A stretch of DNA of 64,000 nucleotides from Pollutibacter soli (GTDB lineage: Bacteria; Bacteroidota; Bacteroidia; Chitinophagales; Chitinophagaceae), in assembly GCA_029269725.1 (NCBI GenBank), contig JARJHS010000002.1, positions 310,001 to 374,000 on the forward strand. Direction: 5' to 3'. How positions within the stretch are numbered: position 1 is the stretch's first letter; every line of letters begins with the position of its first letter. This document shows positions 1-64,000 of this stretch, in pieces. The position numbers and the translations under genes are program-made. The notes under the pieces are model-generated. The model searched no databases, was not told where the DNA came from, and worked only from the letters and a program-made list of their open reading frames with translations.

Positions 1-1704
1 GTCTTCCTTTATCAAAAAATATGTTTTTATAAATGATCGAGTAATCATTGTATAAAGAGAATTCCTATAGCTCGGTGTTTTTAGAATCTTAATTGTCACG
101 CATATTACAAATGGAAATTCTAGCCCTTTCACATTGTTTTTATTCGAAAGGAAAATTTGATTAGGCCGTTTCGTTTTTGTTTCATAGGCCTTATTTACAG
201 GCCATGAAAATTTTCTTTGGATACTAACTTCCAACTGATCTGCCAAATCATAGATATACCTGTAGTCGTCCAATAAAATTATTCCGATATCTTCAGGTAA
301 TACAGTCTCGTTTTCCTTCACGATGTGAGATAGTATGTCAATTATGTGCGAATCGAGATTATTTTTTGCTTCGATTATTTCGATGCTATCAAAGTCATCA
401 TCAATATCTTCAAATCTTCTCAATGGTTCACGACTAAGGTGAAGCTTTTTTCTAGCATCTACTGACACATTATAACCGCAGGCTATCCACTCATTTTCAT
501 CCAACCAGCGTAATTTCTCTTTTTCAAATAATCCCATTCCCAAGGCATGGCCGAACATTAGAGTCTTCGGATCAGTTCTATAACATTTGCCTAGGAGATA
601 GTCTGGTTTTATAGTGTGTGCTAATTTAGCTTGATCAAAAATACTTTGAAAGATGTCGCCAGCTATGTATACATTCTTCTCAGTTACAAATTCGCAAAGC
701 TTAAAAAAATTTTCATCAAAATCTTGACTCTCGTCTATTATTATATAACTAAAGGCATACTCTGGAGAATCATCTATGTACTTTTCTTGCAAGTCTTTTA
801 ATGCCAACTCACACGCCTTACTGAAACTCATGACGGAAGAATATCTGTAAAACGGAATACTATAAAAATGGCAGATATAAGAATAGACGCCGGAATGATA
901 ATAGCTACCTGAACCCCATGCATTCCTACACCAAAATCTTTTTTCCCAATCAATCTGCTGTTCAACTTTCATGAAGTTGAAGAAAGAAGGAATTCTTTGT
1001 CTAAGATTGTCCGAGAGCACCTTATTATGGCAAGTAAAGAATATTTTCGATTCTTGATTTTGGATGTATAGGTCCTTCAATTTATGTAATAGAAGTTCAG
1101 TTTTCCCTGTTCCGGAGAGCCCTTGAATTGTTACACGTTTTGAGTGTGGGACCTGATAGACAAATCTTGTTTGGTCGCCATCGAATAGTTGAATTTTCTG
1201 TTTGACTTTATCAAGTACAGTTTCAGGCACTTCGTCTTTTACTCGATCAACGTCATTAATACTTCCAATTAAGAGAGAGATTAGCAGGTCTACTTTTTTA
1301 ATTTCAGCCGGATCCTTGAGCTTCACACTTGTAAAAAAATTTGGAATGTCTTCCAATTTTGATGGGTCTTTAATCACTTCAATCAGAACACCTTTCCAAT
1401 TTCTAGGCCGCCCTACAATAGAGCGGTATAAATATTTATCAGATATGGAAGTCAAATCCTCAAGAAAATCTTCAACGTAGTTTTCAAACTTATGCCTGCC
1501 TTGTCCAAAGTCGACAACCGAAATTTTATGTCTAGGAGACAATAAAATTAAAGCGTCTTGGTAGTCGTAGCTATATTTTTGATCTAACGGCCCACTGATA
1601 ACATACACTAATTGCTTTTTAGTTTCTGAATAGATTTCGAGATCTTTTAATAAAGTGTCATCTAGTCCTCCGCTCGAAATCTGCGAAAAAAAATAACTTG
1701 TCAT
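1..1704 (-). CDS. SF1 (UvrD/Rep-type) helicase, C-terminus beyond the window
   Basis: An open frame of 568 codons from an ATG at 1704 runs without a stop to the left edge, so the last part is missing. It reads as a superfamily 1 helicase: Walker A GLSGTGKT at residues 195-202, Walker B IIIDES at 320-325, AGDIFQSIF at 348-356 resembling motif III, NVKGLEF at 524-530 resembling motif V, and TMITRS at 552-557 resembling motif VI. Since motif VI is present, only a short tail is likely lost. The first 185 residues before the Walker A show no domain I recognise. The gene starts 68 bp after the stop of the membrane DUF3883 gene, on the same strand, so the two are probably one operon. It would unwind nucleic acid with ATP; a defence role is inferred from the partner and the mobile location. 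Confidence 0.85.
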   Translation of the reverse strand, partial: MTSYFFSQISSGGLDDTLLKDLEIYSETKKQLVYVISGPLDQKYSYDYQDALILLSPRHKISVVDFGQGRHKFENYVEDFLEDLTSISDKYLYRSIVGRPRNWKGVLIEVIKDPSKLEDIPNFFTSVKLKDPAEIKKVDLLISLLIGSINDVDRVKDEVPETVLDKVKQKIQLFDGDQTRFVYQVPHSKRVTIQGLSGTGKTELLLHKLKDLYIQNQESKIFFTCHNKVLSDNLRQRIPSFFNFMKVEQQIDWEKRFWCRNAWGSGSYYHSGVYSYICHFYSIPFYRYSSVMSFSKACELALKDLQEKYIDDSPEYAFSYIIIDESQDFDENFFKLCEFVTEKNVYIAGDIFQSIFDQAKLAHTIKPDYLLGKCYRTDPKTLMFGHALGMGLFEKEKLRWLDENEWIACGYNVSVDARKKLHLSREPLRRFEDIDDDFDSIEIIEAKNNLDSHIIDILSHIVKENETVLPEDIGIILLDDYRYIYDLADQLEVSIQRKFSWPVNKAYETKTKRPNQIFLSNKNNVKGLEFPFVICVTIKILKTPSYRNSLYTMITRSFIKTYFLIKED

Positions 1705-1772
1705 TGTTTGAATTTAATGCTCGACAAAATAAATATTTTGGTTGGGTACCTAACGTTGACGTATTGCGAAAT

Positions 1773-2903
1773 TTAGTCTAAAGGTGCCGTATCGACCGCT
1801 CCCAAATTATTGATTGGAGTTACTCGAAATAAAGTTGGTTCAAATTTATAAAATGGCTTCAATTGAGTTTCGCAATTGATAAAATAAATTTCTGCCTTTT
1901 GGGTTTCCAAATTAAGATTATATACTCTGTAAATGAAATAGTTTTTTAGTGTATTCATCATTCGAATTTCGGTTTCTGTTAGGTAGAATGGGGCCTGCGA
2001 GCCTTGAGTAGTTGATTTAACCTCAATATACTTGCGTTCTCTATTGTCACAATATGAAAGTATATCGTATCCGAAGGAATCGGATTCCTTCGAAACGTGG
2101 ATAACATTCCGAATTAAATCATTTAAACCTAGTCGAGCCAATCGCTTTACTTCATAATTAAGTACAATCAATTCTCCAATCGCTCCTATTTCCGTTCTAT
2201 TTTTATTTAATTGCTCGAAATCGATTTTTTCTCCAATAATTATATTCTCAACCTCATTACTAATTTTAGTTTGATCATTACCTTTTTCGCCTGATGGTTT
2301 ATCGTATACTTCATTTTGAAAATTACTTTCTAATTTTTTGAAAATTGATTTTTTAATGATGGACAAAGCTTTTGTCTTGGCTTTATTTATACCTCGCCAA
2401 AGCGGTTCTCCTACTTCAGTCGTCGATAAGGAATGTAGTTTTTTTTCTTCGCTGTCTACTCCATTTAAAGAGGTGATTTCTTCTCGATCAGAATCCTGCT
2501 CTTTAAAATCAATTTGTGGAAAACTTTCACTGGCTAAATTGCTTCTGAATTCATAACCGTTCTTAAGATTACTAATTTTAAGATGGATAGCTTTTTTCGC
2601 ATTTTCATGGTCGAGAATCTCGAGCCATGTTTTCGGGTTGAGTTTATAATATCCTATCAAGAATTTTTCCACAAGCTCTCCCAAATAAATTCCTATCAGT
2701 GAACCATATACTAATGCTATGAAGGCCCATAAAGCTTTACTATCGGTTTCGACCAGAAAGAAAGTAAGCGTTGCTGAAGAAATACCACTAATTAGAAAAC
2801 AAATCAGAAAAGAATTGTGTAGGATTTTCAGTTGTTTCTTTAGTTTGCTAATTTGAAAGTCCTTTTCTTCTAATTTTTTCAACTGAAGTATTAAGTCTTC
2901 CAT
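1773..2903 (-). CDS. Membrane-anchored DUF3883 (PD-(D/E)XK-like) protein
   Basis: The 376-residue protein starts with a charged, probably coiled stretch (residues 1-28), followed by two hydrophobic segments at about 31-52 and 58-76, so the bulk is probably cytoplasmic. Residues 110-235 are polar, low in order and rich in Glu, Lys and Ser. The C-terminal part (about 236-345) matches the DUF3883 family: GE at 243-244, GYD at 278-280 and IEVKST at 293-298. This order fits a PD-(D/E)XK nuclease fold with D280, E294 and K296 as the likely active site. DUF3883 proteins are often found in defence islands. The next gene is an SF1 helicase in the same orientation. Nuclease activity is inferred from motif only. 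Confidence 0.75.
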   Translation of the reverse strand: MEDLILQLKKLEEKDFQISKLKKQLKILHNSFLICFLISGISSATLTFFLVETDSKALWAFIALVYGSLIGIYLGELVEKFLIGYYKLNPKTWLEILDHENAKKAIHLKISNLKNGYEFRSNLASESFPQIDFKEQDSDREEITSLNGVDSEEKKLHSLSTTEVGEPLWRGINKAKTKALSIIKKSIFKKLESNFQNEVYDKPSGEKGNDQTKISNEVENIIIGEKIDFEQLNKNRTEIGAIGELIVLNYEVKRLARLGLNDLIRNVIHVSKESDSFGYDILSYCDNRERKYIEVKSTTQGSQAPFYLTETEIRMMNTLKNYFIYRVYNLNLETQKAEIYFINCETQLKPFYKFEPTLFRVTPINNLGAVDTAPLD

Positions 2904-2962
2904 TTACATTAAACTTTAATAAACCAGCTGAATGTACAAAATCCGCCTTAAATACAATAAAA

Positions 2963-2984
2963 GGCCGGCATTCATCTGCCGGCC
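2963..2984 (-). terminator. Rho-independent terminator after the element's core operon
   Basis: GGCCGGCA and TGCCGGCC form a perfect 8-bp stem with a 6-base loop; on the minus strand it is followed by TTTTATTG. It lies between the 3' end of the gene at 3098-3547 and the start of the DUF3883 gene, so it separates the replication block from the cargo pair, which should therefore have its own promoter. Confidence 0.7.
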
Positions 2985-3097
2985 CCGTTTGAATCAAACC
3001 AATTAATTGTTGAATCCAAAGATAAGATTACCCGAATAGAAAAGAGCGTTGAAAACGCCGGTGTTTTGCCGTTTTTTTCTCGCTGAAATTGGGAAAA

Positions 3098-3547
3098 TCA
3101 CCGTTTCCTCTTCAATAAAAAGTCGTATCTGCCATTAATTAAGTCGCACATTGAAATATCCAGTCCATTTTGGATTTTCAAAAACCTTTTTGTTGGCTTA
3201 CCTCTATAGTGCGTTCTGAACTTTTTTGTACCAAATTGTCGTTCTGCTTTCATCCTCACTTCAAGCCTACGCAATAACTTGTCTAAGGGTGAACCTGTTA
3301 TCCAAGGTTTTCTTTCGTACTTCGGGATAATAAATTCTTCTTGGCAAAAATATAGCTTATGCTTCCTCTTCTTTGTAATCGGACAAATAAAAAACCATCG
3401 AACCCCTCCGGGATTACCGCCAATTTTTTCGCAAATCATTTCAACTCTGGGAAGCGAATTAATGAGTACAAAAATTCGTTTTTTGTCGTCCCTTGATTCA
3501 ATATTGAGTTCTCGCCGAATTGTCGAAGCCTTTATTACCCCTTCCAT
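3098..3547 (-). CDS. Conserved hypothetical protein of a mobile element
   Basis: The 149-residue basic protein has ATG at 3547, only 5 bp after the stop of the DUF6371 gene, so it is co-transcribed with the replication block. The central part reads RWFFICPITKKRKHKLYF, a pattern (aromatic run, CP, basic residues, LY) I associate with short proteins of unknown function in phages and integrative elements. Only a few cysteines are present, so a full zinc ribbon is not evident. The protein is rich in Lys and Arg at both ends of the C-terminal half, which would suit nucleic acid binding. No function can be assigned. Confidence 0.6.
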   Translation of the reverse strand: MEGVIKASTIRRELNIESRDDKKRIFVLINSLPRVEMICEKIGGNPGGVRWFFICPITKKRKHKLYFCQEEFIIPKYERKPWITGSPLDKLLRRLEVRMKAERQFGTKKFRTHYRGKPTKRFLKIQNGLDISMCDLINGRYDFLLKRKR

Positions 3548-3552
3548 ATATC

Positions 3553-4245
3553 CTAAAATTTATCAGCATACCATATTGCTTGTGGTAAAAATGCCTTTAC
3601 TCTTTCGATGTTCTTTTGAGAATGATTGGTAATTGCCAGCCATAAATATTCCGGGTACTCTATACTGCAAATGACAGCCGACCTACAATCATTAACAATA
3701 ACACATTTCTTTTCAGGGTATGACTTAAGTAAATGTTCCCCATACAAATGGTTGTGTTCGTCCCGCTCATAACTTAACCGATCTTGCATGAATACTTTTT
3801 TTTGACTAGATTGATCTGCCTCGCCCGTTAATGGGTCAATACTGATTATTAGACCTCCAATAACATTCATCAACTTGTCAATTTGCCAAAAAATTGTGGC
3901 AGCTTTTTCCTTCGCGCGTCCGAGGAAATACATTTTACGCACCCTCTCCATTTCAAATTGTCCATACTTCTTAACTAGATAGGCAAGAAAGCCGTTTTGA
4001 TTTTCCAAAGGCTGATTCGGACTTATCAACATTGCTTTTTCCATAATCGAAAAAGGTATTCCCTTTTCAAGGGTTCTTTTATAGTCTTCAGTTGAAAATT
4101 CATAACTACATTCAGGTAAAATGCACCTGCCAATTTTATCGCTAAAAAGCATTTTAATAATTGGTTTGAAGTTTTGATAAGAGGTTTTACCACATTTAGG
4201 ACATATTGCCAATATTGGAAGATTGATTGTTTTTTGTAAAATCAT
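3553..4245 (-). CDS. DUF6371-like, Toprim-related zinc-ribbon protein with altered acidic motif
   Basis: The 230-residue protein has a CPKC at residues 15-18 and further cysteines at 41 and 46, forming an N-terminal zinc ribbon like that of primases. The C-terminal part resembles the DUF6371 family of Bacteroidota mobile elements: a YGEHLLKSYPEKK segment followed by the strand that in relatives reads V-E-S-E-K-T-A. Here that strand reads VNDCRSA (184-190), so both Toprim-type acidic residues are replaced. The protein is also shorter than the relatives I recall. It sits just downstream of the D5-type helicase and probably takes part in element replication, either as a non-catalytic accessory or as a decayed primase. 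Confidence 0.6.
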   Translation of the reverse strand: MILQKTINLPILAICPKCGKTSYQNFKPIIKMLFSDKIGRCILPECSYEFSTEDYKRTLEKGIPFSIMEKAMLISPNQPLENQNGFLAYLVKKYGQFEMERVRKMYFLGRAKEKAATIFWQIDKLMNVIGGLIISIDPLTGEADQSSQKKVFMQDRLSYERDEHNHLYGEHLLKSYPEKKCVIVNDCRSAVICSIEYPEYLWLAITNHSQKNIERVKAFLPQAIWYADKF

Positions 4246-4281
4246 TTTTTTTCGATTTAATAATTAAGATGTTTTTTTTAA

Positions 4282-4338
4282 ATCACTTGATGCACTTCGC
4301 GCACTCTTTGTAAGCGTGCACGAAGTGATCTAAGTGAT
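4282..4338. repeat. Long imperfect hairpin with repeated AAGTGATC units
   Basis: In the gap between the helicase and DUF6371 genes, ATCACTT (4282-4288) pairs with AAGTGAT (4332-4338), and CACTTCG (4293-4299) pairs with CGAAGTG (4321-4327), with further pairing inside. The right arm contains AAGTGATC twice in tandem. The structure could be a processing hairpin, a terminator or an iteron-like replication origin for the adjacent helicase; sequence alone does not decide. Confidence 0.55.
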
Positions 4339-4344
4339 CGAAAA

Positions 4345-5760
4345 CTAACTTGATTTTTTTGCGTACACTATATTCCCATAATTCATTTTATGGGTATGAA
4401 AGCCGGCATTTCTTAGCCGTTCGCTAAACGTTCTTTTTGAACAGGCATAATAGCCGCTTTCATTACAATAAACCCTATACAGTTCGAACAGTCGTTTAAA
4501 CTCGATTGTATCATTGGGAGATTTCTGATATCCCTCATCATCCAAAAACATTAACACGCTGTCTGATTGTAAACGAAAGGACTCGACCTGTTGTTTAACG
4601 GCTTTGCTTTCTGTGAATCGCTTGTTTTTTAGTAGCCTATTTAAGCCGTCTAAAACCCAATTAAATACACCACTTAATTCCGCATCTATGATCTTTTTGG
4701 ACAACTCCTTGTCTTGTTCATGTTCGGGAATAGTGACGTCAAAAGGAACAATTTGCCAGCGTCTGAAAAAGCCGTTTGAGTTTTCTGTTTCTTTAGGAAG
4801 TTCATTTGTGCTAAAAAGCAGACGAGCATAATTTTCCATTGTAAATGGGCTTCCATAAATAAATCGCGCTTCTACACTTTCTCCGCTCGCCAACTGTTTA
4901 AAAATGCCCTTATCAAGCCTACCTGAAATCTCTGTACTCAAATTGAGAAGCTTATTGCTCAGTTCGGCGCGAGAATAACCTTTAGGGTCGGTTATACTTT
5001 CCAGCGAAAACCTGGAGACATTGTCAGGACCTAAAAGCGCACTTAAAACCTCAATAAAAACGCTTTTACCATTTGCACCACCGCCATAAAGAAGCAATAC
5101 TTTCTCTAGCTTTAATTTCTTTGCATCAACAAATACATAGCCTAAGTATTCCTGAAGTATCATTTGTTCTTCCCTGCCGGGTAAAACTTTGTCCAAAAAA
5201 ATATGGAATAGGGGTGAATTTGCAGCTGAATTGTATTCAAAAGGTAACTGATGAGTAAGGAAATCTTCTGCTCTATGTTCTCGAAGTTTTTGTTCGTATC
5301 CCTCGACTTCAAACGTACCATTTTTACAATTCACCAATGTTTTGCCATTCACGCGTTCTGGCGGCGGCAAATAAGACACAGCTTCAAATTGTTTCAAAAG
5401 ATCAAGTCTGAATGTATAAAATCTTGCGTCGGCCTGTGGTACTCCAAGCATTTCGGCTGCACGACCAAAAAAATCTTGTAATAGTTCACGGTCAATTATC
5501 TTCCAATACTCGCCATTATACAAATATGTTTGTCCATTATTTCGGCATAACTGCCAGCCTTGCTCTTTTGCTGATTTTAATATTTCTTCGATAGCATAAA
5601 CAATGAAATGCTTTCGTTGAAGTTTGTCTTGACCCTCAAGGCCAGCTAGTTGTCGGAATTCAATTTTTTTCAGCTGAACCAATAGCTTTGACAAAATCTG
5701 TTCGTGGGCTATTGGAAGAGGTAACACTGTAGAGGCATTGCTTTTCTCAATTGTAATCAT
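4345..5760 (-). CDS. D5/P4-type SF3 DNA primase-helicase
   Basis: The 471-residue protein matches the C-terminal part of phage and plasmid primases of the P4/D5 type. Walker A is GGGANGKS at residues 226-233; downstream are LLNLSTEIS and LLFSTNELP, the latter a typical SF3 helicase strand with the sensor Asn, and FFRRWQIVPF, a hallmark of this family. Residues 55-200 correspond to the D5_N region. There is no archaeo-eukaryotic primase domain in front, so priming would need another protein, possibly the DUF6371 product. It overlaps the upstream HTH gene by 4 bp, showing translational coupling. The role is replication of the excised element. Confidence 0.85.
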   Translation of the reverse strand: MITIEKSNASTVLPLPIAHEQILSKLLVQLKKIEFRQLAGLEGQDKLQRKHFIVYAIEEILKSAKEQGWQLCRNNGQTYLYNGEYWKIIDRELLQDFFGRAAEMLGVPQADARFYTFRLDLLKQFEAVSYLPPPERVNGKTLVNCKNGTFEVEGYEQKLREHRAEDFLTHQLPFEYNSAANSPLFHIFLDKVLPGREEQMILQEYLGYVFVDAKKLKLEKVLLLYGGGANGKSVFIEVLSALLGPDNVSRFSLESITDPKGYSRAELSNKLLNLSTEISGRLDKGIFKQLASGESVEARFIYGSPFTMENYARLLFSTNELPKETENSNGFFRRWQIVPFDVTIPEHEQDKELSKKIIDAELSGVFNWVLDGLNRLLKNKRFTESKAVKQQVESFRLQSDSVLMFLDDEGYQKSPNDTIEFKRLFELYRVYCNESGYYACSKRTFSERLRNAGFHTHKMNYGNIVYAKKSS

Positions 5761-6086
5761 GCTGCCCTCCTGCTTAAAAAGTTGTCAATCTCATTAGCTG
5801 TTTCCTTATTGGTTAGCTTTTTAGCCGACTTTATCCAATTATCTAACTCCGACGTAGAGAAATAAAGTCTCTTGCCTTTTTTGCAAACTGGTATTGCAGC
5901 ATTTGAAACATACTTGTAAATCGTAGCAACCGAAAGTTTCAAATACTTAGCCGTTTCTTCGATGGTCATTAAGGAATCATTTTTAACTGCGCTTGAGGTT
6001 GTGTAATTCCTGATTAGAGTTTCAAGCGAATCGATTTTCGAGTGTAGGCACTCAATTGCTTGCGGCATTTGTTCGAGGGTTAGCAT
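5757..6086 (-). CDS. Excisionase-like helix-turn-helix DNA-binding protein
   Basis: The 109-residue protein has a coiled N-terminus (residues 1-38) and then a MerR/excisionase-type HTH: MTIEETAKYLKLSVATIYKYV, followed by a wing with KKGKRLYFSTSELDNWI. This is the helix_turn_helix_17 type found beside integrases in Bacteroidota elements. It starts at an ATG (6086) and its last codons overlap the helicase start. It may direct excision, or control transcription of the replication block; position between integrase and helicase supports both. Confidence 0.8.
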   Translation of the reverse strand: MLTLEQMPQAIECLHSKIDSLETLIRNYTTSSAVKNDSLMTIEETAKYLKLSVATIYKYVSNAAIPVCKKGKRLYFSTSELDNWIKSAKKLTNKETANEIDNFLSRRAA

Positions 6087-6308
6087 AGAAGTCTACCTCC
6101 TTTTCTGTCAAGGGACATTGATTTCGTTGGGAATGCTTGTGCTTCGTGGGCAGGGATTAAAAATGCTTTCATAAAAAAATAAATTTCATGCAAGCTAAAT
6201 GCAGAAATGAAATAGTTAAAGCATGGATTTTCCACAAAGCGCGGAGAACTTTTAATAACGGTGAAATATAGCCGTAAAACGTTTAAAATTGTTCAAAAAA
6301 GTAAAATA

Positions 6309-6323
6309 TGCACAGTATGTGCA
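6309..6323. promoter_or_regulatory. Short inverted repeat in the integrase-HTH gap
   Basis: TGCACA and TGTGCA are separated by GTA in the 262-bp AT-rich gap between the integrase stop and the HTH gene. It could be a binding site for the HTH protein or an integrase arm site. It lies close behind the integrase stop codon. Nothing else structured is clear in this gap. Confidence 0.3.
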
Positions 6324-6348
6324 AAGAAGAAAATAAGTGGGATTATAT

Positions 6349-7554
6349 CTAATTTTTAAAAGCAGTAAGCGCGTCCGTAGTCTCATGAATCGCCTTCTCT
6401 TCGAATCCAGCAAGGTAGCTTTTTGTTGTCTTCAGATCGCTGTGACCTAAAGCGTCGCTGATGAATTCCGTAGGAGCACCGGAACGCTTCAAAATAGTTG
6501 CGAAGCTGTGACGAGCAAAATAAGTGGTAACATTTTTTTCAATTCCCAACTTGTCGGCAATCCGTTTCATGTACTTATTAATCAGGCGCGTGACCAGTTG
6601 AATTGTGTTACGCTGTTGCTCAGCAGTCATACCCTTTTTAAGATGTGGGAAAATAAAGCTGCCGGGGTCGACAGATGGTATGCCATGTTTTAACACAATG
6701 GCCTTGGCTTCAGGCTTAAATGATACAGTAATTTTTTCAGCTGCTTTTTTGCTCCTTTTAGTTTTAGCTCTCTCAAAAGTTAGTATATCCCCGGCGATAT
6801 CTTTTCGTTTTAATAAACATAGGTCTTTTACGTTTAAACCATTACACAGATAACTGAATATCCAATAGTCCTTCGCCATTTCTTCGCTGGTATTGGTAGA
6901 CGCGGGATATTCAAAAATTCTTCCGATTTCTTCGATCGTTAAAGCCTTTTTGATATTCCGTCCAGAGGGAATGGTAAAATCTTTGAAAGGGTAAATACTT
7001 TTATCAATCTTAGCTCGGTTAAAAATGGCCCGCAAGCTTCTTAAATATATTCCTGTTGTTGTCTGGCTCTTCCCATTTTTACTCATCCACTCTACATACT
7101 TCGACAATATTGCTTTCGTAACATCGACATATTTCAGCCCGGGTTTGAAAGATTCGAAATTATTTCTTGCGCATTCATAAGAAACTGCTGTCCCGATTCT
7201 GTCTTCATTCTTCAATTCGGCAATGTATCGATCGAATCCCGCTTTTATACTGTCTGCCGCTTCCCGGTTTTGCAAAAAACTTTCTTCGAACCTCGAAAAA
7301 GTGAAAATGCCGATGCTATCAATACACTGATTGGCCTTCGTCTCAAAAGCTAAAATTCGATTGTACATCGCTTTTTCAGAGTCGTTTCTTCTCTTTGCAT
7401 TAAATAAACGCCTGAAATCGTCTGACAGCAAACTTATCCCCGTTGGGTAGTACTTCTTTTTTCGTTGATAAGTTACTCTTATCGTAACGGAGCATTTACC
7501 GTCTTTCTGAGGATGATATTCATTAATAAATGCTTTCGCTGTTGCTGTTGCCAT
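6349..7554 (-). CDS. Tyrosine recombinase (site-specific integrase), Bacteroidota type
   Basis: About 401 residues from the ATG at 7554; a GTG eight codons upstream is also possible, but the family usually begins at MATATxKAF. It has the Arm-DNA-binding domain (YQRKKKYYPTG), a SAM-like core-binding domain and a catalytic domain. Catalytic residues visible are R348 in ARHSFAT, H371 in GHS and the nucleophile Y380 in KSYLAGF. The first catalytic Arg box reads YLCNGLNVKDL, with Asn where many integrases have Arg, as is common in Bacteroidota integrases. The gene lies next to a tRNA-Asn 3' fragment and should catalyse integration there. Confidence 0.9.
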   Translation of the reverse strand: MATATAKAFINEYHPQKDGKCSVTIRVTYQRKKKYYPTGISLLSDDFRRLFNAKRRNDSEKAMYNRILAFETKANQCIDSIGIFTFSRFEESFLQNREAADSIKAGFDRYIAELKNEDRIGTAVSYECARNNFESFKPGLKYVDVTKAILSKYVEWMSKNGKSQTTTGIYLRSLRAIFNRAKIDKSIYPFKDFTIPSGRNIKKALTIEEIGRIFEYPASTNTSEEMAKDYWIFSYLCNGLNVKDLCLLKRKDIAGDILTFERAKTKRSKKAAEKITVSFKPEAKAIVLKHGIPSVDPGSFIFPHLKKGMTAEQQRNTIQLVTRLINKYMKRIADKLGIEKNVTTYFARHSFATILKRSGAPTEFISDALGHSDLKTTKSYLAGFEEKAIHETTDALTAFKN

Positions 7555-7716
7555 AATAGGGTACTTTGATTGCGACACATTCGCGACACAAAATAGGAAA
7601 GAATCGAGAAAAAAGCGAAGAAATAAAAAATGAAATATTCACATGAAATCCATGCCTGCCTTGAGTTGTAGCCGTTTATTACATCGTTATTATTTGTTTG
7701 TTTGTATAGGTGAATA

Positions 7717-7763
7717 TGACTGTTAATCAGAGGGTCACTGGTTCAAGTCCAGTCTGAGGAGCA
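7717..7763 (+). pseudogene. tRNA-Asn(GTT) 3' fragment A, probable att site
   Basis: From TGACTGTTAATCA onward the sequence follows a tRNA-Asn: anticodon loop CTGTTAA with anticodon GTT, variable loop, T arm ACTGG-TTCAAGT-CCAGT and the 3' acceptor strand CTGAGGAGC. The acceptor 5' strand and D arm are absent; the upstream bases do not fit. The break lies in the anticodon stem, a common crossover point for tyrosine integrases. This is probably one attachment site of the adjacent element. Confidence 0.75.
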
Positions 7764-7788
7764 AACCCCGCACGAAATGTGGGGTTTT
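7763..7788 (+). terminator. Terminator behind tRNA fragment A
   Basis: AAACCCCGCA and TGTGGGGTTT form a 10-bp stem (one G-T pair) followed by a short T-run. It probably terminated the original tRNA-Asn transcript and was copied with it. Confidence 0.7.
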
Positions 7789-7796
7789 GTATTTGA

Positions 7797-8090
7797 ATGA
7801 ACTGGCAGGTTTATATACTTTATTCTCCAAAGCTGGATCGATATTATACGGGTTGTACATCCGACCTTGATTTAAGAATAGAAAAACATAGAAATCATTT
7901 TTTCGGCAATACAGTATTTACGACTAAAGCTGAGGACTGGGAAATTTTTTTGACAATGATATGCAACGGGGAAAAGCAGGCAAAGTCAGTAGAGCTCCAT
8001 ATCAAAAAAATGAAGAGCAAAAAGTACATTGAAAATTTGAAGGCATTTCCGGAGATGGTTGAAAAACTATTGACCCGATATGTGATCTGA
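7797..8090 (+). CDS. GIY-YIG nuclease family protein, copy 1
   Basis: A 97-residue protein made almost only of a GIY-YIG fold: WQVYILYS and DRYYTGCTSDLDLRIEKH are the two core strands and the Arg helix, and the catalytic Glu is probably in KSVELHIKK. Short stand-alone proteins of this type are frequent in Bacteroidota; some may act as homing-type nucleases. The last residues (KLLTRYVI) differ from copy 2 (ENCFLLSK) because the gene is cut by the repeat junction: its stop TGA is the first triplet of the next tRNA fragment. Whether it is active is unknown. Confidence 0.75.
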   Translation: MNWQVYILYSPKLDRYYTGCTSDLDLRIEKHRNHFFGNTVFTTKAEDWEIFLTMICNGEKQAKSVELHIKKMKSKKYIENLKAFPEMVEKLLTRYVI

Positions 8091-8146
8091 CTGTTAATCA
8101 GAGCCCCGATAGCTATCGGGGTGGTTCAAGTCCAGTCTGAGGAGCA
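8088..8146 (+). pseudogene. tRNA-Asn(GTT) 3' fragment B interrupted by a palindrome
   Basis: The same 3' part of tRNA-Asn as fragment A, but the six bases GGTCAC of the variable loop and T stem are replaced by CCCCGATAGCTATCGGGG. It cannot fold as a tRNA. The preceding TC would complete a five-pair anticodon stem (TCTGA/TCAGA), which fragment A lacks. Confidence 0.75.
8104..8121. repeat. Perfect 18-bp palindrome CCCCGATAGCTATCGGGG
   Basis: A perfect self-complementary sequence within tRNA fragment B. Palindromes of this kind occur as dispersed intergenic repeats in Bacteroidota genomes; comparison with fragment A shows it as a clean 18-for-6 replacement. Confidence 0.85.
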
Positions 8147-8171
8147 AACCCCGCACGAAATGTGGGGTTTT
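8146..8171 (+). terminator. Terminator behind tRNA fragment B
   Basis: Identical to the terminator at 7763-7788, copied with the repeat unit. Confidence 0.7.
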
Positions 8172-8179
8172 GTATTTGA

Positions 8180-8479
8180 ATGAACTGGCAGGTTTATATA
8201 CTTTATTCTCCAAAGCTGGATCGATATTATACGGGTTGTACATCCGACCTTGATTTAAGAATAGAAAAACATAGAAATCATTTTTTCGGCAATACAGTAT
8301 TTACGACTAAAGCTGACGACTGGGAAATTTTTTTGACAATGATATGCAACGGGGGCAACGGGGAAAAGCAGGCAAAGTCAGTTGAGCTCCATATCAAAAA
8401 AATGAAGAGCAAAAAGTACATTGAAAATTTGAAGGCATTTCCGGAGATGGTTGAAAATTGCTTCTTACTCAGCAAGTGA
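8180..8479 (+). CDS. GIY-YIG nuclease family protein, copy 2
   Basis: A 99-residue near-identical twin of the protein at 7797-8090, with the same start MNWQVYILYS, one E-to-D change, an extra Gly-Asn-Gly from a 9-bp tandem duplication and a different C-terminus (ENCFLLSK). The GIY-YIG core residues are kept. The 9-bp insertion is in frame and the frame is intact, so function may be retained. The 180 bp that follow, up to the convergent phosphoesterase gene, hold nothing I recognise. Confidence 0.75.
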   Translation: MNWQVYILYSPKLDRYYTGCTSDLDLRIEKHRNHFFGNTVFTTKADDWEIFLTMICNGGNGEKQAKSVELHIKKMKSKKYIENLKAFPEMVENCFLLSK

Positions 8480-8660
8480 TTGAACTCTTATGAGGCCCTT
8501 CAACTAATAGCATGACTAAAATCCAGTTTATGGAGAGTACGATCAGCAGAGTACAATTTTTCTTGCCTTTTTTCTGGCGTCAGACAGTTTATTACAATTA
8601 TACCACTAAGTTCTAAATCATTTACAATTACAGTTGAACGCGAAGAATTTAGTCGTTTAT

Positions 8661-9434
8661 TTAATAGCCAAGCCTCAGCATGTCCGCGTATTCATTGGGT
8701 AGTGGACTTTTCTCGACCCCTTTTGCAGCCTTTTCCACATCATATTCGAATCGGATAAACTCAACTTGAATAGCATCTTTGTTCAAAATACTGCTGTCCG
8801 GGTTTATCGTCAGCATTACATAACAACCATTTGGATTTTTGTCTTTCGGCTTTCCCACAGAACCAATATTTATAGCATGCCGAAAATGTTGATCGTTTCC
8901 AGGCTCAGAAGGAAGAATTCTGTGATAAGGTTTATGTGTATGTCCGAAACACATGATGTCAGCATCCGCTTGCTCCATTATTCTTAACAGACTTTTTTCA
9001 TCCCGGTCCTCAAACAGATATTCATTTATTTTTCTTGGACTACCGTGTACTAAAAGCAAATTCAGTTTGTCGTTATTCAACTGAAATTCTACACGGATGT
9101 GTGAGGGTAACGTTCTGAGATATCTTCTTTCGTCAGGTTTTACTAATGAGTTTGTATACGAAATGGAAATTTTACCCATGTCTTTTTCCGTTTCTGTTTT
9201 GTATGCGCACCCGCATTCATCGCTCATTAACCCAATTCCCTGGTCATAGTTGCCGGCAATAGTAGGTATTCCCCTTTTCCGGATTTCATTAATCACTTCA
9301 TTTGGCCAAACGTTGTAGCCTACCAGGTCTCCTAAACAATAAACCGCATCAGCATTTCTGGTTTCCAGGTCTGCAAAAAAAGCTTGCAAGGCAGGGAGGT
9401 TTGCATGTATATCGCTGAACAATGCAATTTTCAT
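8661..9434 (-). CDS. Metallophosphoesterase, YfcE/MJ0936-like, in the ars operon
   Basis: The 257-residue protein has the full calcineurin-like metal site: DIHAN at the N-terminus, GDLVGYN, GNYD, HGSPR and GHTHKP. It belongs to the small cytosolic phosphodiesterase group. It starts at an ATG (9434) 11 bp after the stop of the ACR3 pump gene, so it is the last gene of the arsenic operon. The substrate is unknown. A link to arsenic is implied only by the operon; a general phosphodiesterase or a nucleotide phosphatase is equally possible. Confidence 0.85.
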   Translation of the reverse strand: MKIALFSDIHANLPALQAFFADLETRNADAVYCLGDLVGYNVWPNEVINEIRKRGIPTIAGNYDQGIGLMSDECGCAYKTETEKDMGKISISYTNSLVKPDERRYLRTLPSHIRVEFQLNNDKLNLLLVHGSPRKINEYLFEDRDEKSLLRIMEQADADIMCFGHTHKPYHRILPSEPGNDQHFRHAINIGSVGKPKDKNPNGCYVMLTINPDSSILNKDAIQVEFIRFEYDVEKAAKGVEKSPLPNEYADMLRLGY

Positions 9435-9445
9435 TGGAATAATTT

Positions 9446-10528
9446 TTATGCGTTCTGTAATTTGTTTATTGGATAATATTTTCTTTTAAACCAATAGGCA
9501 ACGTTAACGAGGGAGATTAACGCGGGTACTTCAACCAAAGGGCCAATCACACCTGCAAATGCTTGTCCGCTGTTTATTCCAAAAACTCCAATGGCAACAG
9601 CGATAGCCAATTCAAAATTATTTCCCGCAGCAGTAAAAGCAATCGAAGTGTTCACTGAATAATCGGCTCCGAGCCTCTTACCCATATACAGGCTGATCAA
9701 AAACATTATTGCAAAATAGATTGCCAGCGGGACCGCAATCCGGACTACATCCAATGGGAGCTGTACAATTACTTTACCCTTCAAACTAAACATCACTATT
9801 ATAGTAAATAGTAATGCAATTAAGGTTACTGGCGAAATCAAGCGGATAAAATGCTCATTGTACCAATCAGGTCCTTTTAACCGGATTAAAGTGTACCTGA
9901 CAACAAAACCCGATATAAATGGAATTCCTAAATATATGGCAACACTTTCAGCAATTTGTCCGATCGAAATATTAATTGTTGTCGACCGTAAACCGAATAA
10001 AGGAGGTAAAACGGTAATGAAGATATATGCGTAAAAACTATACAACAGAACCTGAAAAATGCTGTTCATTGCTACAAGGCCGGCTGCATATTCCCGGCTC
10101 CCGCCCGCAAGCTCATTCCAGACAATTACCATTGCAATGCAGCGAGCAAGACCAATCAGAATCAGTCCTATCATGTATTCCGGGTATCCGCTTAAAAAAG
10201 TGATTGCCAGGAGAAACATCAGGATCGGTCCAATAACCCAATTCAGCAACAAAGACATCCTTAAAATCTTTGCGTCTTTAAATACTTCCTTAAGCGTTTC
10301 AAATTTCACTTTTGCAAATGGTGGAAACATCATCAGGATTAATCCTATCGCTAAAGGAATATTGGTTGATCCGCTCGAAAAGGAATTAATAAAATCTCCG
10401 GAATCTGGAATGTAATAGCCAATGCCAACTCCAATTAACATCGCCATGAATATCCATACTGTTAAGTATCTATCGACAAAGCCAAGTCTTTTCCTTCCGT
10501 TAGCAGGGGCGCAATTATTTGCTGACAT
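9446..10528 (-). CDS. acr3: ACR3-family arsenite efflux transporter
   Basis: About 360 residues from the ATG at 10528. An upstream TTG at 10561 is in frame but would overlap the end of the preceding small gene; with the ATG the gap is 4 bp. The protein has about ten hydrophobic segments and the ACR3 hallmarks: the conserved Cys in [13 protein letters not shown] and the Glu in [11 protein letters not shown]. It exports arsenite through the inner membrane using the proton motive force. It lies in an arsR-arsM-small protein-acr3-phosphoesterase series, so arsenite resistance is well supported. Confidence 0.93.
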
Positions 10529-10532
10529 AAGA

Positions 10533-10733
10533 TTATATCTGCTTTGCAGTACTGATTTCAATTGCCGGCGTCTGACGGTTTTTTTCTAGACTCCACATTT
10601 GTGAACTGGTAAAAGACTCCTGACCACATTTGTAATTGTTAACCATTTCTTTGCCATCTACGGAAAAAGAAGTTTGGCAATAGTCGACACAACATTGCGC
10701 CTCTGATGCAGTTGTTTGATAATTGTTATTCAT
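10533..10733 (-). CDS. Small cysteine-containing protein of the ars operon
   Basis: A 66-residue protein without signal peptide, from an ATG at 10733, 40 bp after arsM and 4 bp before the acr3 ATG. It has CCVDYC near residue 14 and another Cys in NNYKCGQ, four cysteines in all. The tight spacing, and the fact that the acr3 start is shaped by this gene, argue that it is translated. Vicinal cysteines bind trivalent arsenic well in ArsD and ArsR proteins, so a metallochaperone role is a reasonable guess, but no family is recognised. Confidence 0.65.
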
Positions 10734-10773
10734 GATTTAAGTTTTTACGTATTTGAGAATGAGGTAATCCTGA

Positions 10774-11616
10774 TTAATTGCAGCAACCGGGTTCGCAGCA
10801 ACTTTTGTCTTGCGTCTTTTCAGCATAAACAGTTATACTGGTTATACCGGTACCGCTATTTCTGAATTCCTGAATTTCTGTTTCTGTCAAATAATTTCTA
10901 AGAATATCATCCGGGATACGTATAGCCTTATTTTTTTGAACCAGGATATTTTTAAATCCATTTTCCTCAATCAATTCCAGATACACTTCCTTTTGAATTG
11001 CACCCGATACGCAACCCGCGTACATTTCTGCAGCTTCTTTTATCTTTTCTGGCAAGGGACCATCAAGGACGATATCGGAAATTGAAAAATGTCCCCCGGA
11101 TTTCAGAACCCGGAAAATGTCTTTTATCACTGCATCTTTGTTTGGCACCAAGTTCAGGACGCAATTACTTACAATCACATCAGCGGTATTAGCGGATACT
11201 GGCATATTTTCAATATCTCCCTGCCTGAATTCTACATTGTGAAATCCTCTCTTTTCTGCGTTTATACGTGCTCTTTCAATCATTGCAGGTGTAAAATCAA
11301 TCCCAATAACTTTTCCTGTTTCTCCGGTCTCATGTCGTGCAATAAAAGCATCATTACCGGCTCCGCTTCCCAGGTCAATTACTACGTCTCCTTTTTTAAT
11401 CCTGGCATACTGTGTAGGTAATCCGCATCCCAACCCTAAGTCTGCATCTGGGTTGTATCCTTCCATTGTTGAATAATCATCTGACATAATATTGTAAACC
11501 TCGTCACTGCAGCATCCGGACCCGCAACAGGAGCTTTGATTTGTTTCTTTGTCCTGGCGTGCTATTTCTGAATATTTCTGCTTTACCATATCCTTTAATT
11601 GTTCCTGAGTTTGCAT
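10774..11616 (-). CDS. arsM: Arsenite S-adenosylmethionine methyltransferase
   Basis: A 280-residue class I methyltransferase. The SAM site is DLGSGAG at residues 81-87. The arsenic-binding cysteines of ArsM proteins are seen at C64 (GLGCGLP), C152 (SNCVLNL) and C202 (AGCVSGA). Extra pairs lie at 30-31 and 35-36 (SSCCGSGCC) and at the very C-terminus (CCEPGCC), as in other bacterial ArsM. It turns arsenite into methylated species that are more volatile or easier to export. It has its own operator candidate just upstream (11638-11653). Confidence 0.93.
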   Translation of the reverse strand: MQTQEQLKDMVKQKYSEIARQDKETNQSSCCGSGCCSDEVYNIMSDDYSTMEGYNPDADLGLGCGLPTQYARIKKGDVVIDLGSGAGNDAFIARHETGETGKVIGIDFTPAMIERARINAEKRGFHNVEFRQGDIENMPVSANTADVIVSNCVLNLVPNKDAVIKDIFRVLKSGGHFSISDIVLDGPLPEKIKEAAEMYAGCVSGAIQKEVYLELIEENGFKNILVQKNKAIRIPDDILRNYLTETEIQEFRNSGTGITSITVYAEKTQDKSCCEPGCCN

Positions 11617-11637
11617 TGTTCGTTATTTTAAATGTTA

Positions 11638-11653
11638 ATCGAAATATTACGAT
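11638..11653. promoter_or_regulatory. ArsR operator candidate before arsM
   Basis: ATCGAAATATTACGAT is an imperfect palindrome centred on AATATT, 22 bp before the arsM ATG. It matches the site before arsR in 15 of 16 bases. A -7-like TAATATTT on the minus strand lies inside it, so bound ArsR would block the promoter. Confidence 0.65.
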
Positions 11654-11674
11654 GAATCCGTGCAAAAAAAAGGT

Positions 11675-12001
11675 TTAACAACCTTTACATCCTTTGTAGC
11701 TGTCAAACAATTGATTAATCCAGATTTGCGCCTGTTTCCATTCCTTTTCGTCAATGCAATAGCACACCTTCACTCCTTCTATTTCTCCCGTGATTAATCC
11801 AGCCTCCTTTAGTTCTTTCAAATGCTGTGAAACGGTACTTTGCGAAAGAGGTAATTCATCAACGATGTCCCCGCATACACAAGACTTTTGTTTAGCCAGG
11901 TAATTAAGGATTGCTATTCTGGCCGGATGGCCTAAAGCCTTTCCATACTTTGCCAGTTTGTTTTCCTTCGCGTTAAATACTTCCGTTTTTGTTGCTCCCA
12001 T
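11675..12001 (-). CDS. arsR: ArsR-family arsenic-responsive repressor
   Basis: A 108-residue winged-helix protein with the ArsR signature: [12 protein letters not shown], then C41-V-C43 in SCVCGDIV (the As(III)/Sb(III) sensing motif) and the recognition helix [18 protein letters not shown] second pair, CKGC, ends the protein and may serve as an extra ligand site. It releases its operator when arsenite binds. It is the first gene of the arsenic cluster and probably represses itself through the site directly in front of its ATG. Confidence 0.93.
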
Positions 12002-12005
12002 ATCT

Positions 12006-12021
12006 ATCGCAATATTACGAT
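12006..12021. promoter_or_regulatory. ArsR operator candidate before arsR
   Basis: ATCGCAATATTACGAT, 14 of 16 positions symmetric, lies 5 bp before the arsR ATG. On the minus strand it covers a TAATATTG, close to the Bacteroidota -7 element, with TTTG about 21 bp further upstream. Confidence 0.65.
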
Positions 12022-12234
12022 ATATATTTTTGAATTGCCAAATTTTTTTTGAGTTGTTTTAGTTCCGCTCCAATTACCAGCGGAGTTTAAAGCCCACTTG
12101 CCTGAATCATGGGTAGAAATCGTTCGGATTCCTGTCAGGGACAGTAGCGGGCGTACAAAAAAATATAGGATCTTTTGTAAACCTTGGGTTCAAAATCCTG
12201 GACTTTATTGCTTATTTCGATTCAGTCTCCATTT

Positions 12235-12528
12235 TTACCAAACCTTAAAAATCTCCCTGCTTCCTGAGACATACATTTCATTCATGTCTTTAAACTTCTC
12301 CATCACCTTTTTCTCTTCTTCGCTCTCGCCCATTGACTTCATACCTTCCTCATATGAAGCAAGGTTTTCAAAACTGGAAGCAATAATGACACGGTGATAC
12401 TGCCCTGTCATATCAGTCATTACGGTAACATTTTTTTGTGGTGCAACGTCGGCCCTTTCTTTAAAAAGTTTTGCAATTTTGGATGCATTGCCTGGCTTAC
12501 AAATAAAAATGTCATGAACAACAATCAT
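12235..12528 (-). CDS. Small ABM-like dimeric alpha/beta-barrel protein
   Basis: A 97-residue protein from the ATG at 12528; a TTG seven codons earlier is also in frame but has weaker support. The pattern MIVVHDIFICKPGNASKIAKLFKE, then VMTDMTGQYHRVIIASSFENLASYEEGMKSM, is that of ferredoxin-like dimeric barrels of the ABM/NIPSNAP type. These act as monooxygenases, isomerases or binding proteins, so no substrate can be named. It stands alone, 230 bp from arsR and divergent from the AraC-type gene. Confidence 0.65.
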   Translation of the reverse strand: MIVVHDIFICKPGNASKIAKLFKERADVAPQKNVTVMTDMTGQYHRVIIASSFENLASYEEGMKSMGESEEEKKVMEKFKDMNEMYVSGSREIFKVW

Positions 12529-12729
12529 AAAATATATTTTAGTTGACAATCAATCGATGACAAATAAAGTTACTTAAAAGCAATTCGAATGAATTCAATA
12601 AGACGGGACGAACCCTGATGCACAATTCATAAAATAGTCAAAAGTCAGATCATCTTAAGGATATACAAAGAAATAATCATTATTAAATGTTGAATAAGCT
12701 TGTAAAAAGGTAAATTCAAGTCTTCTTTT

Positions 12730-13785
12730 ATGAACAGCAATGCCTTATATTTTTTCGGTTACCTGGGCGTCTTCAACGGACTGATCTTAAGTATTTACTT
12801 TTTTTTCTTTACCGCCAAAAAACACTTATCTGCATATCTTTTTGGCGCCTTGTTACTGATGTTAACCATCAGGATCTGGAAATCGGTGGCATATTTTTTT
12901 GACTACAACCTGTCCAAAACATATCTGCAGATCGGGTTGACCGCCTGCTTTTTCATCGGTCCATTTCTTTATTTTTTTACAAAGGCAGAAACAGCGCAGA
13001 TCCGCAAAATTCCGAGGAGCTGGATACAACAAATCCTGTTTTGCCTGATCGCTATTTTAACCGTCGGCGCTATATTTCCTTATCAAAGCTCCGCTCCGGT
13101 ATGGGGGCATTACATCATACCTGCTATCTACATGCAATGGGGAATATATGTCGCTGCTTCATTGTTATTAATAATTCCGGTCCTGAAAAGGATCACAAAA
13201 AAAGAACCGGTTAAACCGCATGAGAAATGGGTGCTGGCCATTTGTGCATTGGTTTCGATTATTTATGCCTGTTATATCTGGTCATTCTTCAACCTCACGA
13301 AAGGAAGTTATATCAATGGAGCTATATGGTTTTCGCTGGCGATCTATCTCGTTGTATTTGCATTGCTTTATCGCAAAAAAACAAATGACCTGTTTTTTGA
13401 AAACACCAGGAAATATATTGATAAGAAACTTGACCAAACGGAAGCAGAAAGAATGATTGGTCGGCTGCAAAAAGCAATGATTGAAAAAGAACTTTTCAAA
13501 AACCCTAATTTGAAAGTAAATGATCTCGCTAAAGAGATCAATATTTCCGGTGCACAGTTATCTCAGTTACTCAACGACAACTGCGAAAAAAGCTTTACGG
13601 TTTTCGTGAACGAGTACCGTATTAACGAAGCATGCAGGATCTTGTCTGAAAATTCAAACCTCACCATTGAAGCAATTGGTGAAGAAGTCGGATTCAATTC
13701 GAAGTCCACATTTTTCGCCACGTTTAAAAAAATCCGCGGCCTTACACCCAGCGCCTTTCAGCAGTCAATGAGTACAGATTTATAA
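12730..13785 (+). CDS. AraC-family regulator with N-terminal membrane domain
   Basis: A 351-residue protein. Residues 1-220 contain about seven hydrophobic segments, and the last 100 residues are an AraC-type double HTH: LKVNDLAKEINISGAQLSQLLND, then IEAIGEEVGFNSKSTFFATFKKIRGLTPSAF. Membrane AraC proteins of this layout are common in Bacteroidota and are thought to sense an envelope or extracellular signal directly. The next gene, 107 bp downstream in the same direction, codes for a secreted sugar dehydrogenase, a possible target. Confidence 0.9.
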   Translation: MNSNALYFFGYLGVFNGLILSIYFFFFTAKKHLSAYLFGALLLMLTIRIWKSVAYFFDYNLSKTYLQIGLTACFFIGPFLYFFTKAETAQIRKIPRSWIQQILFCLIAILTVGAIFPYQSSAPVWGHYIIPAIYMQWGIYVAASLLLIIPVLKRITKKEPVKPHEKWVLAICALVSIIYACYIWSFFNLTKGSYINGAIWFSLAIYLVVFALLYRKKTNDLFFENTRKYIDKKLDQTEAERMIGRLQKAMIEKELFKNPNLKVNDLAKEINISGAQLSQLLNDNCEKSFTVFVNEYRINEACRILSENSNLTIEAIGEEVGFNSKSTFFATFKKIRGLTPSAFQQSMSTDL

Positions 13786-13891
13786 ATCCGTACTACGAAT
13801 TAACGTATCTAAGACCTTCATTTTTAAACTATTATGGATTTTTGACAGCAATCGGGAAACCTCCTGATCTGGTCATTCCAAATATTTTAAA

Positions 13892-15400
13892 ATGAAAAAA
13901 ATAACCATCATTGTTGTCCTGCTTGCAAGCTTTATCTCTGCGTTTTCTCAGAATACGAACAGCGAAAGACAATTAATTGAAGAGGTCATCCAGCTTTATT
14001 TTGATGGCTGGGCGACTGGCGATACGACCAAAGTAGGCAAGGCAATGCATCACTCTTGTCGTTTGAAAAACTACCGGGATGGCAAATTCGTTGAGTACTC
14101 TAGGAGTCAATACCTGGCTCTTTTCAAACCACATCCGAGTCCGAAAAACCTCACTACACGCATAGTTTCGCTCGATATCACCAACAACATGGGCAGCGCG
14201 AAAGTAGAGTTGAATATGGAACGAATTCTTTTTACAGACTATTTCAACCTGATGAAAACGGCTGAGGGTTGGATGATTGCCGATAAAATATCTACAGCAA
14301 CGCCACACAGGGTCATTGATATAAATACAATAAAGCCTGCAAAGGAAATCATCATGCAGGGGTTGAACAGGCCCTGGAGCATTGCATTTTTATCTGATGA
14401 TTCTGCCCTGGTGTCGGAAAAAGATGGTGACCTGGTTAGGATTAATCTCTTCAATAAAGAAAAAACAAAGATTAAAAATTTCCCCTCTGATATGGCGGGC
14501 GAACAGACGGGTTTTGGCGACAATACAGGAAAGTTTGATGTGGTAATCGATCCTGATTTTAAAAGGAACAAATTTGTATACGTAGCCTATGCTGCAAAAA
14601 AAGATACATTAAGAACCACGAAAATTATACGCGCGATCCTGCAAAATGATTCTTTACTGCATGTAAAAACACTGTTCATTGCGGAGCCATACACCCGAGA
14701 ACATTTTCATTTCGGAGGCGGGATGGTTTTCGGAAAAGATGGTAAACTTTATTTCACTATCGGCGAACGTTTGTTTACAGAAAAAGATCAGCCTGAAATT
14801 CCAATTGCACAAAACCTGGAAGATAAAAGAGGAAAAATTTACAGGATCAATCCCGATGGTACGATACCAAATGATAATCCGGATTTTGGCTCAAGAGCCC
14901 CAAAGGGATTATACGCAGTTGGTATAAGAGCTGCACAAGGTCTTGCGCTGGATACCAGTAACGGAAAAATATGGTTCACGGAACATGGTACTCACCAGGG
15001 GGACGAGATCAATATCCTGAAACCAAAAGCGAATTATGGCTGGCCGATGAAAACCACGGGAAAATATCGTTATGCAGAGTTTGCGCCGAACCTAATTCCT
15101 GGAAATGTTTACACTGATCCTGTATGGTCCTGGCTGCAAACAGTTGCTCCCTCTGGTTTGCATTTTTATTCGGGGACTGAATTTGGTGCATGGAACAACA
15201 ATCTGATCGTTGGAGGATTATCCAGAGGAAGTTTATGGCGAATGGTGATAGAAGGGGAAAGAATTAAAAGAGCTGAAGAGCTTTTTACTGATGATCGCGT
15301 GCGCATTAGAAAGATTGCACAAAGTCCTGCAGGTAAGTTGTATATCTTGACAGATGAAGTGGATGGGAAACTGATACGGGTAAGGAATGATGCGTTCTGA
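13892..15400 (+). CDS. Secreted PQQ-dependent sugar dehydrogenase with NTF2-like N-domain
   Basis: A 502-residue protein with a signal peptide (cleavage near SAFSQ). Residues 25-145 form an NTF2-like/lumazine-binding domain (LIEEVIQLYFDGWATGD, then WMIADKIST). Residues 150-500 are a six-bladed propeller of the glucose/sorbosone dehydrogenase family: LNRPWSIAFL, HFHFGGGMVFG, GKIYRINPDG, GIRAAQGLALD, WFTEHGTHQGDEINI and NYGWP. The His in EHG and the following residues fit the PQQ/calcium site. It should oxidise sugars or related polyols in the periplasm. The fusion with an NTF2-like domain is less common. Confidence 0.85.
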   Translation: MKKITIIVVLLASFISAFSQNTNSERQLIEEVIQLYFDGWATGDTTKVGKAMHHSCRLKNYRDGKFVEYSRSQYLALFKPHPSPKNLTTRIVSLDITNNMGSAKVELNMERILFTDYFNLMKTAEGWMIADKISTATPHRVIDINTIKPAKEIIMQGLNRPWSIAFLSDDSALVSEKDGDLVRINLFNKEKTKIKNFPSDMAGEQTGFGDNTGKFDVVIDPDFKRNKFVYVAYAAKKDTLRTTKIIRAILQNDSLLHVKTLFIAEPYTREHFHFGGGMVFGKDGKLYFTIGERLFTEKDQPEIPIAQNLEDKRGKIYRINPDGTIPNDNPDFGSRAPKGLYAVGIRAAQGLALDTSNGKIWFTEHGTHQGDEINILKPKANYGWPMKTTGKYRYAEFAPNLIPGNVYTDPVWSWLQTVAPSGLHFYSGTEFGAWNNNLIVGGLSRGSLWRMVIEGERIKRAEELFTDDRVRIRKIAQSPAGKLYILTDEVDGKLIRVRNDAF

Positions 15401-15531
15401 AAAGTCACACAGGAGGGAATTCTCTGATTTCGTACTCCCTCTTTCACATCAAGGGAGGTAAATTTTCGTTCCTGCCTTTCAGTCGGAAATAAATAAAAGA
15501 TGGTCTGTTGCAGTAATCCCACAGTGGCTCA

Positions 15532-16032
15532 TTATTTCGCAAACTTCACAACAAATTCCCTCACCTGGTAAGCACTCCGCGCTGGTTTCTTTTCGCCTGG
15601 CACTATTAGTCTGAAAGGTCCCTTGTCAACGGGCAAAGGATTACCTCCTGTAGTATCTGCAAGAATAATCACTCTATCGGTAAAACTACTATCGATTTCT
15701 GCAAGCGAAAATAAAACTTCATAATTGTCCGCGCATTTTACGATCAGATATTTCGCCAGGTTTTCACCCCGTAATGCCGATCCTGTACTTACACCCGCAA
15801 GTCCAAGCAAATCCTGTAGCGAAACACCCCTGTAGTTTACATTTTTTCCACCACGATCTGTGAGTACCGCAGTCACATGTTTCATTTTAGAAACTTGCTC
15901 TGCAGTTAAAACAATTTGTTTTTCAACCTGCCCGCTGATCTTCAGTGTTCCTTTTGCTGGCGTCTGACTCTGTAAATGGAAATTTGAAAAACCGATGATC
16001 AAAAAAATCCCTGCAATGTATTTAAAAGTCAT
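15532..16032 (-). CDS. Exported SUOX-like (molybdopterin-binding fold) protein
   Basis: A 166-residue protein with a signal peptide and a short version of the oxidoreductase molybdopterin-binding domain: YRGVSLQDLLGLAGV in the middle and GPFRLIVPGEKKPARSAYQV near the end. The length is about a third of sulfite oxidase, and no clear Mo-ligand Cys context is seen, so it may bind something other than Mo-pterin. It starts 5 bp after the cytochrome c peroxidase stop, so the two form an operon. A ModE-like site lies upstream of that operon, which fits a link to molybdenum. Confidence 0.75.
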   Translation of the reverse strand: MTFKYIAGIFLIIGFSNFHLQSQTPAKGTLKISGQVEKQIVLTAEQVSKMKHVTAVLTDRGGKNVNYRGVSLQDLLGLAGVSTGSALRGENLAKYLIVKCADNYEVLFSLAEIDSSFTDRVIILADTTGGNPLPVDKGPFRLIVPGEKKPARSAYQVREFVVKFAK

Positions 16033-16037
16033 AGACT

Positions 16038-17114
16038 TTATTTTGAAAATGGATTTGAAAAATTTTTATTACTAATGAATGAGGAGTCCGTAAGCATATG
16101 AAGAAATGCAAGAATATCTTTCTTTTCATTATTCGTGAGTCCGAGTTGCTTGCCATTTAGTTCATTTGATCTGTTCCGTAGAAAAGGACTTGTCAGGATA
16201 TTATTGCTCACGTGTTCATTGTAATGATCTACTACTTCTTCCAGTGTGTTGAATCTTCCATCATGCATATATGGTGCAGTCAGTGCAATGTTCCGCAATG
16301 TAGCCACCCTGAACCGACCACGATCGAAATCATTTCCTGTGAACAGCTCACGACCACGATCAGATGGTATACTATCGAGGCCATTATTCTGAAAAAGTTC
16401 AGTATATGTTTTTGGTCCGCCGTGACAGTGAGCGCAATCTGCTCCTCTCATGCCTTTTATCGGGTCGGGTGCGGCATAAAATAATGCAATACCATTGAGT
16501 TCAGATACTGTAGGCTTATACTCTCCGCGAAGGTATTTGTCATAACGTGATTCTGCTGATACGAGTGTTCGTTGAAACTGTGCCAGTGCTTTTACGATCA
16601 TCGCTTCCTTGATCGTATCCGAGTTAAATGCTTTTTTGAAGAGGGAAGGGTATGCTTGTTTCTTGCGGAGCTTCTTAGCAGAAATCTGCAGCGACTGACC
16701 CATTTCATGCGGGTCCGTCAAAGGTGTTTTTGCCTGCTCTTCAAGACCAGCAGCTCTCCCGTCCCAGAAAAAATTTCGTACCCAAAGAAGATTGGCCAAC
16801 GACATTGTATTTCTTTTCTGCATTGTACCATCTACACCTGTACTGAATTTTTTCCCATCGGTAAAAGACAGTTGCTGTTGATGACAGGTGGCGCAGGAGA
16901 TGGTATTGGATTTTGATAGTGACGTTTCATAAAAAAGCATTCTTCCCAATTTCACGCCTGCCTCTGTTGTTGGATTGTCTGCAGGAATAAAAATTCGGTC
17001 GCCGAAATAAGAAGGGTATTTTATTTCGTAACCAGGTGCAGGTAAATAACTCAGCAGGCTCATCAAAATGACAAGCAGAATGATTACCCCTATTGCAACT
17101 GATGAGCGCGCCAT
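16038..17114 (-). CDS. Di-heme cytochrome c peroxidase/MauG-family protein
   Basis: About 358 residues from the ATG at 17114; a TTG seven codons upstream is less likely. A hydrophobic N-terminus (VAIGVIILLVILMSLLSYL) anchors or exports it. Two c-type heme motifs are seen, CATCH and CAHCH, with the typical surroundings RNTMSLANLLWVRNFFWDGR and NIALTAPYMHDGRF. It belongs to the CCP/MauG superfamily, which reduces peroxide or modifies proteins in the periplasm. The following gene is a SUOX-like protein. Confidence 0.9.
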   Translation of the reverse strand: MARSSVAIGVIILLVILMSLLSYLPAPGYEIKYPSYFGDRIFIPADNPTTEAGVKLGRMLFYETSLSKSNTISCATCHQQQLSFTDGKKFSTGVDGTMQKRNTMSLANLLWVRNFFWDGRAAGLEEQAKTPLTDPHEMGQSLQISAKKLRKKQAYPSLFKKAFNSDTIKEAMIVKALAQFQRTLVSAESRYDKYLRGEYKPTVSELNGIALFYAAPDPIKGMRGADCAHCHGGPKTYTELFQNNGLDSIPSDRGRELFTGNDFDRGRFRVATLRNIALTAPYMHDGRFNTLEEVVDHYNEHVSNNILTSPFLRNRSNELNGKQLGLTNNEKKDILAFLHMLTDSSFISNKNFSNPFSK

Positions 17115-17187
17115 GGATATATCGCTACAATTCAAAAAATAGCTTTATTGTATAACTATTTATAAGCCAGAGTTTATGGAAATAAAG

Positions 17188-17215
17188 ATCGTTATATTTT
17201 CAGATATATAACGAT
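17188..17215. promoter_or_regulatory. ModE-box-like inverted repeat before the CCP-SUOX operon
   Basis: ATCGTTATAT (17188-17197) and ATATAACGAT (17206-17215) are perfect 10-bp inverted arms with an 8-bp spacer. This closely matches the known ModE site, CGTTATATA and TATATAACG separated by a few bases. It lies 73 bp before the CCP ATG and 35 bp after the modE-like gene. Confidence 0.75.
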
Positions 17216-17249
17216 AGCTCAGAAACAGGAATGATCCAGAGAAGGATGA

Positions 17250-17627
17250 TCAGGGCTTTTTTATCTGATCGGTTTCTTTTTTAAGGAAATCAGCAAACCG
17301 TTTTCGCATAGAAGTATGATAAGCGATCATTTGTTTTGCTTCAGGAGTAATTTCTGACCCGCCGCCTTCTTCTCCACCAACATGAAGGATTACAAAAGGT
17401 TTGGCACTCTTCGTGTTTAAAGAATTTACAATTTTTAAGGCTTTTTTATAAGACATATTCATCTCTTTGGCAGCTTTATTCAGTGAACCAGTGCTTTCGA
17501 TTTTTTCAAGCAACTCCACAGGACCGGGACCGAAATATTTTTCTCCTTCAAATTCAATCCAGAGTTTGCCTTCAACTTTGTAACCTGATTTTTTTTTGAG
17601 GATTTTGCTGATAGATGCTTTTGCCAT
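17250..17627 (-). CDS. ModE-type winged-helix molybdate-family regulator (N-terminal domain only)
   Basis: A 125-residue protein resembling the DNA-binding domain of ModE: KLWIEFEGEKYFGPGPVELLEKIESTGSLNKAAKEMNMSYKKALKIVNSLN, that is, a LysR-like winged HTH, then a GGEEGGGSEITPEAKQMI wing. There are no C-terminal MOP domains, so molybdate may be sensed by another route or not at all. The ModE-like box directly downstream of its own gene, before the CCP gene, is its probable target. No modABC genes are seen here. Confidence 0.8.
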   Translation of the reverse strand: MAKASISKILKKKSGYKVEGKLWIEFEGEKYFGPGPVELLEKIESTGSLNKAAKEMNMSYKKALKIVNSLNTKSAKPFVILHVGGEEGGGSEITPEAKQMIAYHTSMRKRFADFLKKETDQIKKP

Positions 17628-17695
17628 TGGTATGAACTTTATGTCTGCCTAAGTTCACCTTTTTTAAAGTAAATTCAATGGGAATACCGGGGTTT

Positions 17696-19333
17696 TCAGT
17701 TTACATAGTATAACCGAAAAGAAGACAACTGTCCTTCCCGCGTTTTTTGATAGATGAATTTTCCATTCAGCTTGCTGACATGAAATTGTTTCACTTCATG
17801 AACGGGTTTACTGAGTATAGTGGAATCGTCTCCTTTTTGTATGAAAAGGATATACGGCTTTTGCAATCCGGAAGTATCGTCTAATGACGGAATGGTGATC
17901 AATGGAGCATCAAGATCAAATTCCAGCGTATAGCTGAAACGAGGAAAGAGCTGCACTACTTTAACTCCGGGATATTGCTGATTGAGGTATTCTGCCGCTT
18001 TCGTTCCCCCCTGGTATTGCAATAGATCAGGATAGAAAATCCAGTTTAAAAAAAGATTAACAGCAACCACACCGCAAATACTCTTCGTAATCATTTTTTC
18101 CTTCCACCTTTCTTTCCATCCTGCTGAGATATAAAATGCTGCAAAAAACAAAATAACGATGACGAGTAATGCAATCCATGAACTGTGCCCGGGTTTATAA
18201 ATAAGATACAATCCGGTTACCAGGATGATCATCAGTATCACGAGACCGGTTTGAATTCTATTGAATATCCTGAGCGATTTTATATGATGAAGCCGGAAGA
18301 GATAATCTGCTGTGATGATCGCAAAAAAAGGAAAAACGATATTCATATAGTGTGGAAGCTGAAAGCTGGATGCACTGAAAAGTAAAAAAGTAGCTAAGGA
18401 ACCGCAGACTGTATACCATTCACCGTTTTCTTTTTTCTGAATACCATCTTTAATCTTTCTGAAAATAGCAACGTAAAACAAAATCGACCATGGGAGAAAT
18501 GCCCATAATGTCGTGTGCAGAAAAAATGTTGGATCACCTTTCCCTTTAATCGGACCCGTATTGAAGAAACGACCGAACTGGCTGTCCCAGAAAAAGAATT
18601 TTAATCCCGATACATTTTGCTGACCGAAAACAGTTTTCTCCGGGTGCAGGTCAAACTGATAGTAGAGAGAATATAGTTCCGGGATGATCATGATCAGAAT
18701 CAAAACGATTGCAACCAGCCAGCGCCAGTGGAATACATTTTTCCAATCTCCTTTGATCACCAGGTGCCCTCCGATAGCAGCTGCTATCGGAATTAACGCA
18801 AACATCCCTTTGGTCATCACTGCACATGCAGCAAAAAATGAAGCCAGGATAAGTTGGACAAAGATTTTGGTTTCAATGACACGATAAAAATGAAAGACAG
18901 CAGCCATGATGAGTGCAGTCAGATATGGTTCTGCACGAACATCAGTATTGGAAAGAATAATGTGTTGTGCAGTTAGTAATATCAGAACAGACCAAAGTGC
19001 GACAGTCGTGTTATACAATTTTTTCGCAAAAGCATAAGTGTACCAGGCGCCTCCCAACAGAAAAAGAATTGCCGGTAACTTATAACTCCAGTAACTAATA
19101 CCGAATATTTTAAAGGAAACTGCTGTTATCCAGAATGGAAAATGAGGTTTATCAAGCCAGTCAGTGCCATTACCAAAAAGCTCCAGCCAGTTGCCACTCA
19201 TCGCTATCTTTTTTGAGATGGCAGCATAAAGAGAACCATCGGGGCCGATAATGATCAGGAATAAACCTGAGAAATTCACCGCAATGGCCAGAAACAGTAA
19301 AAACCGGTAAAGACTCTTATCTGAAATTTGCAT
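17696..19333 (-). CDS. GT39/ArnT-like membrane glycosyltransferase
   Basis: About 545 residues from the ATG at 19333. The first half has many membrane segments and the family's early acidic motif (GPDGSLYAAI, then WLDKPHFPFWI) and RAEPYL, as in dolichyl-phosphate mannosyltransferase and ArnT relatives. The last 110 residues form a soluble periplasmic tail. It would move a sugar from a polyprenyl-phosphate carrier to a lipid or protein in the periplasm; the acceptor is unknown. The start lies in a 7-bp-period repeat shared with the end of the Rieske gene. Confidence 0.85.
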   Translation of the reverse strand: MQISDKSLYRFLLFLAIAVNFSGLFLIIIGPDGSLYAAISKKIAMSGNWLELFGNGTDWLDKPHFPFWITAVSFKIFGISYWSYKLPAILFLLGGAWYTYAFAKKLYNTTVALWSVLILLTAQHIILSNTDVRAEPYLTALIMAAVFHFYRVIETKIFVQLILASFFAACAVMTKGMFALIPIAAAIGGHLVIKGDWKNVFHWRWLVAIVLILIMIIPELYSLYYQFDLHPEKTVFGQQNVSGLKFFFWDSQFGRFFNTGPIKGKGDPTFFLHTTLWAFLPWSILFYVAIFRKIKDGIQKKENGEWYTVCGSLATFLLFSASSFQLPHYMNIVFPFFAIITADYLFRLHHIKSLRIFNRIQTGLVILMIILVTGLYLIYKPGHSSWIALLVIVILFFAAFYISAGWKERWKEKMITKSICGVVAVNLFLNWIFYPDLLQYQGGTKAAEYLNQQYPGVKVVQLFPRFSYTLEFDLDAPLITIPSLDDTSGLQKPYILFIQKGDDSTILSKPVHEVKQFHVSKLNGKFIYQKTREGQLSSFRLYYVN

Positions 19334-19336
19334 GAC

Positions 19337-19371
19337 GTACAACGTTTAACGTTCAACGCTAAACGTTGAAC
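19337..19371. repeat. Heptad repeat (AACGTTT/AACGTTC type)
   Basis: Units such as AACGTTT AACGTTC follow each other with a 7-bp period. The block spans the gap between GT39 and the Rieske gene and supplies the last codons and the stop of the Rieske gene. Confidence 0.75.
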
Positions 19372-19712
19372 CAGCCTTTTTCAAACCCGATATATATGCC
19401 ATCAGCTCTTATTTCAACAGGATAGATTTTCAGATAGTATCCTTCGCCACTCACGTTTCTGCCATTAGTCATATTGAATTTATACCGGTGTAGCGGACAA
19501 ACGATATTACCCTGTACATCGATATAACCATTGGAAAGATATCCACCTGCATGCGGGCATTTTGCAGGGAAAGCAAAAATTTTATCGTTGTATTTAGCGA
19601 GGCAAACCGATTTGCTGTTTACATGGATTTCACACAGGCCGCCGGAATCGGTTAAGGGTAATTCTTCCGCAGATGATGCAATGCGAAACCAATTGTACTT
19701 TTTGCCTTCCAT
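19359..19712 (-). CDS. Rieske [2Fe-2S] protein, ferredoxin-like
   Basis: A 117-residue stand-alone Rieske domain: the cluster ligands are in CPHAG and CPLHRYKF, 15 residues apart in between. No signal peptide or membrane helix is seen, so it is probably cytosolic, similar to the small NirD or ring-hydroxylase ferredoxin type. It starts 2 bp after the HflX stop and ends before a glycosyltransferase. Its electron partner is not in the window. The C-terminal FNV and stop codon are encoded by the heptad repeat. Confidence 0.88.
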   Translation of the reverse strand: MEGKKYNWFRIASSAEELPLTDSGGLCEIHVNSKSVCLAKYNDKIFAFPAKCPHAGGYLSNGYIDVQGNIVCPLHRYKFNMTNGRNVSGEGYYLKIYPVEIRADGIYIGFEKGWFNV

Positions 19713-19714
19713 GA

Positions 19715-20902
19715 TCAGAACTGGAACTCCGTTTTGTATGGGTAACGGATCCTGTACAACTCCCTCACTTTTTCAAGAATGATTTTCCTGAGGTCGTCTA
19801 TATTTTCACGTTCCGTTGCTGAAATAAAAACTGCATTGCCATTTGTTTCATGCTGCCATCTTTCTTTCAGTTCGCTGATCAGTGTGGCTTTTACCTCCGC
19901 ATCCAGCCACTCGTCGATATTCATTTTTTCATACTGATCCATTTTGTTGAATACAGTAACGATGGGCTTATCATGGCACTTAAGATCAGCAAGTGTCGCA
20001 TTCACTACATTGATCTGATCTTCATATTGCGGATGGGAAACGTCAACCACATGAAGCAACACATCGCTTTCCTTCACCTCGTCGAGCGTGCTCTTAAAAC
20101 TTTCAACAAGATGGTGAGGTAATTTTCTTATGAATCCAACAGTGTCGCTCAGTAAAAAAGGAGTGTTTTCGAAAACAACTTTTCTTGTGGTGGTATCCAG
20201 TGTTGCAAACAATTTGTTTTCGGCCAGTACATCACTTTTGGTGAGCAGGTTCATGATTGTTGATTTGCCAACGTTGGTATATCCAACCAAAGCAACACGA
20301 ATAAATTCACCCCGATCTTTTCGCTGGGTGAATGCCTGTTTATCAATTTCGGCCAGCCGTCGACGTAATAATGAAATTTTTTCTCTTACGATTCGACGGT
20401 CAGTTTCAATTTCTGTTTCACCCGGGCCCCTTGTACCGATTCCACCTCCCAGCCTTTCCAGGTGTTTCCACATACCTCTGAGTCGCGGCAGAATATACTG
20501 ATATTGAGCCAGTTCAACCTGCGCTTTTGCCTGTGCTGTTTTTGCACGACGGGCAAAAATGTCCAGGATAAGATCGCTTCTGTCGATCGTTTTAATATCC
20601 AGCGCCTTTTCAATATTAGTGATCTGTGCTCCGGAAAGCTCGTCATCAAAAATGATTACGCGGATATCACGACCCTGGACATACTGCCTGATCTCTTCGA
20701 GCTTTCCTTTGCCGATATATGTTTTGCTGTCGGGATGTTGAAGTCTCTGAATGAATCTCCGGGAGGTCTGAGCGCCGGCAGTCTCTGCCAGAAAAGACAG
20801 CTCATCAAGATATTCTTCTACCTGCCTGTCTGTTTGATTCTTGTGGATGACACCCACAAGAACCGCTTTTTCCTGATCCTGGATTTGTTTTCTTTCAATC
20901 AA
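19715..20902 (-). CDS. hflX: Ribosome-associated GTPase HflX
   Basis: A 395-residue GTPase with the HflX N-domain (DELSGAQITNIEKAL, and a coiled stretch with LPRLRGMWKHLERLGGGIGTRGPGETEIETDRR) and a TRAFAC-class G domain: GYTNVGKST (G1), DTVGFI (G3), NKMD (G4). It splits or rescues stalled ribosomes under stress. The frame has no ATG; TTG at 20902 is the only reasonable start, since a stop lies upstream and the family aligns from the first residues. Confidence 0.93.
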   Translation of the reverse strand: MIERKQIQDQEKAVLVGVIHKNQTDRQVEEYLDELSFLAETAGAQTSRRFIQRLQHPDSKTYIGKGKLEEIRQYVQGRDIRVIIFDDELSGAQITNIEKALDIKTIDRSDLILDIFARRAKTAQAKAQVELAQYQYILPRLRGMWKHLERLGGGIGTRGPGETEIETDRRIVREKISLLRRRLAEIDKQAFTQRKDRGEFIRVALVGYTNVGKSTIMNLLTKSDVLAENKLFATLDTTTRKVVFENTPFLLSDTVGFIRKLPHHLVESFKSTLDEVKESDVLLHVVDVSHPQYEDQINVVNATLADLKCHDKPIVTVFNKMDQYEKMNIDEWLDAEVKATLISELKERWQHETNGNAVFISATERENIDDLRKIILEKVRELYRIRYPYKTEFQF

Positions 20903-20921
20903 TGCGTCTGTTTCAGTTTTT

Positions 20922-20929
20922 CAAATATA
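20922..20929 (-). promoter_or_regulatory. -7 element of hflX
   Basis: TATATTTG on the minus strand matches the Bacteroidota TAnnTTTG element, 19 bp before the TTG start. No clear -33 TTTG is seen; a palindromic repeat occupies that place. Confidence 0.55.
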
Positions 20930-20931
20930 AC

Positions 20932-20974
20932 ACCTGGCAGGTCTAAAACCTCCCAGGTCTTAGACCTGCCAGGT
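20932..20974. repeat. Intergenic palindromic repeat, copy 1
   Basis: ACCTGGCAGGTCTAA (20932-20946) and TTAGACCTGCCAGGT (20960-20974) are perfect 15-bp inverted arms around a related CCTCCCAGGTC core. It directly abuts the hflX promoter. Confidence 0.85.
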
Positions 20975-21086
20975 TCATTTTCTTTCAGAACGCTGCCGGT
21001 TTTGCTTCCTCGAAGATGACTTGAGAATAAACAATATACTTTCTGTACTAGGAACCGCTTGTTCTGACTGCAAATCATATAACCAA

Positions 21087-21115
21087 CCTGGGAGGTCTTA
21101 GACCTCCCAGGTTTA
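21087..21115. repeat. Intergenic palindromic repeat, copy 2
   Basis: AACCTGGGAGGTC, TTA, GACCTCCCAGGTT: a perfect 13-bp inverted repeat of the same family as the one at 20932-20974. A further partial copy (ACCTGCCAGGT) follows at about 21119. Confidence 0.85.
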
Positions 21116-21130
21116 ATACACCTGCCAGGT

Positions 21131-21865
21131 TTAAAGTCCGCTTAAAGTCAGGCCGATTGACCAGGGCTTTACGGCAGGCCCCGTACCTTCTTTGAAATAG
21201 TTTGTCAGGGTATATTGACCAAAAACAGTGACGTTGCCATATCCCACGCGCAGATGTGCCGCTACACGACTATTCTGAAAATATTTTGTTTCTTTTTCTT
21301 TATAGATATAACCTGAATTGCCCTGTGCATCACGGTCAATCTTCGCTTTTACCTTACCGTCAACCAACAATCCTACTTTAACGCCCAATGCCATCTTAAA
21401 ACCTTTATTCATATTCTCAGGATTTGTTGAATAACGAAGTTCAAGGGGTATTTCCAGATAGCCTGTCTGTAACTTCAGTTTCTTGTATTGAGTAATGGTA
21501 TCCTTTCTGATAGTTACTGCACTGCCGCTTTTAATATCTACAAGCGTCTTTTTGAAGAAGATATTATCGGATCCATACCCGGCACCCAGGCCAACACTAA
21601 AGCGCGGATTTAACTTGAATGGGAAATCAAAAAAGAAATAGATATTAAAAGTTCTGGAAAATCCGCCAATATTTATAGTATCCGGAACTTTCGCCCAGCC
21701 TGCATAACCAAACTGAATCATCAGGTGATCAGCAGAGCGCTGACTGAGATCGATTTTACTCCAGTCTTTTTTTGCTGGCTTAGCTGCGGGTAAGGAATCA
21801 AGCTGCTGTGCATTTGCAGTGGTGAAGAAAGCTAATAAAAGAAAAGCCAATAAGCAATGCTTCAT
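21131..21865 (-). CDS. Outer membrane beta-barrel protein (PorT-like)
   Basis: About 244 residues from the ATG at 21865, chosen over an upstream GTG because it begins with a clear signal peptide (MKHCLLAFLLLAFFTTANA). The mature part has alternating strands ending in GLTLSGL with an aromatic/hydrophobic C-terminal strand, as in small outer membrane barrels of the PorT/OMP_b-brl type of Bacteroidota. Cargo or ligand is unknown. It has its own promoter element at 21882-21889. Confidence 0.75.
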   Translation of the reverse strand: MKHCLLAFLLLAFFTTANAQQLDSLPAAKPAKKDWSKIDLSQRSADHLMIQFGYAGWAKVPDTINIGGFSRTFNIYFFFDFPFKLNPRFSVGLGAGYGSDNIFFKKTLVDIKSGSAVTIRKDTITQYKKLKLQTGYLEIPLELRYSTNPENMNKGFKMALGVKVGLLVDGKVKAKIDRDAQGNSGYIYKEKETKYFQNSRVAAHLRVGYGNVTVFGQYTLTNYFKEGTGPAVKPWSIGLTLSGL

Positions 21866-21881
21866 ATTTCTGGTTGAGGGG

Positions 21882-21889
21882 CAAATGTA
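21882..21889 (-). promoter_or_regulatory. -7 element of the beta-barrel gene
   Basis: TACATTTG on the minus strand, a full match to TAnnTTTG, 16 bp before the ATG. Confidence 0.6.
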
Positions 21890-21984
21890 TTTTGCCACCG
21901 GTTAATGAAAGGTTAAGGTTAAAAAAAAGCCCACAGTGTTGACCGTGAGCAGGTAATATTCTAACCCACCTGAAGTAGAAATTG

Positions 21985-22058
21985 TGGACCCACCTGGGCT
22001 TGAACCAGGGACCCCCTGATTATGAGTCAGGTGCTCTAACCAACTGAGCTATAGGTCC
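21985..22058 (-). tRNA. tRNA with CAT anticodon (elongator Met or Ile2)
   Basis: The minus strand folds as a complete tRNA of 74 nt: acceptor GGACCTA/TGGGTCC, D arm with AGCTCAGTTGGTTAGAGC, anticodon arm CCTGA-CTCATAA-TCAGG and T arm CCTGG-TTCAAGC-CCAGG. CCA is not encoded. The anticodon CAT could read AUG, or AUA after lysidine modification; from sequence alone I cannot separate elongator Met from Ile2. It does not look like initiator tRNA. Confidence 0.93.
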
Positions 22059-22178
22059 GGAAAAAGAATTCAGAAGTACCGTTTTCTTTTTCAGGCAGCA
22101 AAAATAGCAGTTTTTTGCTTCCGTTCATTCCTTAACCCGGCATATTCTTCAAGTCGCGTCAATGCTTAATTTCGGGGC

Positions 22179-22817
22179 ATGAATTCAACTATTCATCCGG
22201 TTAATGCGGTCATCTTCGATCTCGGCGGTGTTTTAATCAATCTCGCACCCGATCGTACCCGCCAGGCATTTATCGACCTGGGCATTCCTCATTTTGATCA
22301 GCTATTCACCGTCTTTAAAGCGACACCACTATTTGATAAACTGGAAACAGGTCACACGGAGATAGAAGAATTCATTACCAGCCTGCGAAAAGAATCCGGA
22401 ACAACCCTGAGTAACACAGAAATTGTTGGCGCATGGAACGCAATGCTGCTGGATTTCAGAATTGAAAGTCTGAATTTCATTCATGAGCTGAAAAAGAAAA
22501 TGCCGGTATTTCTTTTCTCTAATACCAATCGGATACATTATGAATCTTTCTCTCAGACATTTAAAAAAGAATCTGCATATCCTGACCTGGATGATTTTTT
22601 TACAAAGGCATACTATTCACACGATATCGGTTTTCGCAAGCCACATCCGGAAGGGTTTCAGTATATATTGGAGGAACAGCAACTCAATCCTGTGACGACC
22701 CTTTTTGTTGATGATAATGCGGACAACATTAAAGGAGCGACTTCGGTTGGATTACAAACACATCTTTTATTGCCAGAGGAAAGTATTGAATCGGTGTTTG
22801 ATTATTTATTGAAGTGA
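22179..22817 (+). CDS. HAD-superfamily phosphatase, YihX-like
   Basis: A 212-residue HAD IA hydrolase. Motif I is VIFDLGGVL with the nucleophile Asp and Gly in place of the second Asp, as in YihX-type sugar phosphatases; motif II is FLFSNTN; motif III includes the Lys of FRKPHPEGF; motif IV is LFVDDNADN. The likely reaction is dephosphorylation of a small metabolite such as glucose-1-phosphate, but specificity is not visible. It is a single gene with a free promoter region behind the tRNA. Confidence 0.88.
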   Translation: MNSTIHPVNAVIFDLGGVLINLAPDRTRQAFIDLGIPHFDQLFTVFKATPLFDKLETGHTEIEEFITSLRKESGTTLSNTEIVGAWNAMLLDFRIESLNFIHELKKKMPVFLFSNTNRIHYESFSQTFKKESAYPDLDDFFTKAYYSHDIGFRKPHPEGFQYILEEQQLNPVTTLFVDDNADNIKGATSVGLQTHLLLPEESIESVFDYLLK

Positions 22818-22878
22818 GTTTGAATAGTTAGTTGTTTATGGGCAGTTGTCTGAACTAATACAGTGCTATTAATACGGT

Positions 22879-22915
22879 TGGTAAAACGTATAACGTTAAA
22901 CGTTCAACGTTCAAC
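22879..22915. repeat. Heptad repeat (AACGTTA/AACGTTC type)
   Basis: AACGTAT, AACGTTA, AACGTTC and AACGTTC follow in direct succession between the HAD gene and DUF4834, the same family as at 19337 and 50178. Confidence 0.8.
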
Positions 22916-22932
22916 CATCCGGACTTCCTGCT

Positions 22933-23184
22933 TTATTTGACCTCTTCGAAATCAAGATAGTCTCCCACTTTTGAATTGCCGGAAGAATTTTTCTGTGAAG
23001 TATTTTGTTGTGGAGTTGCCTCAGGATATCCACCACCATGTTGCTGTTGCTGCATACGTTCCTGTATGTCGCGGAATTGTCGCTTGACCTGCCTGGTGGT
23101 TTTGAAAACAGGAATTACAAAGCCGACAATAAAACGGTATCCGAGATAAACAAGGAATGCGTAAAAAATATATCGAATGATCAT
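22933..23184 (-). CDS. DUF4834 family membrane protein
   Basis: An 83-residue protein from the ATG at 23184, with one membrane helix (MIIRYIFYAFLVYLGYRFIVGFVI), then a charged linker and a Gln-rich disordered tail ending in VGDYLDFEEVK. This layout matches DUF4834, a short family found only in Bacteroidota, without known function. The conserved acidic end suggests a binding motif on the cytoplasmic side. The -7 element lies 7 bp before the ATG, so its mRNA may be leaderless. Confidence 0.75.
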   Translation of the reverse strand: MIIRYIFYAFLVYLGYRFIVGFVIPVFKTTRQVKRQFRDIQERMQQQQHGGGYPEATPQQNTSQKNSSGNSKVGDYLDFEEVK

Positions 23185-23191
23185 GGTCAAA

Positions 23192-23199
23192 CAAATTTA
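23192..23199 (-). promoter_or_regulatory. -7 element of the DUF4834 gene
   Basis: TAAATTTG on the minus strand, full match to TAnnTTTG, with only seven bases between it and the ATG. Confidence 0.5.
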
Positions 23200-23370
23200 A
23201 CTTCTTTGGGAATTGATAGATGTTAAAGCATTTTAATAATGGACTAAAAAAGATAAGGGCGGACATTTGATGTTGAGTGGAAAAAATTCAATGCGGTTGC
23301 ATTCTGCATCGAAGATGATATTTCCTTAGGTCGCTCTAGGCGAATATTTTTTTTTTAATTGAATAACTTC

Positions 23371-23378
23371 TACATTTG
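23371..23378 (+). promoter_or_regulatory. -7 element of the rimP-nusA-infB operon
   Basis: TACATTTG matches TAnnTTTG, 59 bp before rimP, with a T-rich stretch at the -33 position. Confidence 0.6.
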
Positions 23379-23397
23379 CACTGGATAAATGATCAGC

Positions 23398-23425
23398 AAG
23401 AAGGGAACGGAGCCGTTCCCTTCTT
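23398..23425 (+). promoter_or_regulatory. Strong hairpin in the rimP leader
   Basis: AAGAAGGGAACGG and CCGTTCCCTTCTT are perfect arms of 13 bases around AG (in practice an 11-bp stem with a small loop), just 12 bp before the rimP ATG. It may act as an attenuator or as a protein-binding leader structure that controls the operon. Confidence 0.6.
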
Positions 23426-23437
23426 TGTTTCCCGGAT

Positions 23438-23908
23438 ATGAGCAACGACCAGCAAATAACAACTTTAGCGGATTGGGTGAATCAGATTTTAGCAGCGGAC
23501 CCGGCTTTTTTTCTTGTGGATATCAAGATTAAACCGGTAAATAATATCCGTGTTTATGTTGATGGTGACCAGGGAATAACTATTGAAAAATGCATCAGTA
23601 TCAACAGAGCGCTGTATAAAACCATCAGTGAAAGCGGTCTTTTCCCAGGTGACGATTTTTCTCTCGAGGTTTCTTCCCCTGGCCTTGATGAACCTTTAAA
23701 GATGCATCGGCAATACGTGAAAAACTCCGGAAGAACCGTAGAAGTGATCCAGAATGATGGAAAAAGAGTGGAAGGATTGCTGAAACAGGTGGAAGACAGC
23801 AGGATTTTTGTAGTGGAAGAAAAGGGCAAAAACAAAAAAAAGGAAGTGGTGGAACACATCATTCCATTTGATCAAATAAAAACAACTAAAATTCAGATCG
23901 TTTTCTAA
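23438..23908 (+). CDS. rimP: Ribosome maturation factor RimP
   Basis: A 156-residue protein with the RimP signature: IKPVNNIRVYVDGDQGITIEKCISINRAL, then FSLEVSSPGLDEPLKMHRQYVKNSGR. It binds the 30S subunit and helps its maturation. It is the first gene of the universal rimP-nusA-infB series; 42 bp separate it from nusA. A GC-rich palindrome lies in that gap. Confidence 0.95.
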   Translation: MSNDQQITTLADWVNQILAADPAFFLVDIKIKPVNNIRVYVDGDQGITIEKCISINRALYKTISESGLFPGDDFSLEVSSPGLDEPLKMHRQYVKNSGRTVEVIQNDGKRVEGLLKQVEDSRIFVVEEKGKNKKKEVVEHIIPFDQIKTTKIQIVF

Positions 23909-23915
23909 AAACCCT

Positions 23916-23931
23916 GTCCGCCGCGGCGGAC
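23916..23931. repeat. Perfect palindrome GTCCGCCGCGGCGGAC
   Basis: A 16-bp perfect palindrome between rimP and nusA, inside the operon. It resembles dispersed GC-rich palindromes and has no T-run, so it is not a standard terminator, though it could pause polymerase or stabilise mRNA ends. Confidence 0.8.
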
Positions 23932-23950
23932 CAGGTCAAATGAAAGTGTT

Positions 23951-25198
23951 ATGGCAAGTATAAACCTTATCGAATCCTTCCAGGATTTTAAAGATGCAGA
24001 AAACATCGACCGCCCCACAATGATGAAAGTGCTGGAAGATGTTTTTAAAACGCTGCTGCGGAAAAAATACGGTTCGGATGAAAATTTCGACGTAATCGTG
24101 AATACAGAAAAAGGTGACCTTGAAATCGTTCGCAGACGTACGATCGTTGACGATGGCGAAGTTCAGGACCCCTTAGCTGAGATTGCCTACAGCGACGCAA
24201 TTAAAATCGAGCCTGACTATGAAGTGGGTGAGGATTTGTACGAAGAGGTTGAAATTCAGGACTTTGGAAGGAGGGCAATACTCGCCGCCAAACAAACCCT
24301 CGCCAGCCGTATCGGCGATCTGAAAAAGAACAGCCTGGTTAAGAAGTATGGTGACCGCATCGGTGAAATCATCAGCGCTGAAGTATACCAGGTATGGAAG
24401 AAAGAAGTGTTATTACTTGATGAAGATGGAAATGAATTGATTCTTCCGAAATCTGAACAAATACCTTCCGATTATTTCAAGAAAGGAGAGAATATCCGTG
24501 CAGTGGTAAAGAAAGTAGAGATGAAAAATAACAGCCCGGTAATCATTCTATCCCGTACACATCCTTCTTTCCTGGCGAAATTGCTGGAGATTGAAGTACC
24601 TGAAATTTTTGACGGTCTGATTGTGATCCGCAAAATCGTTCGTGAACCGGGCGAAAGAGCTAAGGTGGCAGTAGAAAGCTATGACGACAGGATCGACCCG
24701 GTGGGTGCCTGCGTGGGTATGAAAGGAAGCAGGATCCACGGAATAGTGAGAGAATTGAAAAATGAAAATATCGACGTAATCAACTGGACCAATAATATTC
24801 AGTTATTGATTCAACGATCGCTGACCCCAGCCAAGATCAGCCGCATGAACCTCGATAATGAGAACAAAACTGCAGAAGTATTTGTGTCTCCCGAACAGGT
24901 TTCGCTGGCTATCGGAAAGCGTGGTGTGAATATCAAACTCGCAGAAGATCTGACAGGGTACGATATTGATGTATACAGGGATAACGAAGGAGAAGAAGAC
25001 GATTACGATATCGATCTTGATGAATTCAGCGATGAGATCGAACCATGGGTAATCGAGGAACTGAAGAAAATCGGTTGCGACACTGCCAGAAGCGTGTTGG
25101 TACTCACCCAGGAAGAACTGGAAAGAAGGACAGACCTGGAAAAAGAAACAATTATTGAACTTAGAAAAGTATTAGAAGCAGAATTTCAGAAAGGATAA
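23951..25198 (+). CDS. nusA: Transcription termination/antitermination factor NusA
   Basis: A 415-residue protein with the N-terminal RNA-polymerase-binding domain, an S1 domain (about 135-200; RIGEIISAEVYQVWKKEV) and tandem KH domains (VGACVGMKGSRIHGI and LAIGKRGVNIKLAEDL). A short C-terminal acidic stretch and a helix-hairpin-like end (IEELKKIGCDTARSVL) follow. It modulates pausing, termination and antitermination. Confidence 0.96.
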   Translation: MASINLIESFQDFKDAENIDRPTMMKVLEDVFKTLLRKKYGSDENFDVIVNTEKGDLEIVRRRTIVDDGEVQDPLAEIAYSDAIKIEPDYEVGEDLYEEVEIQDFGRRAILAAKQTLASRIGDLKKNSLVKKYGDRIGEIISAEVYQVWKKEVLLLDEDGNELILPKSEQIPSDYFKKGENIRAVVKKVEMKNNSPVIILSRTHPSFLAKLLEIEVPEIFDGLIVIRKIVREPGERAKVAVESYDDRIDPVGACVGMKGSRIHGIVRELKNENIDVINWTNNIQLLIQRSLTPAKISRMNLDNENKTAEVFVSPEQVSLAIGKRGVNIKLAEDLTGYDIDVYRDNEGEEDDYDIDLDEFSDEIEPWVIEELKKIGCDTARSVLVLTQEELERRTDLEKETIIELRKVLEAEFQKG

Positions 25199-25287
25199 CA
25201 AGGAAAGATGGGTTACATCCCGGGAGGAATGGTATTTATTGTTATCGAAATATTTTAAACTTAAGCGACAAAGCTTTAGGAGAATAA

Positions 25288-28107
25288 ATGTCAGAAACAA
25301 ACATCAGATTAATGGCTGCGGCCAAGGAATTCAACATCGGTAAGGATACCCTTGTGGATTTCCTGGCAACCAAAGGATTCAGCAGGGACGACCTGAAGCC
25401 GACCTCTAAACTGACGGAAGATATGTACCGCTCTCTGGTACAGGAATTCGCTCAGGACAAGGCGGCTAAGGCGAAAAGTGATGCTATTGAAATTCCGAAA
25501 GGAAATATCATTGAAGCAAAGAAAAAACGTGATGAGGAAGAGATCACTTTTAAGAAAGAGATAAAGAAGAAAAGTACAGAGAAGGAAGTTACTGCTCCTG
25601 TTGAAGAGACAGTTGTTGTAAAAGAAGAAGTTCCGGAAGAAGTTGCTGCGGTTGCTCCTGCGGAAGTAGTAAGATTGGACGCACCTGAACTTGAGGGTCC
25701 GAAAGTGTTGGATAAAATTGACCTTAGTGCAATTGACTCCTCCACCCGACCTAAAAAGGCTATTACCAAGAAGCCGGTAGAAGAAAAAGAAGAGGAATTG
25801 CCTGTTGAAGAAATAGAAGAAGAAGCAGCAGCACCGGTAGTGGAGGAATTAGTGGAAGAAGAGCCGGTGGTTCAGGAAATAGCAGAGCCTGAAGTAGAAA
25901 AGATCAAGATAGAAGCACCTGAACTTGAGGGACCCAAAATCATCGGCAAGATTGAATTGCCGGTGGAAGTGGAAAACCGTTCAAGGCCGATGGATGAGAA
26001 ACGCAAAAGAAAGCGTATTCCTATCGAAAAGAAAGAACAACCGCAGGCTAACAAGCCAAGAGCTGTTATTCAGAAAAACATTGGTGGACAGGGTGGTCAT
26101 GGAAATCGTCCTCCGCAACATGGCGGTGCTCCTCAGCGCCAGGGCCCGCGTATCCAGGCTACTAAGGTTGTGCGTCGTGAAGTAAAAGAAATCGACTCAA
26201 AAGAAATTCAGAATAAGATCAGGGAAACACAGGCCAAACTTGCCGGGACAGGCGGCCGTGGTAAGAGCCTGAAAGCCAAATATCGTCGTGCTAAACGCGA
26301 TGAAATGGCAGAGCAGATGGGCGATGGCGAAGGAGACAACAAATTGCAGCTGACAGAATTTATCAGTGTGAGCGAGCTCGCGAGCCTGATGGATGTAAGC
26401 TTTGCTGATGTTATCAGCAAATGTATGAGCCTGGGTATCATGGTTTCCATCAATCAACGCCTGGATGCCGAAGTTATAGAACTGGTAGCCAGTGAGTTTG
26501 GTTTTGAAGTGGAATTCATCGACATGGAAAAACAAATGGAGATGGAGGAAACCGAAGAGGAGGATGAAGAAGATGAACTCGAACCACGTTCGCCGATCGT
26601 AACGATCATGGGTCACGTTGACCATGGTAAAACATCACTGCTTGACTATATCCGTAATGCAAATGTGGTTGCGGGTGAAGCTGGAGGTATCACTCAGCAC
26701 ATCGGAGCATATAAAGTGGAAGTAAGTAATGGAAAAACCATAACGTTCCTCGATACTCCTGGTCACGAAGCGTTCACAGCGATGCGTGCCCGTGGTGCTA
26801 AGGTTACAGATATCGCAGTGATTGTGGTAGCAGCTGATGATGCAGTGATGCCTCAAACCAAAGAGGCTATCAGCCACGCACAGGCTGCCGGCGTGCCGAT
26901 GATTTTTGCTGTCAACAAAATGGATAAAGAAGGTGCAAACCCTCAGAAAATCTATGAACAGCTGGCGGGGATGAATTTACTCGTTGAAGAATGGGGCGGT
27001 AAATACCAGAACCAGGAAATTTCAGCGAAATCCGGGCAGAATGTAGATAAACTTCTTGAGAAAATATTGCTCGAAGCTGAACTGCTGGAATTGAAAGCCA
27101 ATCCGAACCGGGAGGCAAGTGGTACCGTGGTGGAAGCTTCACTTGATAAGGGTCGCGGTTATGTTGCGACTGTACTGGTACTGAATGGTACCTTACAACC
27201 AGGTGACCTCGTGGTAAGTGGTCAGTATTATGGCCGCGTAAAAGCGATGGTGAACGAGCGCAATAAACGAGAGGATGAAGCGCCGCCAACTACACCGGTA
27301 TTGATTTTGGGATTGAACGGTGCTCCACAGGCAGGTGAGAAATTCAAGGTATATGAAGACGAAGCAGAAGCAAAAGAAATTGCCAATCGTCGTGCCCAGA
27401 TCCTCCGCGAACAGGGTATCCGCACTAAGAAACATATCACACTGGATGAAATCGGCCGTCGTCTGGCCCTTGGTAACTTCAAGGAACTGAATATCATCAT
27501 TAAAGGTGATGTGGATGGATCTGTTGAAGCATTAAGTGATTCCTTGCAGAAACTTTCTACTGAAGAAATCGCGGTTAATGTGGTTCACAAAGCGGTGGGT
27601 CAGATTACCGAGAGTGATGTACTGCTTGCGACTGCATCGGATGCAATCATCGTCGGATTTAACGTTCGTCCTTCCAGCCAGGCCAATAAACTTGCTGAAA
27701 CTGAAGGAGTTCAGATCAAGTTGTACTCTATCATTTACAACGCTATCGAAGAGGTAAAGAGTGCGATGGAAGGGATGATGGAGCCGAAGATCCAGGAGAA
27801 GATCGTTGCCAATGTGGAAGTTCGCGAAGTATACAAGTTTGATAAAGCAACTGTCGCCGGATGCCAGGTTACCGAAGGAAAAATTTCCAGGAACAATAAG
27901 ATCCGAGTTATCAGGGATGGTATCGTGGAATTTCCGAAAGGTGAAGGCCAGGCGGGTGAACTGGGCAGCTTGAAACGCTTCAAAGATGATGTGAAGGAAG
28001 TGGGCCCGGGTCTTGAATGCGGTCTTACGATCAAAAATTTCAATGACATCCGCGTAGGTGATGTGGTGGAGGCTTTTGAAGAGGAAGAAATCAAGCGTAC
28101 TTTATAA
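25288..28107 (+). CDS. infB: Translation initiation factor IF-2
   Basis: A 939-residue protein. The N-terminus has an IF2N motif ([19 protein letters not shown]), followed by a long acidic/Pro-rich linker with repeated VEE and PEVEKI segments (about 80-300) and a second IF2N-like region near 355. The G domain carries [11 protein letters not shown] (G1), DTPGHEAF (G3) and NKMD (G4); domains II to IV follow. A clear SD, AGGAG, precedes the ATG. The linker repeats [12 protein letters not shown] and [12 protein letters not shown] show internal duplication. Confidence 0.96.
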
Positions 28108-28167
28108 TTAGGATAAATTTAGGATTAGAGCTAAAGGTTTCAGTACCTGAAATCAGCAATTTTGGAT

Positions 28168-29523
28168 ATGAAAAAGTCAGTACTTCTGTTCCTTGGCCTT
28201 TTTGTCTTTATGGGTCTGAAAGCTCAGCAGGCAAGGGTAATCGCAGATAAAATCATTGGTATTGTTGGTGATAAGATCGTACTCAGGTCAGACATCATTA
28301 ATTATATCGATGATATGAAGCGCCAGGAACGAGAGGTACCGCCAAATGCGGAATGCTTTCTTCTCGAACAGATGATGGCCGATAAGGCACTGATCCTGCA
28401 GGCTGAAAAAGATTCCTTACCGATTTCTGATGAAGAAGTGGAAGCAGAGCTTGATCAGCGTATTCGTTATTTTATTTCTCAGTACGGTGGTAAAGAAGCT
28501 TTTGAGCAGATTGCCGGTCGTACTGTTTACCAGGTAAAAGAAGATTTTCGCAAATCAATTCGAGAAGGAAGACTTGCCCAGGCAATGCGAAATAGCATTG
28601 TATCGAATGTTAAGATTACTCCTACGGAAGTAAAAAATTACTACGAGAAGATTCCGAAAGATTCCTTGCCTTTTTATGAATCAGAACTTGTTGTGGGTCA
28701 GATTGTACTATTTCCAAAAGCAGGCCGGGAGCTGGAGAAATTTACACTGGATGAATTAGCTGATATTAAAGCTCAGATTGAATCCGGTAAATCATCTTTT
28801 GAAAACATGGTACGTTTGTATTCTGAAGATCCTTCCAAGGTTCAGAATAACGGTCGCATGGAAATGAATAAATCCGATAAACATTGGGATCCTGATTTCA
28901 AGAATGCTGCGTTCCGTCTTAAAGAAGGTCAGATTTCACCAGTGGTAAAATCAAAATTCGGGTATCATATCATCAAAATGATCAGTCGTAACGGTGATGA
29001 TATCGTTGTAGCTCATATACTGAAAACACCTCAGATACTTGATGAAGATATGGCAGCTGCTGTAGCGAAGTTGGATAGTGTCCGTTCCAACCTGATTGCT
29101 GGCACTACCACTTTCGGTGAAGCAGTAACAAAGTACAGCGACGAAGAGTACAGTAAAATGACTGCAGGTATCATCCAGGGAAGAGGCGGAAATTTTGTGA
29201 CTATTGATGAACTGGATAAAGAGTTGGTTACTCAATTGGATAAGTTGAAAGTCGGAGAATTCTCACACCCTATTACATATAAAGACGAACGCGGCAAAAC
29301 CGGCGTTCGCATCGTTTATCTCCAAAGTCGTACTGAACCACATCGGCAGAATATGAAAGACGACTACAACAAGCTCGCTCAGTTGGCACTTGCTGAAAAG
29401 AAAAACGAAGTATTGGAAAAATGGTTCCAGACCAAGATGCCTACTTATTACATTATGGTAGATAAGGAATTCAGTGGTTGTGAAGGTATCCGCAAACAGT
29501 TCCCTTCGCTGGCTTCGAATTAA
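28168..29523 (+). CDS. Periplasmic peptidyl-prolyl isomerase, SurA-like
   Basis: About 451 residues from the ATG at 28168; a TTG two codons upstream is in frame. A signal peptide (MKKSVLLFLGLFVFMGLKAQ) is followed by a SurA-type N-domain (DKIIGIVGDKIVLRSDIINYI) and two parvulin-like segments; the first ends FGYHIIKMI, the second GVRIVYL. It should help outer membrane proteins fold. It follows infB by 60 bp and may be partly co-transcribed. A related but longer PPIase is at 53776. Confidence 0.88.
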   Translation: MKKSVLLFLGLFVFMGLKAQQARVIADKIIGIVGDKIVLRSDIINYIDDMKRQEREVPPNAECFLLEQMMADKALILQAEKDSLPISDEEVEAELDQRIRYFISQYGGKEAFEQIAGRTVYQVKEDFRKSIREGRLAQAMRNSIVSNVKITPTEVKNYYEKIPKDSLPFYESELVVGQIVLFPKAGRELEKFTLDELADIKAQIESGKSSFENMVRLYSEDPSKVQNNGRMEMNKSDKHWDPDFKNAAFRLKEGQISPVVKSKFGYHIIKMISRNGDDIVVAHILKTPQILDEDMAAAVAKLDSVRSNLIAGTTTFGEAVTKYSDEEYSKMTAGIIQGRGGNFVTIDELDKELVTQLDKLKVGEFSHPITYKDERGKTGVRIVYLQSRTEPHRQNMKDDYNKLAQLALAEKKNEVLEKWFQTKMPTYYIMVDKEFSGCEGIRKQFPSLASN

Positions 29524-29617
29524 GGTGGTAGACTTTTTGGTGACAAAGGAAAAGTTAATCTGTAAAATCTCCCTCTTCAGCCCTGATTTATACCTCTGCA
29601 GTTCAGGCATTTCCTGT

Positions 29618-29625
29618 TAACTTTG
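29618..29625 (+). promoter_or_regulatory. Promoter of the purF-like gene
   Basis: TAACTTTG (-7) with TCTG, close to TTTG, exactly 19 bp upstream; the ATG follows after 19 bp. This is one of the best matches to the Bacteroidota promoter in the window. Confidence 0.65.
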
Positions 29626-29644
29626 CACTTCTCATTTCAAATCC

Positions 29645-31492
29645 ATGAGTGATGCAATCCAACATGAATGCGGTTTAGCATTCATCAGACTACTAAAGCC
29701 GTTTTCCTATTACTTGCAGAAAAGAGGTACTGCGCTCTGGGGGCTGAACAAGCTCTACCTCCTGATGGAAAAGCAACACAACCGTGGACAGGACGGCGCA
29801 GGAATTGCGGCAGTCAAACTGAATACCGAACCTGGCTATCCCTTTTTACATCGTCTACGCAGTAATGCAAACCAATCTATTGCGGATATTTTTTCCACCG
29901 TTGGAAAGGAGATCCAGGAATTGGAAAAATACCAGCCGGATATTAAAAAACACCCCGGTCTGATGAAAGGAAATCTGCCTTTCATGGGCGAGCTTCTTTT
30001 GGGTCATTTGCGCTATGGTACGCAGGGGAAAAACAATGTTGAATTCTGCCATCCTTTTATAAAACGTGATACTATCCCGGCAAGAAATCTGGCACTTGCG
30101 GGAAATTTCAACCTGGTAAATAAAGACGAACTGTTTGCTTTAGCGAATATCGAGCCAGGCGAATTTCAGAAACAAAGTGACCTCGCTGCAATGATGGAAG
30201 TCGTTCATCATTTCCAGGTGAAAGGTGATGAAGAGAATCCGGGTAATCTTTGTTTATCCGCTGTGCTGAAAAAATCTTTCAAACTTTTTGATGGAGGTTA
30301 TCATGTTGGTGGAATTCTTGGGAACGGAGATTCATTCCTTATCCGCGATCCGCATGGCATTCGTCCTTCTTATTATTATATCGATGATGAAGTAATCGTT
30401 GGTGCTTCAGAAAGATCGGCTATACGTACCTGTTTTAATGTCGGCGAGAACGAAGTAATGGAGCTGATGCCAGGCAATGCATTGATCATTAAAGCAGATG
30501 GTTCTTATAAAGTTGAACAGATCCTCGATCCTCAGCCGCGGCGCGCATGTAGCTTTGAAAGAATTTATTTCTCCAGAGGTTCTGATGAAAAGATTTATCG
30601 TGAAAGGATTGCGCTCGGCCATCATCTTAGCGGTGCGGTTTTGAAATCCATCAACAATGATCTGAAGCATACCATATTTTCTTTTATCCCTAATACTGCT
30701 GAGGTAGCTTTTTATGGCCTGCTAAAAGGTATGGAAGATTACCTGAACAAGATCAAGATTCAGAAGATCATGGCATGGGATAAAAATTTTGACGAAGAGA
30801 AGCTTGCGGAGATGGTCAACCGAAGAATCCGCGTGGAGAAGATAGCCATCAAAGATGTAAAAATGCGCACATTCATTACAGAAGATTCAAGTCGTAATGA
30901 AATGGTACAGCATGTATACGATATCACGTATGGAACGGTGGAGAAAAATGTTGACACAATCGTTGTGATTGATGATTCCATTGTGCGAGGTACGACACTT
31001 AAGGAAAGTATCGTTCGGATGCTGGCGAGGCTTCAACCTAAAAAAATCACCATCGTTTCTTCTGCACCTCAGATCAGATACCCCGATTGTTATGGAATCG
31101 ATATGAGCAAGATGTATGATTTCATCGCCTTCAGGGCCGCGATTACATTGCTCAGAGAAAGCGGAAGAGAAAGCCTGCTCGATGAGCTTTATGCACGATG
31201 CAAAGAGTTGCAGCGCAACAATAACCTTCATTCTGAAAACCTGGTCAAGCATATTTACAAGACCTTCACACCGGAAGAAATTTCCAAAAAAATTGCAGAA
31301 CTCATTACACCTCCCGATCTGAAAATTCCTGTTGAAGTGATATACCAGACGATTGAAGACCTGCACGATTCCTGTCCGACAAATACTGGCGACTGGTATT
31401 TTACCGGAAACTACCCGACGCCAGGCGGAAACCGCGTGGTGAACAAGGCTTTCATGAATTTCATGGAAGGCAAGGACGTGAGAGGTTATTAA
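29645..31492 (+). CDS. Amidophosphoribosyltransferase-like protein, long form
   Basis: A 615-residue class II glutamine amidotransferase plus phosphoribosyltransferase. The probable nucleophile Cys is in HECGLAFIRL, so residues 1-8 could be a propeptide; NRGQDGAG and the FNLVNKDE region follow the PurF fold. The PRPP motif is TIVVIDDSIVRGTTLKES. It is about 110 residues longer than usual PurF, with an insertion near residue 230-300 and an added C-terminal helix region. Bacteroidota often carry such a long paralogue; whether it makes phosphoribosylamine or serves another pathway is open. Confidence 0.82.
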   Translation: MSDAIQHECGLAFIRLLKPFSYYLQKRGTALWGLNKLYLLMEKQHNRGQDGAGIAAVKLNTEPGYPFLHRLRSNANQSIADIFSTVGKEIQELEKYQPDIKKHPGLMKGNLPFMGELLLGHLRYGTQGKNNVEFCHPFIKRDTIPARNLALAGNFNLVNKDELFALANIEPGEFQKQSDLAAMMEVVHHFQVKGDEENPGNLCLSAVLKKSFKLFDGGYHVGGILGNGDSFLIRDPHGIRPSYYYIDDEVIVGASERSAIRTCFNVGENEVMELMPGNALIIKADGSYKVEQILDPQPRRACSFERIYFSRGSDEKIYRERIALGHHLSGAVLKSINNDLKHTIFSFIPNTAEVAFYGLLKGMEDYLNKIKIQKIMAWDKNFDEEKLAEMVNRRIRVEKIAIKDVKMRTFITEDSSRNEMVQHVYDITYGTVEKNVDTIVVIDDSIVRGTTLKESIVRMLARLQPKKITIVSSAPQIRYPDCYGIDMSKMYDFIAFRAAITLLRESGRESLLDELYARCKELQRNNNLHSENLVKHIYKTFTPEEISKKIAELITPPDLKIPVEVIYQTIEDLHDSCPTNTGDWYFTGNYPTPGGNRVVNKAFMNFMEGKDVRGY

Positions 31493-31860
31493 GAAGCCAA
31501 AGCTGAGCCATGAGTGGCGAATGGTAGTCCTTGAAAGATGGAAGAGTGAAGGCTGAAGTAAAAAAGTCTACCCTAACTCTGAATATTGAATCGATCAGCT
31601 TTTTCAATGGCCCGGTACTCCTAAACTATTTTCTCATCACATCTACTGTCCGCCGTCTACTCCTTACCTTCTTTTTTATATCTATTGCCTCCCTACTATT
31701 GCGTATTGCCTGGCTGTTGGTTTTTGGCTCAATATTTGCTTATGAATCAGCAGGTTGGACCCGTTTTTATAAATCCTCGTTCCTAATTGACCCGTTTGGT
31801 TATTGAATTACAATCGATACCCTGAAAAAACATCGAGACGAAACTTATTAATATTGGTAG
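31493..31860. other. Gene-free 368 bp with degenerate 7-bp-period sequence
   Basis: No convincing gene; a 91-codon open frame here lacks any family features. On the minus strand around 31640-31720 units like GCAATAC GCAATAG and GTAGACG recur with a 7-bp period, and around 31540-31560 GGAAGAG TGAAGGC TGAAGTA does the same. It resembles the heptad repeats in other gaps. Confidence 0.5.
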
Positions 31861-31861
31861 G

Positions 31862-31889
31862 GAAGAACAATTCTTTGTTCTTCTTTTTT
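31862..31889 (+). terminator. Terminator-like hairpin before the SixA gene
   Basis: GAAGAACAA and TTGTTCTTC make a 9-bp stem with a 4-base loop, followed by TTTTTTA. It lies 370 bp after purF and 25 bp before the sixA ATG, so it may end read-through or serve as an attenuator. Confidence 0.6.
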
Positions 31890-31914
31890 ATTTTAGGGAA
31901 CTCAATCCTTGGGA

Positions 31915-32412
31915 ATGAAATCTATACTTCTCATACGTCATGCAAAAAGCAGCTGGGAAAATTTTAGCGTCCCTGATTTTGACCGGCCGTTGAACGACCG
32001 GGGGAAAAGGGATGCCCCTATGATTGCAGGCAGGTTGCTGGACAGAAAAGTCAGTATAGACGGTTTTGTTTCCAGTCCCGCAAAACGAGCTAAGAAAACA
32101 GCCCAGGCATTTGCGGAAAAATATGGTGTAGATACAGCGAAGATCATCTATGTTGAAAACCTGTATGAAGCAGGACCAGAACAGTTTTTTGAAACGATTG
32201 AAAATCTTGACGACAAACTGGAAAACGTCGCCATCTTTTCTCACAACCCTGGAATCACCAGTTTTGCCAACTTAATGGAGGTTGCAAAAATCGACGAAAT
32301 GCCTACCTGCAGCGTATTTGCCGTACGCGTTCAGAGTAAGACGTGGAAGGAATTTCGTAACGCCTCAAAAGAGTTCTGGTTTTTTGAATACCCGAAAAAA
32401 ACCGACGCATAA
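31915..32412 (+). CDS. Histidine phosphatase, SixA-like
   Basis: About 165 residues from the ATG at 31915; a TTG two codons earlier also fits. The catalytic motif is LIRHAKSSW near the N-terminus, followed by RPLNDRGKRDAP and a second His in IFSHNPGITSF. It belongs to the SixA branch of the histidine phosphatase superfamily, which removes phosphate from phosphohistidine proteins or small substrates. It is a single gene, convergent to the amidohydrolases. Confidence 0.88.
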   Translation: MKSILLIRHAKSSWENFSVPDFDRPLNDRGKRDAPMIAGRLLDRKVSIDGFVSSPAKRAKKTAQAFAEKYGVDTAKIIYVENLYEAGPEQFFETIENLDDKLENVAIFSHNPGITSFANLMEVAKIDEMPTCSVFAVRVQSKTWKEFRNASKEFWFFEYPKKTDA

Positions 32413-32441
32413 AAAAACCGGCGGAGTTTTAGTCGGCCGGT
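32411..32441 (-). terminator. Terminator of the amidohydrolase operon
   Basis: ACCGGC (32417-32422) and GCCGGT (32436-32441) pair; on the minus strand seven T follow. The T-run overlaps the stop of the SixA gene. Confidence 0.55.
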
Positions 32442-32464
32442 ATTCTGGTACTGTTTACTCCCTC

Positions 32465-33769
32465 TTATTTCAATCCATACTTATACTTGTATCTCTCATT
32501 TAATTGTTTGTGTTTATCATCCAGGCTGACCTGACGGCCACGGATAAGTGCAGTTGTGATGATGCTGGTTCGCATGTCAAGAATGTCTCCTTCGCTGATG
32601 ACAATATTTGCATCCTTTCCTGCTTCAATGGATCCGGTTAAATCACCAACACCAAGAATTTTTGCTGCATTCAATGTGATGGCGGCCAAAGCTTCTTCTT
32701 TGCTAAGGCCGTAGGCAGCAGCAGTTCCTGCATTGAAAGGAAGATTGCGGCCGCGGGTTTGACCATCTGCATCATTTATTGCAAATAATACTCCGGCCTT
32801 CTGCAGTTGTGCAGGAGTTTTATAAGGTTGATCAACATCATCGTCGTTGCTCGTTGGAAGACTATGCATCTGATTGAGAACAACAGCGATATTGTATTGT
32901 TTCAACAGATCTGCAACAAGGTAACTTTCGCTTGCACCAACGAGTACAACATCAAATCCGAATTCTTTTGCAAAATCAACTGCTACCAGGATTTCCTTGA
33001 CGATGTCACAGTGAATAAACAATTTCTGTTTTTTTGAAAACAAGCCTTGTACTGCTTCCATTTTCAGATTGGTTTCCTTTGATTGCGGCTGCAATCCATA
33101 CGATTTTGCTTCCCGGAAAAAAGATTTCAGCTCATCAATTTTTTCAAGATTTCTTTTTACCGGATCGCCCTGTGGTTGATTACCCTGGAAAAAACTTCTT
33201 GCACCCGGAATATAAATCAGCCGGGGCATCTCCATGTGGATGGCATTATCCATTGCATAAGCCGCATCTTCCCAGTTCCACGCATCGAGTTGTACAATAC
33301 TTGAAGATCCGCTGATGGAGCCGCCACCAGGTACAATATTGGCCAGGAGAATACCATTTGATTTCAATGTATTGATGACTTTTGAATCCGAATTATAAGC
33401 GACTATAGAACGGATGGATGTATTGATATCACCAATTTCGTTTGCATCCTGTGTTGCTCTAACACTATTGATTTCTACGAGTCCGAGATTTGAATTTGAG
33501 AGTATCAAACCGGGATAAACATGCTTACCCGCAGCATCAATCACTCTGGCATTTGCAGGTACTGGAACACCGGCGCCAACTTTTACAATTTTGCCCTGGT
33601 TGATTTCAATTGATCCACCTTCGATAACTTGTCCATTGCCTACATGGATGACCGCATTTTTAATGAATAACTGCCCGTTATTATCCGGCGTGGGGTACAC
33701 ATCATCCTGTGCTATTAATGCCTGTCTGAAAAAAGCTATGATTATGAATATGATTGTTAATTTTTTCAT
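32465..33769 (-). CDS. Exported amidohydrolase-like protein lacking the HxH metal motif
   Basis: About 434 residues from the ATG at 33769, which opens a signal peptide (MKKLTIIFIIIAFFRQALIAQ). The fold follows the imidazolonepropionase-like amidohydrolases: beta-sandwich, then VYPGLIL, and the C-terminal GTAAAYGLSKEEALAAITLNAAKILGVGD with GSIEAGKDANIVI. At the place where HxH should follow PGLI it reads LSNSNLG, so metal binding appears lost. The gene lies 36 bp after a related larger gene. It may be a non-catalytic partner. Confidence 0.8.
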   Translation of the reverse strand: MKKLTIIFIIIAFFRQALIAQDDVYPTPDNNGQLFIKNAVIHVGNGQVIEGGSIEINQGKIVKVGAGVPVPANARVIDAAGKHVYPGLILSNSNLGLVEINSVRATQDANEIGDINTSIRSIVAYNSDSKVINTLKSNGILLANIVPGGGSISGSSSIVQLDAWNWEDAAYAMDNAIHMEMPRLIYIPGARSFFQGNQPQGDPVKRNLEKIDELKSFFREAKSYGLQPQSKETNLKMEAVQGLFSKKQKLFIHCDIVKEILVAVDFAKEFGFDVVLVGASESYLVADLLKQYNIAVVLNQMHSLPTSNDDDVDQPYKTPAQLQKAGVLFAINDADGQTRGRNLPFNAGTAAAYGLSKEEALAAITLNAAKILGVGDLTGSIEAGKDANIVISEGDILDMRTSIITTALIRGRQVSLDDKHKQLNERYKYKYGLK

Positions 33770-33805
33770 GTTATTATTTTTCGCTTTGTACAAAATGACA
33801 ATGAC

Positions 33806-36800
33806 TTATTCACCTTCTACCTGGTCGATGGCCAATAATCCGTGATTGTGATCGTGTTCGCTGCAGGCATTCTTAATTACAAAAGAAGGTCGGGCAGGAA
33901 CTGTTGCACCGCCACCTTTTTTCTCTCCGATCATTTTCTGAATAAGTCGATTTCTTTCTTCGGAAACCTGTTTCCTTAATTCGAGATCTTTCGTACGATC
34001 GAAATAAACAATACCGTCAACAATAGTTTTGTCGGACATAGCATAAATGCTGAGTGGATGTGCGGTCCAAAGTACGAGGTCCGCGTCTTTACCCACTTTT
34101 ATACTACCTACTTTATCATCAACATGAAGCATTTTAGCTGGGTTGAGCGTTACCATTTTCAAAGCTTCATCTTCACTCATCCCTCCATACTTCACACTTT
34201 TCGCAGCTTCCTGGTTAAGGCGTCTCGCCATTTCCGCATCATCAGAATTGATGGCAACGTTCAGGCCTACACGCTGCATTATTGTAGCGTTGTATGGAAT
34301 AGCGTCCTGCACCTCCATTTTGTAAGCCCACCAATCGGAAAAAGTAGAAGCGTTAGACCCCTGTGCTTTCATTTTATCCGCAACCTTATAACCTTCGAGA
34401 ATATGTGTGAATGTATTGAAAGTGAAACCAAGCTTATCAGCAACCCTAAGTGCGGCAGTGATTTCACTTTGAACATAGGAGTGACAGGTAATAAATCTTT
34501 TCTTATTCAGAATTTCCACCAGTGCTTCGAGCTCCAGGTCACGACGAACTGTTTTATATGCATCATCTGTGGCACCTTTTTTAGCTTTCAGCGCTGAGCT
34601 TTCGCGTTGAAGTGCAGCCTGGTAATCTTTTGCGCGTGTGAATGCATCTGTAAGAACTTCTTCAACACCCATTCGGGTATCGGGAAATCTCGGATTTCCC
34701 TGTGTTGCTGAAGAACGTTTTACGTTTTCACCCAGGGCAAATTTTATAAATCCTGGAGCGCCCTGGAATTTCAACTGATCGTCATTGGCACCCCAACGGA
34801 GTTTGATCAATTGTGTTTGCCCACCAATAGTATTTGCGCTTCCGTGAAGGATATGTGACGACGTTACGCCACCGCTCAATTGCCTGTAAATATCGATATC
34901 GTCAGGATCAAGATTATCAGCAATTCTTACTTCAGATGTAACAGATTGTCCACCTTCATTGATAGATGCTGCTGCAATATGTGAGTGTTCATCTATAACC
35001 CCCGCTGTAAGATGTTTGCCGGTACCATCAATTACACGAGCCCCGCTTTCACTCAGATTTTTGCCGATCTGTACAATCTTTCCTGCTTTCACAAGTACGT
35101 CAGTATTTTCCAGTTTCCCCGCTGATTCATTTGTCCAGACCGTTGCATTTTTAATCAATATCGTTTCCTGCACAGGAGCTGTGTCCCATCCATAAGCCTG
35201 GAAGGGAAACATTAACTTTCCGGTTTTTGGCAAAGGTTTTTTCTTTATGCTGTCTGCGCTGTCCCTCGTGAGTTTATCCAGGGTGGCGGTCCACGTAAAT
35301 GAAGAGCCGGATGTATCAGTACCAGTTCCATTCCATGCGTCACCATTATTTACACCACTCAGGAAAAATGATGATTTCGCTTTTTTATCTGGTCCGAAAC
35401 TCAGCTTAATGATTTTACCATCAAAACTGAACTTTGTATTAACAGTATCTTTTGCTATAACCGAAGCGGACTGTGCAGATTTTACGTCGAGTACATAGTT
35501 TGTGGCAGCACCGGCTTTCTTTAAAGTCAGGTTGTACCTGCCGCGGAAATTGTTCCAGCCATCTTCTTTTACTGCATATTTTTTTCCTTGCACCCAGTTT
35601 TGCAGTATAACAGTTTTCTCATTGAAGATCGGTCCACTGGTGATTAAAAAATTTGCCAGCTTACCCTGCTCAATAGTTCCCACGAGGGTATTGATACCAA
35701 GTATCGTTGCTGGATTTTTTGTGAGTGCAGCAAGTGCGGCCTCTTCGCTGAGGCCATATTCAAGTGCTTTGCGAAGATTGGTCCAGAAAGTTTTTACATC
35801 TGAAAGATCAGCTGTTGTCAGGGTAAAATTGATTCCTGCTTTTTCGAATGCTGCCGGATTGCCCGGTGCCAGCTCCCAATGTTTCAGATCAGTGATGGAA
35901 ACAAATCTTGCATCGTTCGGATCTTCAACATCCATTGCCTGCGGGAAATTCAGAGGTACAATGAAGCTTGCTTTGGTACCAGCCATTTCTGTGATTCGCT
36001 GATATTCATTTCCTCCTCCCTTAATGATGAACTGCACACCGAATTCATCCCCAACACGATCAGCACGTAGTGCGTTCCACTTATCATTGGCCTCAAAAAT
36101 TTTCGGGTAGGCCAGGTTGTTATTCCAGCCATCGAGAGTTAAATTGATGCCTTCTTTTGCAACATTGTCCTTGTACCACGCAGCATCGATAAAACTTTGT
36201 CTCAGCAACGCGATAGATCCCATCATCGAAGAAGGATAACTCTGCGTGGAAGTTCCTTTGCTGAATGAATAATGAGAGCTTGCTTTTTCTTTCAGTATTG
36301 CCTCATGCTCATTAGTTTCATTTAAAGTCACGAGTACGCCGGTTCCGCGGGCGATGCCATCTTTCTGATGGGTCAGAACGGTTCCAAAACCCTGGTCGCG
36401 TAATTGTTTTGCTTTATTATTATCGATGGAAAAGATGGACGAGCCTTGTACATCAGATCTGATGGCCTGGTTCCATCCATAAGCGCCTTTGCGATCGGAA
36501 GTCAGTTGCGCGCGACCAAAAAATCCAACGCCCCCACCGGTACGTTGTGGAACAGGGATGCCGTAATCAGAATAAAGATCGATGAATGATGGGTAGATGT
36601 ATTTACCACTGCAATCAATTATCAATGCTTCTTTCGGAATGGCTACGTTGTTACCCACTGCAATGATTTTACCATTCCTGATCAGGAGTGTTGCATCCTT
36701 CAATTGTGTTTGTGCCGCACCTTGTATCGTCGCATGTGTAAATGCATATACCGGATCGCGCGGATCCGCCACCCCGTTCACAGGGAACGTAGGCTGGGCA

Positions 36801-36853
36801 AAGGGCGTCAGGCTGATGCAGAGCACCAACGCTACTAATAAGAGTTTTCTCAT
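33806..36853 (-). CDS. Large exported double amidohydrolase
   Basis: About 1015 residues from the ATG at 36853, with a signal peptide (MRKLLLVALVLCISLTPFAQ). Two amidohydrolase modules are fused. In the first, PSFIDLYSDYG stands where HxH is expected, and it ends with EEAALAALTKNPATILGI. The second has DEHSHIA near residue 621, GGVTSSHILHGSANTIGGQ and AINSDDAEMARRLN, and ends AKMLHVDDKVGSIKVGKDADLVLW, so this half should be active. Substrate is probably a peptide or cyclic amide in the periplasm. Confidence 0.83.
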   Translation of the reverse strand: MRKLLLVALVLCISLTPFAQPTFPVNGVADPRDPVYAFTHATIQGAAQTQLKDATLLIRNGKIIAVGNNVAIPKEALIIDCSGKYIYPSFIDLYSDYGIPVPQRTGGGVGFFGRAQLTSDRKGAYGWNQAIRSDVQGSSIFSIDNNKAKQLRDQGFGTVLTHQKDGIARGTGVLVTLNETNEHEAILKEKASSHYSFSKGTSTQSYPSSMMGSIALLRQSFIDAAWYKDNVAKEGINLTLDGWNNNLAYPKIFEANDKWNALRADRVGDEFGVQFIIKGGGNEYQRITEMAGTKASFIVPLNFPQAMDVEDPNDARFVSITDLKHWELAPGNPAAFEKAGINFTLTTADLSDVKTFWTNLRKALEYGLSEEAALAALTKNPATILGINTLVGTIEQGKLANFLITSGPIFNEKTVILQNWVQGKKYAVKEDGWNNFRGRYNLTLKKAGAATNYVLDVKSAQSASVIAKDTVNTKFSFDGKIIKLSFGPDKKAKSSFFLSGVNNGDAWNGTGTDTSGSSFTWTATLDKLTRDSADSIKKKPLPKTGKLMFPFQAYGWDTAPVQETILIKNATVWTNESAGKLENTDVLVKAGKIVQIGKNLSESGARVIDGTGKHLTAGVIDEHSHIAAASINEGGQSVTSEVRIADNLDPDDIDIYRQLSGGVTSSHILHGSANTIGGQTQLIKLRWGANDDQLKFQGAPGFIKFALGENVKRSSATQGNPRFPDTRMGVEEVLTDAFTRAKDYQAALQRESSALKAKKGATDDAYKTVRRDLELEALVEILNKKRFITCHSYVQSEITAALRVADKLGFTFNTFTHILEGYKVADKMKAQGSNASTFSDWWAYKMEVQDAIPYNATIMQRVGLNVAINSDDAEMARRLNQEAAKSVKYGGMSEDEALKMVTLNPAKMLHVDDKVGSIKVGKDADLVLWTAHPLSIYAMSDKTIVDGIVYFDRTKDLELRKQVSEERNRLIQKMIGEKKGGGATVPARPSFVIKNACSEHDHNHGLLAIDQVEGE

Positions 36854-36953
36854 GATTATGTTTATTTCGGTAAGAAAAAAATTCAATTTAATTGAAAATC
36901 AGATACGAAACTGATCTGCACATTTGCTAACCAAAGTCTAATGGTCACATATT

Positions 36954-37859
36954 TTATATCCTTATTCCAATTGGTTTTGTTGTCTTTTTATTCACGAGGA
37001 AAACACCGGCCATGATCAGTAATGCAGCTACGAATTTGATTGGTGGAAATGGTTCATCGAGAAAGAAGTAGGCAACCAACCCTGCGAAAAAAGGTTGGGT
37101 GTACATATAAGAACCAGTTGCAGATGCTTTCAGGTGCTGAAGTGCATAGGCATTCAGTAAATAGGCGATATAGGTTGCACCCAGCACCACAAAAGCCAGC
37201 GCGCCCCAATGTTTAAATTGCAAAGCATTCCAATCTACCGCAATGAATTCATTCCATCCAAATGGAAGGATCAGAATTCCACCAATAGTGAATACCCAGC
37301 GTTGAATCTGCACCGGAGTGTAGACCTGCAATAACGGTTTTGCCAGTACGAAATAGAAGGAATAGGAGATGGCATTGAGCATGATCAGAGTATCACCAAA
37401 CAGAATATCTTTTCCACTGCCGGTTCTTTCTCCTGTAAAAATCAAAAGTGTTGCTCCCGTGATGCCTAGAATCAATCCCAGTATTCGAAAAAAGTTGATT
37501 CTTTCCCTCAGCATAAAAAACGCTATTGCTGTTATTAGTACTGGCGTACACAACATGAGCAGCGAGGCGTGCGTGGAGTATGTAATGGAAAGTCCTTTAA
37601 TGAATAAAAGCTGATTGATTGTCACGCCTGTGATCGCGCAAAGGATAAGTCTTCCCATATGCTTTTTTTCCAATTTCTTTTCGGGAGAAGAAATCAAAAA
37701 TCCGATCCACAATAAAGAAGATGTTACCAGTACGCGGATTACATTCAATCCAAAAGGTTTGATAAAAACCGGTGTAATGAATTTTACTACGCTGAAATTG
37801 ACACTAAAAATCAGGTTGGCTAGAAATACAGATAAATGCGCTTTTACCGGTGTTCGCAA
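36954..37859 (-). CDS. EamA/DMT-family transporter
   Basis: A 301-residue protein with ten predicted membrane segments and two EamA repeats, the second ending FFLDEPFPPIKFVAALLIMAGVFLV. It belongs to the drug/metabolite transporter superfamily; the cargo is unknown. No ATG precedes a good alignment, so TTG at 37859 is used; a stop lies 13 bp further upstream. It begins 8 bp after the stop of the glycosyltransferase gene, forming an operon with it. Confidence 0.85.
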   Translation of the reverse strand: MRTPVKAHLSVFLANLIFSVNFSVVKFITPVFIKPFGLNVIRVLVTSSLLWIGFLISSPEKKLEKKHMGRLILCAITGVTINQLLFIKGLSITYSTHASLLMLCTPVLITAIAFFMLRERINFFRILGLILGITGATLLIFTGERTGSGKDILFGDTLIMLNAISYSFYFVLAKPLLQVYTPVQIQRWVFTIGGILILPFGWNEFIAVDWNALQFKHWGALAFVVLGATYIAYLLNAYALQHLKASATGSYMYTQPFFAGLVAYFFLDEPFPPIKFVAALLIMAGVFLVNKKTTKPIGIRI

Positions 37860-37867
37860 CAGAATGT

Positions 37868-38944
37868 TTATTTATTCTTTGATGAAATGGTGAATAGCAG
37901 GTCATCAATCACTTCTTTGTACAATCCGAAATTATAAGCAGGAAAGTTATTCTTTTGAAATTTATTTACTGCTTTAAAATCAGATTCAATATTAAGCTGC
38001 GCTTGCTCAACAGTAAAAAAAAGGCCCGCATCGTGCAAATGTGTAGCAAGGTATTCCTGTTCTGTCTGCCCGGGTGTCGGAACAAGGATGGCTTTTTTTT
38101 GGAGCCTGATAAGATCCATGATCGTTGTGTAACCGGAGCGACAAAGAATTGTTGCTGCTCCATTCATGAACTTTTCAAGTTGCAGGCTACCGGGATTATT
38201 CAGCACTGTAACATTTGTATTTACTTCAGGAACAGCGATATCCAATGGCCGACCCCTGACAAGGAAGACCTTGCCGGTGAATTTTGCCAATTGCTGTAAA
38301 ACCAGGTTTTCGAAAACTGTTCTTTGTGGTTCGGGGCCCGATATTAAAACCAGCAAATCAGATTTTTCATTGCTCTCCTTTATGTCAAACCTGGACAAAG
38401 GGCCCAAATATTTTTCATTTCCCGGGAGCAGTTGTGGATGCGATAGTAACCCTGCCATCGAAGGCTCTCTTTGAAGATCTGGAATCCAGCATTCATTGAA
38501 TTTCCGGATGTAGTGGTAATTCATTCTTTGAAGAAGACTGTCTGCTGCTCTTCCTAATCCGGAAAAAATATGCAGCTGATGGGTTATAAATACTGAATAG
38601 ATCCGGGGGTGAACCAGCCCGAACCGGTTGTCACTGATCAGGGCATCCCAGCGATAGCTGTTATAATGATGCCCGAGCCACTTTCGTTCGTTGGAAATTC
38701 TTTTTAACAAACCCGGAATCTGGTACAACAATTTCCTTTTAAATCGTTTATAATTAAGCGGATATTCGATTCCGTACCCTGGTAGCAAAATGTATTCAGC
38801 ATCAGGGAATTCCGGTTTTAATATAGCGAACTGTTGTTCTGTGCCGGCTATTGTAATCTGGCAGTTTTTTTGCAAAAGGTAAGAGATCAAAGGAATACAG
38901 CGGGTAGTGTGACCGAGACCCCAGTCGAGGGGAGCAATTAACAA
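37868..38944 (-). CDS. MurG-like/GT28-type glycosyltransferase
   Basis: About 358 residues. The N-terminus APLDWGLGHTTRCIPLI is the typical nucleotide-sugar transferase opening of the GT-B fold, and the C-terminal half has CRSGYTTIMDLIRLQKKAILVPTPGQTEQEYLA, as in MurG and related enzymes. There is no ATG; TTG at 38944 is assumed and the true start could be a few codons upstream because the frame stays open. The acceptor is unknown. The gene at the right edge of the window belongs to a similar group. Confidence 0.82.
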   Translation of the reverse strand: MLIAPLDWGLGHTTRCIPLISYLLQKNCQITIAGTEQQFAILKPEFPDAEYILLPGYGIEYPLNYKRFKRKLLYQIPGLLKRISNERKWLGHHYNSYRWDALISDNRFGLVHPRIYSVFITHQLHIFSGLGRAADSLLQRMNYHYIRKFNECWIPDLQREPSMAGLLSHPQLLPGNEKYLGPLSRFDIKESNEKSDLLVLISGPEPQRTVFENLVLQQLAKFTGKVFLVRGRPLDIAVPEVNTNVTVLNNPGSLQLEKFMNGAATILCRSGYTTIMDLIRLQKKAILVPTPGQTEQEYLATHLHDAGLFFTVEQAQLNIESDFKAVNKFQKNNFPAYNFGLYKEVIDDLLFTISSKNK

Positions 38945-39085
38945 TTTCTTTGGAATTTGGGTGTTCAGAACCGTATTTTTACGGGATTTATTAATTTTTT
39001 TCCAATAATCCGTGCGAGGTTGGCATTTTGTTGGAAAATAGTTTATTTTACCGATTACTGTTTTAATATTTTCAACTTCGATCCC

Positions 39086-39211
39086 ATGAAAGGCCTGAAA
39101 TTATTGATGATCTTTGCAGTTATTCTGATTTCAATAGCAGCGACGTCCTGTAATGCTTCGAAAAAAAGTAATTGCGGTTGTCCCAATAAAAAAGGCATGG
39201 TTGGTTACTAG
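39086..39211 (+). CDS. Small lipoprotein, 41 residues
   Basis: From the ATG at 39086 the frame gives a lipoprotein signal (KLLMIFAVILISIAATSC) with the Cys at residue 22 or so, then NASKKSNCGCPNKKGMVGY. The mature part is only about 20 residues with a CGC pair. Similar short lipoproteins with a CPNKKGMVGY end occur in Bacteroidota as far as I recall. It lies 14 bp before a small hypothetical gene, probably one transcript. Confidence 0.6.
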   Translation: MKGLKLLMIFAVILISIAATSCNASKKSNCGCPNKKGMVGY

Positions 39212-39225
39212 TTAAATCCATTAAT

Positions 39226-39474
39226 ATGAAAAGTCCCAACAGAGATCTGCTGGTACTATTAAAAGATGAATTCATGAGTGAACATGCTATTGAGCGTGAA
39301 GTAGAGCGCCTCAATGCATTGCTGTTTAATGTGGAGTCTTTTGATAATATCTGTGTAGCACATGAGATAATTGACCTGAATAAGTACCGGATCTTCCACG
39401 ACAGAAAAGTGATTCTTTCGGCACTGAAAGAAAAAGAATTGAAACCCTTTGTGTTCCTGAGCAATATGAACTGA
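39226..39474 (+). CDS. Small hypothetical protein
   Basis: An 82-residue protein with no signal peptide and no recognised domain; mixed charge, with LLVLLKDEFMSEHAIEREVERLN suggesting helices, and a C-terminal VILSALKEKELKPFVFLSNMN. It follows the small lipoprotein gene closely and ends before a strong terminator, which supports that it is a real gene. Confidence 0.6.
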   Translation: MKSPNRDLLVLLKDEFMSEHAIEREVERLNALLFNVESFDNICVAHEIIDLNKYRIFHDRKVILSALKEKELKPFVFLSNMN

Positions 39475-39494
39475 CCTACAGGATAGAATATTGA

Positions 39495-39518
39495 AACCTG
39501 CAGTGATGCAGGTTTTTT
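39495..39518 (+). terminator. Rho-independent terminator
   Basis: AACCTGCA and TGCAGGTT form a perfect 8-bp stem with loop GTGA, followed by TTTT. It ends the lipoprotein-hypothetical transcript. Confidence 0.85.
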
Positions 39519-39570
39519 AATTTTCAGACCCGTGTGTCTTACATTGGCTGACCGTCCCGCCTAACCGAAT

Positions 39571-40881
39571 TCAATTCAGTTTTTTTAATGAATCTCTGAG
39601 CTTCCCGAACATCTCATGAAGGTCTTCAATTCTTACAGTACCCACACTGAGCCTGTACCAGGGTGACGTATGTGATGCTCCAAATGCCGAGAAAGGTACC
39701 AGCGCCAGCCCGGCCTGATTCAGCAGGTAGGCGGTTACGTCAGATTGTTTTTCGAGTAAAACACCCGCTCCGTTTTTTTTACCGACTGCTTCGATTTTGA
39801 CTGTAAGGTAAATAGCTGCCTGAGGTGCAATAGAATCAACAGTAAATCCGTCCTTTTTCATCTGCTGAAATCCCGCATGGATTTTCTGAAGTCTTTCGAA
39901 AAGACCGGCTTTAAAAATTTTAAGATATTGATCGATTGCCCCTTTCTGCAATAGATATTTAGCCGTTGCTTTTTGTTCGGGCAAAGGACTCCAGGCACCA
40001 AGGTGGGACAGGATCGACTTCATTTTATTGATTATGAATGCCGGCCCAATAGACCATCCCAGGCGAACTCCCGTCGCTGCAAAACATTTGCTGATCCCAT
40101 CTACGAAAATGGTATAAGGTTTCAAATCGGGGAATAGTGAAACAGGGTTATAATGTTCTGTTGTTCCGTAAGTCATTAACCAGTACATCTGGTCAAACAA
40201 TATGAACAGTTTTTTCTCACTTGCACCACGTGACTGGTTTTCTTTTAAAACCATAGCGCAGATTTCTTCCAGTTGTTCGCGGGAAAATGTTGTGCCCGTG
40301 GGATTCAAAGGCGAGCATAATGCAAGGAGAACTGCTCCTTTCAGATGAGGCTGAATATCATCCGCAGTAGGCATGAAATTATTTTCTGCCGTGGTTTCAA
40401 TCGCACAATGTTCGCCCTCTACAAAATGTACATAGTGATTATTGTTCCATGAAGGAACCGCATAAATGACTTTCTCGCCTTTGTCAACGATAGTCCTGTA
40501 AACAGTGTAAATCAGTGGGCGACCGCCGCTCGCGACAAGTACTTCTTCCGGCTTGTAATTCAGCTTTTCCCTGTCGCTGATGAATTTACAAATCGCCTGG
40601 CGAAGATCTGTCTCTCCCTCTCCAAGAGGGTAATTGGTAAAATGCTTTCGGTAAGCATAAATGATTTCTTCTTCCAGCTCGGCAGGAATTGAAAATATCG
40701 ATGGATCAAAATCGCCTATTGTATAATTGAATATCTTCTCCCCGGCCCTGATCTTTTCTTTTATGTCGCCGTTCATCTTTACAATCTCTGATCCGATCAG
40801 CGTTCCGGACAAATGTGATAATAAAGGAGAGTCGCCGATGCTGCCTGAATCAGCCTGTGTTGATCCCACTATTCTTTCCAT
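39571..40881 (-). CDS. PLP-dependent class I aminotransferase
   Basis: A 436-residue fold-type I enzyme. NYTIGDFDP at the N-terminus, SPLNPTGTTF, and the PLP lysine in VDGISKCFAATGVRLGW are seen; the C-terminal Arg is in WYRLSVGTVR. It resembles aspartate/aromatic aminotransferases; substrate is not fixed by sequence. The ATG at 40881 stands only four bases after a -7 element, so the mRNA may be leaderless. Confidence 0.88.
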   Translation of the reverse strand: MERIVGSTQADSGSIGDSPLLSHLSGTLIGSEIVKMNGDIKEKIRAGEKIFNYTIGDFDPSIFSIPAELEEEIIYAYRKHFTNYPLGEGETDLRQAICKFISDREKLNYKPEEVLVASGGRPLIYTVYRTIVDKGEKVIYAVPSWNNNHYVHFVEGEHCAIETTAENNFMPTADDIQPHLKGAVLLALCSPLNPTGTTFSREQLEEICAMVLKENQSRGASEKKLFILFDQMYWLMTYGTTEHYNPVSLFPDLKPYTIFVDGISKCFAATGVRLGWSIGPAFIINKMKSILSHLGAWSPLPEQKATAKYLLQKGAIDQYLKIFKAGLFERLQKIHAGFQQMKKDGFTVDSIAPQAAIYLTVKIEAVGKKNGAGVLLEKQSDVTAYLLNQAGLALVPFSAFGASHTSPWYRLSVGTVRIEDLHEMFGKLRDSLKKLN

Positions 40882-40885
40882 GCCG

Positions 40886-40893
40886 CAAAAATA
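40886..40893 (-). promoter_or_regulatory. -7 element directly before the aminotransferase ATG
   Basis: TATTTTTG on the minus strand, full match to TAnnTTTG, four bases before the ATG. Confidence 0.5.
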
Positions 40894-41089
40894 CAGGCCG
40901 TCCTACACAAATCCGGCATTAATTTGGCTGTTGACTGAACCTTTTTAACACCATGCACTTGTTTTTGTGGGAGAACCTTTGATCAGGCGAAGGAAAAAAT
41001 CCGAACAAGCATCAAAGCTTAATCCCCTAAAATGGTGGAGTAATATAAAATTTCCTTTAATTTAGTGTTTAAACATTCAAATTCAAATC

Positions 41090-41701
41090 ATGTACAGAAA
41101 AATTGTAAAAACTGCATTTCTTGCAGCATTTATTTTGGGTTCCTGGAGTGCATCTGCACAGACTAAATGGACGGTGGATAAAGGCCATTCCAATGTGAAA
41201 TTCACTGTTACACATATGACTGTGTCCGAAGTTGAGGGAAATTTCAAGGTATTCGACGGTAGTGTAGAACACACCAAGCCCGACTTTTCAGATGCTAAGA
41301 TCAACTTCACCGTTGACGTGGCTTCTGTGAACACTGATAACGAGCGCAGGGATGGGCACCTGAAAAGCGATGATTTCTTTAACGCAGAGAAATTCCCGCA
41401 AATGAAGTTTGTCAGCAAATCTTTCAAACCACTCGGAAATAATAAATACGAACTGAGTGGCGATCTTACCATTCGTGACATCACAAAGCCCATCACTTTT
41501 GCAGTTACTTATGGTGGAACACTTACCACTTCAAGAGGTGCAAAAGCCGGCTTTAAAGCAAAGGGAACGATCAATCGCTTCGACTACAATCTTAAATGGG
41601 ATCGCGCAACAGAAGCAGGTGGTCTTGTAGTAGAAAAAAATGTAGATATCCAGATCAATCTGGAACTTGATCAGGCCAAGCCGCAAACTGCTGCACAGTA
41701 A
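41090..41701 (+). CDS. YceI-family lipid-binding periplasmic protein
   Basis: A 203-residue protein with a signal peptide (cleavage near GSWSASA-QTK) and the YceI fold: WTVDKGHSNVKFTVTHMTVSEVEGNF, RDGHLKSDDFFNAEKFPQMKF, LSGDLTIRDITKPITF. These proteins form a lipocalin-like barrel that binds isoprenoids. It is a single gene with its own promoter region (TAATTTAG near 41058 is a weak -7 match). Confidence 0.93.
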   Translation: MYRKIVKTAFLAAFILGSWSASAQTKWTVDKGHSNVKFTVTHMTVSEVEGNFKVFDGSVEHTKPDFSDAKINFTVDVASVNTDNERRDGHLKSDDFFNAEKFPQMKFVSKSFKPLGNNKYELSGDLTIRDITKPITFAVTYGGTLTTSRGAKAGFKAKGTINRFDYNLKWDRATEAGGLVVEKNVDIQINLELDQAKPQTAAQ

Positions 41702-41707
41702 GAATTT

Positions 41708-41768
41708 ACGTTATACGTTTAACGTTCAACCTGCCTTTGCCGGCCGGCAGGCGTTAAACGTATAACGT
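41708..41768. repeat. Long perfect inverted repeat between convergent genes
   Basis: ACGTTATACGTTTAACG (41708-41724) pairs perfectly with 41752-41768, and inside CCTGCC (41730-41735) pairs with GGCAGG (41746-41751). The arms belong to the AACGTT heptad family. It lies 6 bp after yceI and 3 bp before the end of msrB, so it may terminate both. Confidence 0.85.
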
Positions 41769-41771
41769 CAT

Positions 41772-42335
41772 CTAGTTTTTCCCAAACTTCTTCTCTGCTT
41801 CCTTGGCTTTCTCAAAATCAAGTATCACTCCATTTATGCAATACCGTAACCCGGTCGGAGGCGGACCATCTTCAAATACATGGCCGAGATGTGCCTTACA
41901 ACGACCACATTGTACTTCCGTACGGGTCATTCCATAGGTGTGATCCGGAGTATAAATAATGCTTGTTTTTGAAATCGGTTCGTAGAAACTCGGCCAGCCG
42001 CAACCGCTTTCGAACTTTGTATCACTCATGAAAAGTGCATTGCCGCAAGCCGCACAATAATAAGTGCCTTTCTCATCAAATTTTTCAAACTTGCTCGTCC
42101 ATGGCCGTTCGGTACCTTTAAGACGTGCTATCTGGTACACTTCCGGTGAAAGTGCCTTTTTCCATTCTTCTTCCGAAAGGTTCACTTTCGAAGTATCCGT
42201 TTTTGAATACACCGAAGGCTTTTTTTCATTATTTGACATAGATTCTTTCTTTACTGTGTTTTGTGAATAGCTGCAGTTGATCTGAAGCATCGCGAGGATG
42301 AGTAAGCATCCTGAAGAAATGATAAAATTCCGCAT
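41772..42335 (-). CDS. msrB: Peptide-methionine (R)-S-oxide reductase, exported
   Basis: About 187 residues from the ATG at 42335, beginning with a signal peptide (MRNFIISSGCLLILAMLQINCSYSQ; the INC could be a lipobox). The MsrB domain has both zinc pairs, CAAC and CGRC, FESGCGWPSF, and the catalytic Cys in LRYCINGV, where RYCINS is usual. It repairs oxidised methionine in the envelope. Confidence 0.93.
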   Translation of the reverse strand: MRNFIISSGCLLILAMLQINCSYSQNTVKKESMSNNEKKPSVYSKTDTSKVNLSEEEWKKALSPEVYQIARLKGTERPWTSKFEKFDEKGTYYCAACGNALFMSDTKFESGCGWPSFYEPISKTSIIYTPDHTYGMTRTEVQCGRCKAHLGHVFEDGPPPTGLRYCINGVILDFEKAKEAEKKFGKN

Positions 42336-42356
42336 GATTATCTGGAATAAGTATAA

Positions 42357-42364
42357 CAAATATA
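42357..42364 (-). promoter_or_regulatory. -7 element of msrB
   Basis: TATATTTG on the minus strand, 21 bp before the ATG. Confidence 0.55.
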
Positions 42365-42444
42365 CGTCGTGTGGGATCAGTCAGTTTGGTTTCAGAAGCG
42401 CAAAGCTTTTGTCTCTATTTGATTTAACATTCTCTTTTTACCCC

Positions 42445-42452
42445 TATATTTG
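42445..42452 (+). promoter_or_regulatory. -7 element of adk
   Basis: TATATTTG, 29 bp before the adk ATG; a TTTG lies 23 bp upstream, slightly further than the usual spacing. Confidence 0.55.
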
Positions 42453-42481
42453 AAACCCCGGTTTAAAATCGTTACTCGCTT

Positions 42482-43084
42482 ATGTTTAATATTATTTTGT
42501 TCGGTCCTCCAGGTAGTGGTAAAGGCACACAGTCAGAGAAACTGATTGAAAAATACGGACTTAAGCATTTATCGACAGGTGATATACTCCGTTCGGAGAT
42601 CGCAAATCAGACTCCGTTGGGTATGGAAGCCAAAAAGATAATGGATAAGGGACAGCTCGTACCGGATGAAGTGGTTATCGGTATGATCAGTTCAGCACTT
42701 GATAAACACAAAGGAGTAAATGGGTTCCTGTTTGACGGCTTTCCGCGTACAACCGCCCAGGCGGAGGCGTTGGATAAATTGCTTAGCCTCAACAGGACCA
42801 GTATTGGAGTTGTACTGGCTCTGCAGGTTCCCGAAGAAGAACTGATTGCCCGCCTGGTTAATCGTGCAAAAACATCGGGTCGTAGTGACGACGCTGATGA
42901 AAACATTCAAAGGAAAAGACTTGAAGTTTATCATCGCGATACTGTTCCCGTTGCGACACATTATCGTAAACAGGATAAAGTAGTGGAACTCAAAGGCGTT
43001 GGAGCTATCGAAGAGATTTTTGGAAAACTTTCTACCGAGATCGAGAAGCGCATGGAAATGCAAAGACAGATGGAAAACGAGTAA
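42482..43084 (+). CDS. adk: Adenylate kinase
   Basis: A 200-residue protein with the P-loop GPPGSGKGTQ, the AMP-binding region STGDILRSEI, DGFPRTTAQAE, and a short LID: RTKTSGRSDD-type segment without zinc cysteines. It converts ATP plus AMP to two ADP. The last residues are rich in Glu, Met and Gln. Confidence 0.96.
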   Translation: MFNIILFGPPGSGKGTQSEKLIEKYGLKHLSTGDILRSEIANQTPLGMEAKKIMDKGQLVPDEVVIGMISSALDKHKGVNGFLFDGFPRTTAQAEALDKLLSLNRTSIGVVLALQVPEEELIARLVNRAKTSGRSDDADENIQRKRLEVYHRDTVPVATHYRKQDKVVELKGVGAIEEIFGKLSTEIEKRMEMQRQMENE

Positions 43085-43111
43085 TTGTCATCCTTCCGTA
43101 AACATCTACTG

Positions 43112-43550
43112 ATGACACCAGCAGAAAAATTCGCTTTCTCGGAAAGGAATTGGTTGCTCTGTTGAAAAATGCAGACCCTGCACGCATGCCGAATGCGGCA
43201 AAATGAATTTTCTTCACATGGTCGATCATCTCGGCAATACGTTTAATATCACCTTACGGAAAAATCCGGAATGCTTCTCCCATGTCTGGCTGACGACAGA
43301 AATACCTTTTCCTGAGAACATATAGAAGCCGCTACTGCCGGAGAAACCACCACCTTCAACATACAATACCGCAGCGGTTGCAACAGACGGGCTGCAGATC
43401 AGTCTGATCGCTTTTTTTAAAAATTACGAAGGCGGCCCATCATTGGCAATACCAATTTCCTCAGATCTTAATTTCAATGAGCAATTCAACTCCGTTACAA
43501 ACACGGTATACATCACCTTCTCCAATTTGGAATTGGTATACGCCGGATAG
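43112..43550 (+). pseudogene. Decayed gene, possibly DinB/DUF1569-like
   Basis: The 540 bp between adk and paaZ hold no intact gene. Reading through three frames gives MTPAEKFAFSE, then ELVALLKNADPARMPNAAK, then MNFLHMVDHLGNTFNITLRKN, and on to a TAG at 43323 and open again to 43548. The piece KMNFLHMVDHL recalls DinB/DUF1569 proteins (KMxxQQMVEHL). Two frameshifts and an internal stop indicate decay. The assignment is weak; the second half could be another sequence. Confidence 0.35.
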
Positions 43551-43625
43551 CAGATAATTCGGATTAACATTGCACCACAGACAGTCAGGCCAGCAGGTAT
43601 TAGCTTAATTTAGTACTACAATAAA

Positions 43626-45683
43626 ATGCTGCCAATGATTAAGCTGGGTAATTATATTTCGGGCCAATGGATTTCGGGTAGTGGTGAGGGTCAGGCCTTA
43701 TTCAATGCAGTAAATGGCGAATATATCGCTTCCGCTTCGACTGAAGGTATCGATTTCGAAGCCGCATTGCGCTATGCACGTATCACCGGAAATCCCAACC
43801 TTCGTAAGCTCAGTTTTCACGACAGAGGCAGAATGCTGAAAGCGCTGGCGATATATCTTTCAGAGAGAAAAGAAAAGTTTTATGATATCAGTTACCAGAC
43901 GGGTGCTACCAGGGCCGATTCCTGGATTGATATTGAGGGTGGATTTGGCAATCTCTTTTCATATGCCTCGCTCAGAAGGAAATTTCCGGATGAACCATTC
44001 TGCACGGACGGATCGGTGGTGCATTTGAGTAAGGGCAAAAATTTCATTGGTCAACATATCATGATCCCAAAAGAAGGCGTTGCGATCCATATCAATGCGT
44101 TTAATTTTCCTGTCTGGGGGATGCTTGAAAAATGCGCAGTGAACTGGCTCGCGGGGGTTCCGGCTATTGTTAAGCCTGCTACAGTAACATCGTTTCTTAC
44201 CGAAGCTGTAGTTCGCGAAATTATTGCATCCGGAATTTTACCTGATGGCGCGTTACAGCTGGTCTGTGGCAGTGCTGGTAATATGCTGGACTTTGTGCAA
44301 TCGCAGGATGTTGTCACATTTACCGGTTCTGCAAGTACCGGTTTGAAATTAAAATCGCATCCTGTAATACTTCAGAACAGTGTCCCTTTCAATATGGAAG
44401 CTGATTCACTGAATTGTATTGTTTTGGGAGAAGATGTACTGCCCGGATCTGCTAACTGGGATTTTTTCATAAAGGAAGTGAGAAAGGAAATGACCGTCAA
44501 GGCTGGTCAGAAATGTACAGCTATCCGGCGCATTTTTGTTCCTGAAAACAGAATGGAAGATGTATGGAAATCAATCAGTAAAGCGTTGTCCGGAACCTTG
44601 ATTGGAAATCCAAGAAATGAAAAAGTGCGTATGGGATCCCTGGCAGGTGAAACGCAAAAAAAAGAAGTGCTGACGCAGGTTAAAAAATTACTCGAGCATG
44701 CTGAACTGGTGTATGGCTCAGTGGAAACGGTTGAATTGTTGGATGCTGATAATAGCAAAGGAGCTTTTATAAGCCCTTTGTTGCTGAAAAAGGACAATCC
44801 TTTTGAAAGTACGGCTGTGCATGACATTGAAGCGTTCGGGCCAGTAAGTACCCTAATGCCATATAAAAATAGCGATGAAGCAATTGTACTTGCAAAAATG
44901 GGAAAGGGTTCTCTTTGCAGTACGATCGTTACTGACGATGCTGATACAATGAAGAACTATGTTTTAAATGCTGGTACGCATCATGGACGTATTCTTATTC
45001 TCAATACCAGTTGTGCAGCGGAAAGTACCGGTCACGGGTCTCCGTTACCCATGTTGGTGCATGGTGGTCCCGGTCGCGCAGGCGGTGGCGAGGAAATGGG
45101 TGGTGTAAGAGGTGTTCTTCATTATATGCAGAGAGTGGCGGTGCAGGGTTCTCCGGGAGCGATAACGAATGTTTCGCAGGTTTACCAGCAACATGCTCCT
45201 ACTCTCCAGGATGAAACACATCCTTTCAGAAAATACTATGATGAGTTGCAGATCGGTGATACATTGCTTACGCATAAAAGAACAGTTACTGAAGCAGATG
45301 TTTCCAATTTCGCGAATCTGAGCTGGGATCATTTTTATGCGCATACCGATCACACGTCGTTGGAAGGCACCCTGTTTGAAAAACCCGTCGCTCACGGATA
45401 TTTTATTTTGAGCGCAGCAGCAGGTTTATTTGTTGATGCAAAGAAAGGTCCGGTGTTATTGAATTACGGACTTGAAGAATGTCGTTTTTTGAAACCTGTG
45501 TATGCTGGTTCAACTATAGGAGTTCAACTCACCTGCAAAGAAAAAATTCCGCAGGATCCTCGCGAGCCAAATGATATTCCCCGGGGAATTGTAAAATGGC
45601 TCGTAGAAGTTAAAGATGAAACAGGGGAGTTGGTAGCTCTTGCCACCATCCTTACGATGGTGAGAAGAAATGATATGGTTTGA
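43626..45683 (+). CDS. paaZ: Bifunctional PaaZ: aldehyde dehydrogenase plus oxepin-CoA hydrolase
   Basis: A 685-residue fusion. Residues 1-515 are an aldehyde dehydrogenase (INAFNFPVWGMLEK; FTGSASTG; catalytic Cys in KAGQKCTAIRR). Residues 535-685 are a MaoC-like hot-dog domain with SWDHFYAHTD and PVAHGYFILS. In phenylacetate breakdown it opens the oxepin-CoA ring and oxidises the resulting semialdehyde. The rest of the paa genes are not in the window except a hydratase just downstream. Confidence 0.93.
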   Translation: MLPMIKLGNYISGQWISGSGEGQALFNAVNGEYIASASTEGIDFEAALRYARITGNPNLRKLSFHDRGRMLKALAIYLSERKEKFYDISYQTGATRADSWIDIEGGFGNLFSYASLRRKFPDEPFCTDGSVVHLSKGKNFIGQHIMIPKEGVAIHINAFNFPVWGMLEKCAVNWLAGVPAIVKPATVTSFLTEAVVREIIASGILPDGALQLVCGSAGNMLDFVQSQDVVTFTGSASTGLKLKSHPVILQNSVPFNMEADSLNCIVLGEDVLPGSANWDFFIKEVRKEMTVKAGQKCTAIRRIFVPENRMEDVWKSISKALSGTLIGNPRNEKVRMGSLAGETQKKEVLTQVKKLLEHAELVYGSVETVELLDADNSKGAFISPLLLKKDNPFESTAVHDIEAFGPVSTLMPYKNSDEAIVLAKMGKGSLCSTIVTDDADTMKNYVLNAGTHHGRILILNTSCAAESTGHGSPLPMLVHGGPGRAGGGEEMGGVRGVLHYMQRVAVQGSPGAITNVSQVYQQHAPTLQDETHPFRKYYDELQIGDTLLTHKRTVTEADVSNFANLSWDHFYAHTDHTSLEGTLFEKPVAHGYFILSAAAGLFVDAKKGPVLLNYGLEECRFLKPVYAGSTIGVQLTCKEKIPQDPREPNDIPRGIVKWLVEVKDETGELVALATILTMVRRNDMV

Positions 45684-45699
45684 TTAACAAATTAAATCA

Positions 45700-46479
45700 A
45701 TGCATATGTCTACCGATAATGGTTTTGTCCATGCTGAAATTCATAAAGGTGTAGGGACCATCAGTTTTTCTCATCCACAAAGCAATTCCCTGCCTGGAGC
45801 ATTATTGCAGGAACTAACGAGGTCGATTAACCGTTTTGCACACGATCCCGAAGTGCTGGTAATCGTTATCAAAAGTGAGGGCGATAAAGCTTTTTGCGCC
45901 GGTGCCTCGTTCAATGAACTTGCTTCGATTACGACAGAGGCGGAAGGAAAAAAATTTTTTTCTGGTTTTGCGCATGTCATCAATGCGATGAGGAAATCTC
46001 CAAAATTAGTACTGTGCCGTGTACAGGGAAAATGTGTTGGTGGTGGCGTTGGTATTGCTGCAGCTGCTGATTACACAATTGCAACTGTACATGCAGAAGT
46101 TAAACTGAGTGAGCTTGCAGTCGGTATTGGTCCTTTTGTTGTAGGGCCGGTCATTGAAAAGAAGATGGGAACCGCAGCATTTGCTCAGCTCGCGATCGAT
46201 GCTAATCTCTGGCGTAATGCGGACTGGGCAAAAAGAAAGGGCCTCTTTGCAGAAATTCATGATACTATCGAAGGGATGGATGAATCGGTTTCAAAACATG
46301 TTCATTTCCTGAGCCACGCAAATCCCGATGCAATGGCTGAGATGAAAAAAATATTCTGGGCAGGCACTGATCACTGGGATCAATTGCTGGAGGAGAGAGC
46401 TGCGATCAGTGGAAGATTGGTGCTGAGCAGTTTTACGAAGAATGCGATTGCTTCGTTTAAGTCGAAAGTTAAAAGTTGA
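45700..46479 (+). CDS. Enoyl-CoA hydratase/isomerase, phenylacetate pathway
   Basis: A 259-residue crotonase-fold protein: oxyanion-hole segments CAGASFNELA and GKCVGGGVGIAAAAD, and an acidic residue in KLSELAVGIGP. It starts 16 bp after paaZ, so it is part of the same operon and probably acts on a phenylacetate intermediate. Whether it is the PaaG isomerase or PaaF hydratase cannot be told. The start may be ATG 45700 or the ATG six bases later. Confidence 0.85.
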   Translation: MHMSTDNGFVHAEIHKGVGTISFSHPQSNSLPGALLQELTRSINRFAHDPEVLVIVIKSEGDKAFCAGASFNELASITTEAEGKKFFSGFAHVINAMRKSPKLVLCRVQGKCVGGGVGIAAAADYTIATVHAEVKLSELAVGIGPFVVGPVIEKKMGTAAFAQLAIDANLWRNADWAKRKGLFAEIHDTIEGMDESVSKHVHFLSHANPDAMAEMKKIFWAGTDHWDQLLEERAAISGRLVLSSFTKNAIASFKSKVKS

Positions 46480-46699
46480 AAGGGAGTTTATGGTTCATTG
46501 TTCATAGTTTGAACAACGTATTCTTTCAAGTTGTCAGTTGTCAGGAACAGTCAGTTTGTGAAAATTAAAAAACCTAAGCAATAAGCGATTTTAAAAATTA
46601 CTATTACTTAGGTTAATTATACTGAAACTATAAACTAAAAACTATAAGGTTCTATGAACTATGAACTATCAACTATGAACTATGAACCATGAACTTGCC
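46480..46699. repeat. Intergenic heptad repeats and inverted repeat
   Basis: The gap between the convergent hydratase and carbonic anhydrase genes holds an inverted repeat, AACCTAAG (46571-46578) and CTTAGGTT (46607-46614), and a run near 46650-46693 of 7-bp units of the AACTATG type. Another such stretch (GTTCATT GTTCATA) lies near 46493. Confidence 0.75.
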
Positions 46700-47335
46700 T
46701 TATAGATTATCAAACGTATAAATCTTCTCCAGCTTGCTTCCTGCCTGCATTTCAAAAATGGGGTGCAGGATGCCATTATCAAGTCCATATACCCAGCCAT
46801 GCAGGTGCGGAAATTGATTTTCCTTCCAGGCTTTCTGAACAATTGAAGTTTTAGCCAGGTTCATTACCTGCTCTTTCACATTCAATTCAATCAACCGGTT
46901 TACTTTTTTATCGTCGGTTGCGAGTGCTTCAATCTCTGATTCATGAAAGCGATACACATCTTTAATATTGCGGAGCCATTTGTTGATCATGCCAAAAGAG
47001 TGCTGTGTCATTGCTGCCTTTACTCCCCCACAGCCGTAGTGTCCGCAAACAATAACGTGTTTTACTTTCAGTACCTGTACAGCATATTGTAACACTGATA
47101 GCATATTTAAATCGGTGTGTACCACCATATTCGCGATATTCCTGTGTACAAAAATTTCACCCGGATTCGTACCTGTGATTTCATTCGCAGGCACGCGGCT
47201 GTCGCTGCAACCTATCCACAAATACTCTGGCGTTTGTACATCAGCCAGTCGTTCAAAAAACTGGGGATCATCCTGAACTTTTTCTGTTGCCCATGCTTTA
47301 TTTTCAAGTAATAGTCTTTCGTGTCCTAACATCAT
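46700..47335 (-). CDS. Beta-class carbonic anhydrase
   Basis: A 211-residue protein with the zinc ligands in IGCSDSRVP (Cys, with the Asp-Arg dyad) and VCGHYGCGGV (His and Cys). It interconverts carbon dioxide and bicarbonate in the cytoplasm. It starts 8 bp after the SulP transporter stop, so the pair probably works together on bicarbonate supply or pH control. Confidence 0.95.
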   Translation of the reverse strand: MMLGHERLLLENKAWATEKVQDDPQFFERLADVQTPEYLWIGCSDSRVPANEITGTNPGEIFVHRNIANMVVHTDLNMLSVLQYAVQVLKVKHVIVCGHYGCGGVKAAMTQHSFGMINKWLRNIKDVYRFHESEIEALATDDKKVNRLIELNVKEQVMNLAKTSIVQKAWKENQFPHLHGWVYGLDNGILHPIFEMQAGSKLEKIYTFDNL

Positions 47336-47343
47336 CTGATTTT

Positions 47344-48939
47344 TTAGTGTTGAAGAGTTTGGGTTGTGAATTGTGAATTGATTTCTGCACCGGGAATTTT
47401 GAATAATTCATTCACCTGTCTGTGATTCCCGTTTTTTAATTCCACCCTGATGTTTTTCAAATGCGCGTGTGAAAGAAAATCATTCACGGCCTCGATCACA
47501 TCTTTATCAATAAAATCTGCCCTGCTCGTATCGATAAGTACATGAGAATTTTCAGGAATTTCCTGCAATTTTCTTTTTACAATCGGCTTGTTCAAAAAGG
47601 AAACGTCTTTGCGGAAACGGAACAGGTAATTCTTCTGATTATTCACAACCAGCACTGCCGATTTGAAATTGCTTTGGATCATAAAGAAGAGTCCCACCAG
47701 TAAACCAATGACGATACCGATAAGCAAATCTGTAAACAGGATGGCGATAACTGTTGTCACAAACGGTACAAACTGGTCCCATCCCTGTTTGTAAAAATTC
47801 CGAATCATTTTAATATTTGCCAGTTTTAAACCTGTGTGAATCAGAATTGCAGCAAGCGCAGCAAGCGGTATCATATTGAGAATCTTAGGAATAAATATCA
47901 CTGACACCAGCAGTAAAGTGCCATGCAGAATAGCAGATGCTTTACTTCTTGCTCCTGCATTAAGGTTTACAGAGCTTCTTACAATTACTGATGTTATGGG
48001 TATCCCTCCCAGTAAGCCGGATACGATGTTGCCAACGCCCTGCGCTTTAAGTTCGCGACTTGAAGGCGTTACTCTTTTAAAGGGATCAAGCTTGTCAATC
48101 GCTTCAATACAAAGTAAAGATTCAAGACTGGCTACGATGGCGATCGTTAATGCAACTGTCCATACATTGTAATTGTTCAAAGAGGAAAAATCAGGGAAAG
48201 TGAAAAAACTAAGAAATGCGGAAAGGTCTTCAGCAATTGGCAGATTCACCAGGTGCGTTGATTCCAGGCCCAGATTTGTAAAACCTGACAGGAACCATTG
48301 GTTTAATGTCACTGCCAGCACAACCACCACGAGTGGTGCTGGAATGAGTTGAAGTACCCTGCTTTTCTTAAAAACAGGTGTTTGCCATAGCAATAAAATC
48401 GCAAAGGAAATACCTCCAATTAACATGGCCGCTGGCGTAAAAGCCCTCAATGCATGGGCCAGGCCCGAAAATGTGTTTTCCCTGTTATCCTGGTTAAAAC
48501 TTTCATCTCCTGCAAAGTCTGCATCATAACCAACGAGGTGAGGAAACTGTTTTAATATAAGGATGATTCCAATGGCAGCAAGCATGCCTTTGATCACTGC
48601 ATTGGGCACGAAGTCACCGATGACACCTGCTTTCAGATAACCAAGAATCAATTGAAATACGCCAGCCAATACTACTGCAAGGAGAAAAGATTCAAATCCC
48701 GGAAGTTTACCCAAAGCTGCAACAACGACAGCAGTGAGTCCTGCAGCGGGGCCACTAACGCTCAATGGCGATTTACTCAACAAGCCTACGACGATACCAC
48801 CAACAATACCTGCGATAATACCGGAAAATAACGGAGCCTTTGATCCGAGCGCGATGCCAAGACATAGCGGAACCGCGACGAGAAATACTACTATAGATGA
48901 TGGAACATCATGCCTGACTGTCTTAAACAGGTTTTTCAT
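47344..48939 (-). CDS. SulP-family anion transporter with STAS domain
   Basis: A 531-residue protein with about 12 membrane segments and the SulP signature (VSGPAAGLTAVVVAAL; LLGGIPITSVIVRSS). A C-terminal STAS domain follows from about residue 440 (LNKPIVKRKLQEIPENSHVLIDTSRADFIDKDVIEAVND). Coupling with carbonic anhydrase in one operon suggests bicarbonate as the substrate, as in the BicA type, rather than sulfate. Confidence 0.9.
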   Translation of the reverse strand: MKNLFKTVRHDVPSSIVVFLVAVPLCLGIALGSKAPLFSGIIAGIVGGIVVGLLSKSPLSVSGPAAGLTAVVVAALGKLPGFESFLLAVVLAGVFQLILGYLKAGVIGDFVPNAVIKGMLAAIGIILILKQFPHLVGYDADFAGDESFNQDNRENTFSGLAHALRAFTPAAMLIGGISFAILLLWQTPVFKKSRVLQLIPAPLVVVVLAVTLNQWFLSGFTNLGLESTHLVNLPIAEDLSAFLSFFTFPDFSSLNNYNVWTVALTIAIVASLESLLCIEAIDKLDPFKRVTPSSRELKAQGVGNIVSGLLGGIPITSVIVRSSVNLNAGARSKASAILHGTLLLVSVIFIPKILNMIPLAALAAILIHTGLKLANIKMIRNFYKQGWDQFVPFVTTVIAILFTDLLIGIVIGLLVGLFFMIQSNFKSAVLVVNNQKNYLFRFRKDVSFLNKPIVKRKLQEIPENSHVLIDTSRADFIDKDVIEAVNDFLSHAHLKNIRVELKNGNHRQVNELFKIPGAEINSQFTTQTLQH

Positions 48940-49009
48940 GCTTTATGCTTAATGCTGTTATATCCAAAAATGTGAGAATATGTTTCACCGGAGGTAAAAC
49001 CAAAACAAA

Positions 49010-49306
49010 CTAAGCGTTGGGCGGCGGAGTGGGTATGTCGTCGGAGCTGCGGGTGACGAATGTTATATTCCTGCAATGAATGGAATGAGTGGAGACGAAA
49101 GCCGGAGTAATGTCCTGGTGATTATGCACGAGGCACTCCAGGTGTTTTACTTCGTCACTGAATTTGGCTGTTGCTGCATCAGTACTGTGAGGAATTTCTT
49201 CAAGTAACCTGTTGGCATATAATACTGACCCTACCTGCTTTACCGGCATAAGCTGGAAAGCAAAAAGAGACAATAAAATCGTTGCTATTGTCTTTTTCAA
49301 TGCCAT
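49010..49306 (-). CDS. Small exported hypothetical protein
   Basis: A 98-residue protein with a signal-type N-terminus (ALKKTIATILLSLFAFQLMPVKQ), then a polar part with two His-containing stretches (HLECLVHNHQD and THSIHCRN) and a Pro-rich end (PTPPPNA). The His and Cys content suggests metal binding, but no family is recognised. It has a full -7 element eight bases before the ATG and no close partner. Confidence 0.55.
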   Translation of the reverse strand: MALKKTIATILLSLFAFQLMPVKQVGSVLYANRLLEEIPHSTDAATAKFSDEVKHLECLVHNHQDITPAFVSTHSIHCRNITFVTRSSDDIPTPPPNA

Positions 49307-49313
49307 CAGTGTG

Positions 49314-49321
49314 CAAAACTA
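49314..49321 (-). promoter_or_regulatory. -7 element of the small exported protein gene
   Basis: TAGTTTTG on the minus strand, full match to TAnnTTTG, seven bases before the ATG. Confidence 0.5.
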
Positions 49322-49383
49322 ATTTTTGAGGGTCGCTATTCCTATCAGGAGTTGTTAAGATTTTTAACAATAAATGTTAAAAA

Positions 49384-50139
49384 TCACGTGTTCATACCGC
49401 CGCAGATACTGAGTACCTGGCCGGTGATATAGGAACTCATATCTGAAGCTAAAAATAATGCTGCATTCGCTGTTTCTTCCGAGGTACCAAATCTGCCGAG
49501 AGGTATCTTATCAAGAAACGATTTTGAAATTTCGCCTTCCTGGAGATATTGTGTCATGTCGGTTTCAATAAAGCCGGGGGCAATTGCATTACATCTTATA
49601 GAACGGCTACCCAGTTCCTGAGCAATGGATTTCGTGAAGCCGATAATTCCAGCTTTGCTCGCTGCATAGCTTGCCTGGCCAGCGTTCCCTTTAATTCCGA
49701 TGATTGAGCTCACGTTTACAATCGAACCGCTGCGTGCTTTAAGCATTGGTCTGATCACCTGCTTAGTGAGATTGTATACGCTGTTCAGGTTCACCCTGAT
49801 TACTTCTTCCCATTGGTCGGGTGTAAGTCTCAACAATAAATTGTCTTTCGAAATTCCGGCATTGTTCACGCAAATGTCAACCGTTCCGAATTCTTTAACC
49901 ACATCATTTACGAAAGATTCAGATTGCGCGTAATCGGCGGCGTTAGTCTGCCAGCTTTTTGCTTTTACGCCCATGGCCTCGAGTTTCAGCTGAAGCGCAT
50001 GTGCTTTTTCGGCACTGCTGTCACTGATATAAGTGAAAGCCACATTAGCTCCGTGTTCAGCAAACTTGCAGGCAATACCTTCACCGATGCCGCGTGCGGC
50101 TCCGGTTACAATCGCAGTTTTATTTTCAAGTAATTTCAT
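49384..50139 (-). CDS. fabG: 3-oxoacyl-ACP reductase
   Basis: A 251-residue short-chain dehydrogenase: cofactor motif TGAARGIGEGIA, NNAG, and the catalytic set of Ser (VSSIIG), Tyr and Lys (YAASKAG). It reduces 3-oxoacyl-ACP in fatty acid synthesis; the length and PGFIETDMT fit FabG. It lies near a GH3 protein, separated by a heptad repeat. Confidence 0.9.
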   Translation of the reverse strand: MKLLENKTAIVTGAARGIGEGIACKFAEHGANVAFTYISDSSAEKAHALQLKLEAMGVKAKSWQTNAADYAQSESFVNDVVKEFGTVDICVNNAGISKDNLLLRLTPDQWEEVIRVNLNSVYNLTKQVIRPMLKARSGSIVNVSSIIGIKGNAGQASYAASKAGIIGFTKSIAQELGSRSIRCNAIAPGFIETDMTQYLQEGEISKSFLDKIPLGRFGTSEETANAALFLASDMSSYITGQVLSICGGMNT

Positions 50140-50177
50140 TATACCGGATTTATCTCACAACAGGGCGCAATATAATG

Positions 50178-50216
50178 TAATACGTGTAACGTTCAACGAT
50201 TAACGTTAAACGTTTA
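50178..50216. repeat. Heptad repeat (AACGTTC/AACGATT type)
   Basis: Units AACGTTC, AACGATT, AACGTTA and AACGTTT follow with a 7-bp period between fabG and the GH3 gene, and provide the last codons and stop of the GH3 gene. Confidence 0.8.
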
Positions 50217-51714
50217 AAGAAAGGATTTCCTCTATCAATATGCGGTCATTACTCAGGCGGGGAACCTTGTGCTGACCGCCCAGTTTGTTTTTCTGTTTGA
50301 GCCAGGTATTAAAAACTCCGGGTCTCAGCGCTTTCATCAACGGCATACGTAAAGCGATATCCTTATGTCTTTTCGCTTCGTAGTCGCTGTTAATATTCTT
50401 CAGAGCTGAATCCAGTTCATACACAAAATGTTGGAGATCGGCAGGCTTTTTTTCAAATTCTACCAGCCATTCATGGGCCCCATTGCTGAAATCGCTGAAG
50501 TACACCGGCGCCGCTGTATAATCTTTCACGACTGCTCCCGTATTCTCACACGCAATGGCGATTGCGCGGTCGGTATTATCAGCAATCAATTCTTCTCCAA
50601 AAGCATTGATAAAATGTTTTAATCTGCCGGTCACTTTTATTCTGAATGGATACCTCGTTAGAAACTGAATGGTATCCCCCAGCAGGTAACGCCACAATCC
50701 ACCATTGGTACTGATTACGGGAGCATAATTCTTTCCGATCTCCACATCCTGTAAACCGATGGTTTGCGGATTGCGACTGCCATATTCCTCTACAGGCATG
50801 AACTCCATGAAAATGCCATGGTCCACGAAAAGCATCATACCTTCTTCGTCCGGATGGTATTGAGCCGCAAAAAAACCTTCGCTCGCATTGTACTTTTCAA
50901 GATAGAAAATATCGCCCCCGATCAGTTTGCGGAACTGTTCACGGTAAGGTACAAACGAAACGCCCCCATGGTTGTAGAGCTCGAGGTTAGGCCATACCTC
51001 CAGCATATTTTTCTTGCCGGTTATTTCCAGGATCCGCTGAAATAAAACGATCGTCCAGGTAGGTACACCGGAAATTGATGTCACATTTTCATGCAAAGTA
51101 CTTTGAGCCAGTTTTTCAATCTTTTCCTCCCATTCGCCCATGAGGGCAATACTTAATTCCGGAGTTCGGATCCAGCTTCCCCAGAATGGAGAATTTTGTA
51201 AAAGAACCGCGCTCAGGTCGCCGAAACGCGTTTCATCATTCAGGGAGTGAACCGTATGACTTCCGCCGATTACCAATCCTTTGCCGGTAAGAAGGTCTGA
51301 TTCGGGAAAATAATTATAGTACATGGTGAGAACATCCTTAGCGGCCTTAAAGTGGCAGTCTTCCAGGCTCTCGTCGCTGACAGGTATGAACTTGCTTTTA
51401 TCAGAGGTAGTACCACTGCTTTTCGCAAACCAGTACATCGGGGTGTTCCAGAGAATATTCTGTTCACCATTCATGATCCTTTCGATATAAGGTTTGAGGT
51501 CCTCATACTCATGAATCGGTACTTCCTCTTTAAATGATTTTGCTGAGAACAGACGGGAGAAGCGATGCTTGCGTCCGAATTCTGTGTACTGGGCTGATGT
51601 TACGAGATCCTGTAATACTTCACGCTGGGCTTCTACCGGATGATTCATCCAGGATTCGACGCGCCACATGCGCATGCGTGCTAAACGCGAAATTGCAGGA
51701 CTCAGTAATTTCAT
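50206..51714 (-). CDS. GH3-family acyl-acid amido synthetase-like protein
   Basis: About 502 residues from the ATG at 51714; a TTG three codons upstream is less likely. Motifs include SSGTTSDKSKFIPVS (AMP-binding), LYNHGGVSFVPY, YNASEGFFA and RYLLGDTIQF. GH3 proteins adenylate a carboxylic acid and join it to an amino acid or amine; the bacterial role is unknown. The C-terminal LNV and stop codon are made by a heptad repeat. Confidence 0.88.
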   Translation of the reverse strand: MKLLSPAISRLARMRMWRVESWMNHPVEAQREVLQDLVTSAQYTEFGRKHRFSRLFSAKSFKEEVPIHEYEDLKPYIERIMNGEQNILWNTPMYWFAKSSGTTSDKSKFIPVSDESLEDCHFKAAKDVLTMYYNYFPESDLLTGKGLVIGGSHTVHSLNDETRFGDLSAVLLQNSPFWGSWIRTPELSIALMGEWEEKIEKLAQSTLHENVTSISGVPTWTIVLFQRILEITGKKNMLEVWPNLELYNHGGVSFVPYREQFRKLIGGDIFYLEKYNASEGFFAAQYHPDEEGMMLFVDHGIFMEFMPVEEYGSRNPQTIGLQDVEIGKNYAPVISTNGGLWRYLLGDTIQFLTRYPFRIKVTGRLKHFINAFGEELIADNTDRAIAIACENTGAVVKDYTAAPVYFSDFSNGAHEWLVEFEKKPADLQHFVYELDSALKNINSDYEAKRHKDIALRMPLMKALRPGVFNTWLKQKNKLGGQHKVPRLSNDRILIEEILSLNV

Positions 51715-51767
51715 ATATGGCAAAATAATTAGTACCCTCTGAAATTCCCTCCCCGTCGGTCATTACA

Positions 51768-52553
51768 TCACGGTGTATCATCAGCAAGACTTCCAATCCT
51801 CGCTTCCTCATGAAGATAATCTTTTCTTTTCAGCTCAAAGTTCCTGCCAAGATACAATCTTCTCACCTGCTCATCTTCTGCCAGCTGTTCTGCAGTTCCA
51901 TGTTTAAATATCTTTCCTTCAATCAAAAGATAAGCCCGGTCGCAAATGGAAAGCGTTTCGTTTACGTTGTGATCTGTAATTAATATACCGATATTTTTAT
52001 ACTTCAATCTTGCTACTACAGTCTGAATGTCTTCAACAGCAATCGGGTCGACCCCCGCAAAGGGTTCATCCAGCAAAATGAATTTCGGATCAACAGCAAG
52101 TGCACGCGCAATTTCAGTTCTTCTTCTTTCGCCACCACTAAGGCTGTCGCCATTGTTTTTCCGCACATGAGCGAGACCAAATTCCGACAATAAAGTTTCC
52201 AGTTTCTCTTTTTGTGCAGCTTTCGAAAGTTTTGTCATTTCCAATACAGCGGAGATATTAGCTTCAACAGTGAGTTTCCTGAACACAGACGCTTCCTGCG
52301 GCAGATAACCGATACCCATCTGGGCACGTTTGTACATCGGGAGACGTGTAATATTCTCCTCATTTAAAAATACTTCACCTTCATCTGGTTTGATCAATCC
52401 AACAACCATATAGAATGACGTCGTTTTACCGGCACCGTTTGGTCCGAGCAAACCAACAATTTCGCCTTGTTTCACATCCACTGAAACCTTGTTTACAACA
52501 GTACGGCTGCGATATTTTTTGACAAGATCATGCGTGTGTATTCTTAAACTCAT
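51768..52553 (-). CDS. lptB: LPS export ABC transporter ATP-binding protein
   Basis: A 261-residue ABC ATPase: Walker [10 protein letters not shown], signature LSGGERRR, Walker [14 protein letters not shown], and the H-loop ITDHNV. The sequence [22 protein letters not shown] is typical for LptB. It powers the Lpt bridge for lipopolysaccharide. The last 25 residues ([20 protein letters not shown]) extend beyond the E. coli protein. Confidence 0.94.
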
Positions 52554-52590
52554 GCAGGTATGTTAAATGATTCTGATGAACCCTAAGCTG

Positions 52591-52598
52591 CAAAAATA
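52591..52598 (-). promoter_or_regulatory. -7 element of lptB
   Basis: TATTTTTG on the minus strand, full match, 37 bp before the ATG. Confidence 0.55.
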
Positions 52599-52701
52599 AG
52601 GTTCTTATTCCTCGTAAAGTGGATGCAATAACTGCTTTAACAGATTTGCTATGTGAGTAAATACTGCCGTATTTTGCCGGAGTATTAAAATTCCGGAAAG
52701 A

Positions 52702-53655
52702 ATGAAAGTTATTGATCATATTACCCAGGCGAATGACACATTGGTATCTTTTGAAATTTTGCCTCCGCTGAAAGGGAAAAATATCAGCTCTCTGTACCAG
52801 AATATTGACCCCCTGATGGAGTTCAAACCAGCATACATTAATGTGACTTACCACAGGAGTGAACATATCTTCAAGAAAAAGCTGGATGGCACTTTTGAAA
52901 AAGTGGAGATCAGGAAAAGGCCGGGCACAGTTGGTATTTGTGCGGCCATCATGAACCACTATAAAATCGATGCGGTGCCCCACCTGATTTGCGGGGGGTT
53001 TACGCGTCGTGAAACAGAAGATGCATTGATCGATTTAAATTTTCTTGGAATCGATAATGTACTCGTTTTGCGTGGCGATGCTACAAAAAGTGAAAGCTCG
53101 TTTGAGCCGGAGCCTGAAGGACATAAATATGCGATCGACCTGTTGCGTCAGGTTAAGGACCTGAACCATGGAATTTATCTTGAAGAAGATATCCGCGATG
53201 GATTCAAAACAAAATTTTGTATCGGAGTAGCAGGTTATCCTGAAAAACATTTCGAAGCACCCAATCTCCAATCGGATATGGATTACCTGAAATTAAAAGT
53301 GGAAGCCGGCGCTGATTATATCGTCACGCAGATGTTTTTCGACAATTCGAAATATTTCAGTTTTGTTCAGCAATGCCGGGATGCAGGGATTACTGTGCCA
53401 ATCATTCCGGGTCTTAAACCCATTACTAATAAAAAACAGCTCAATGTGATTTCAAGAATTTTCCACGTTGATTTTCCCCCGGAACTCAGCAACGAGATCC
53501 TACGTTGTAAAACAGATGAAGATTGTGAAATCGTTGGAACGGAATGGCTAATCGCTCAATCCAGGGAATTGAAAAACGCCGGGGCTCCCGTTCTTCATTA
53601 CTATACGCTGGGAAAACCGAAGGTGATTTATAATACGGTGAAAGCTGTGTTTTAA
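52702..53655 (+). CDS. metF: Methylenetetrahydrofolate reductase
   Basis: A 317-residue TIM-barrel flavoprotein: SFEILPP at the N-terminus, FINVTYHR-like segment YINVTYHRSEH, VLVLRGD, YPEKH, and TQMFFDNSKYF. It reduces methylene-THF to methyl-THF for methionine synthesis. The divergent neighbour is lptB; no other methionine gene is adjacent. Confidence 0.95.
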   Translation: MKVIDHITQANDTLVSFEILPPLKGKNISSLYQNIDPLMEFKPAYINVTYHRSEHIFKKKLDGTFEKVEIRKRPGTVGICAAIMNHYKIDAVPHLICGGFTRRETEDALIDLNFLGIDNVLVLRGDATKSESSFEPEPEGHKYAIDLLRQVKDLNHGIYLEEDIRDGFKTKFCIGVAGYPEKHFEAPNLQSDMDYLKLKVEAGADYIVTQMFFDNSKYFSFVQQCRDAGITVPIIPGLKPITNKKQLNVISRIFHVDFPPELSNEILRCKTDEDCEIVGTEWLIAQSRELKNAGAPVLHYYTLGKPKVIYNTVKAVF

Positions 53656-53665
53656 GTTGTAAGTT

Positions 53666-53770
53666 TTAAGTTATAGGTTAACTTTTCAGATTTTGAAAAG
53701 TCAATGAAGATGAAATTAGGATCTAAGAGTTCTCCAAATTGCATGATATAACTTATAACCTATAACTTAA
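53666..53770. repeat. Inverted and heptad repeats between convergent genes
   Basis: TTAAGTTATAGGTTA (53666-53680) is perfectly repeated in inverse at 53756-53770, 75 bp apart; a smaller hairpin, ACTTTTC and GAAAAGT, lies at 53681-53701. Upstream units TAAGTTG TAAGTTT show a 7-bp period. The location between the ends of metF and the PPIase gene suggests termination of both. Confidence 0.8.
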
Positions 53771-53775
53771 CACTT

Positions 53776-55692
53776 TTAACGTATGACCTCCTTCCATACC
53801 TGCTGATTTACCACCACCGGGTATTTCTTTTTCAGCTGCGCCATCCATTGATCTTCTACTACCTGCTGATAATCACTGATGACCATTCCACGCGCCTCAT
53901 CAAAACTGCGGATACTTCCTGCGGGATGTAATCTGAGGATATATGAGAATGTCACAGTCTGGTCTATCTCGTTGCCGAGAACAGGAGTAAAACTGTTTTC
54001 TTTTACATCAGTTTCAGTTGATAATTGGCTGATCTCGAAGCGACCGCTGTCAGCTACAAGCTTTCCCTGAGAAGACTCCGAGAGCTGACGCCAGAGCGCT
54101 GGATTTGCTTTTAACTGCGCAATTGTTTTTTCAGCAATATCCTTATCCGCTGCCGTAAACATTATTGCTGATGCGCTGCTCTCCCAGGTGTATTTTTTCC
54201 TGTTTTCTTCATAATACCTGCGCAGTCCTTTTGAATCTGCCGCAGCCTTATTCCAGACTTCCCTTTCCATTACTTCAAATAACACATTTCCATCTGCAAA
54301 TTCTTTGAGCTGTTTTTTGAAAGCAGGATTGTAATCTTCAAGGTGCGCTTTGTAGTAATTAGCTGAAGCAAATCTTCTGAAATTATTCATCAATCCAGGA
54401 AAATCAACAGCACCGTTTTCATTAGCTGACCAGGTACGTGCATATCTCAACCAGTCCGTAATTTCCACATTTTTTTTTGGGAAGCGGAAAAGAACCTTAT
54501 TTAAACCGAATGCTGCAGTCGGTTTAAAACTCTCCGTCTTTATATATTCTTCGGTTATGCTCCACAGTTGCTTTTCGTCATAAGCTTCATTTTTGATGGT
54601 TACCTGTGTAAGCATTTTTTTCTCCTGCACATCCATCGCGGACCTGTTTCGCGCATCTTCCGAGATAACGCCTTTGAGAAAATTTTCAGCAGCCTGGCGA
54701 TTGGTTTCAACAGGTGTCAGACTGATGCGTTTCAGGATATGATAACCAAAACCCGTTTCGAACGGAGTGGAAATCTCACCATCTTTCTTTAAGGCAAAAG
54801 CTTTTGATTCAAAATCCGGATCGTAAATACCTACACCAAATTCTGCCAGACGTCCCCCATTGGCAAAACTTGCCTGGTCATTGCTGAATTGCATCGCCAG
54901 TGTATCAAACGACGAACCTTTGATTACTGCCTGGTACAATGAATCTGCGAGTTTTTTCCGGCTTTGTTTTTCATCGGTAGTACCTGTCTTATCAATAGCA
55001 ATTAGGATCTGGGCAATCGTGATTTTCCCCGCTGCAGGTCTCTCATCCGTTTTTTTGAGAATGATATATCCTGCTTTTGTTTTTACCGGCGAAGAAACCT
55101 CTCCTGTTTTTAATTGATAAGCAATATTTTCCAATGCATATGGCAGCGTAAAAAGCGTAATGTAGCCAAGATCGCCACCATTTCGTTTTGCGGCAGTATC
55201 CGCTGAATAGCTTGAAGCTATATCTGCAAAATCAGCACCTGATTTAATTTTATTGATTGCCTCGGTTGCTTTTTTCTGTGCGGTACTTTCTGCATCATCC
55301 TTTCCCTGTTCGGGGAAAGGGATCAGGATATATGACAGCCGGATATCTTTTTTGCTTCTTTCAAATGCTTCATCAATAAGCGAGCGGAAAGCACTGGAAT
55401 CAACAAGAAAACTGTTCTCTACCTGGTGCCTGAAAGTTTCCAAATCTGCTTTCTGATTGGGAAGAGTGTCTATCCGGAGATCGTATGCCGCCTGTACTTT
55501 TAATTTGAAGCGGGTATAAAGCTCAAGGTATTCTTTCAACGCTTCTTTCTCATTCACATTTTCCGGCTTGTTCTTCAGAAAGGCCTGTATGAACTCATCT
55601 TTACTTACGCTTTTCTTTCCGTAAGTAAAAAGCGTTTGTGCATGAATGTTAACAACAAAAAAACAGCCTAATATGACAAGGAGGTTTTTCAT
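53776..55692 (-). CDS. Periplasmic PPIase with two parvulin domains
   Basis: A 638-residue exported protein (signal MKNLLVILGCFFVVNIHAQ). After an N-terminal chaperone-like helix domain, two PpiC/parvulin domains follow: about residues 130-235 (RLSYILIPF, then AGYIILKKT) and about 240-335 (ITIAQILIAI, then FGYHILKRI). The C-terminal 300 residues are less conserved. It should assist folding of envelope proteins, like the smaller SurA-like protein at 28168. It is preceded by a thioredoxin-like gene 15 bp upstream, so probably one operon. Confidence 0.88.
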   Translation of the reverse strand: MKNLLVILGCFFVVNIHAQTLFTYGKKSVSKDEFIQAFLKNKPENVNEKEALKEYLELYTRFKLKVQAAYDLRIDTLPNQKADLETFRHQVENSFLVDSSAFRSLIDEAFERSKKDIRLSYILIPFPEQGKDDAESTAQKKATEAINKIKSGADFADIASSYSADTAAKRNGGDLGYITLFTLPYALENIAYQLKTGEVSSPVKTKAGYIILKKTDERPAAGKITIAQILIAIDKTGTTDEKQSRKKLADSLYQAVIKGSSFDTLAMQFSNDQASFANGGRLAEFGVGIYDPDFESKAFALKKDGEISTPFETGFGYHILKRISLTPVETNRQAAENFLKGVISEDARNRSAMDVQEKKMLTQVTIKNEAYDEKQLWSITEEYIKTESFKPTAAFGLNKVLFRFPKKNVEITDWLRYARTWSANENGAVDFPGLMNNFRRFASANYYKAHLEDYNPAFKKQLKEFADGNVLFEVMEREVWNKAAADSKGLRRYYEENRKKYTWESSASAIMFTAADKDIAEKTIAQLKANPALWRQLSESSQGKLVADSGRFEISQLSTETDVKENSFTPVLGNEIDQTVTFSYILRLHPAGSIRSFDEARGMVISDYQQVVEDQWMAQLKKKYPVVVNQQVWKEVIR

Positions 55693-55707
55693 GATGTAAA
55701 AAGGATA

Positions 55708-57144
55708 TTAGTTTACAGCTGCGGTCTGGGCTTTAACCTGGAGCAACTCACCCAACTGCTGGTAACTTAGTTTTTTTGCAATTATGTTTTTGTCTTTATC
55801 CAGCAGATATAGCATCGGTGTCTGGTAAACATCATATAACTGGCGAATGCCTGGTTTGCCTTTAGCGTAATCTGCGTCACGCATTTCTTTTGTCTGGTAG
55901 ACATGAACCCAATCTTTCAGATTATGTTCCCTGATAAATTTGATCCATGCTTCCTTTCCTCCATCGGTCATAACACCGAGCAACGTTATTCCCTGTTTTT
56001 TCCAGGTGGATTGAAAAATTGAATCGAGTCTGGGTACTTCTTCCTTGCAATGTCCGCAGGTAGGATCCCAGAAACAGATGACGGTATATTTTCCGGTGAC
56101 TGAATACAGGTTTTTTTTCTTGCCGGATGTGTCAAGGAATTCAAAATCTGCTCCCTTGTTCCCGATAATATTTCCCATCAGACTATAACCACGATCATGA
56201 ATAAACTTTTTGTACTTGTCAGTCATCCAGCTGTCCGCCATGCCAGTCAGGTAATATTTCTGAAACAGGTGTACAAATACTGCATCCTGGCCCATATAAG
56301 TTGGATTCACGTATTTATCGGTAAGTGTTGACAGACAGAATTTGAACATCTCGGCATTTGACTTTGATGCATCGAGAACAAAATCAGCCGCCTTAATCAG
56401 TGAGTCCGGCGCAGGTGAAATCACTTCAGCAAAATACCTGTCGAATTTGGGTTGAAAAACAGGTGTACGAAGAAGTCGTTCATCAGTAAATGACACTCCA
56501 TCCCAGTAATGTTTTTTATAATACTGGTATGCATAACTGGAATCGTATTTTCCACCGGGATGTTGAGCAGCAGGTGGAATCTCCGGTTCTCTGAGTACTT
56601 TGAATATCGCTGATAATAAATGATCCGGATGGTTCTTCAGGAAATCCTCCCTATACTTCTGGATATCACGCCCCAATGCAGCTGCTTTATCATTTAATTC
56701 CTTTTGCTCAGCAGGTGAAGCTCCGGCCATTTTCTGTCGGATCTCACCGATCTGCATACCAACTGTCTGTGCTTTCTTCTGGTATTCAGAAAACAACTCA
56801 TTATCAGGCGATCCCTGAAATCTGGTTGCACCTATCAGGTTGGCCGTATCAGTGGACATGGAGAATTTTTGTTCTTTGTCCACCAGGCATTCCACCCAGC
56901 CATTTTTCTGCGGATATACGATCATATACACGCCGCCAAAAAGCTTTTCCTTTCCGCGGAATGTTGCTTCACTGTTGCTGTTCAACTCAGCCGAATCGAT
57001 CAGGAATTGCTTGGCTCCGAAATGATGCGCCAGGTAGAGGTAACCTTTGGTAAAAGGTTTCAGGGTCACCTTGATCTCATACCCTTGCGAACGGGCCTGC
57101 ATCAATCCAGAAAAGAGAAAAAAGATAAAGAGGTTTCTACGCAT
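55708..57144 (-). CDS. Exported thioredoxin-like (TlpA/DUF5106) protein
   Basis: A 478-residue exported protein. The N-terminal 90 residues resemble the DUF4369 domain, the middle DUF5106, and the last 140 a TlpA-like redoxin with active-site CGHC in FWDPTCGHCKEEVPRLDS. Such proteins pass electrons to, or isomerise, disulfides in the periplasm and are frequent in Bacteroidota. Its operon with a PPIase gives a folding pair. Confidence 0.85.
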   Translation of the reverse strand: MRRNLFIFFLFSGLMQARSQGYEIKVTLKPFTKGYLYLAHHFGAKQFLIDSAELNSNSEATFRGKEKLFGGVYMIVYPQKNGWVECLVDKEQKFSMSTDTANLIGATRFQGSPDNELFSEYQKKAQTVGMQIGEIRQKMAGASPAEQKELNDKAAALGRDIQKYREDFLKNHPDHLLSAIFKVLREPEIPPAAQHPGGKYDSSYAYQYYKKHYWDGVSFTDERLLRTPVFQPKFDRYFAEVISPAPDSLIKAADFVLDASKSNAEMFKFCLSTLTDKYVNPTYMGQDAVFVHLFQKYYLTGMADSWMTDKYKKFIHDRGYSLMGNIIGNKGADFEFLDTSGKKKNLYSVTGKYTVICFWDPTCGHCKEEVPRLDSIFQSTWKKQGITLLGVMTDGGKEAWIKFIREHNLKDWVHVYQTKEMRDADYAKGKPGIRQLYDVYQTPMLYLLDKDKNIIAKKLSYQQLGELLQVKAQTAAVN

Positions 57145-57164
57145 GGATAAGCCACATTAAGAGT

Positions 57165-57172
57165 CAAATTTA
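57165..57172 (-). promoter_or_regulatory. -7 element of the thioredoxin-like/PPIase operon
   Basis: TAAATTTG on the minus strand, full match, 20 bp before the ATG. Confidence 0.55.
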
Positions 57173-57282
57173 TTCAAATTGACATTCACGGTCTGTTAAA
57201 GCCGTGTCTGCAGATAAAAACATGAAATCCAGCGAATTATTGCGAAACCAGGGAAATCATACAAAAATTTTCCCAGCGGTTT

Positions 57283-57290
57283 TATTTTTG
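57283..57290 (+). promoter_or_regulatory. -7 element directly before rlmD
   Basis: TATTTTTG, full match to TAnnTTTG, four bases before the rlmD ATG; the spacing is the same as before the aminotransferase gene. Confidence 0.5.
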
Positions 57291-57294
57291 CCGG

Positions 57295-58713
57295 ATGCGG
57301 AAGAAAAAGGTTCAGGTTCTCAGGGGAATCAGAGTTACGGGTTATGCGGCCGAAGGAAAGGCTTTAGCGAAACAGGATGGTAAAGTGATTTTTATTGAAG
57401 GCGCGGTTCCCGGTGACCTCGTGGATGTTCGGCTTACCAAATCAAAAAAAGACTGGGCCGAAGGTAAGGTTCAGGAGATAATTGAGTATTCTACTCAAAG
57501 GACTGACCCGTTTTGCGAACATTTCGGTGTTTGTGGCGGATGTAAATGGCAGATGCTTCCTTATGAATTGCAGCTGAAATACAAACAGGAAGAGGTCGAA
57601 CAGCAGTTGAGAAGAATTGGAAAGGTGAAACTGCCGCCGATTCAACCTATTCTGGGTTCAGAAAAAACCAGGTATTACCGGAATAAACTTGAGTTTACTT
57701 TCAGCAGTAAAAGATTCATTCCCTATTCGGTTGCCCGCTCCGGTGAGTCGCTGTCAGACGACCAGTTAAAACCTGCACTGGGATTTCATGTGCCTGGAAT
57801 ATTTGATAAAGTTGTGGATGTACAACAATGTTTTTTACAAGATGATCCAAGCAATGCTATCCGCAACGAGGCACGTTCATTCGCTTTGGCAAATGATTTC
57901 AGTTTTTATGATATAAGAAATCATGCAGGATGGCTCAGGAATCTGATGGTACGTGTATGCACGACAGGGGAAGTGATGGTTAACCTGGTGACAGGAGCTG
58001 ACGAGCCTGAGAACAGGAAAATGATGATGGATCATCTACTCGCTAAATTCCCCTCCATTACCTCATTCTTCTATACCATCAATACAAAGTTCAATGACAG
58101 CATTCATGACCTGGAACCTGTGTGCTTCATGGGGAATCCGTTCGCAACGGAAATGCTGGGTGAGCTCAAATTCCGTATTGGACCAAAATCATTTTTTCAA
58201 ACCAATACACGTCAGGCAGAAAGACTCTACGAGGTAACGAAGCAGTTTGCAGAACTGACGGGTACTGAAACTGTTTATGACCTGTATTGTGGTACGGGAA
58301 GTATTGGGTTATTCGTCAGCGACCTGGCAAAGAAAATAATCGGTGTTGAAGTAATAGCAGAAGCCATTCGTGATGCAAAAATCAATGCGGAGATCAACGG
58401 CATAAATCACGCTCGTTTTTTTGCAGGGGACGTGATTGATGTTTGCGATGAACAATTTTTTCATAGAGAAGGAAAACCGGATGTGATTATCACAGATCCA
58501 CCGAGGGCTGGCATGCATGAAAAACTGGTAAATAAAATCAAAGAGATAGCAGCACCCAAGGTGGTATATGTAAGTTGCAATCCTGCCACACAGGCCAGGG
58601 ACCTGGCCTTGCTGGACGAATTGTATTCTGTCGAGCGCATTCAGCCGGTAGATATGTTCCCGCATACCCATCATATTGAAAACATTGTGCAGCTGAAGTA
58701 CCGAAATGTTTAA
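57295..58713 (+). CDS. rlmD: 23S rRNA (uracil-C5)-methyltransferase RlmD
   Basis: A 472-residue TrmA-family protein: N-terminal TRAM domain (about 10-70), the iron-sulfur motif CEHFGVCGGCKWQ, a later Cys in QQCFLQ, SAM motif DLYCGTGSIGLF, and the catalytic Cys in YVSCNPATQARDL. It methylates U1939-type positions of 23S rRNA. The Cys of CNPAT and the Glu at the end (HHIENIVQL) fit the mechanism. Confidence 0.93.
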   Translation: MRKKKVQVLRGIRVTGYAAEGKALAKQDGKVIFIEGAVPGDLVDVRLTKSKKDWAEGKVQEIIEYSTQRTDPFCEHFGVCGGCKWQMLPYELQLKYKQEEVEQQLRRIGKVKLPPIQPILGSEKTRYYRNKLEFTFSSKRFIPYSVARSGESLSDDQLKPALGFHVPGIFDKVVDVQQCFLQDDPSNAIRNEARSFALANDFSFYDIRNHAGWLRNLMVRVCTTGEVMVNLVTGADEPENRKMMMDHLLAKFPSITSFFYTINTKFNDSIHDLEPVCFMGNPFATEMLGELKFRIGPKSFFQTNTRQAERLYEVTKQFAELTGTETVYDLYCGTGSIGLFVSDLAKKIIGVEVIAEAIRDAKINAEINGINHARFFAGDVIDVCDEQFFHREGKPDVIITDPPRAGMHEKLVNKIKEIAAPKVVYVSCNPATQARDLALLDELYSVERIQPVDMFPHTHHIENIVQLKYRNV

Positions 58714-58736
58714 CCGGTGCATAACGCGCCTTTAGC

Positions 58737-58744
58737 TACATTTG
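58737..58744 (+). promoter_or_regulatory. -7 element of the rhomboid genes
   Basis: TACATTTG, full match, 19 bp before the first rhomboid ATG. Confidence 0.55.
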
Positions 58745-58763
58745 TAGGATTAATTTTTATAGA

Positions 58764-59462
58764 ATGGCATCAGATTTCAGACCGGGAAGTTTCCAGATAT
58801 TACCAGTAATTATTAAGAATTTGCTGATCATAAACGGCCTGGTTTGGCTGGCACAGATAAGCGTTGGTAAGTCGCTGTTCAGCTTTGAAAATCTCTTCGC
58901 TCTTCATCATCCCAAATCCGAGTTTTATCATTTCTGGCAGATCATTACATATATGTTTCTGCATAGCCCATCAGATTTTTTTCACCTCCTGTTTAATATG
59001 TTCGGCTTGTGGATGTTTGGTAGTACGCTTGAAAATCTTTGGGGGCCGGGCAGGTTCCTGGTTTTTTATCTTATCTGCGGTTTTGTGGCTGGTCTTGCGC
59101 ATATGGGTGCCATCACCTGGGAAATGGTGCAGGTTCAGCATGCAGCCATGGCAGAACAGCTCAATCCGGAACCTTATCTGCGACAGGTGGCGAATGTTCC
59201 GATGATGGGTGCGTCGGGTGGAGTAATGGGAGTATTGGCGGCTTTTGCATACACATTTCCGAATGACCGATTGTTCATCTTCCCGATACCATTTCCGATA
59301 AAAGTAAAATGGGCGATACTGGGCCTGGTGGCTTTTGATCTTTTTAACGGCCTGACCGGAAGAGACCCGTCTGTAGCGCATTTCGCTCACCTTGGAGGCG
59401 CAGCTGCGGGAATTATATTGGTTATGATATGGAATAAAAGAAACCGGAGGACGTTTTACTAA
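58764..59462 (+). CDS. Rhomboid-family intramembrane serine protease
   Basis: A 232-residue protein with six membrane segments and both catalytic residues: S151 in MMGASGGVMG and H209 in HFAHLGGA. HLLFNMFGLWMFGS is the typical second helix region. It should cleave membrane helices near their ends. It is followed 64 bp later by a related protein without the catalytic serine. Confidence 0.93.
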   Translation: MASDFRPGSFQILPVIIKNLLIINGLVWLAQISVGKSLFSFENLFALHHPKSEFYHFWQIITYMFLHSPSDFFHLLFNMFGLWMFGSTLENLWGPGRFLVFYLICGFVAGLAHMGAITWEMVQVQHAAMAEQLNPEPYLRQVANVPMMGASGGVMGVLAAFAYTFPNDRLFIFPIPFPIKVKWAILGLVAFDLFNGLTGRDPSVAHFAHLGGAAAGIILVMIWNKRNRRTFY

Positions 59463-59526
59463 AGATTAACTGTAATCAGTAGGAATTTTGCTTTAATTTT
59501 AAATCTGCAATTTTTTTCCGGAACGT

Positions 59527-60450
59527 ATGGGGCAAAGGGACTATCCTAGAGTGAAACGAAGCAATATCTGGAGTGATAATAATGCATTGATGATGCTCAT
59601 TATCCTCAATGTAATTGTGTTCGTTTTACTGCATATGATCAAAACGATCTATGGATTGTCTTTCATGAAGGAAGAAGCGTTTATGAAAAACACTTATTCC
59701 TGGTTTACGATGCCTGCCGATCCCCAGAAATTTTTTCAACGTCCGTGGACAATACTCACCGCACAGTTTGCCGAGCTCAAGACGATGCTCCTGTTAAGTA
59801 ATTTATTCTGGCTCTGGACATTCGGCTACATATTACAAGATCTGGTAGGTAACAGGAAAATAGTTCCGCTTTACCTGTATGGTGGTATTGCAGGCGGTAT
59901 CATTTTTCTTCTTTCGTTTAATTCGTTGCCGCAATTGAAAAGTCTTGCAGACACAGAAGTGTACAATGGTGCAATCACTTCGGTTATTGCTATTGCCATT
60001 GCCACAACGGTGATTTCTCCCAATTACAGATTATTTCCAATGATCAGCGGAGGTATCCCTCTCTGGATCATTTCTATCATTTTTGTTGTTGTCGACTTCG
60101 CATGGATATCCAGGCAGCCGGGACTTTTCTTCCCGCACATCGCCAGCGCAGCGGTAGGTTTTTCATTTGCAAAAGCTTTACAAAGAGGAATTGATTGGGG
60201 AGCATGGATGGGAAATCTGTACGACAGGTTTATGAATCTTTTCAATCCGGAAAAGAAGAACATCAAAAGAAACCCTGTAAAACAGGAAGTGTTCTATAAT
60301 ACGCGCGGCCAGAAGCCATTTAAAAAAACAGCCAATCTTACGCAGCAGAAAATTGACGAGATCCTGGACAAAATTAACCAGAAAGGATACGACCGGCTGA
60401 CCGAAGAGGAAAAAGACCTTCTGAAAAGAGCCAGCGAAGAAGATCTGTAA
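59527..60450 (+). CDS. Rhomboid-like pseudoprotease with C-terminal cytosolic tail
   Basis: A 307-residue rhomboid relative. Where the active one has GASG, this has GAIT (148-151), so the Ser is replaced by Ile; the His is kept (FFPHIASAAVG, H204). Six membrane segments are likely. The last 85 residues are basic and then form a motif ILDKINQKGYDRLTEEEKDLLKRAS, found in other Bacteroidota rhomboids (DUF6576). It probably binds substrate or the active partner without cutting, as iRhoms do. Confidence 0.8.
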   Translation: MGQRDYPRVKRSNIWSDNNALMMLIILNVIVFVLLHMIKTIYGLSFMKEEAFMKNTYSWFTMPADPQKFFQRPWTILTAQFAELKTMLLLSNLFWLWTFGYILQDLVGNRKIVPLYLYGGIAGGIIFLLSFNSLPQLKSLADTEVYNGAITSVIAIAIATTVISPNYRLFPMISGGIPLWIISIIFVVVDFAWISRQPGLFFPHIASAAVGFSFAKALQRGIDWGAWMGNLYDRFMNLFNPEKKNIKRNPVKQEVFYNTRGQKPFKKTANLTQQKIDEILDKINQKGYDRLTEEEKDLLKRASEEDL

Positions 60451-60459
60451 CTTTAATTC

Positions 60460-61620
60460 ATGCAGCAGTTCTTTCGGAATTTTTTTAAGAGGTTGCTGAT
60501 TTTCATCAATGTACTGACTGCACTCCTGTTTATTACCAGTTCCCTGACCCCGCATTTTGATCCTCGTAACTGGTGGTTCTCTGGTTTCCTTGGATTGCTT
60601 TTCCCTTATCTTCTTGCTGGTGTTTGTTTCTTCATTGTGTTCTGGCTTTTTGTTACGCCCAAAAGAATTATTCTCAATATTTTTTGTTTGCTCGCTGCGA
60701 TTCCAGCAATCAAAAATTTTCTCCCTTTTAATTTTGCAGCTCCTTTTGCAGTCGAAAAAAAGGATAGTACACTCAGGGTGATGAGCTGGAATATCAGGCG
60801 GTTTACAGCATTCGACGCCAAAAATTTCAATCCCAATCAGTTGGCGAATAAGCCAGCAATTTTTGCAGAAATCAAAAAATACAATCCTGATGTGCTGTGC
60901 CTGCAGGAGTTTTTTACTACTACGGATGTCAATAACAATATCCGGCAGATACAACAGGAACTGGGATTTCGATGGTTTGTTTTTGCCAAAGACAACCACC
61001 AGCAATACAGGCATCTTAGCGGTACTGCCATTTTTTCCAAGTACCCGATAGTGGATTCGATGATTCTCACCTATCCGGATTCTATGGCACGCGCTGCGGA
61101 AAATGTAATTGCAGCTGATATTGTTGTCCATAGTGATACTGTGAGAATATTTACCCTGCATTTACAGTCATTCGGATTCCGGCCGCGTGATTATACGAGT
61201 TTCGGAAAAATAAAAGCTCAACAGGACACCAATCTTGTCGCGTCAAAAAATCTTTTCCGGAAAATGAAGCAGACATTTTATCTGCATGCTTTCCAGGCAG
61301 ATTATCTTAAAGAAAACATCAGTAAAAGTCCGCACCCGGTAATTGCCTGTGGTGATCTGAATGATGTGCCTAACTCTTATGCATACCATACTGTCAGGAG
61401 CCGGATGAACGATTGTTTCCTCGAGCGCGGAACGGGTTTTGGCAAAACTTTTACCAGCACCACATCACGGGTGTTGAACATTTTGCCTACTTTAAGGATT
61501 GACTATATATTTGCAGACCCTGTATGGGAAACCAGACAGTTCACCCGTATGCAGCGGAAACTATCGGATCATAACGCGTTGATCGTGGATCTGGTAAAAA
61601 TGGAGAATAATGAAAAGTAA
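60460..61620 (+). CDS. Endonuclease/exonuclease/phosphatase family protein, membrane-bound
   Basis: A 386-residue protein with two to three N-terminal membrane segments (residues 5-85) and an EEP domain: RVMSWNIRRF, CLQEFF, FTLHLQSFGF, CGDLNDVPNS, RIDYIF and LSDHNALIV hold the metal and catalytic residues. It starts 9 bp after the rhomboid pseudoprotease gene, so it is in the same operon. It may act on a phospholipid or nucleic acid in the periplasm; substrate unknown. Confidence 0.88.
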   Translation: MQQFFRNFFKRLLIFINVLTALLFITSSLTPHFDPRNWWFSGFLGLLFPYLLAGVCFFIVFWLFVTPKRIILNIFCLLAAIPAIKNFLPFNFAAPFAVEKKDSTLRVMSWNIRRFTAFDAKNFNPNQLANKPAIFAEIKKYNPDVLCLQEFFTTTDVNNNIRQIQQELGFRWFVFAKDNHQQYRHLSGTAIFSKYPIVDSMILTYPDSMARAAENVIAADIVVHSDTVRIFTLHLQSFGFRPRDYTSFGKIKAQQDTNLVASKNLFRKMKQTFYLHAFQADYLKENISKSPHPVIACGDLNDVPNSYAYHTVRSRMNDCFLERGTGFGKTFTSTTSRVLNILPTLRIDYIFADPVWETRQFTRMQRKLSDHNALIVDLVKMENNEK

Positions 61621-61709
61621 TTTTTTTACAACGTCGATTCCACCCTTTTCAGCAGTATTTTTCTGTTGTTGTTGATCCATTACCACCCGTTCCGGCTTCA
61701 TCTCCTTAT

Positions 61710-61717
61710 TATCTTTG
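61710..61717 (+). promoter_or_regulatory. -7 element of cysS
   Basis: TATCTTTG, full match, 21 bp before the cysS ATG. Confidence 0.55.
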
Positions 61718-61738
61718 GATTTTTCATTTTGAAAATTT

Positions 61739-63256
61739 ATGGCATCGCTTAAAGTTTATAACTCACTCACCAGGGCTAAAGAAACATTCGAAAGTATAAC
61801 TCCGGGGCATATCGGGATGTATGTGTGCGGACCCACGGTAAGCGGTGAAAGCCATCTCGGTCATGCACGGCCATTCATCACTTTTGATATTTTCTATCGC
61901 TATTTCATGAGCCTTGGTTACAAGGTGCGTTATGTGAGGAACATTACAGACGCCGGACATTTTGAAGAGGAGGGCAGGGAGGCAGAAGATAAAATCGCAA
62001 AGAAAGCAATCCTGGAAAAACTGGAACCAATGGAATTGGTACAGAAGTATACCAATCTTTTCCATTGGGCGATGCACCAGTTCAATAATCTTGATCCAAC
62101 CATCGAGCCAACTGCAACGGGTCATATTGTTGAACAGATTGTAATGATTGAAAAGATCATTGCTGCCGGATACGCATATGTAGTCAACGGTTCGGTATAT
62201 TTTGATGTCGACAAATACCATTCAGATTATGGTGATAAAGGAATGCCGTATGGAATATTAAGCGGACGCATACTCGAAGACCAGCTGGAAACAACAAGAG
62301 ACCTGGATGGCCAGGATGAAAAACACAGTAAGGCTGATTTCGCGCTCTGGAAACATGCTGCTCCTGAACATATTATGCGCTGGCAAAGCCCCTGGGGAGA
62401 AGGATTTCCGGGATGGCATATCGAATGTTCTGCAATGAGTACCAAGTACCTGGGCGGTCAGTTTGATATACATGGCGGTGGAATGGATCTGCAGTTTCCG
62501 CATCATGAATGCGAGATTGCGCAGAGCGCTGTATGCAATCATGAAATCCCTGCACGATACTGGTTGCATAATAACATGATCACCATTAACGGAAAGAAGA
62601 TGGGAAAGAGTTATAACAACGTGATTAAGCTCACTGAACTTTTTTCAGGTTCTCATCCGCTGTTATCGCAGGCCTTCAGTCCGATGACAATCAGATTCTT
62701 TCTTTTACAAACCCATTACCGCAGTACCCTGGATTTCAGTAATGAAGCATTAATTGCCGCGGAAAAAGGATTAAGAAGGGTGTGGGATGCTTTTCAGAAA
62801 TTGAATAAACTGGAGTATACCACTACTGAAGATGAGAAACTGATCGATCAGGAACTCAGTGCCAATACCACCCGTTTGCTTAATGAAATGGATGAGTTTA
62901 TGGCTGATGATTTTAACACAGCGAAGGTGCTGGCAAATATATTCGAACTTGTTCCGCTGATCAATTCGATACGTGACAAACAGGTAGCCGTAACAGTGAT
63001 ACCAATAAGTCTTTTTGAAAAACTGAAGTCGCAATTCAAAAAATACCTGGTGGAAATTTTCGGATTGAAGGATGAACTGCAGCAGGAAAGCAATAAGCTG
63101 GATGCGGTATTGCAATTACTTGCCGACATCAGGAGTGAAGCAAAACTTCGAAAAGATTTTACAACTTCAGATAAGATCAGGAATCAGTTGCTGGGAATGG
63201 GTATCCAGATGAAGGATGAGAAGGGCGGCGGAGTGAGTTGGACGATTGAGAAGTAA
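61739..63256 (+). CDS. cysS: Cysteinyl-tRNA synthetase
   Basis: A 505-residue class I synthetase: [16 protein letters not shown] carries the zinc Cys and the HIGH-type motif (HLGH), WHIECSAMS the second zinc Cys, and KMGKS stands in place of KMSKS. The C-terminal DALR-type domain ends [28 protein letters not shown], typical for CysS. It charges tRNA-Cys. Confidence 0.95.
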
Positions 63257-63325
63257 ATAGTAAGTACTAAGTAGGAAGAAGTAAGAAGGAGATTAAAGTT
63301 GAAGGTTTAAAGTGATAGGTTGTAA
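63257..63325. repeat. Heptad repeat after cysS (AAGTA type)
   Basis: TAGTAAG TACTAAG TAGGAAG AAG-type units with a 7-bp period fill the first part of the gap between cysS and the convergent glycosyltransferase; the remaining 110 bp show nothing I recognise. Confidence 0.65.
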
Positions 63326-63442
63326 GTGATCTGCTGCTAGATCCGGATTCATTTAATACGATGACGAGTGTAACGTGCACGTTCCGGATAATTGCTTCAA
63401 GAACCCGATTGCTCTATAGGTGCGCCAGGGAATTGCTGATAA

Positions 63443-64000
63443 TCATCCGGCTTGTAATGACTGCATAATAATGGATTCCGCCTGCTCGACCCAACGATGA
63501 TATTCCGGTGATTGTTGATTATGGTTTGGGATGTACTGGATTAGTTTACTGAGATCAAAATGATCTGCACGAATCCCTGCGCCATTTTTTTGTGCATCTG
63601 CTGCATTGCAGCATTGCTCAAACTGTCCTTCTACAGGCACCATCATCACAGGTTTGGAAAGATACATTGCTTCACAAACCGATTCAAAGCCTGCCGTAGT
63701 TGCCATCGCATTACAACTGGCCATCATCTCCATAAATTTCCTGTCATTCAAAGAATGAAATGAAAGCGTTTCATCATAAATCCATTCGCCTTTGTGATCG
63801 TTCTTCAATTGATTGCAATCCATGAAACAATGGATGCTGATTTCCGGATGTTGCTTGTGCCATTCAATGATTTGATTTTTATATCCGCTGTTGACAAGAT
63901 ATACAAGAATGAAATTCTCCTTCCCTGGACTCATTTTTCTTATCGCGGTGCGCAATACAGGGGGGATAACGATGATCTGTTCCGAAATCGAGGAAGGAAG
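63443..64000 (-). CDS. Glycosyltransferase C-terminal part, 5' end beyond the window
   Basis: The frame is open to the right edge (186 codons with the stop), so the N-terminal half is missing. ENFILVYLVNSGYKNQIIEW and ATTAGFESVCEAMYLSKPVMMVPVEGQFEQCCNAADAQKNGAGI are the sugar-nucleotide side of a GT-B transferase related to MurG-like enzymes. The acceptor is unknown. A similar gene lies at 37868. Confidence 0.78.
   Translation of the reverse strand, partial: LPSSISEQIIVIPPVLRTAIRKMSPGKENFILVYLVNSGYKNQIIEWHKQHPEISIHCFMDCNQLKNDHKGEWIYDETLSFHSLNDRKFMEMMASCNAMATTAGFESVCEAMYLSKPVMMVPVEGQFEQCCNAADAQKNGAGIRADHFDLSKLIQYIPNHNQQSPEYHRWVEQAESIIMQSLQAG

Follow-up and report, generated by a model that had tools for sequence, protein, structure and literature searches.

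The cargo of the tRNA-Asn element of Pollutibacter soli described here is best explained as three separate modules, namely a putative membrane DUF3883 nuclease, an SF1 helicase together with a small STM2766-family protein, and an HNH_2 protein. Overall, we consider it probable that this three-module arrangement is right and that the helicase and the STM2766 protein are a sister pair of the Helicase+DUF2290 system, working through a motor and an effector. The DNA analyzed, referred to as the window, is a stretch of 64,000 nucleotides (C12:310001-374000) from a genome of 6.1 Mb, and its first position falls inside the helicase gene. The original prediction, which was made on the window, had joined the helicase and the membrane protein into a two-gene antiphage system. 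This two-gene system is a truncated view of a four-gene cargo, made by the window edge.

The element and its cargo

The element extends over C12:307946-317762, which is 9817 bp including both repeats, and has the following features (positions are those of the window unless C12 is given).

C12:307946-307991: one copy of the 46-bp repeat, at the tRNA-Asn gene itself, upstream of the window
C12:308097-308996 (L003:15098-15997), minus strand: HNH_2 gene, 299 aa, HNH_2 46.3 bits, last in the cargo row, outside the window
C12:309040-309699, minus strand: STM2766-family gene, 219 aa, outside the window
C12:309692-311704, minus strand: full-length helicase, 670 aa, ending outside the window
1-1704, minus strand: SF1 helicase of the STM2767 family (NF053713), an ORF that runs off the window after its first 568 aa
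1773-2903, minus strand: TM-DUF3883 protein, 376 aa, with two N-terminal membrane helices, a linker and a C-terminal NOV_C domain
2961-2986, minus strand: hairpin resembling a terminator, upstream of the cargo, with a 10-pair stem of which 7 are G-C
3098-3547, minus strand: 149-aa element gene, for which Pfam, PADLOC and PHROGs gave no family
3553-4245, minus strand: DUF6371 element gene, 95.6 bits
4345-5760, minus strand: D5_N/DUF5906 primase-helicase (Pfam), matching the DNA primase phrog_864 with 310 bits
5757-6086, minus strand: HTH_17 excisionase-like protein (Pfam; phrog_66)
6349-7578, minus strand: tyrosine integrase (Phage_integrase, Phage_int_SAM_5, Arm-DNA-bind_5)
7717-7762: far end of the element, where the 46-bp tRNA-Asn 3′-end recurs exactly as a direct repeat

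The two genes seen in the window are as had been described, with 68 bp between the helicase ORF and the TM-DUF3883 ORF, both on the minus strand. The cargo position in an integrated element is likewise borne out by the 46-bp tRNA-Asn direct repeat and the integrase, and the terminator placed ahead of the membrane gene corresponds to the hairpin at 2986-2961. Terminator-like sites number six on both strands of window positions 1-3300, against 1.8 (sd 1.4) in shuffled sequences. Beyond the window edge, the helicase gene overlaps the start of the 219-aa gene by 8 bp, the HNH_2 gene follows after 43 bp, and the tRNA-Asn gene comes next. The cargo is thereby four genes on one strand with gaps of 68, -8 and 43 bp, and it is likely a defense cargo. 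With such short gaps, the four co-directional genes could form one transcription unit, which leaves room for cooperation between them in this strain.

Two further observations concern this region. The HNH_2 protein is weakly similar to restriction enzymes of phosphorothioated DNA (32.8 bits against a cut-off of 180) and to PADLOC HNH models. Just past the element end lie two near-identical ORFs in tandem, 97 and 99 aa long (7797-8090 and 8180-8479), the sequence of which presumably resembles a GIY-YIG domain.

The partner of the helicase

The helicase scored 881 bits for the NCBIfam STM2767 family (cut-off 550), and UvrD_C_2, AAA_19 and UvrD-helicase were all above their Pfam cut-offs, in agreement with the SF1 identity originally assigned to it. 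The 219-aa protein scored 184.7 bits (cut-off 70) for NF053714, the STM2766 family helicase-associated protein. Thus both proteins exceed the curated cut-offs and we found no difference from these two families, the names of which carry no defense role. In the literature searched, the papers that mention STM2767 have titles on Salmonella typing and population studies, none of them mentions STM2766, and no paper on an STM2766 family helicase-associated protein was found.

With a seven-sequence helicase alignment as query, we scanned GTDB species at one genome each and examined the best 80 of 162 relatives, with flanks of up to 6 kb, several loci being shorter. STM2766 lies directly 3′ of the helicase in 78 of these 80 loci, in most cases overlapping it or no more than about 20 bases away; the count includes L092, where STM2766 is split into two ORFs, and the two loci lacking it (L109 and L129) are cut short by the end of the contig. 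In IMG/VR we found 19 helicase loci, and all 16 of the close ones have STM2766, with splits of STM2766 in L225 and of the helicase itself in L226 and L231; a match to the STM2766 profile was sought and not found at the three remote helicases. Seven further neighborhoods (L035-L041) have the helicase followed by STM2766 in six cases, and only an N-terminal fragment of the helicase in L041. Pairs occur on plasmids as well as in the viral-contig collection, and record titles for the best 80 of 162 relatives place the STM2766 branch in Bacteroidota, proteobacteria, Bacillota and a cyanobacterium. That helicase and STM2766 are a pair is, in our judgment, nearly certain. No third conserved partner was found around them, the largest cluster of neighbors reaching 7 of 86 loci.

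The fragment in L041 (5061-5471, on a Parabacteroides plasmid) is a 136-aa ORF that matches helicase residues 2-147 only, with 35% identity, and lies two genes ahead of a row with a SMEK-domain protein. It may be a stand-alone domain or a remnant.

In the stretches examined, a NOV_C/DUF3883 gene was found near the helicase in none of the 80 loci (best 80 of 162), both with a two-row profile at E ≤ 0.001 and with a 36-row profile at E ≤ 0.01. When applied to 12 control loci defined by Pfam, the two-row profile recovered 6 and the 36-row profile 11 of these independently found loci, and for this reason the 36-row count is the one to rely on. The recovery of 34 out of 34 loci by the 36-row profile is circular, since the same query had served to find them. 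Conversely, neither an STM2767 helicase nor an STM2766 gene was present in any of 25 DUF3883 loci from other genomes. The original prediction had itself tied the pairing to the two genes being neighbors in related genomes; in the loci examined they are not, and the pairing is therefore largely refuted, the near-invariant partner of the helicase being STM2766 instead.

It is thus very improbable that the membrane protein and the helicase make up one membrane-tethered nuclease-helicase defense system. Their spacing of 68 bp on one strand, the defense-type matches obtained for both and their common element cargo would fit such a system, but the counts in both directions led us to reject it, and two other copies of the membrane protein lack the helicase: the copy on contig C33 of the same genome, where a family search of the genome gave no STM2767 helicase on that contig, and the copy in L156, where none is present in a 6.2-kb stretch ending 0.7 kb past the TM-DUF3883 gene. 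The search of the genome gave matches on C12 and, weakly, on C35 only.

Alternatively, the four cargo genes could be one composite system in this lineage, in which the DUF3883 and HNH proteins serve as accessory effectors of the pair. The short gaps on a single strand are consistent with this, as is the number of promoter-like sites in window positions 1-3300, which is no higher than in shuffled sequences (9 versus 11.9). Against it, neither accessory gene recurs beside the helicase: the NOV_C count is zero, and a blastp search (1e-6) gave a single HNH relative, in L106, with 28% identity over 100 residues (1 of the best 80 of 162). We find the composite system improbable, and favor the separation into three modules, of which the HNH_2 protein is probably a restriction-type one.

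The membrane DUF3883 protein

Much of what had been said of the membrane protein stands. Its two N-terminal helices correspond to hydrophobic segments at residues 33-51 and 57-75, and NOV_C/DUF3883 (PF13020) covers residues 243-334 with 58 bits, the Pfam cut-off being 22.1. Across the 33 distinct domains obtained from related loci (36 rows in the set), the residues pointed out in the original prediction, D280, E294 and K296, are kept in 32, 32 and 33, and E244 is kept in all 33. An excerpt of one article calls DUF3883 a novel REase domain (PMC3710099), and the domain has the conserved E, D and ExK residues by which the PD-(D/E)XK type is judged. No PDB relative of the domain was found by sequence at E ≤ 1, nor any TM-DUF3883 relative in viral contigs. 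In PADLOC the protein resembles PDC-S36 and PD-T4-1 (99 and 80 bits) through its C-terminal DUF3883 domain. Unlike a full-length match, only the C-terminal parts align (profile positions 127-277 of 280 and 218-361 of 383) and the two-TM N-terminus does not; a literature search for PDC-S36 found no paper.

Among 27 DUF3883 proteins checked, comprising 25 from other loci (20 + 5) and two of this genome, two N-terminal helices were found in three: that of the window, the second copy in this genome (L004:7423-8490, on C33) and that of L156. The C33 copy is 31% identical to the window protein and is cargo of a tRNA-Val element (L004:1539 to 12456, with a 45-bp tRNA-Val repeat) that has an integrase, an RteC match just over the cut-off, and primase and DUF5906 genes. 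Here the TM-DUF3883 gene adjoins matches to OloB and OloA of Olokun (358 and 114 bits), and a 222-aa gene for which we found no family match lies 53 bp before it. As the three contexts have three different sets of neighbors, TM-DUF3883 is most simply a single-gene unit. Its most likely role is that of a self-standing membrane-tethered nuclease, which is predicted to cleave DNA there on its own. We lean slightly towards the view that it is a stand-alone defense nuclease, independent of the helicase.

The original prediction of an antiphage pair survives in part: the likely defense cargo and the PD-(D/E)XK-type motif of the membrane protein remain, whereas the pairing of TM-DUF3883 with the helicase does not (0 of the best 80 of 162). 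The proposed search with PADLOC models gave a match of the helicase to PDLC03002 (E = 1.5e-26), which supports its homology to the helicase of the Helicase+DUF2290 system, and, for the membrane protein, C-terminal matches but none at full length.

Helicase, STM2766 and the Helicase+DUF2290 system

The original prediction had not recognized the system as any described type. In fact, NCBIfam has families for both the helicase and its actual partner, and at profile level the two are related to the published Helicase+DUF2290 system, of which an excerpt of the original article states that a helicase and a DUF2290 protein from P4-like satellites specifically inhibit T7 (Rousset et al., 2022; PMC9122126). 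The two systems are alike in having a UvrD-type SF1 helicase gene followed directly by a small gene, in the same order, and in being found on mobile elements. By hhalign, the helicase aligned to the Helicase+DUF2290 helicases with 100% probability (E = 1.2e-44, 562 columns), and STM2766 aligned to DUF2290 with 92.8% (E = 4.1e-07), the DUF2290 side having six rows and the 51 columns spanning an RYD...HPxxH motif common to both proteins. In contrast, the helicase alignment is 20% identical, only those 51 columns of the small protein align, and STM2766 of the window strain scored 19.1 bits for PF10053, under the cut-off of 25. DUF2290 was matched at E ≤ 0.01 by 8 (Pfam) or 9 (PADLOC) of 71 STM2766 relatives. 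PF10053 itself was present in 6 of 296 genomes of the phylum, in all six after a helicase detected by the STM2767 model and within about 170 bp of it. Because STM2766 is under the DUF2290 cut-off, the pair is not a member of Helicase+DUF2290 by the curated test, and we classify it, on these profile comparisons, as a sister variant.

The nuclease-helicase systems brought up in the original prediction were also compared, and both were rejected on account of the partner and the models. The likeness to Gabija lies in a UvrD-like helicase of SF1 that has a partner gene, with weak GajB matches (best 5e-06; full protein 1.1e-05). It differs in that the partner is STM2766, and the cargo proteins matched neither a GajA model nor an OLD-type Pfam family. 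For Hachiman, neither HamA nor HamB was among the models that the cargo proteins matched in PADLOC at E ≤ 1.

SF1 helicases commonly act in repair. A module for DNA repair or element maintenance, rather than defense, could thus be made up of the helicase and STM2766, and their presence on plasmids and viral contigs would agree with this. We consider such a module unlikely, as the pair is a sister of a system tested as antiphage, occurs sporadically (of 395 genomes in the phylum, two exceed the cut-off, one being this genome) and has restriction genes among its neighbors. The association of the neighbors with defense is suggestive only: a PADLOC scan covering 97 of 146 listed first neighbors matched restriction-type families in two to three proteins each, a tally in which distinct proteins are uncounted and which has no control. 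By analogy with Helicase+DUF2290, an antiphage role of the helicase and STM2766 appears quite probable to us.

An AlphaFold2 model of the helicase has a mean pLDDT of 90.1 over 567 residues. K201, D324 and E325 do not vary across the 81 rows, and we assign K201 to the Walker A motif and D324/E325 to the Walker B motif. A nuclease in the N-terminus was considered and rejected, as the strands at 51-55 and 61-65 have no ExK motif and D50 is shared by 17 of the 81 rows. Alignment A5 held 56 relatives and the window protein, the remaining relatives being added for the final counts; A8 and A9 include L007, which was placed by position and look and not by the Pfam test, as was L011 in A8, and L176 was left out of A9.

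A Foldseek search of the PDB with the helicase model gave human SLFN11 and SLFN14 at the top (best 2.9e-16, TM 0.41), ahead of UPF1 and UvrD. As the matches at E ≤ 0.001 number 502 chains, of which the best 50 are mostly other helicases, the Schlafen likeness of the model is a lead only.

STM2766 has 11 invariant columns in 71 aligned homologs. The alignment covers 71 of the 77 full-length proteins; L074, L075, L117, L122, L132 and L133 were added back afterwards, and P76 is lost in two of these six. The remaining ten residues are identical in all 77 and all are kept in the window strain (R59, Y146, R148, D152, H161, P162, H165, D167, K177 and G179 in its numbering, where P74 and D150 are each kept in 75 of 77). 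In an AlphaFold2 model of the relative L056 (pLDDT 93.6, pTM 0.90), most of the invariant residues fall within a run of three C-terminal strands (148-153, 166-171 and 177-182), either on a strand or between two. Foldseek gave nothing at E ≤ 0.001 against PDB and BFVD, which is no proof of a new fold, and by sequence no PDB relative was found, the sole match having E = 0.65. Resemblance to the TumE toxin (PF20126), whose RYD...H looks alike by eye, was rejected after a profile comparison with a two-row TumE alignment gave 0.4% for STM2766 and 0.3% for DUF2290.

From the invariant residues we infer that R, D, H, H, D and K form an active site, and we tentatively regard STM2766 as a catalytic effector. 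As no nuclease fold was found, it is from the conserved residues by themselves that catalysis is argued. Alternatively, STM2766 could be a non-enzymatic adaptor, binding a target and tethering the helicase to it, with the helicase itself blocking replication. The lack of a recognizable fold at E ≤ 0.001 would suit an adaptor, and the weak top Foldseek matches include many sliding clamps, none of them significant; on the other hand, most invariant residues, many of them charged, sit on or between three C-terminal strands, as they would in an active site. We regard the adaptor as somewhat unlikely.

We suggest that the SF1 motor, with its N-terminal domain lacking the ExK nuclease motif, would load on phage DNA or replication intermediates, and that the helicase, as the presumed sensor, would then engage or release the small STM2766 effector. 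The R, D, H, H, D, K site could cleave nucleic acids or nucleotides, and this action would stop phage replication and defend this host. We base this proposal on gene order, near-universal pairing, the profile-level relation to Helicase+DUF2290 and the invariant residues. It is conceivable, if rather doubtful, that STM2766 and DUF2290 belong to one superfamily of phage-defense effectors, switched on by SF1 helicases with no nuclease motif in their N-terminal domain, and with a catalytic fold absent among solved structures.

In conclusion, the edge of a sequence window can make a false two-gene system, and a widespread STM2767/STM2766 pair is now linked with one that has been tested as antiphage. 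From the invariant residues of STM2766 comes a prediction about the Helicase+DUF2290 effector step that can be tested directly. TM-DUF3883, found twice in one genome on two tRNA-integrated elements, is a separate candidate for membrane-localized DNA cleavage.
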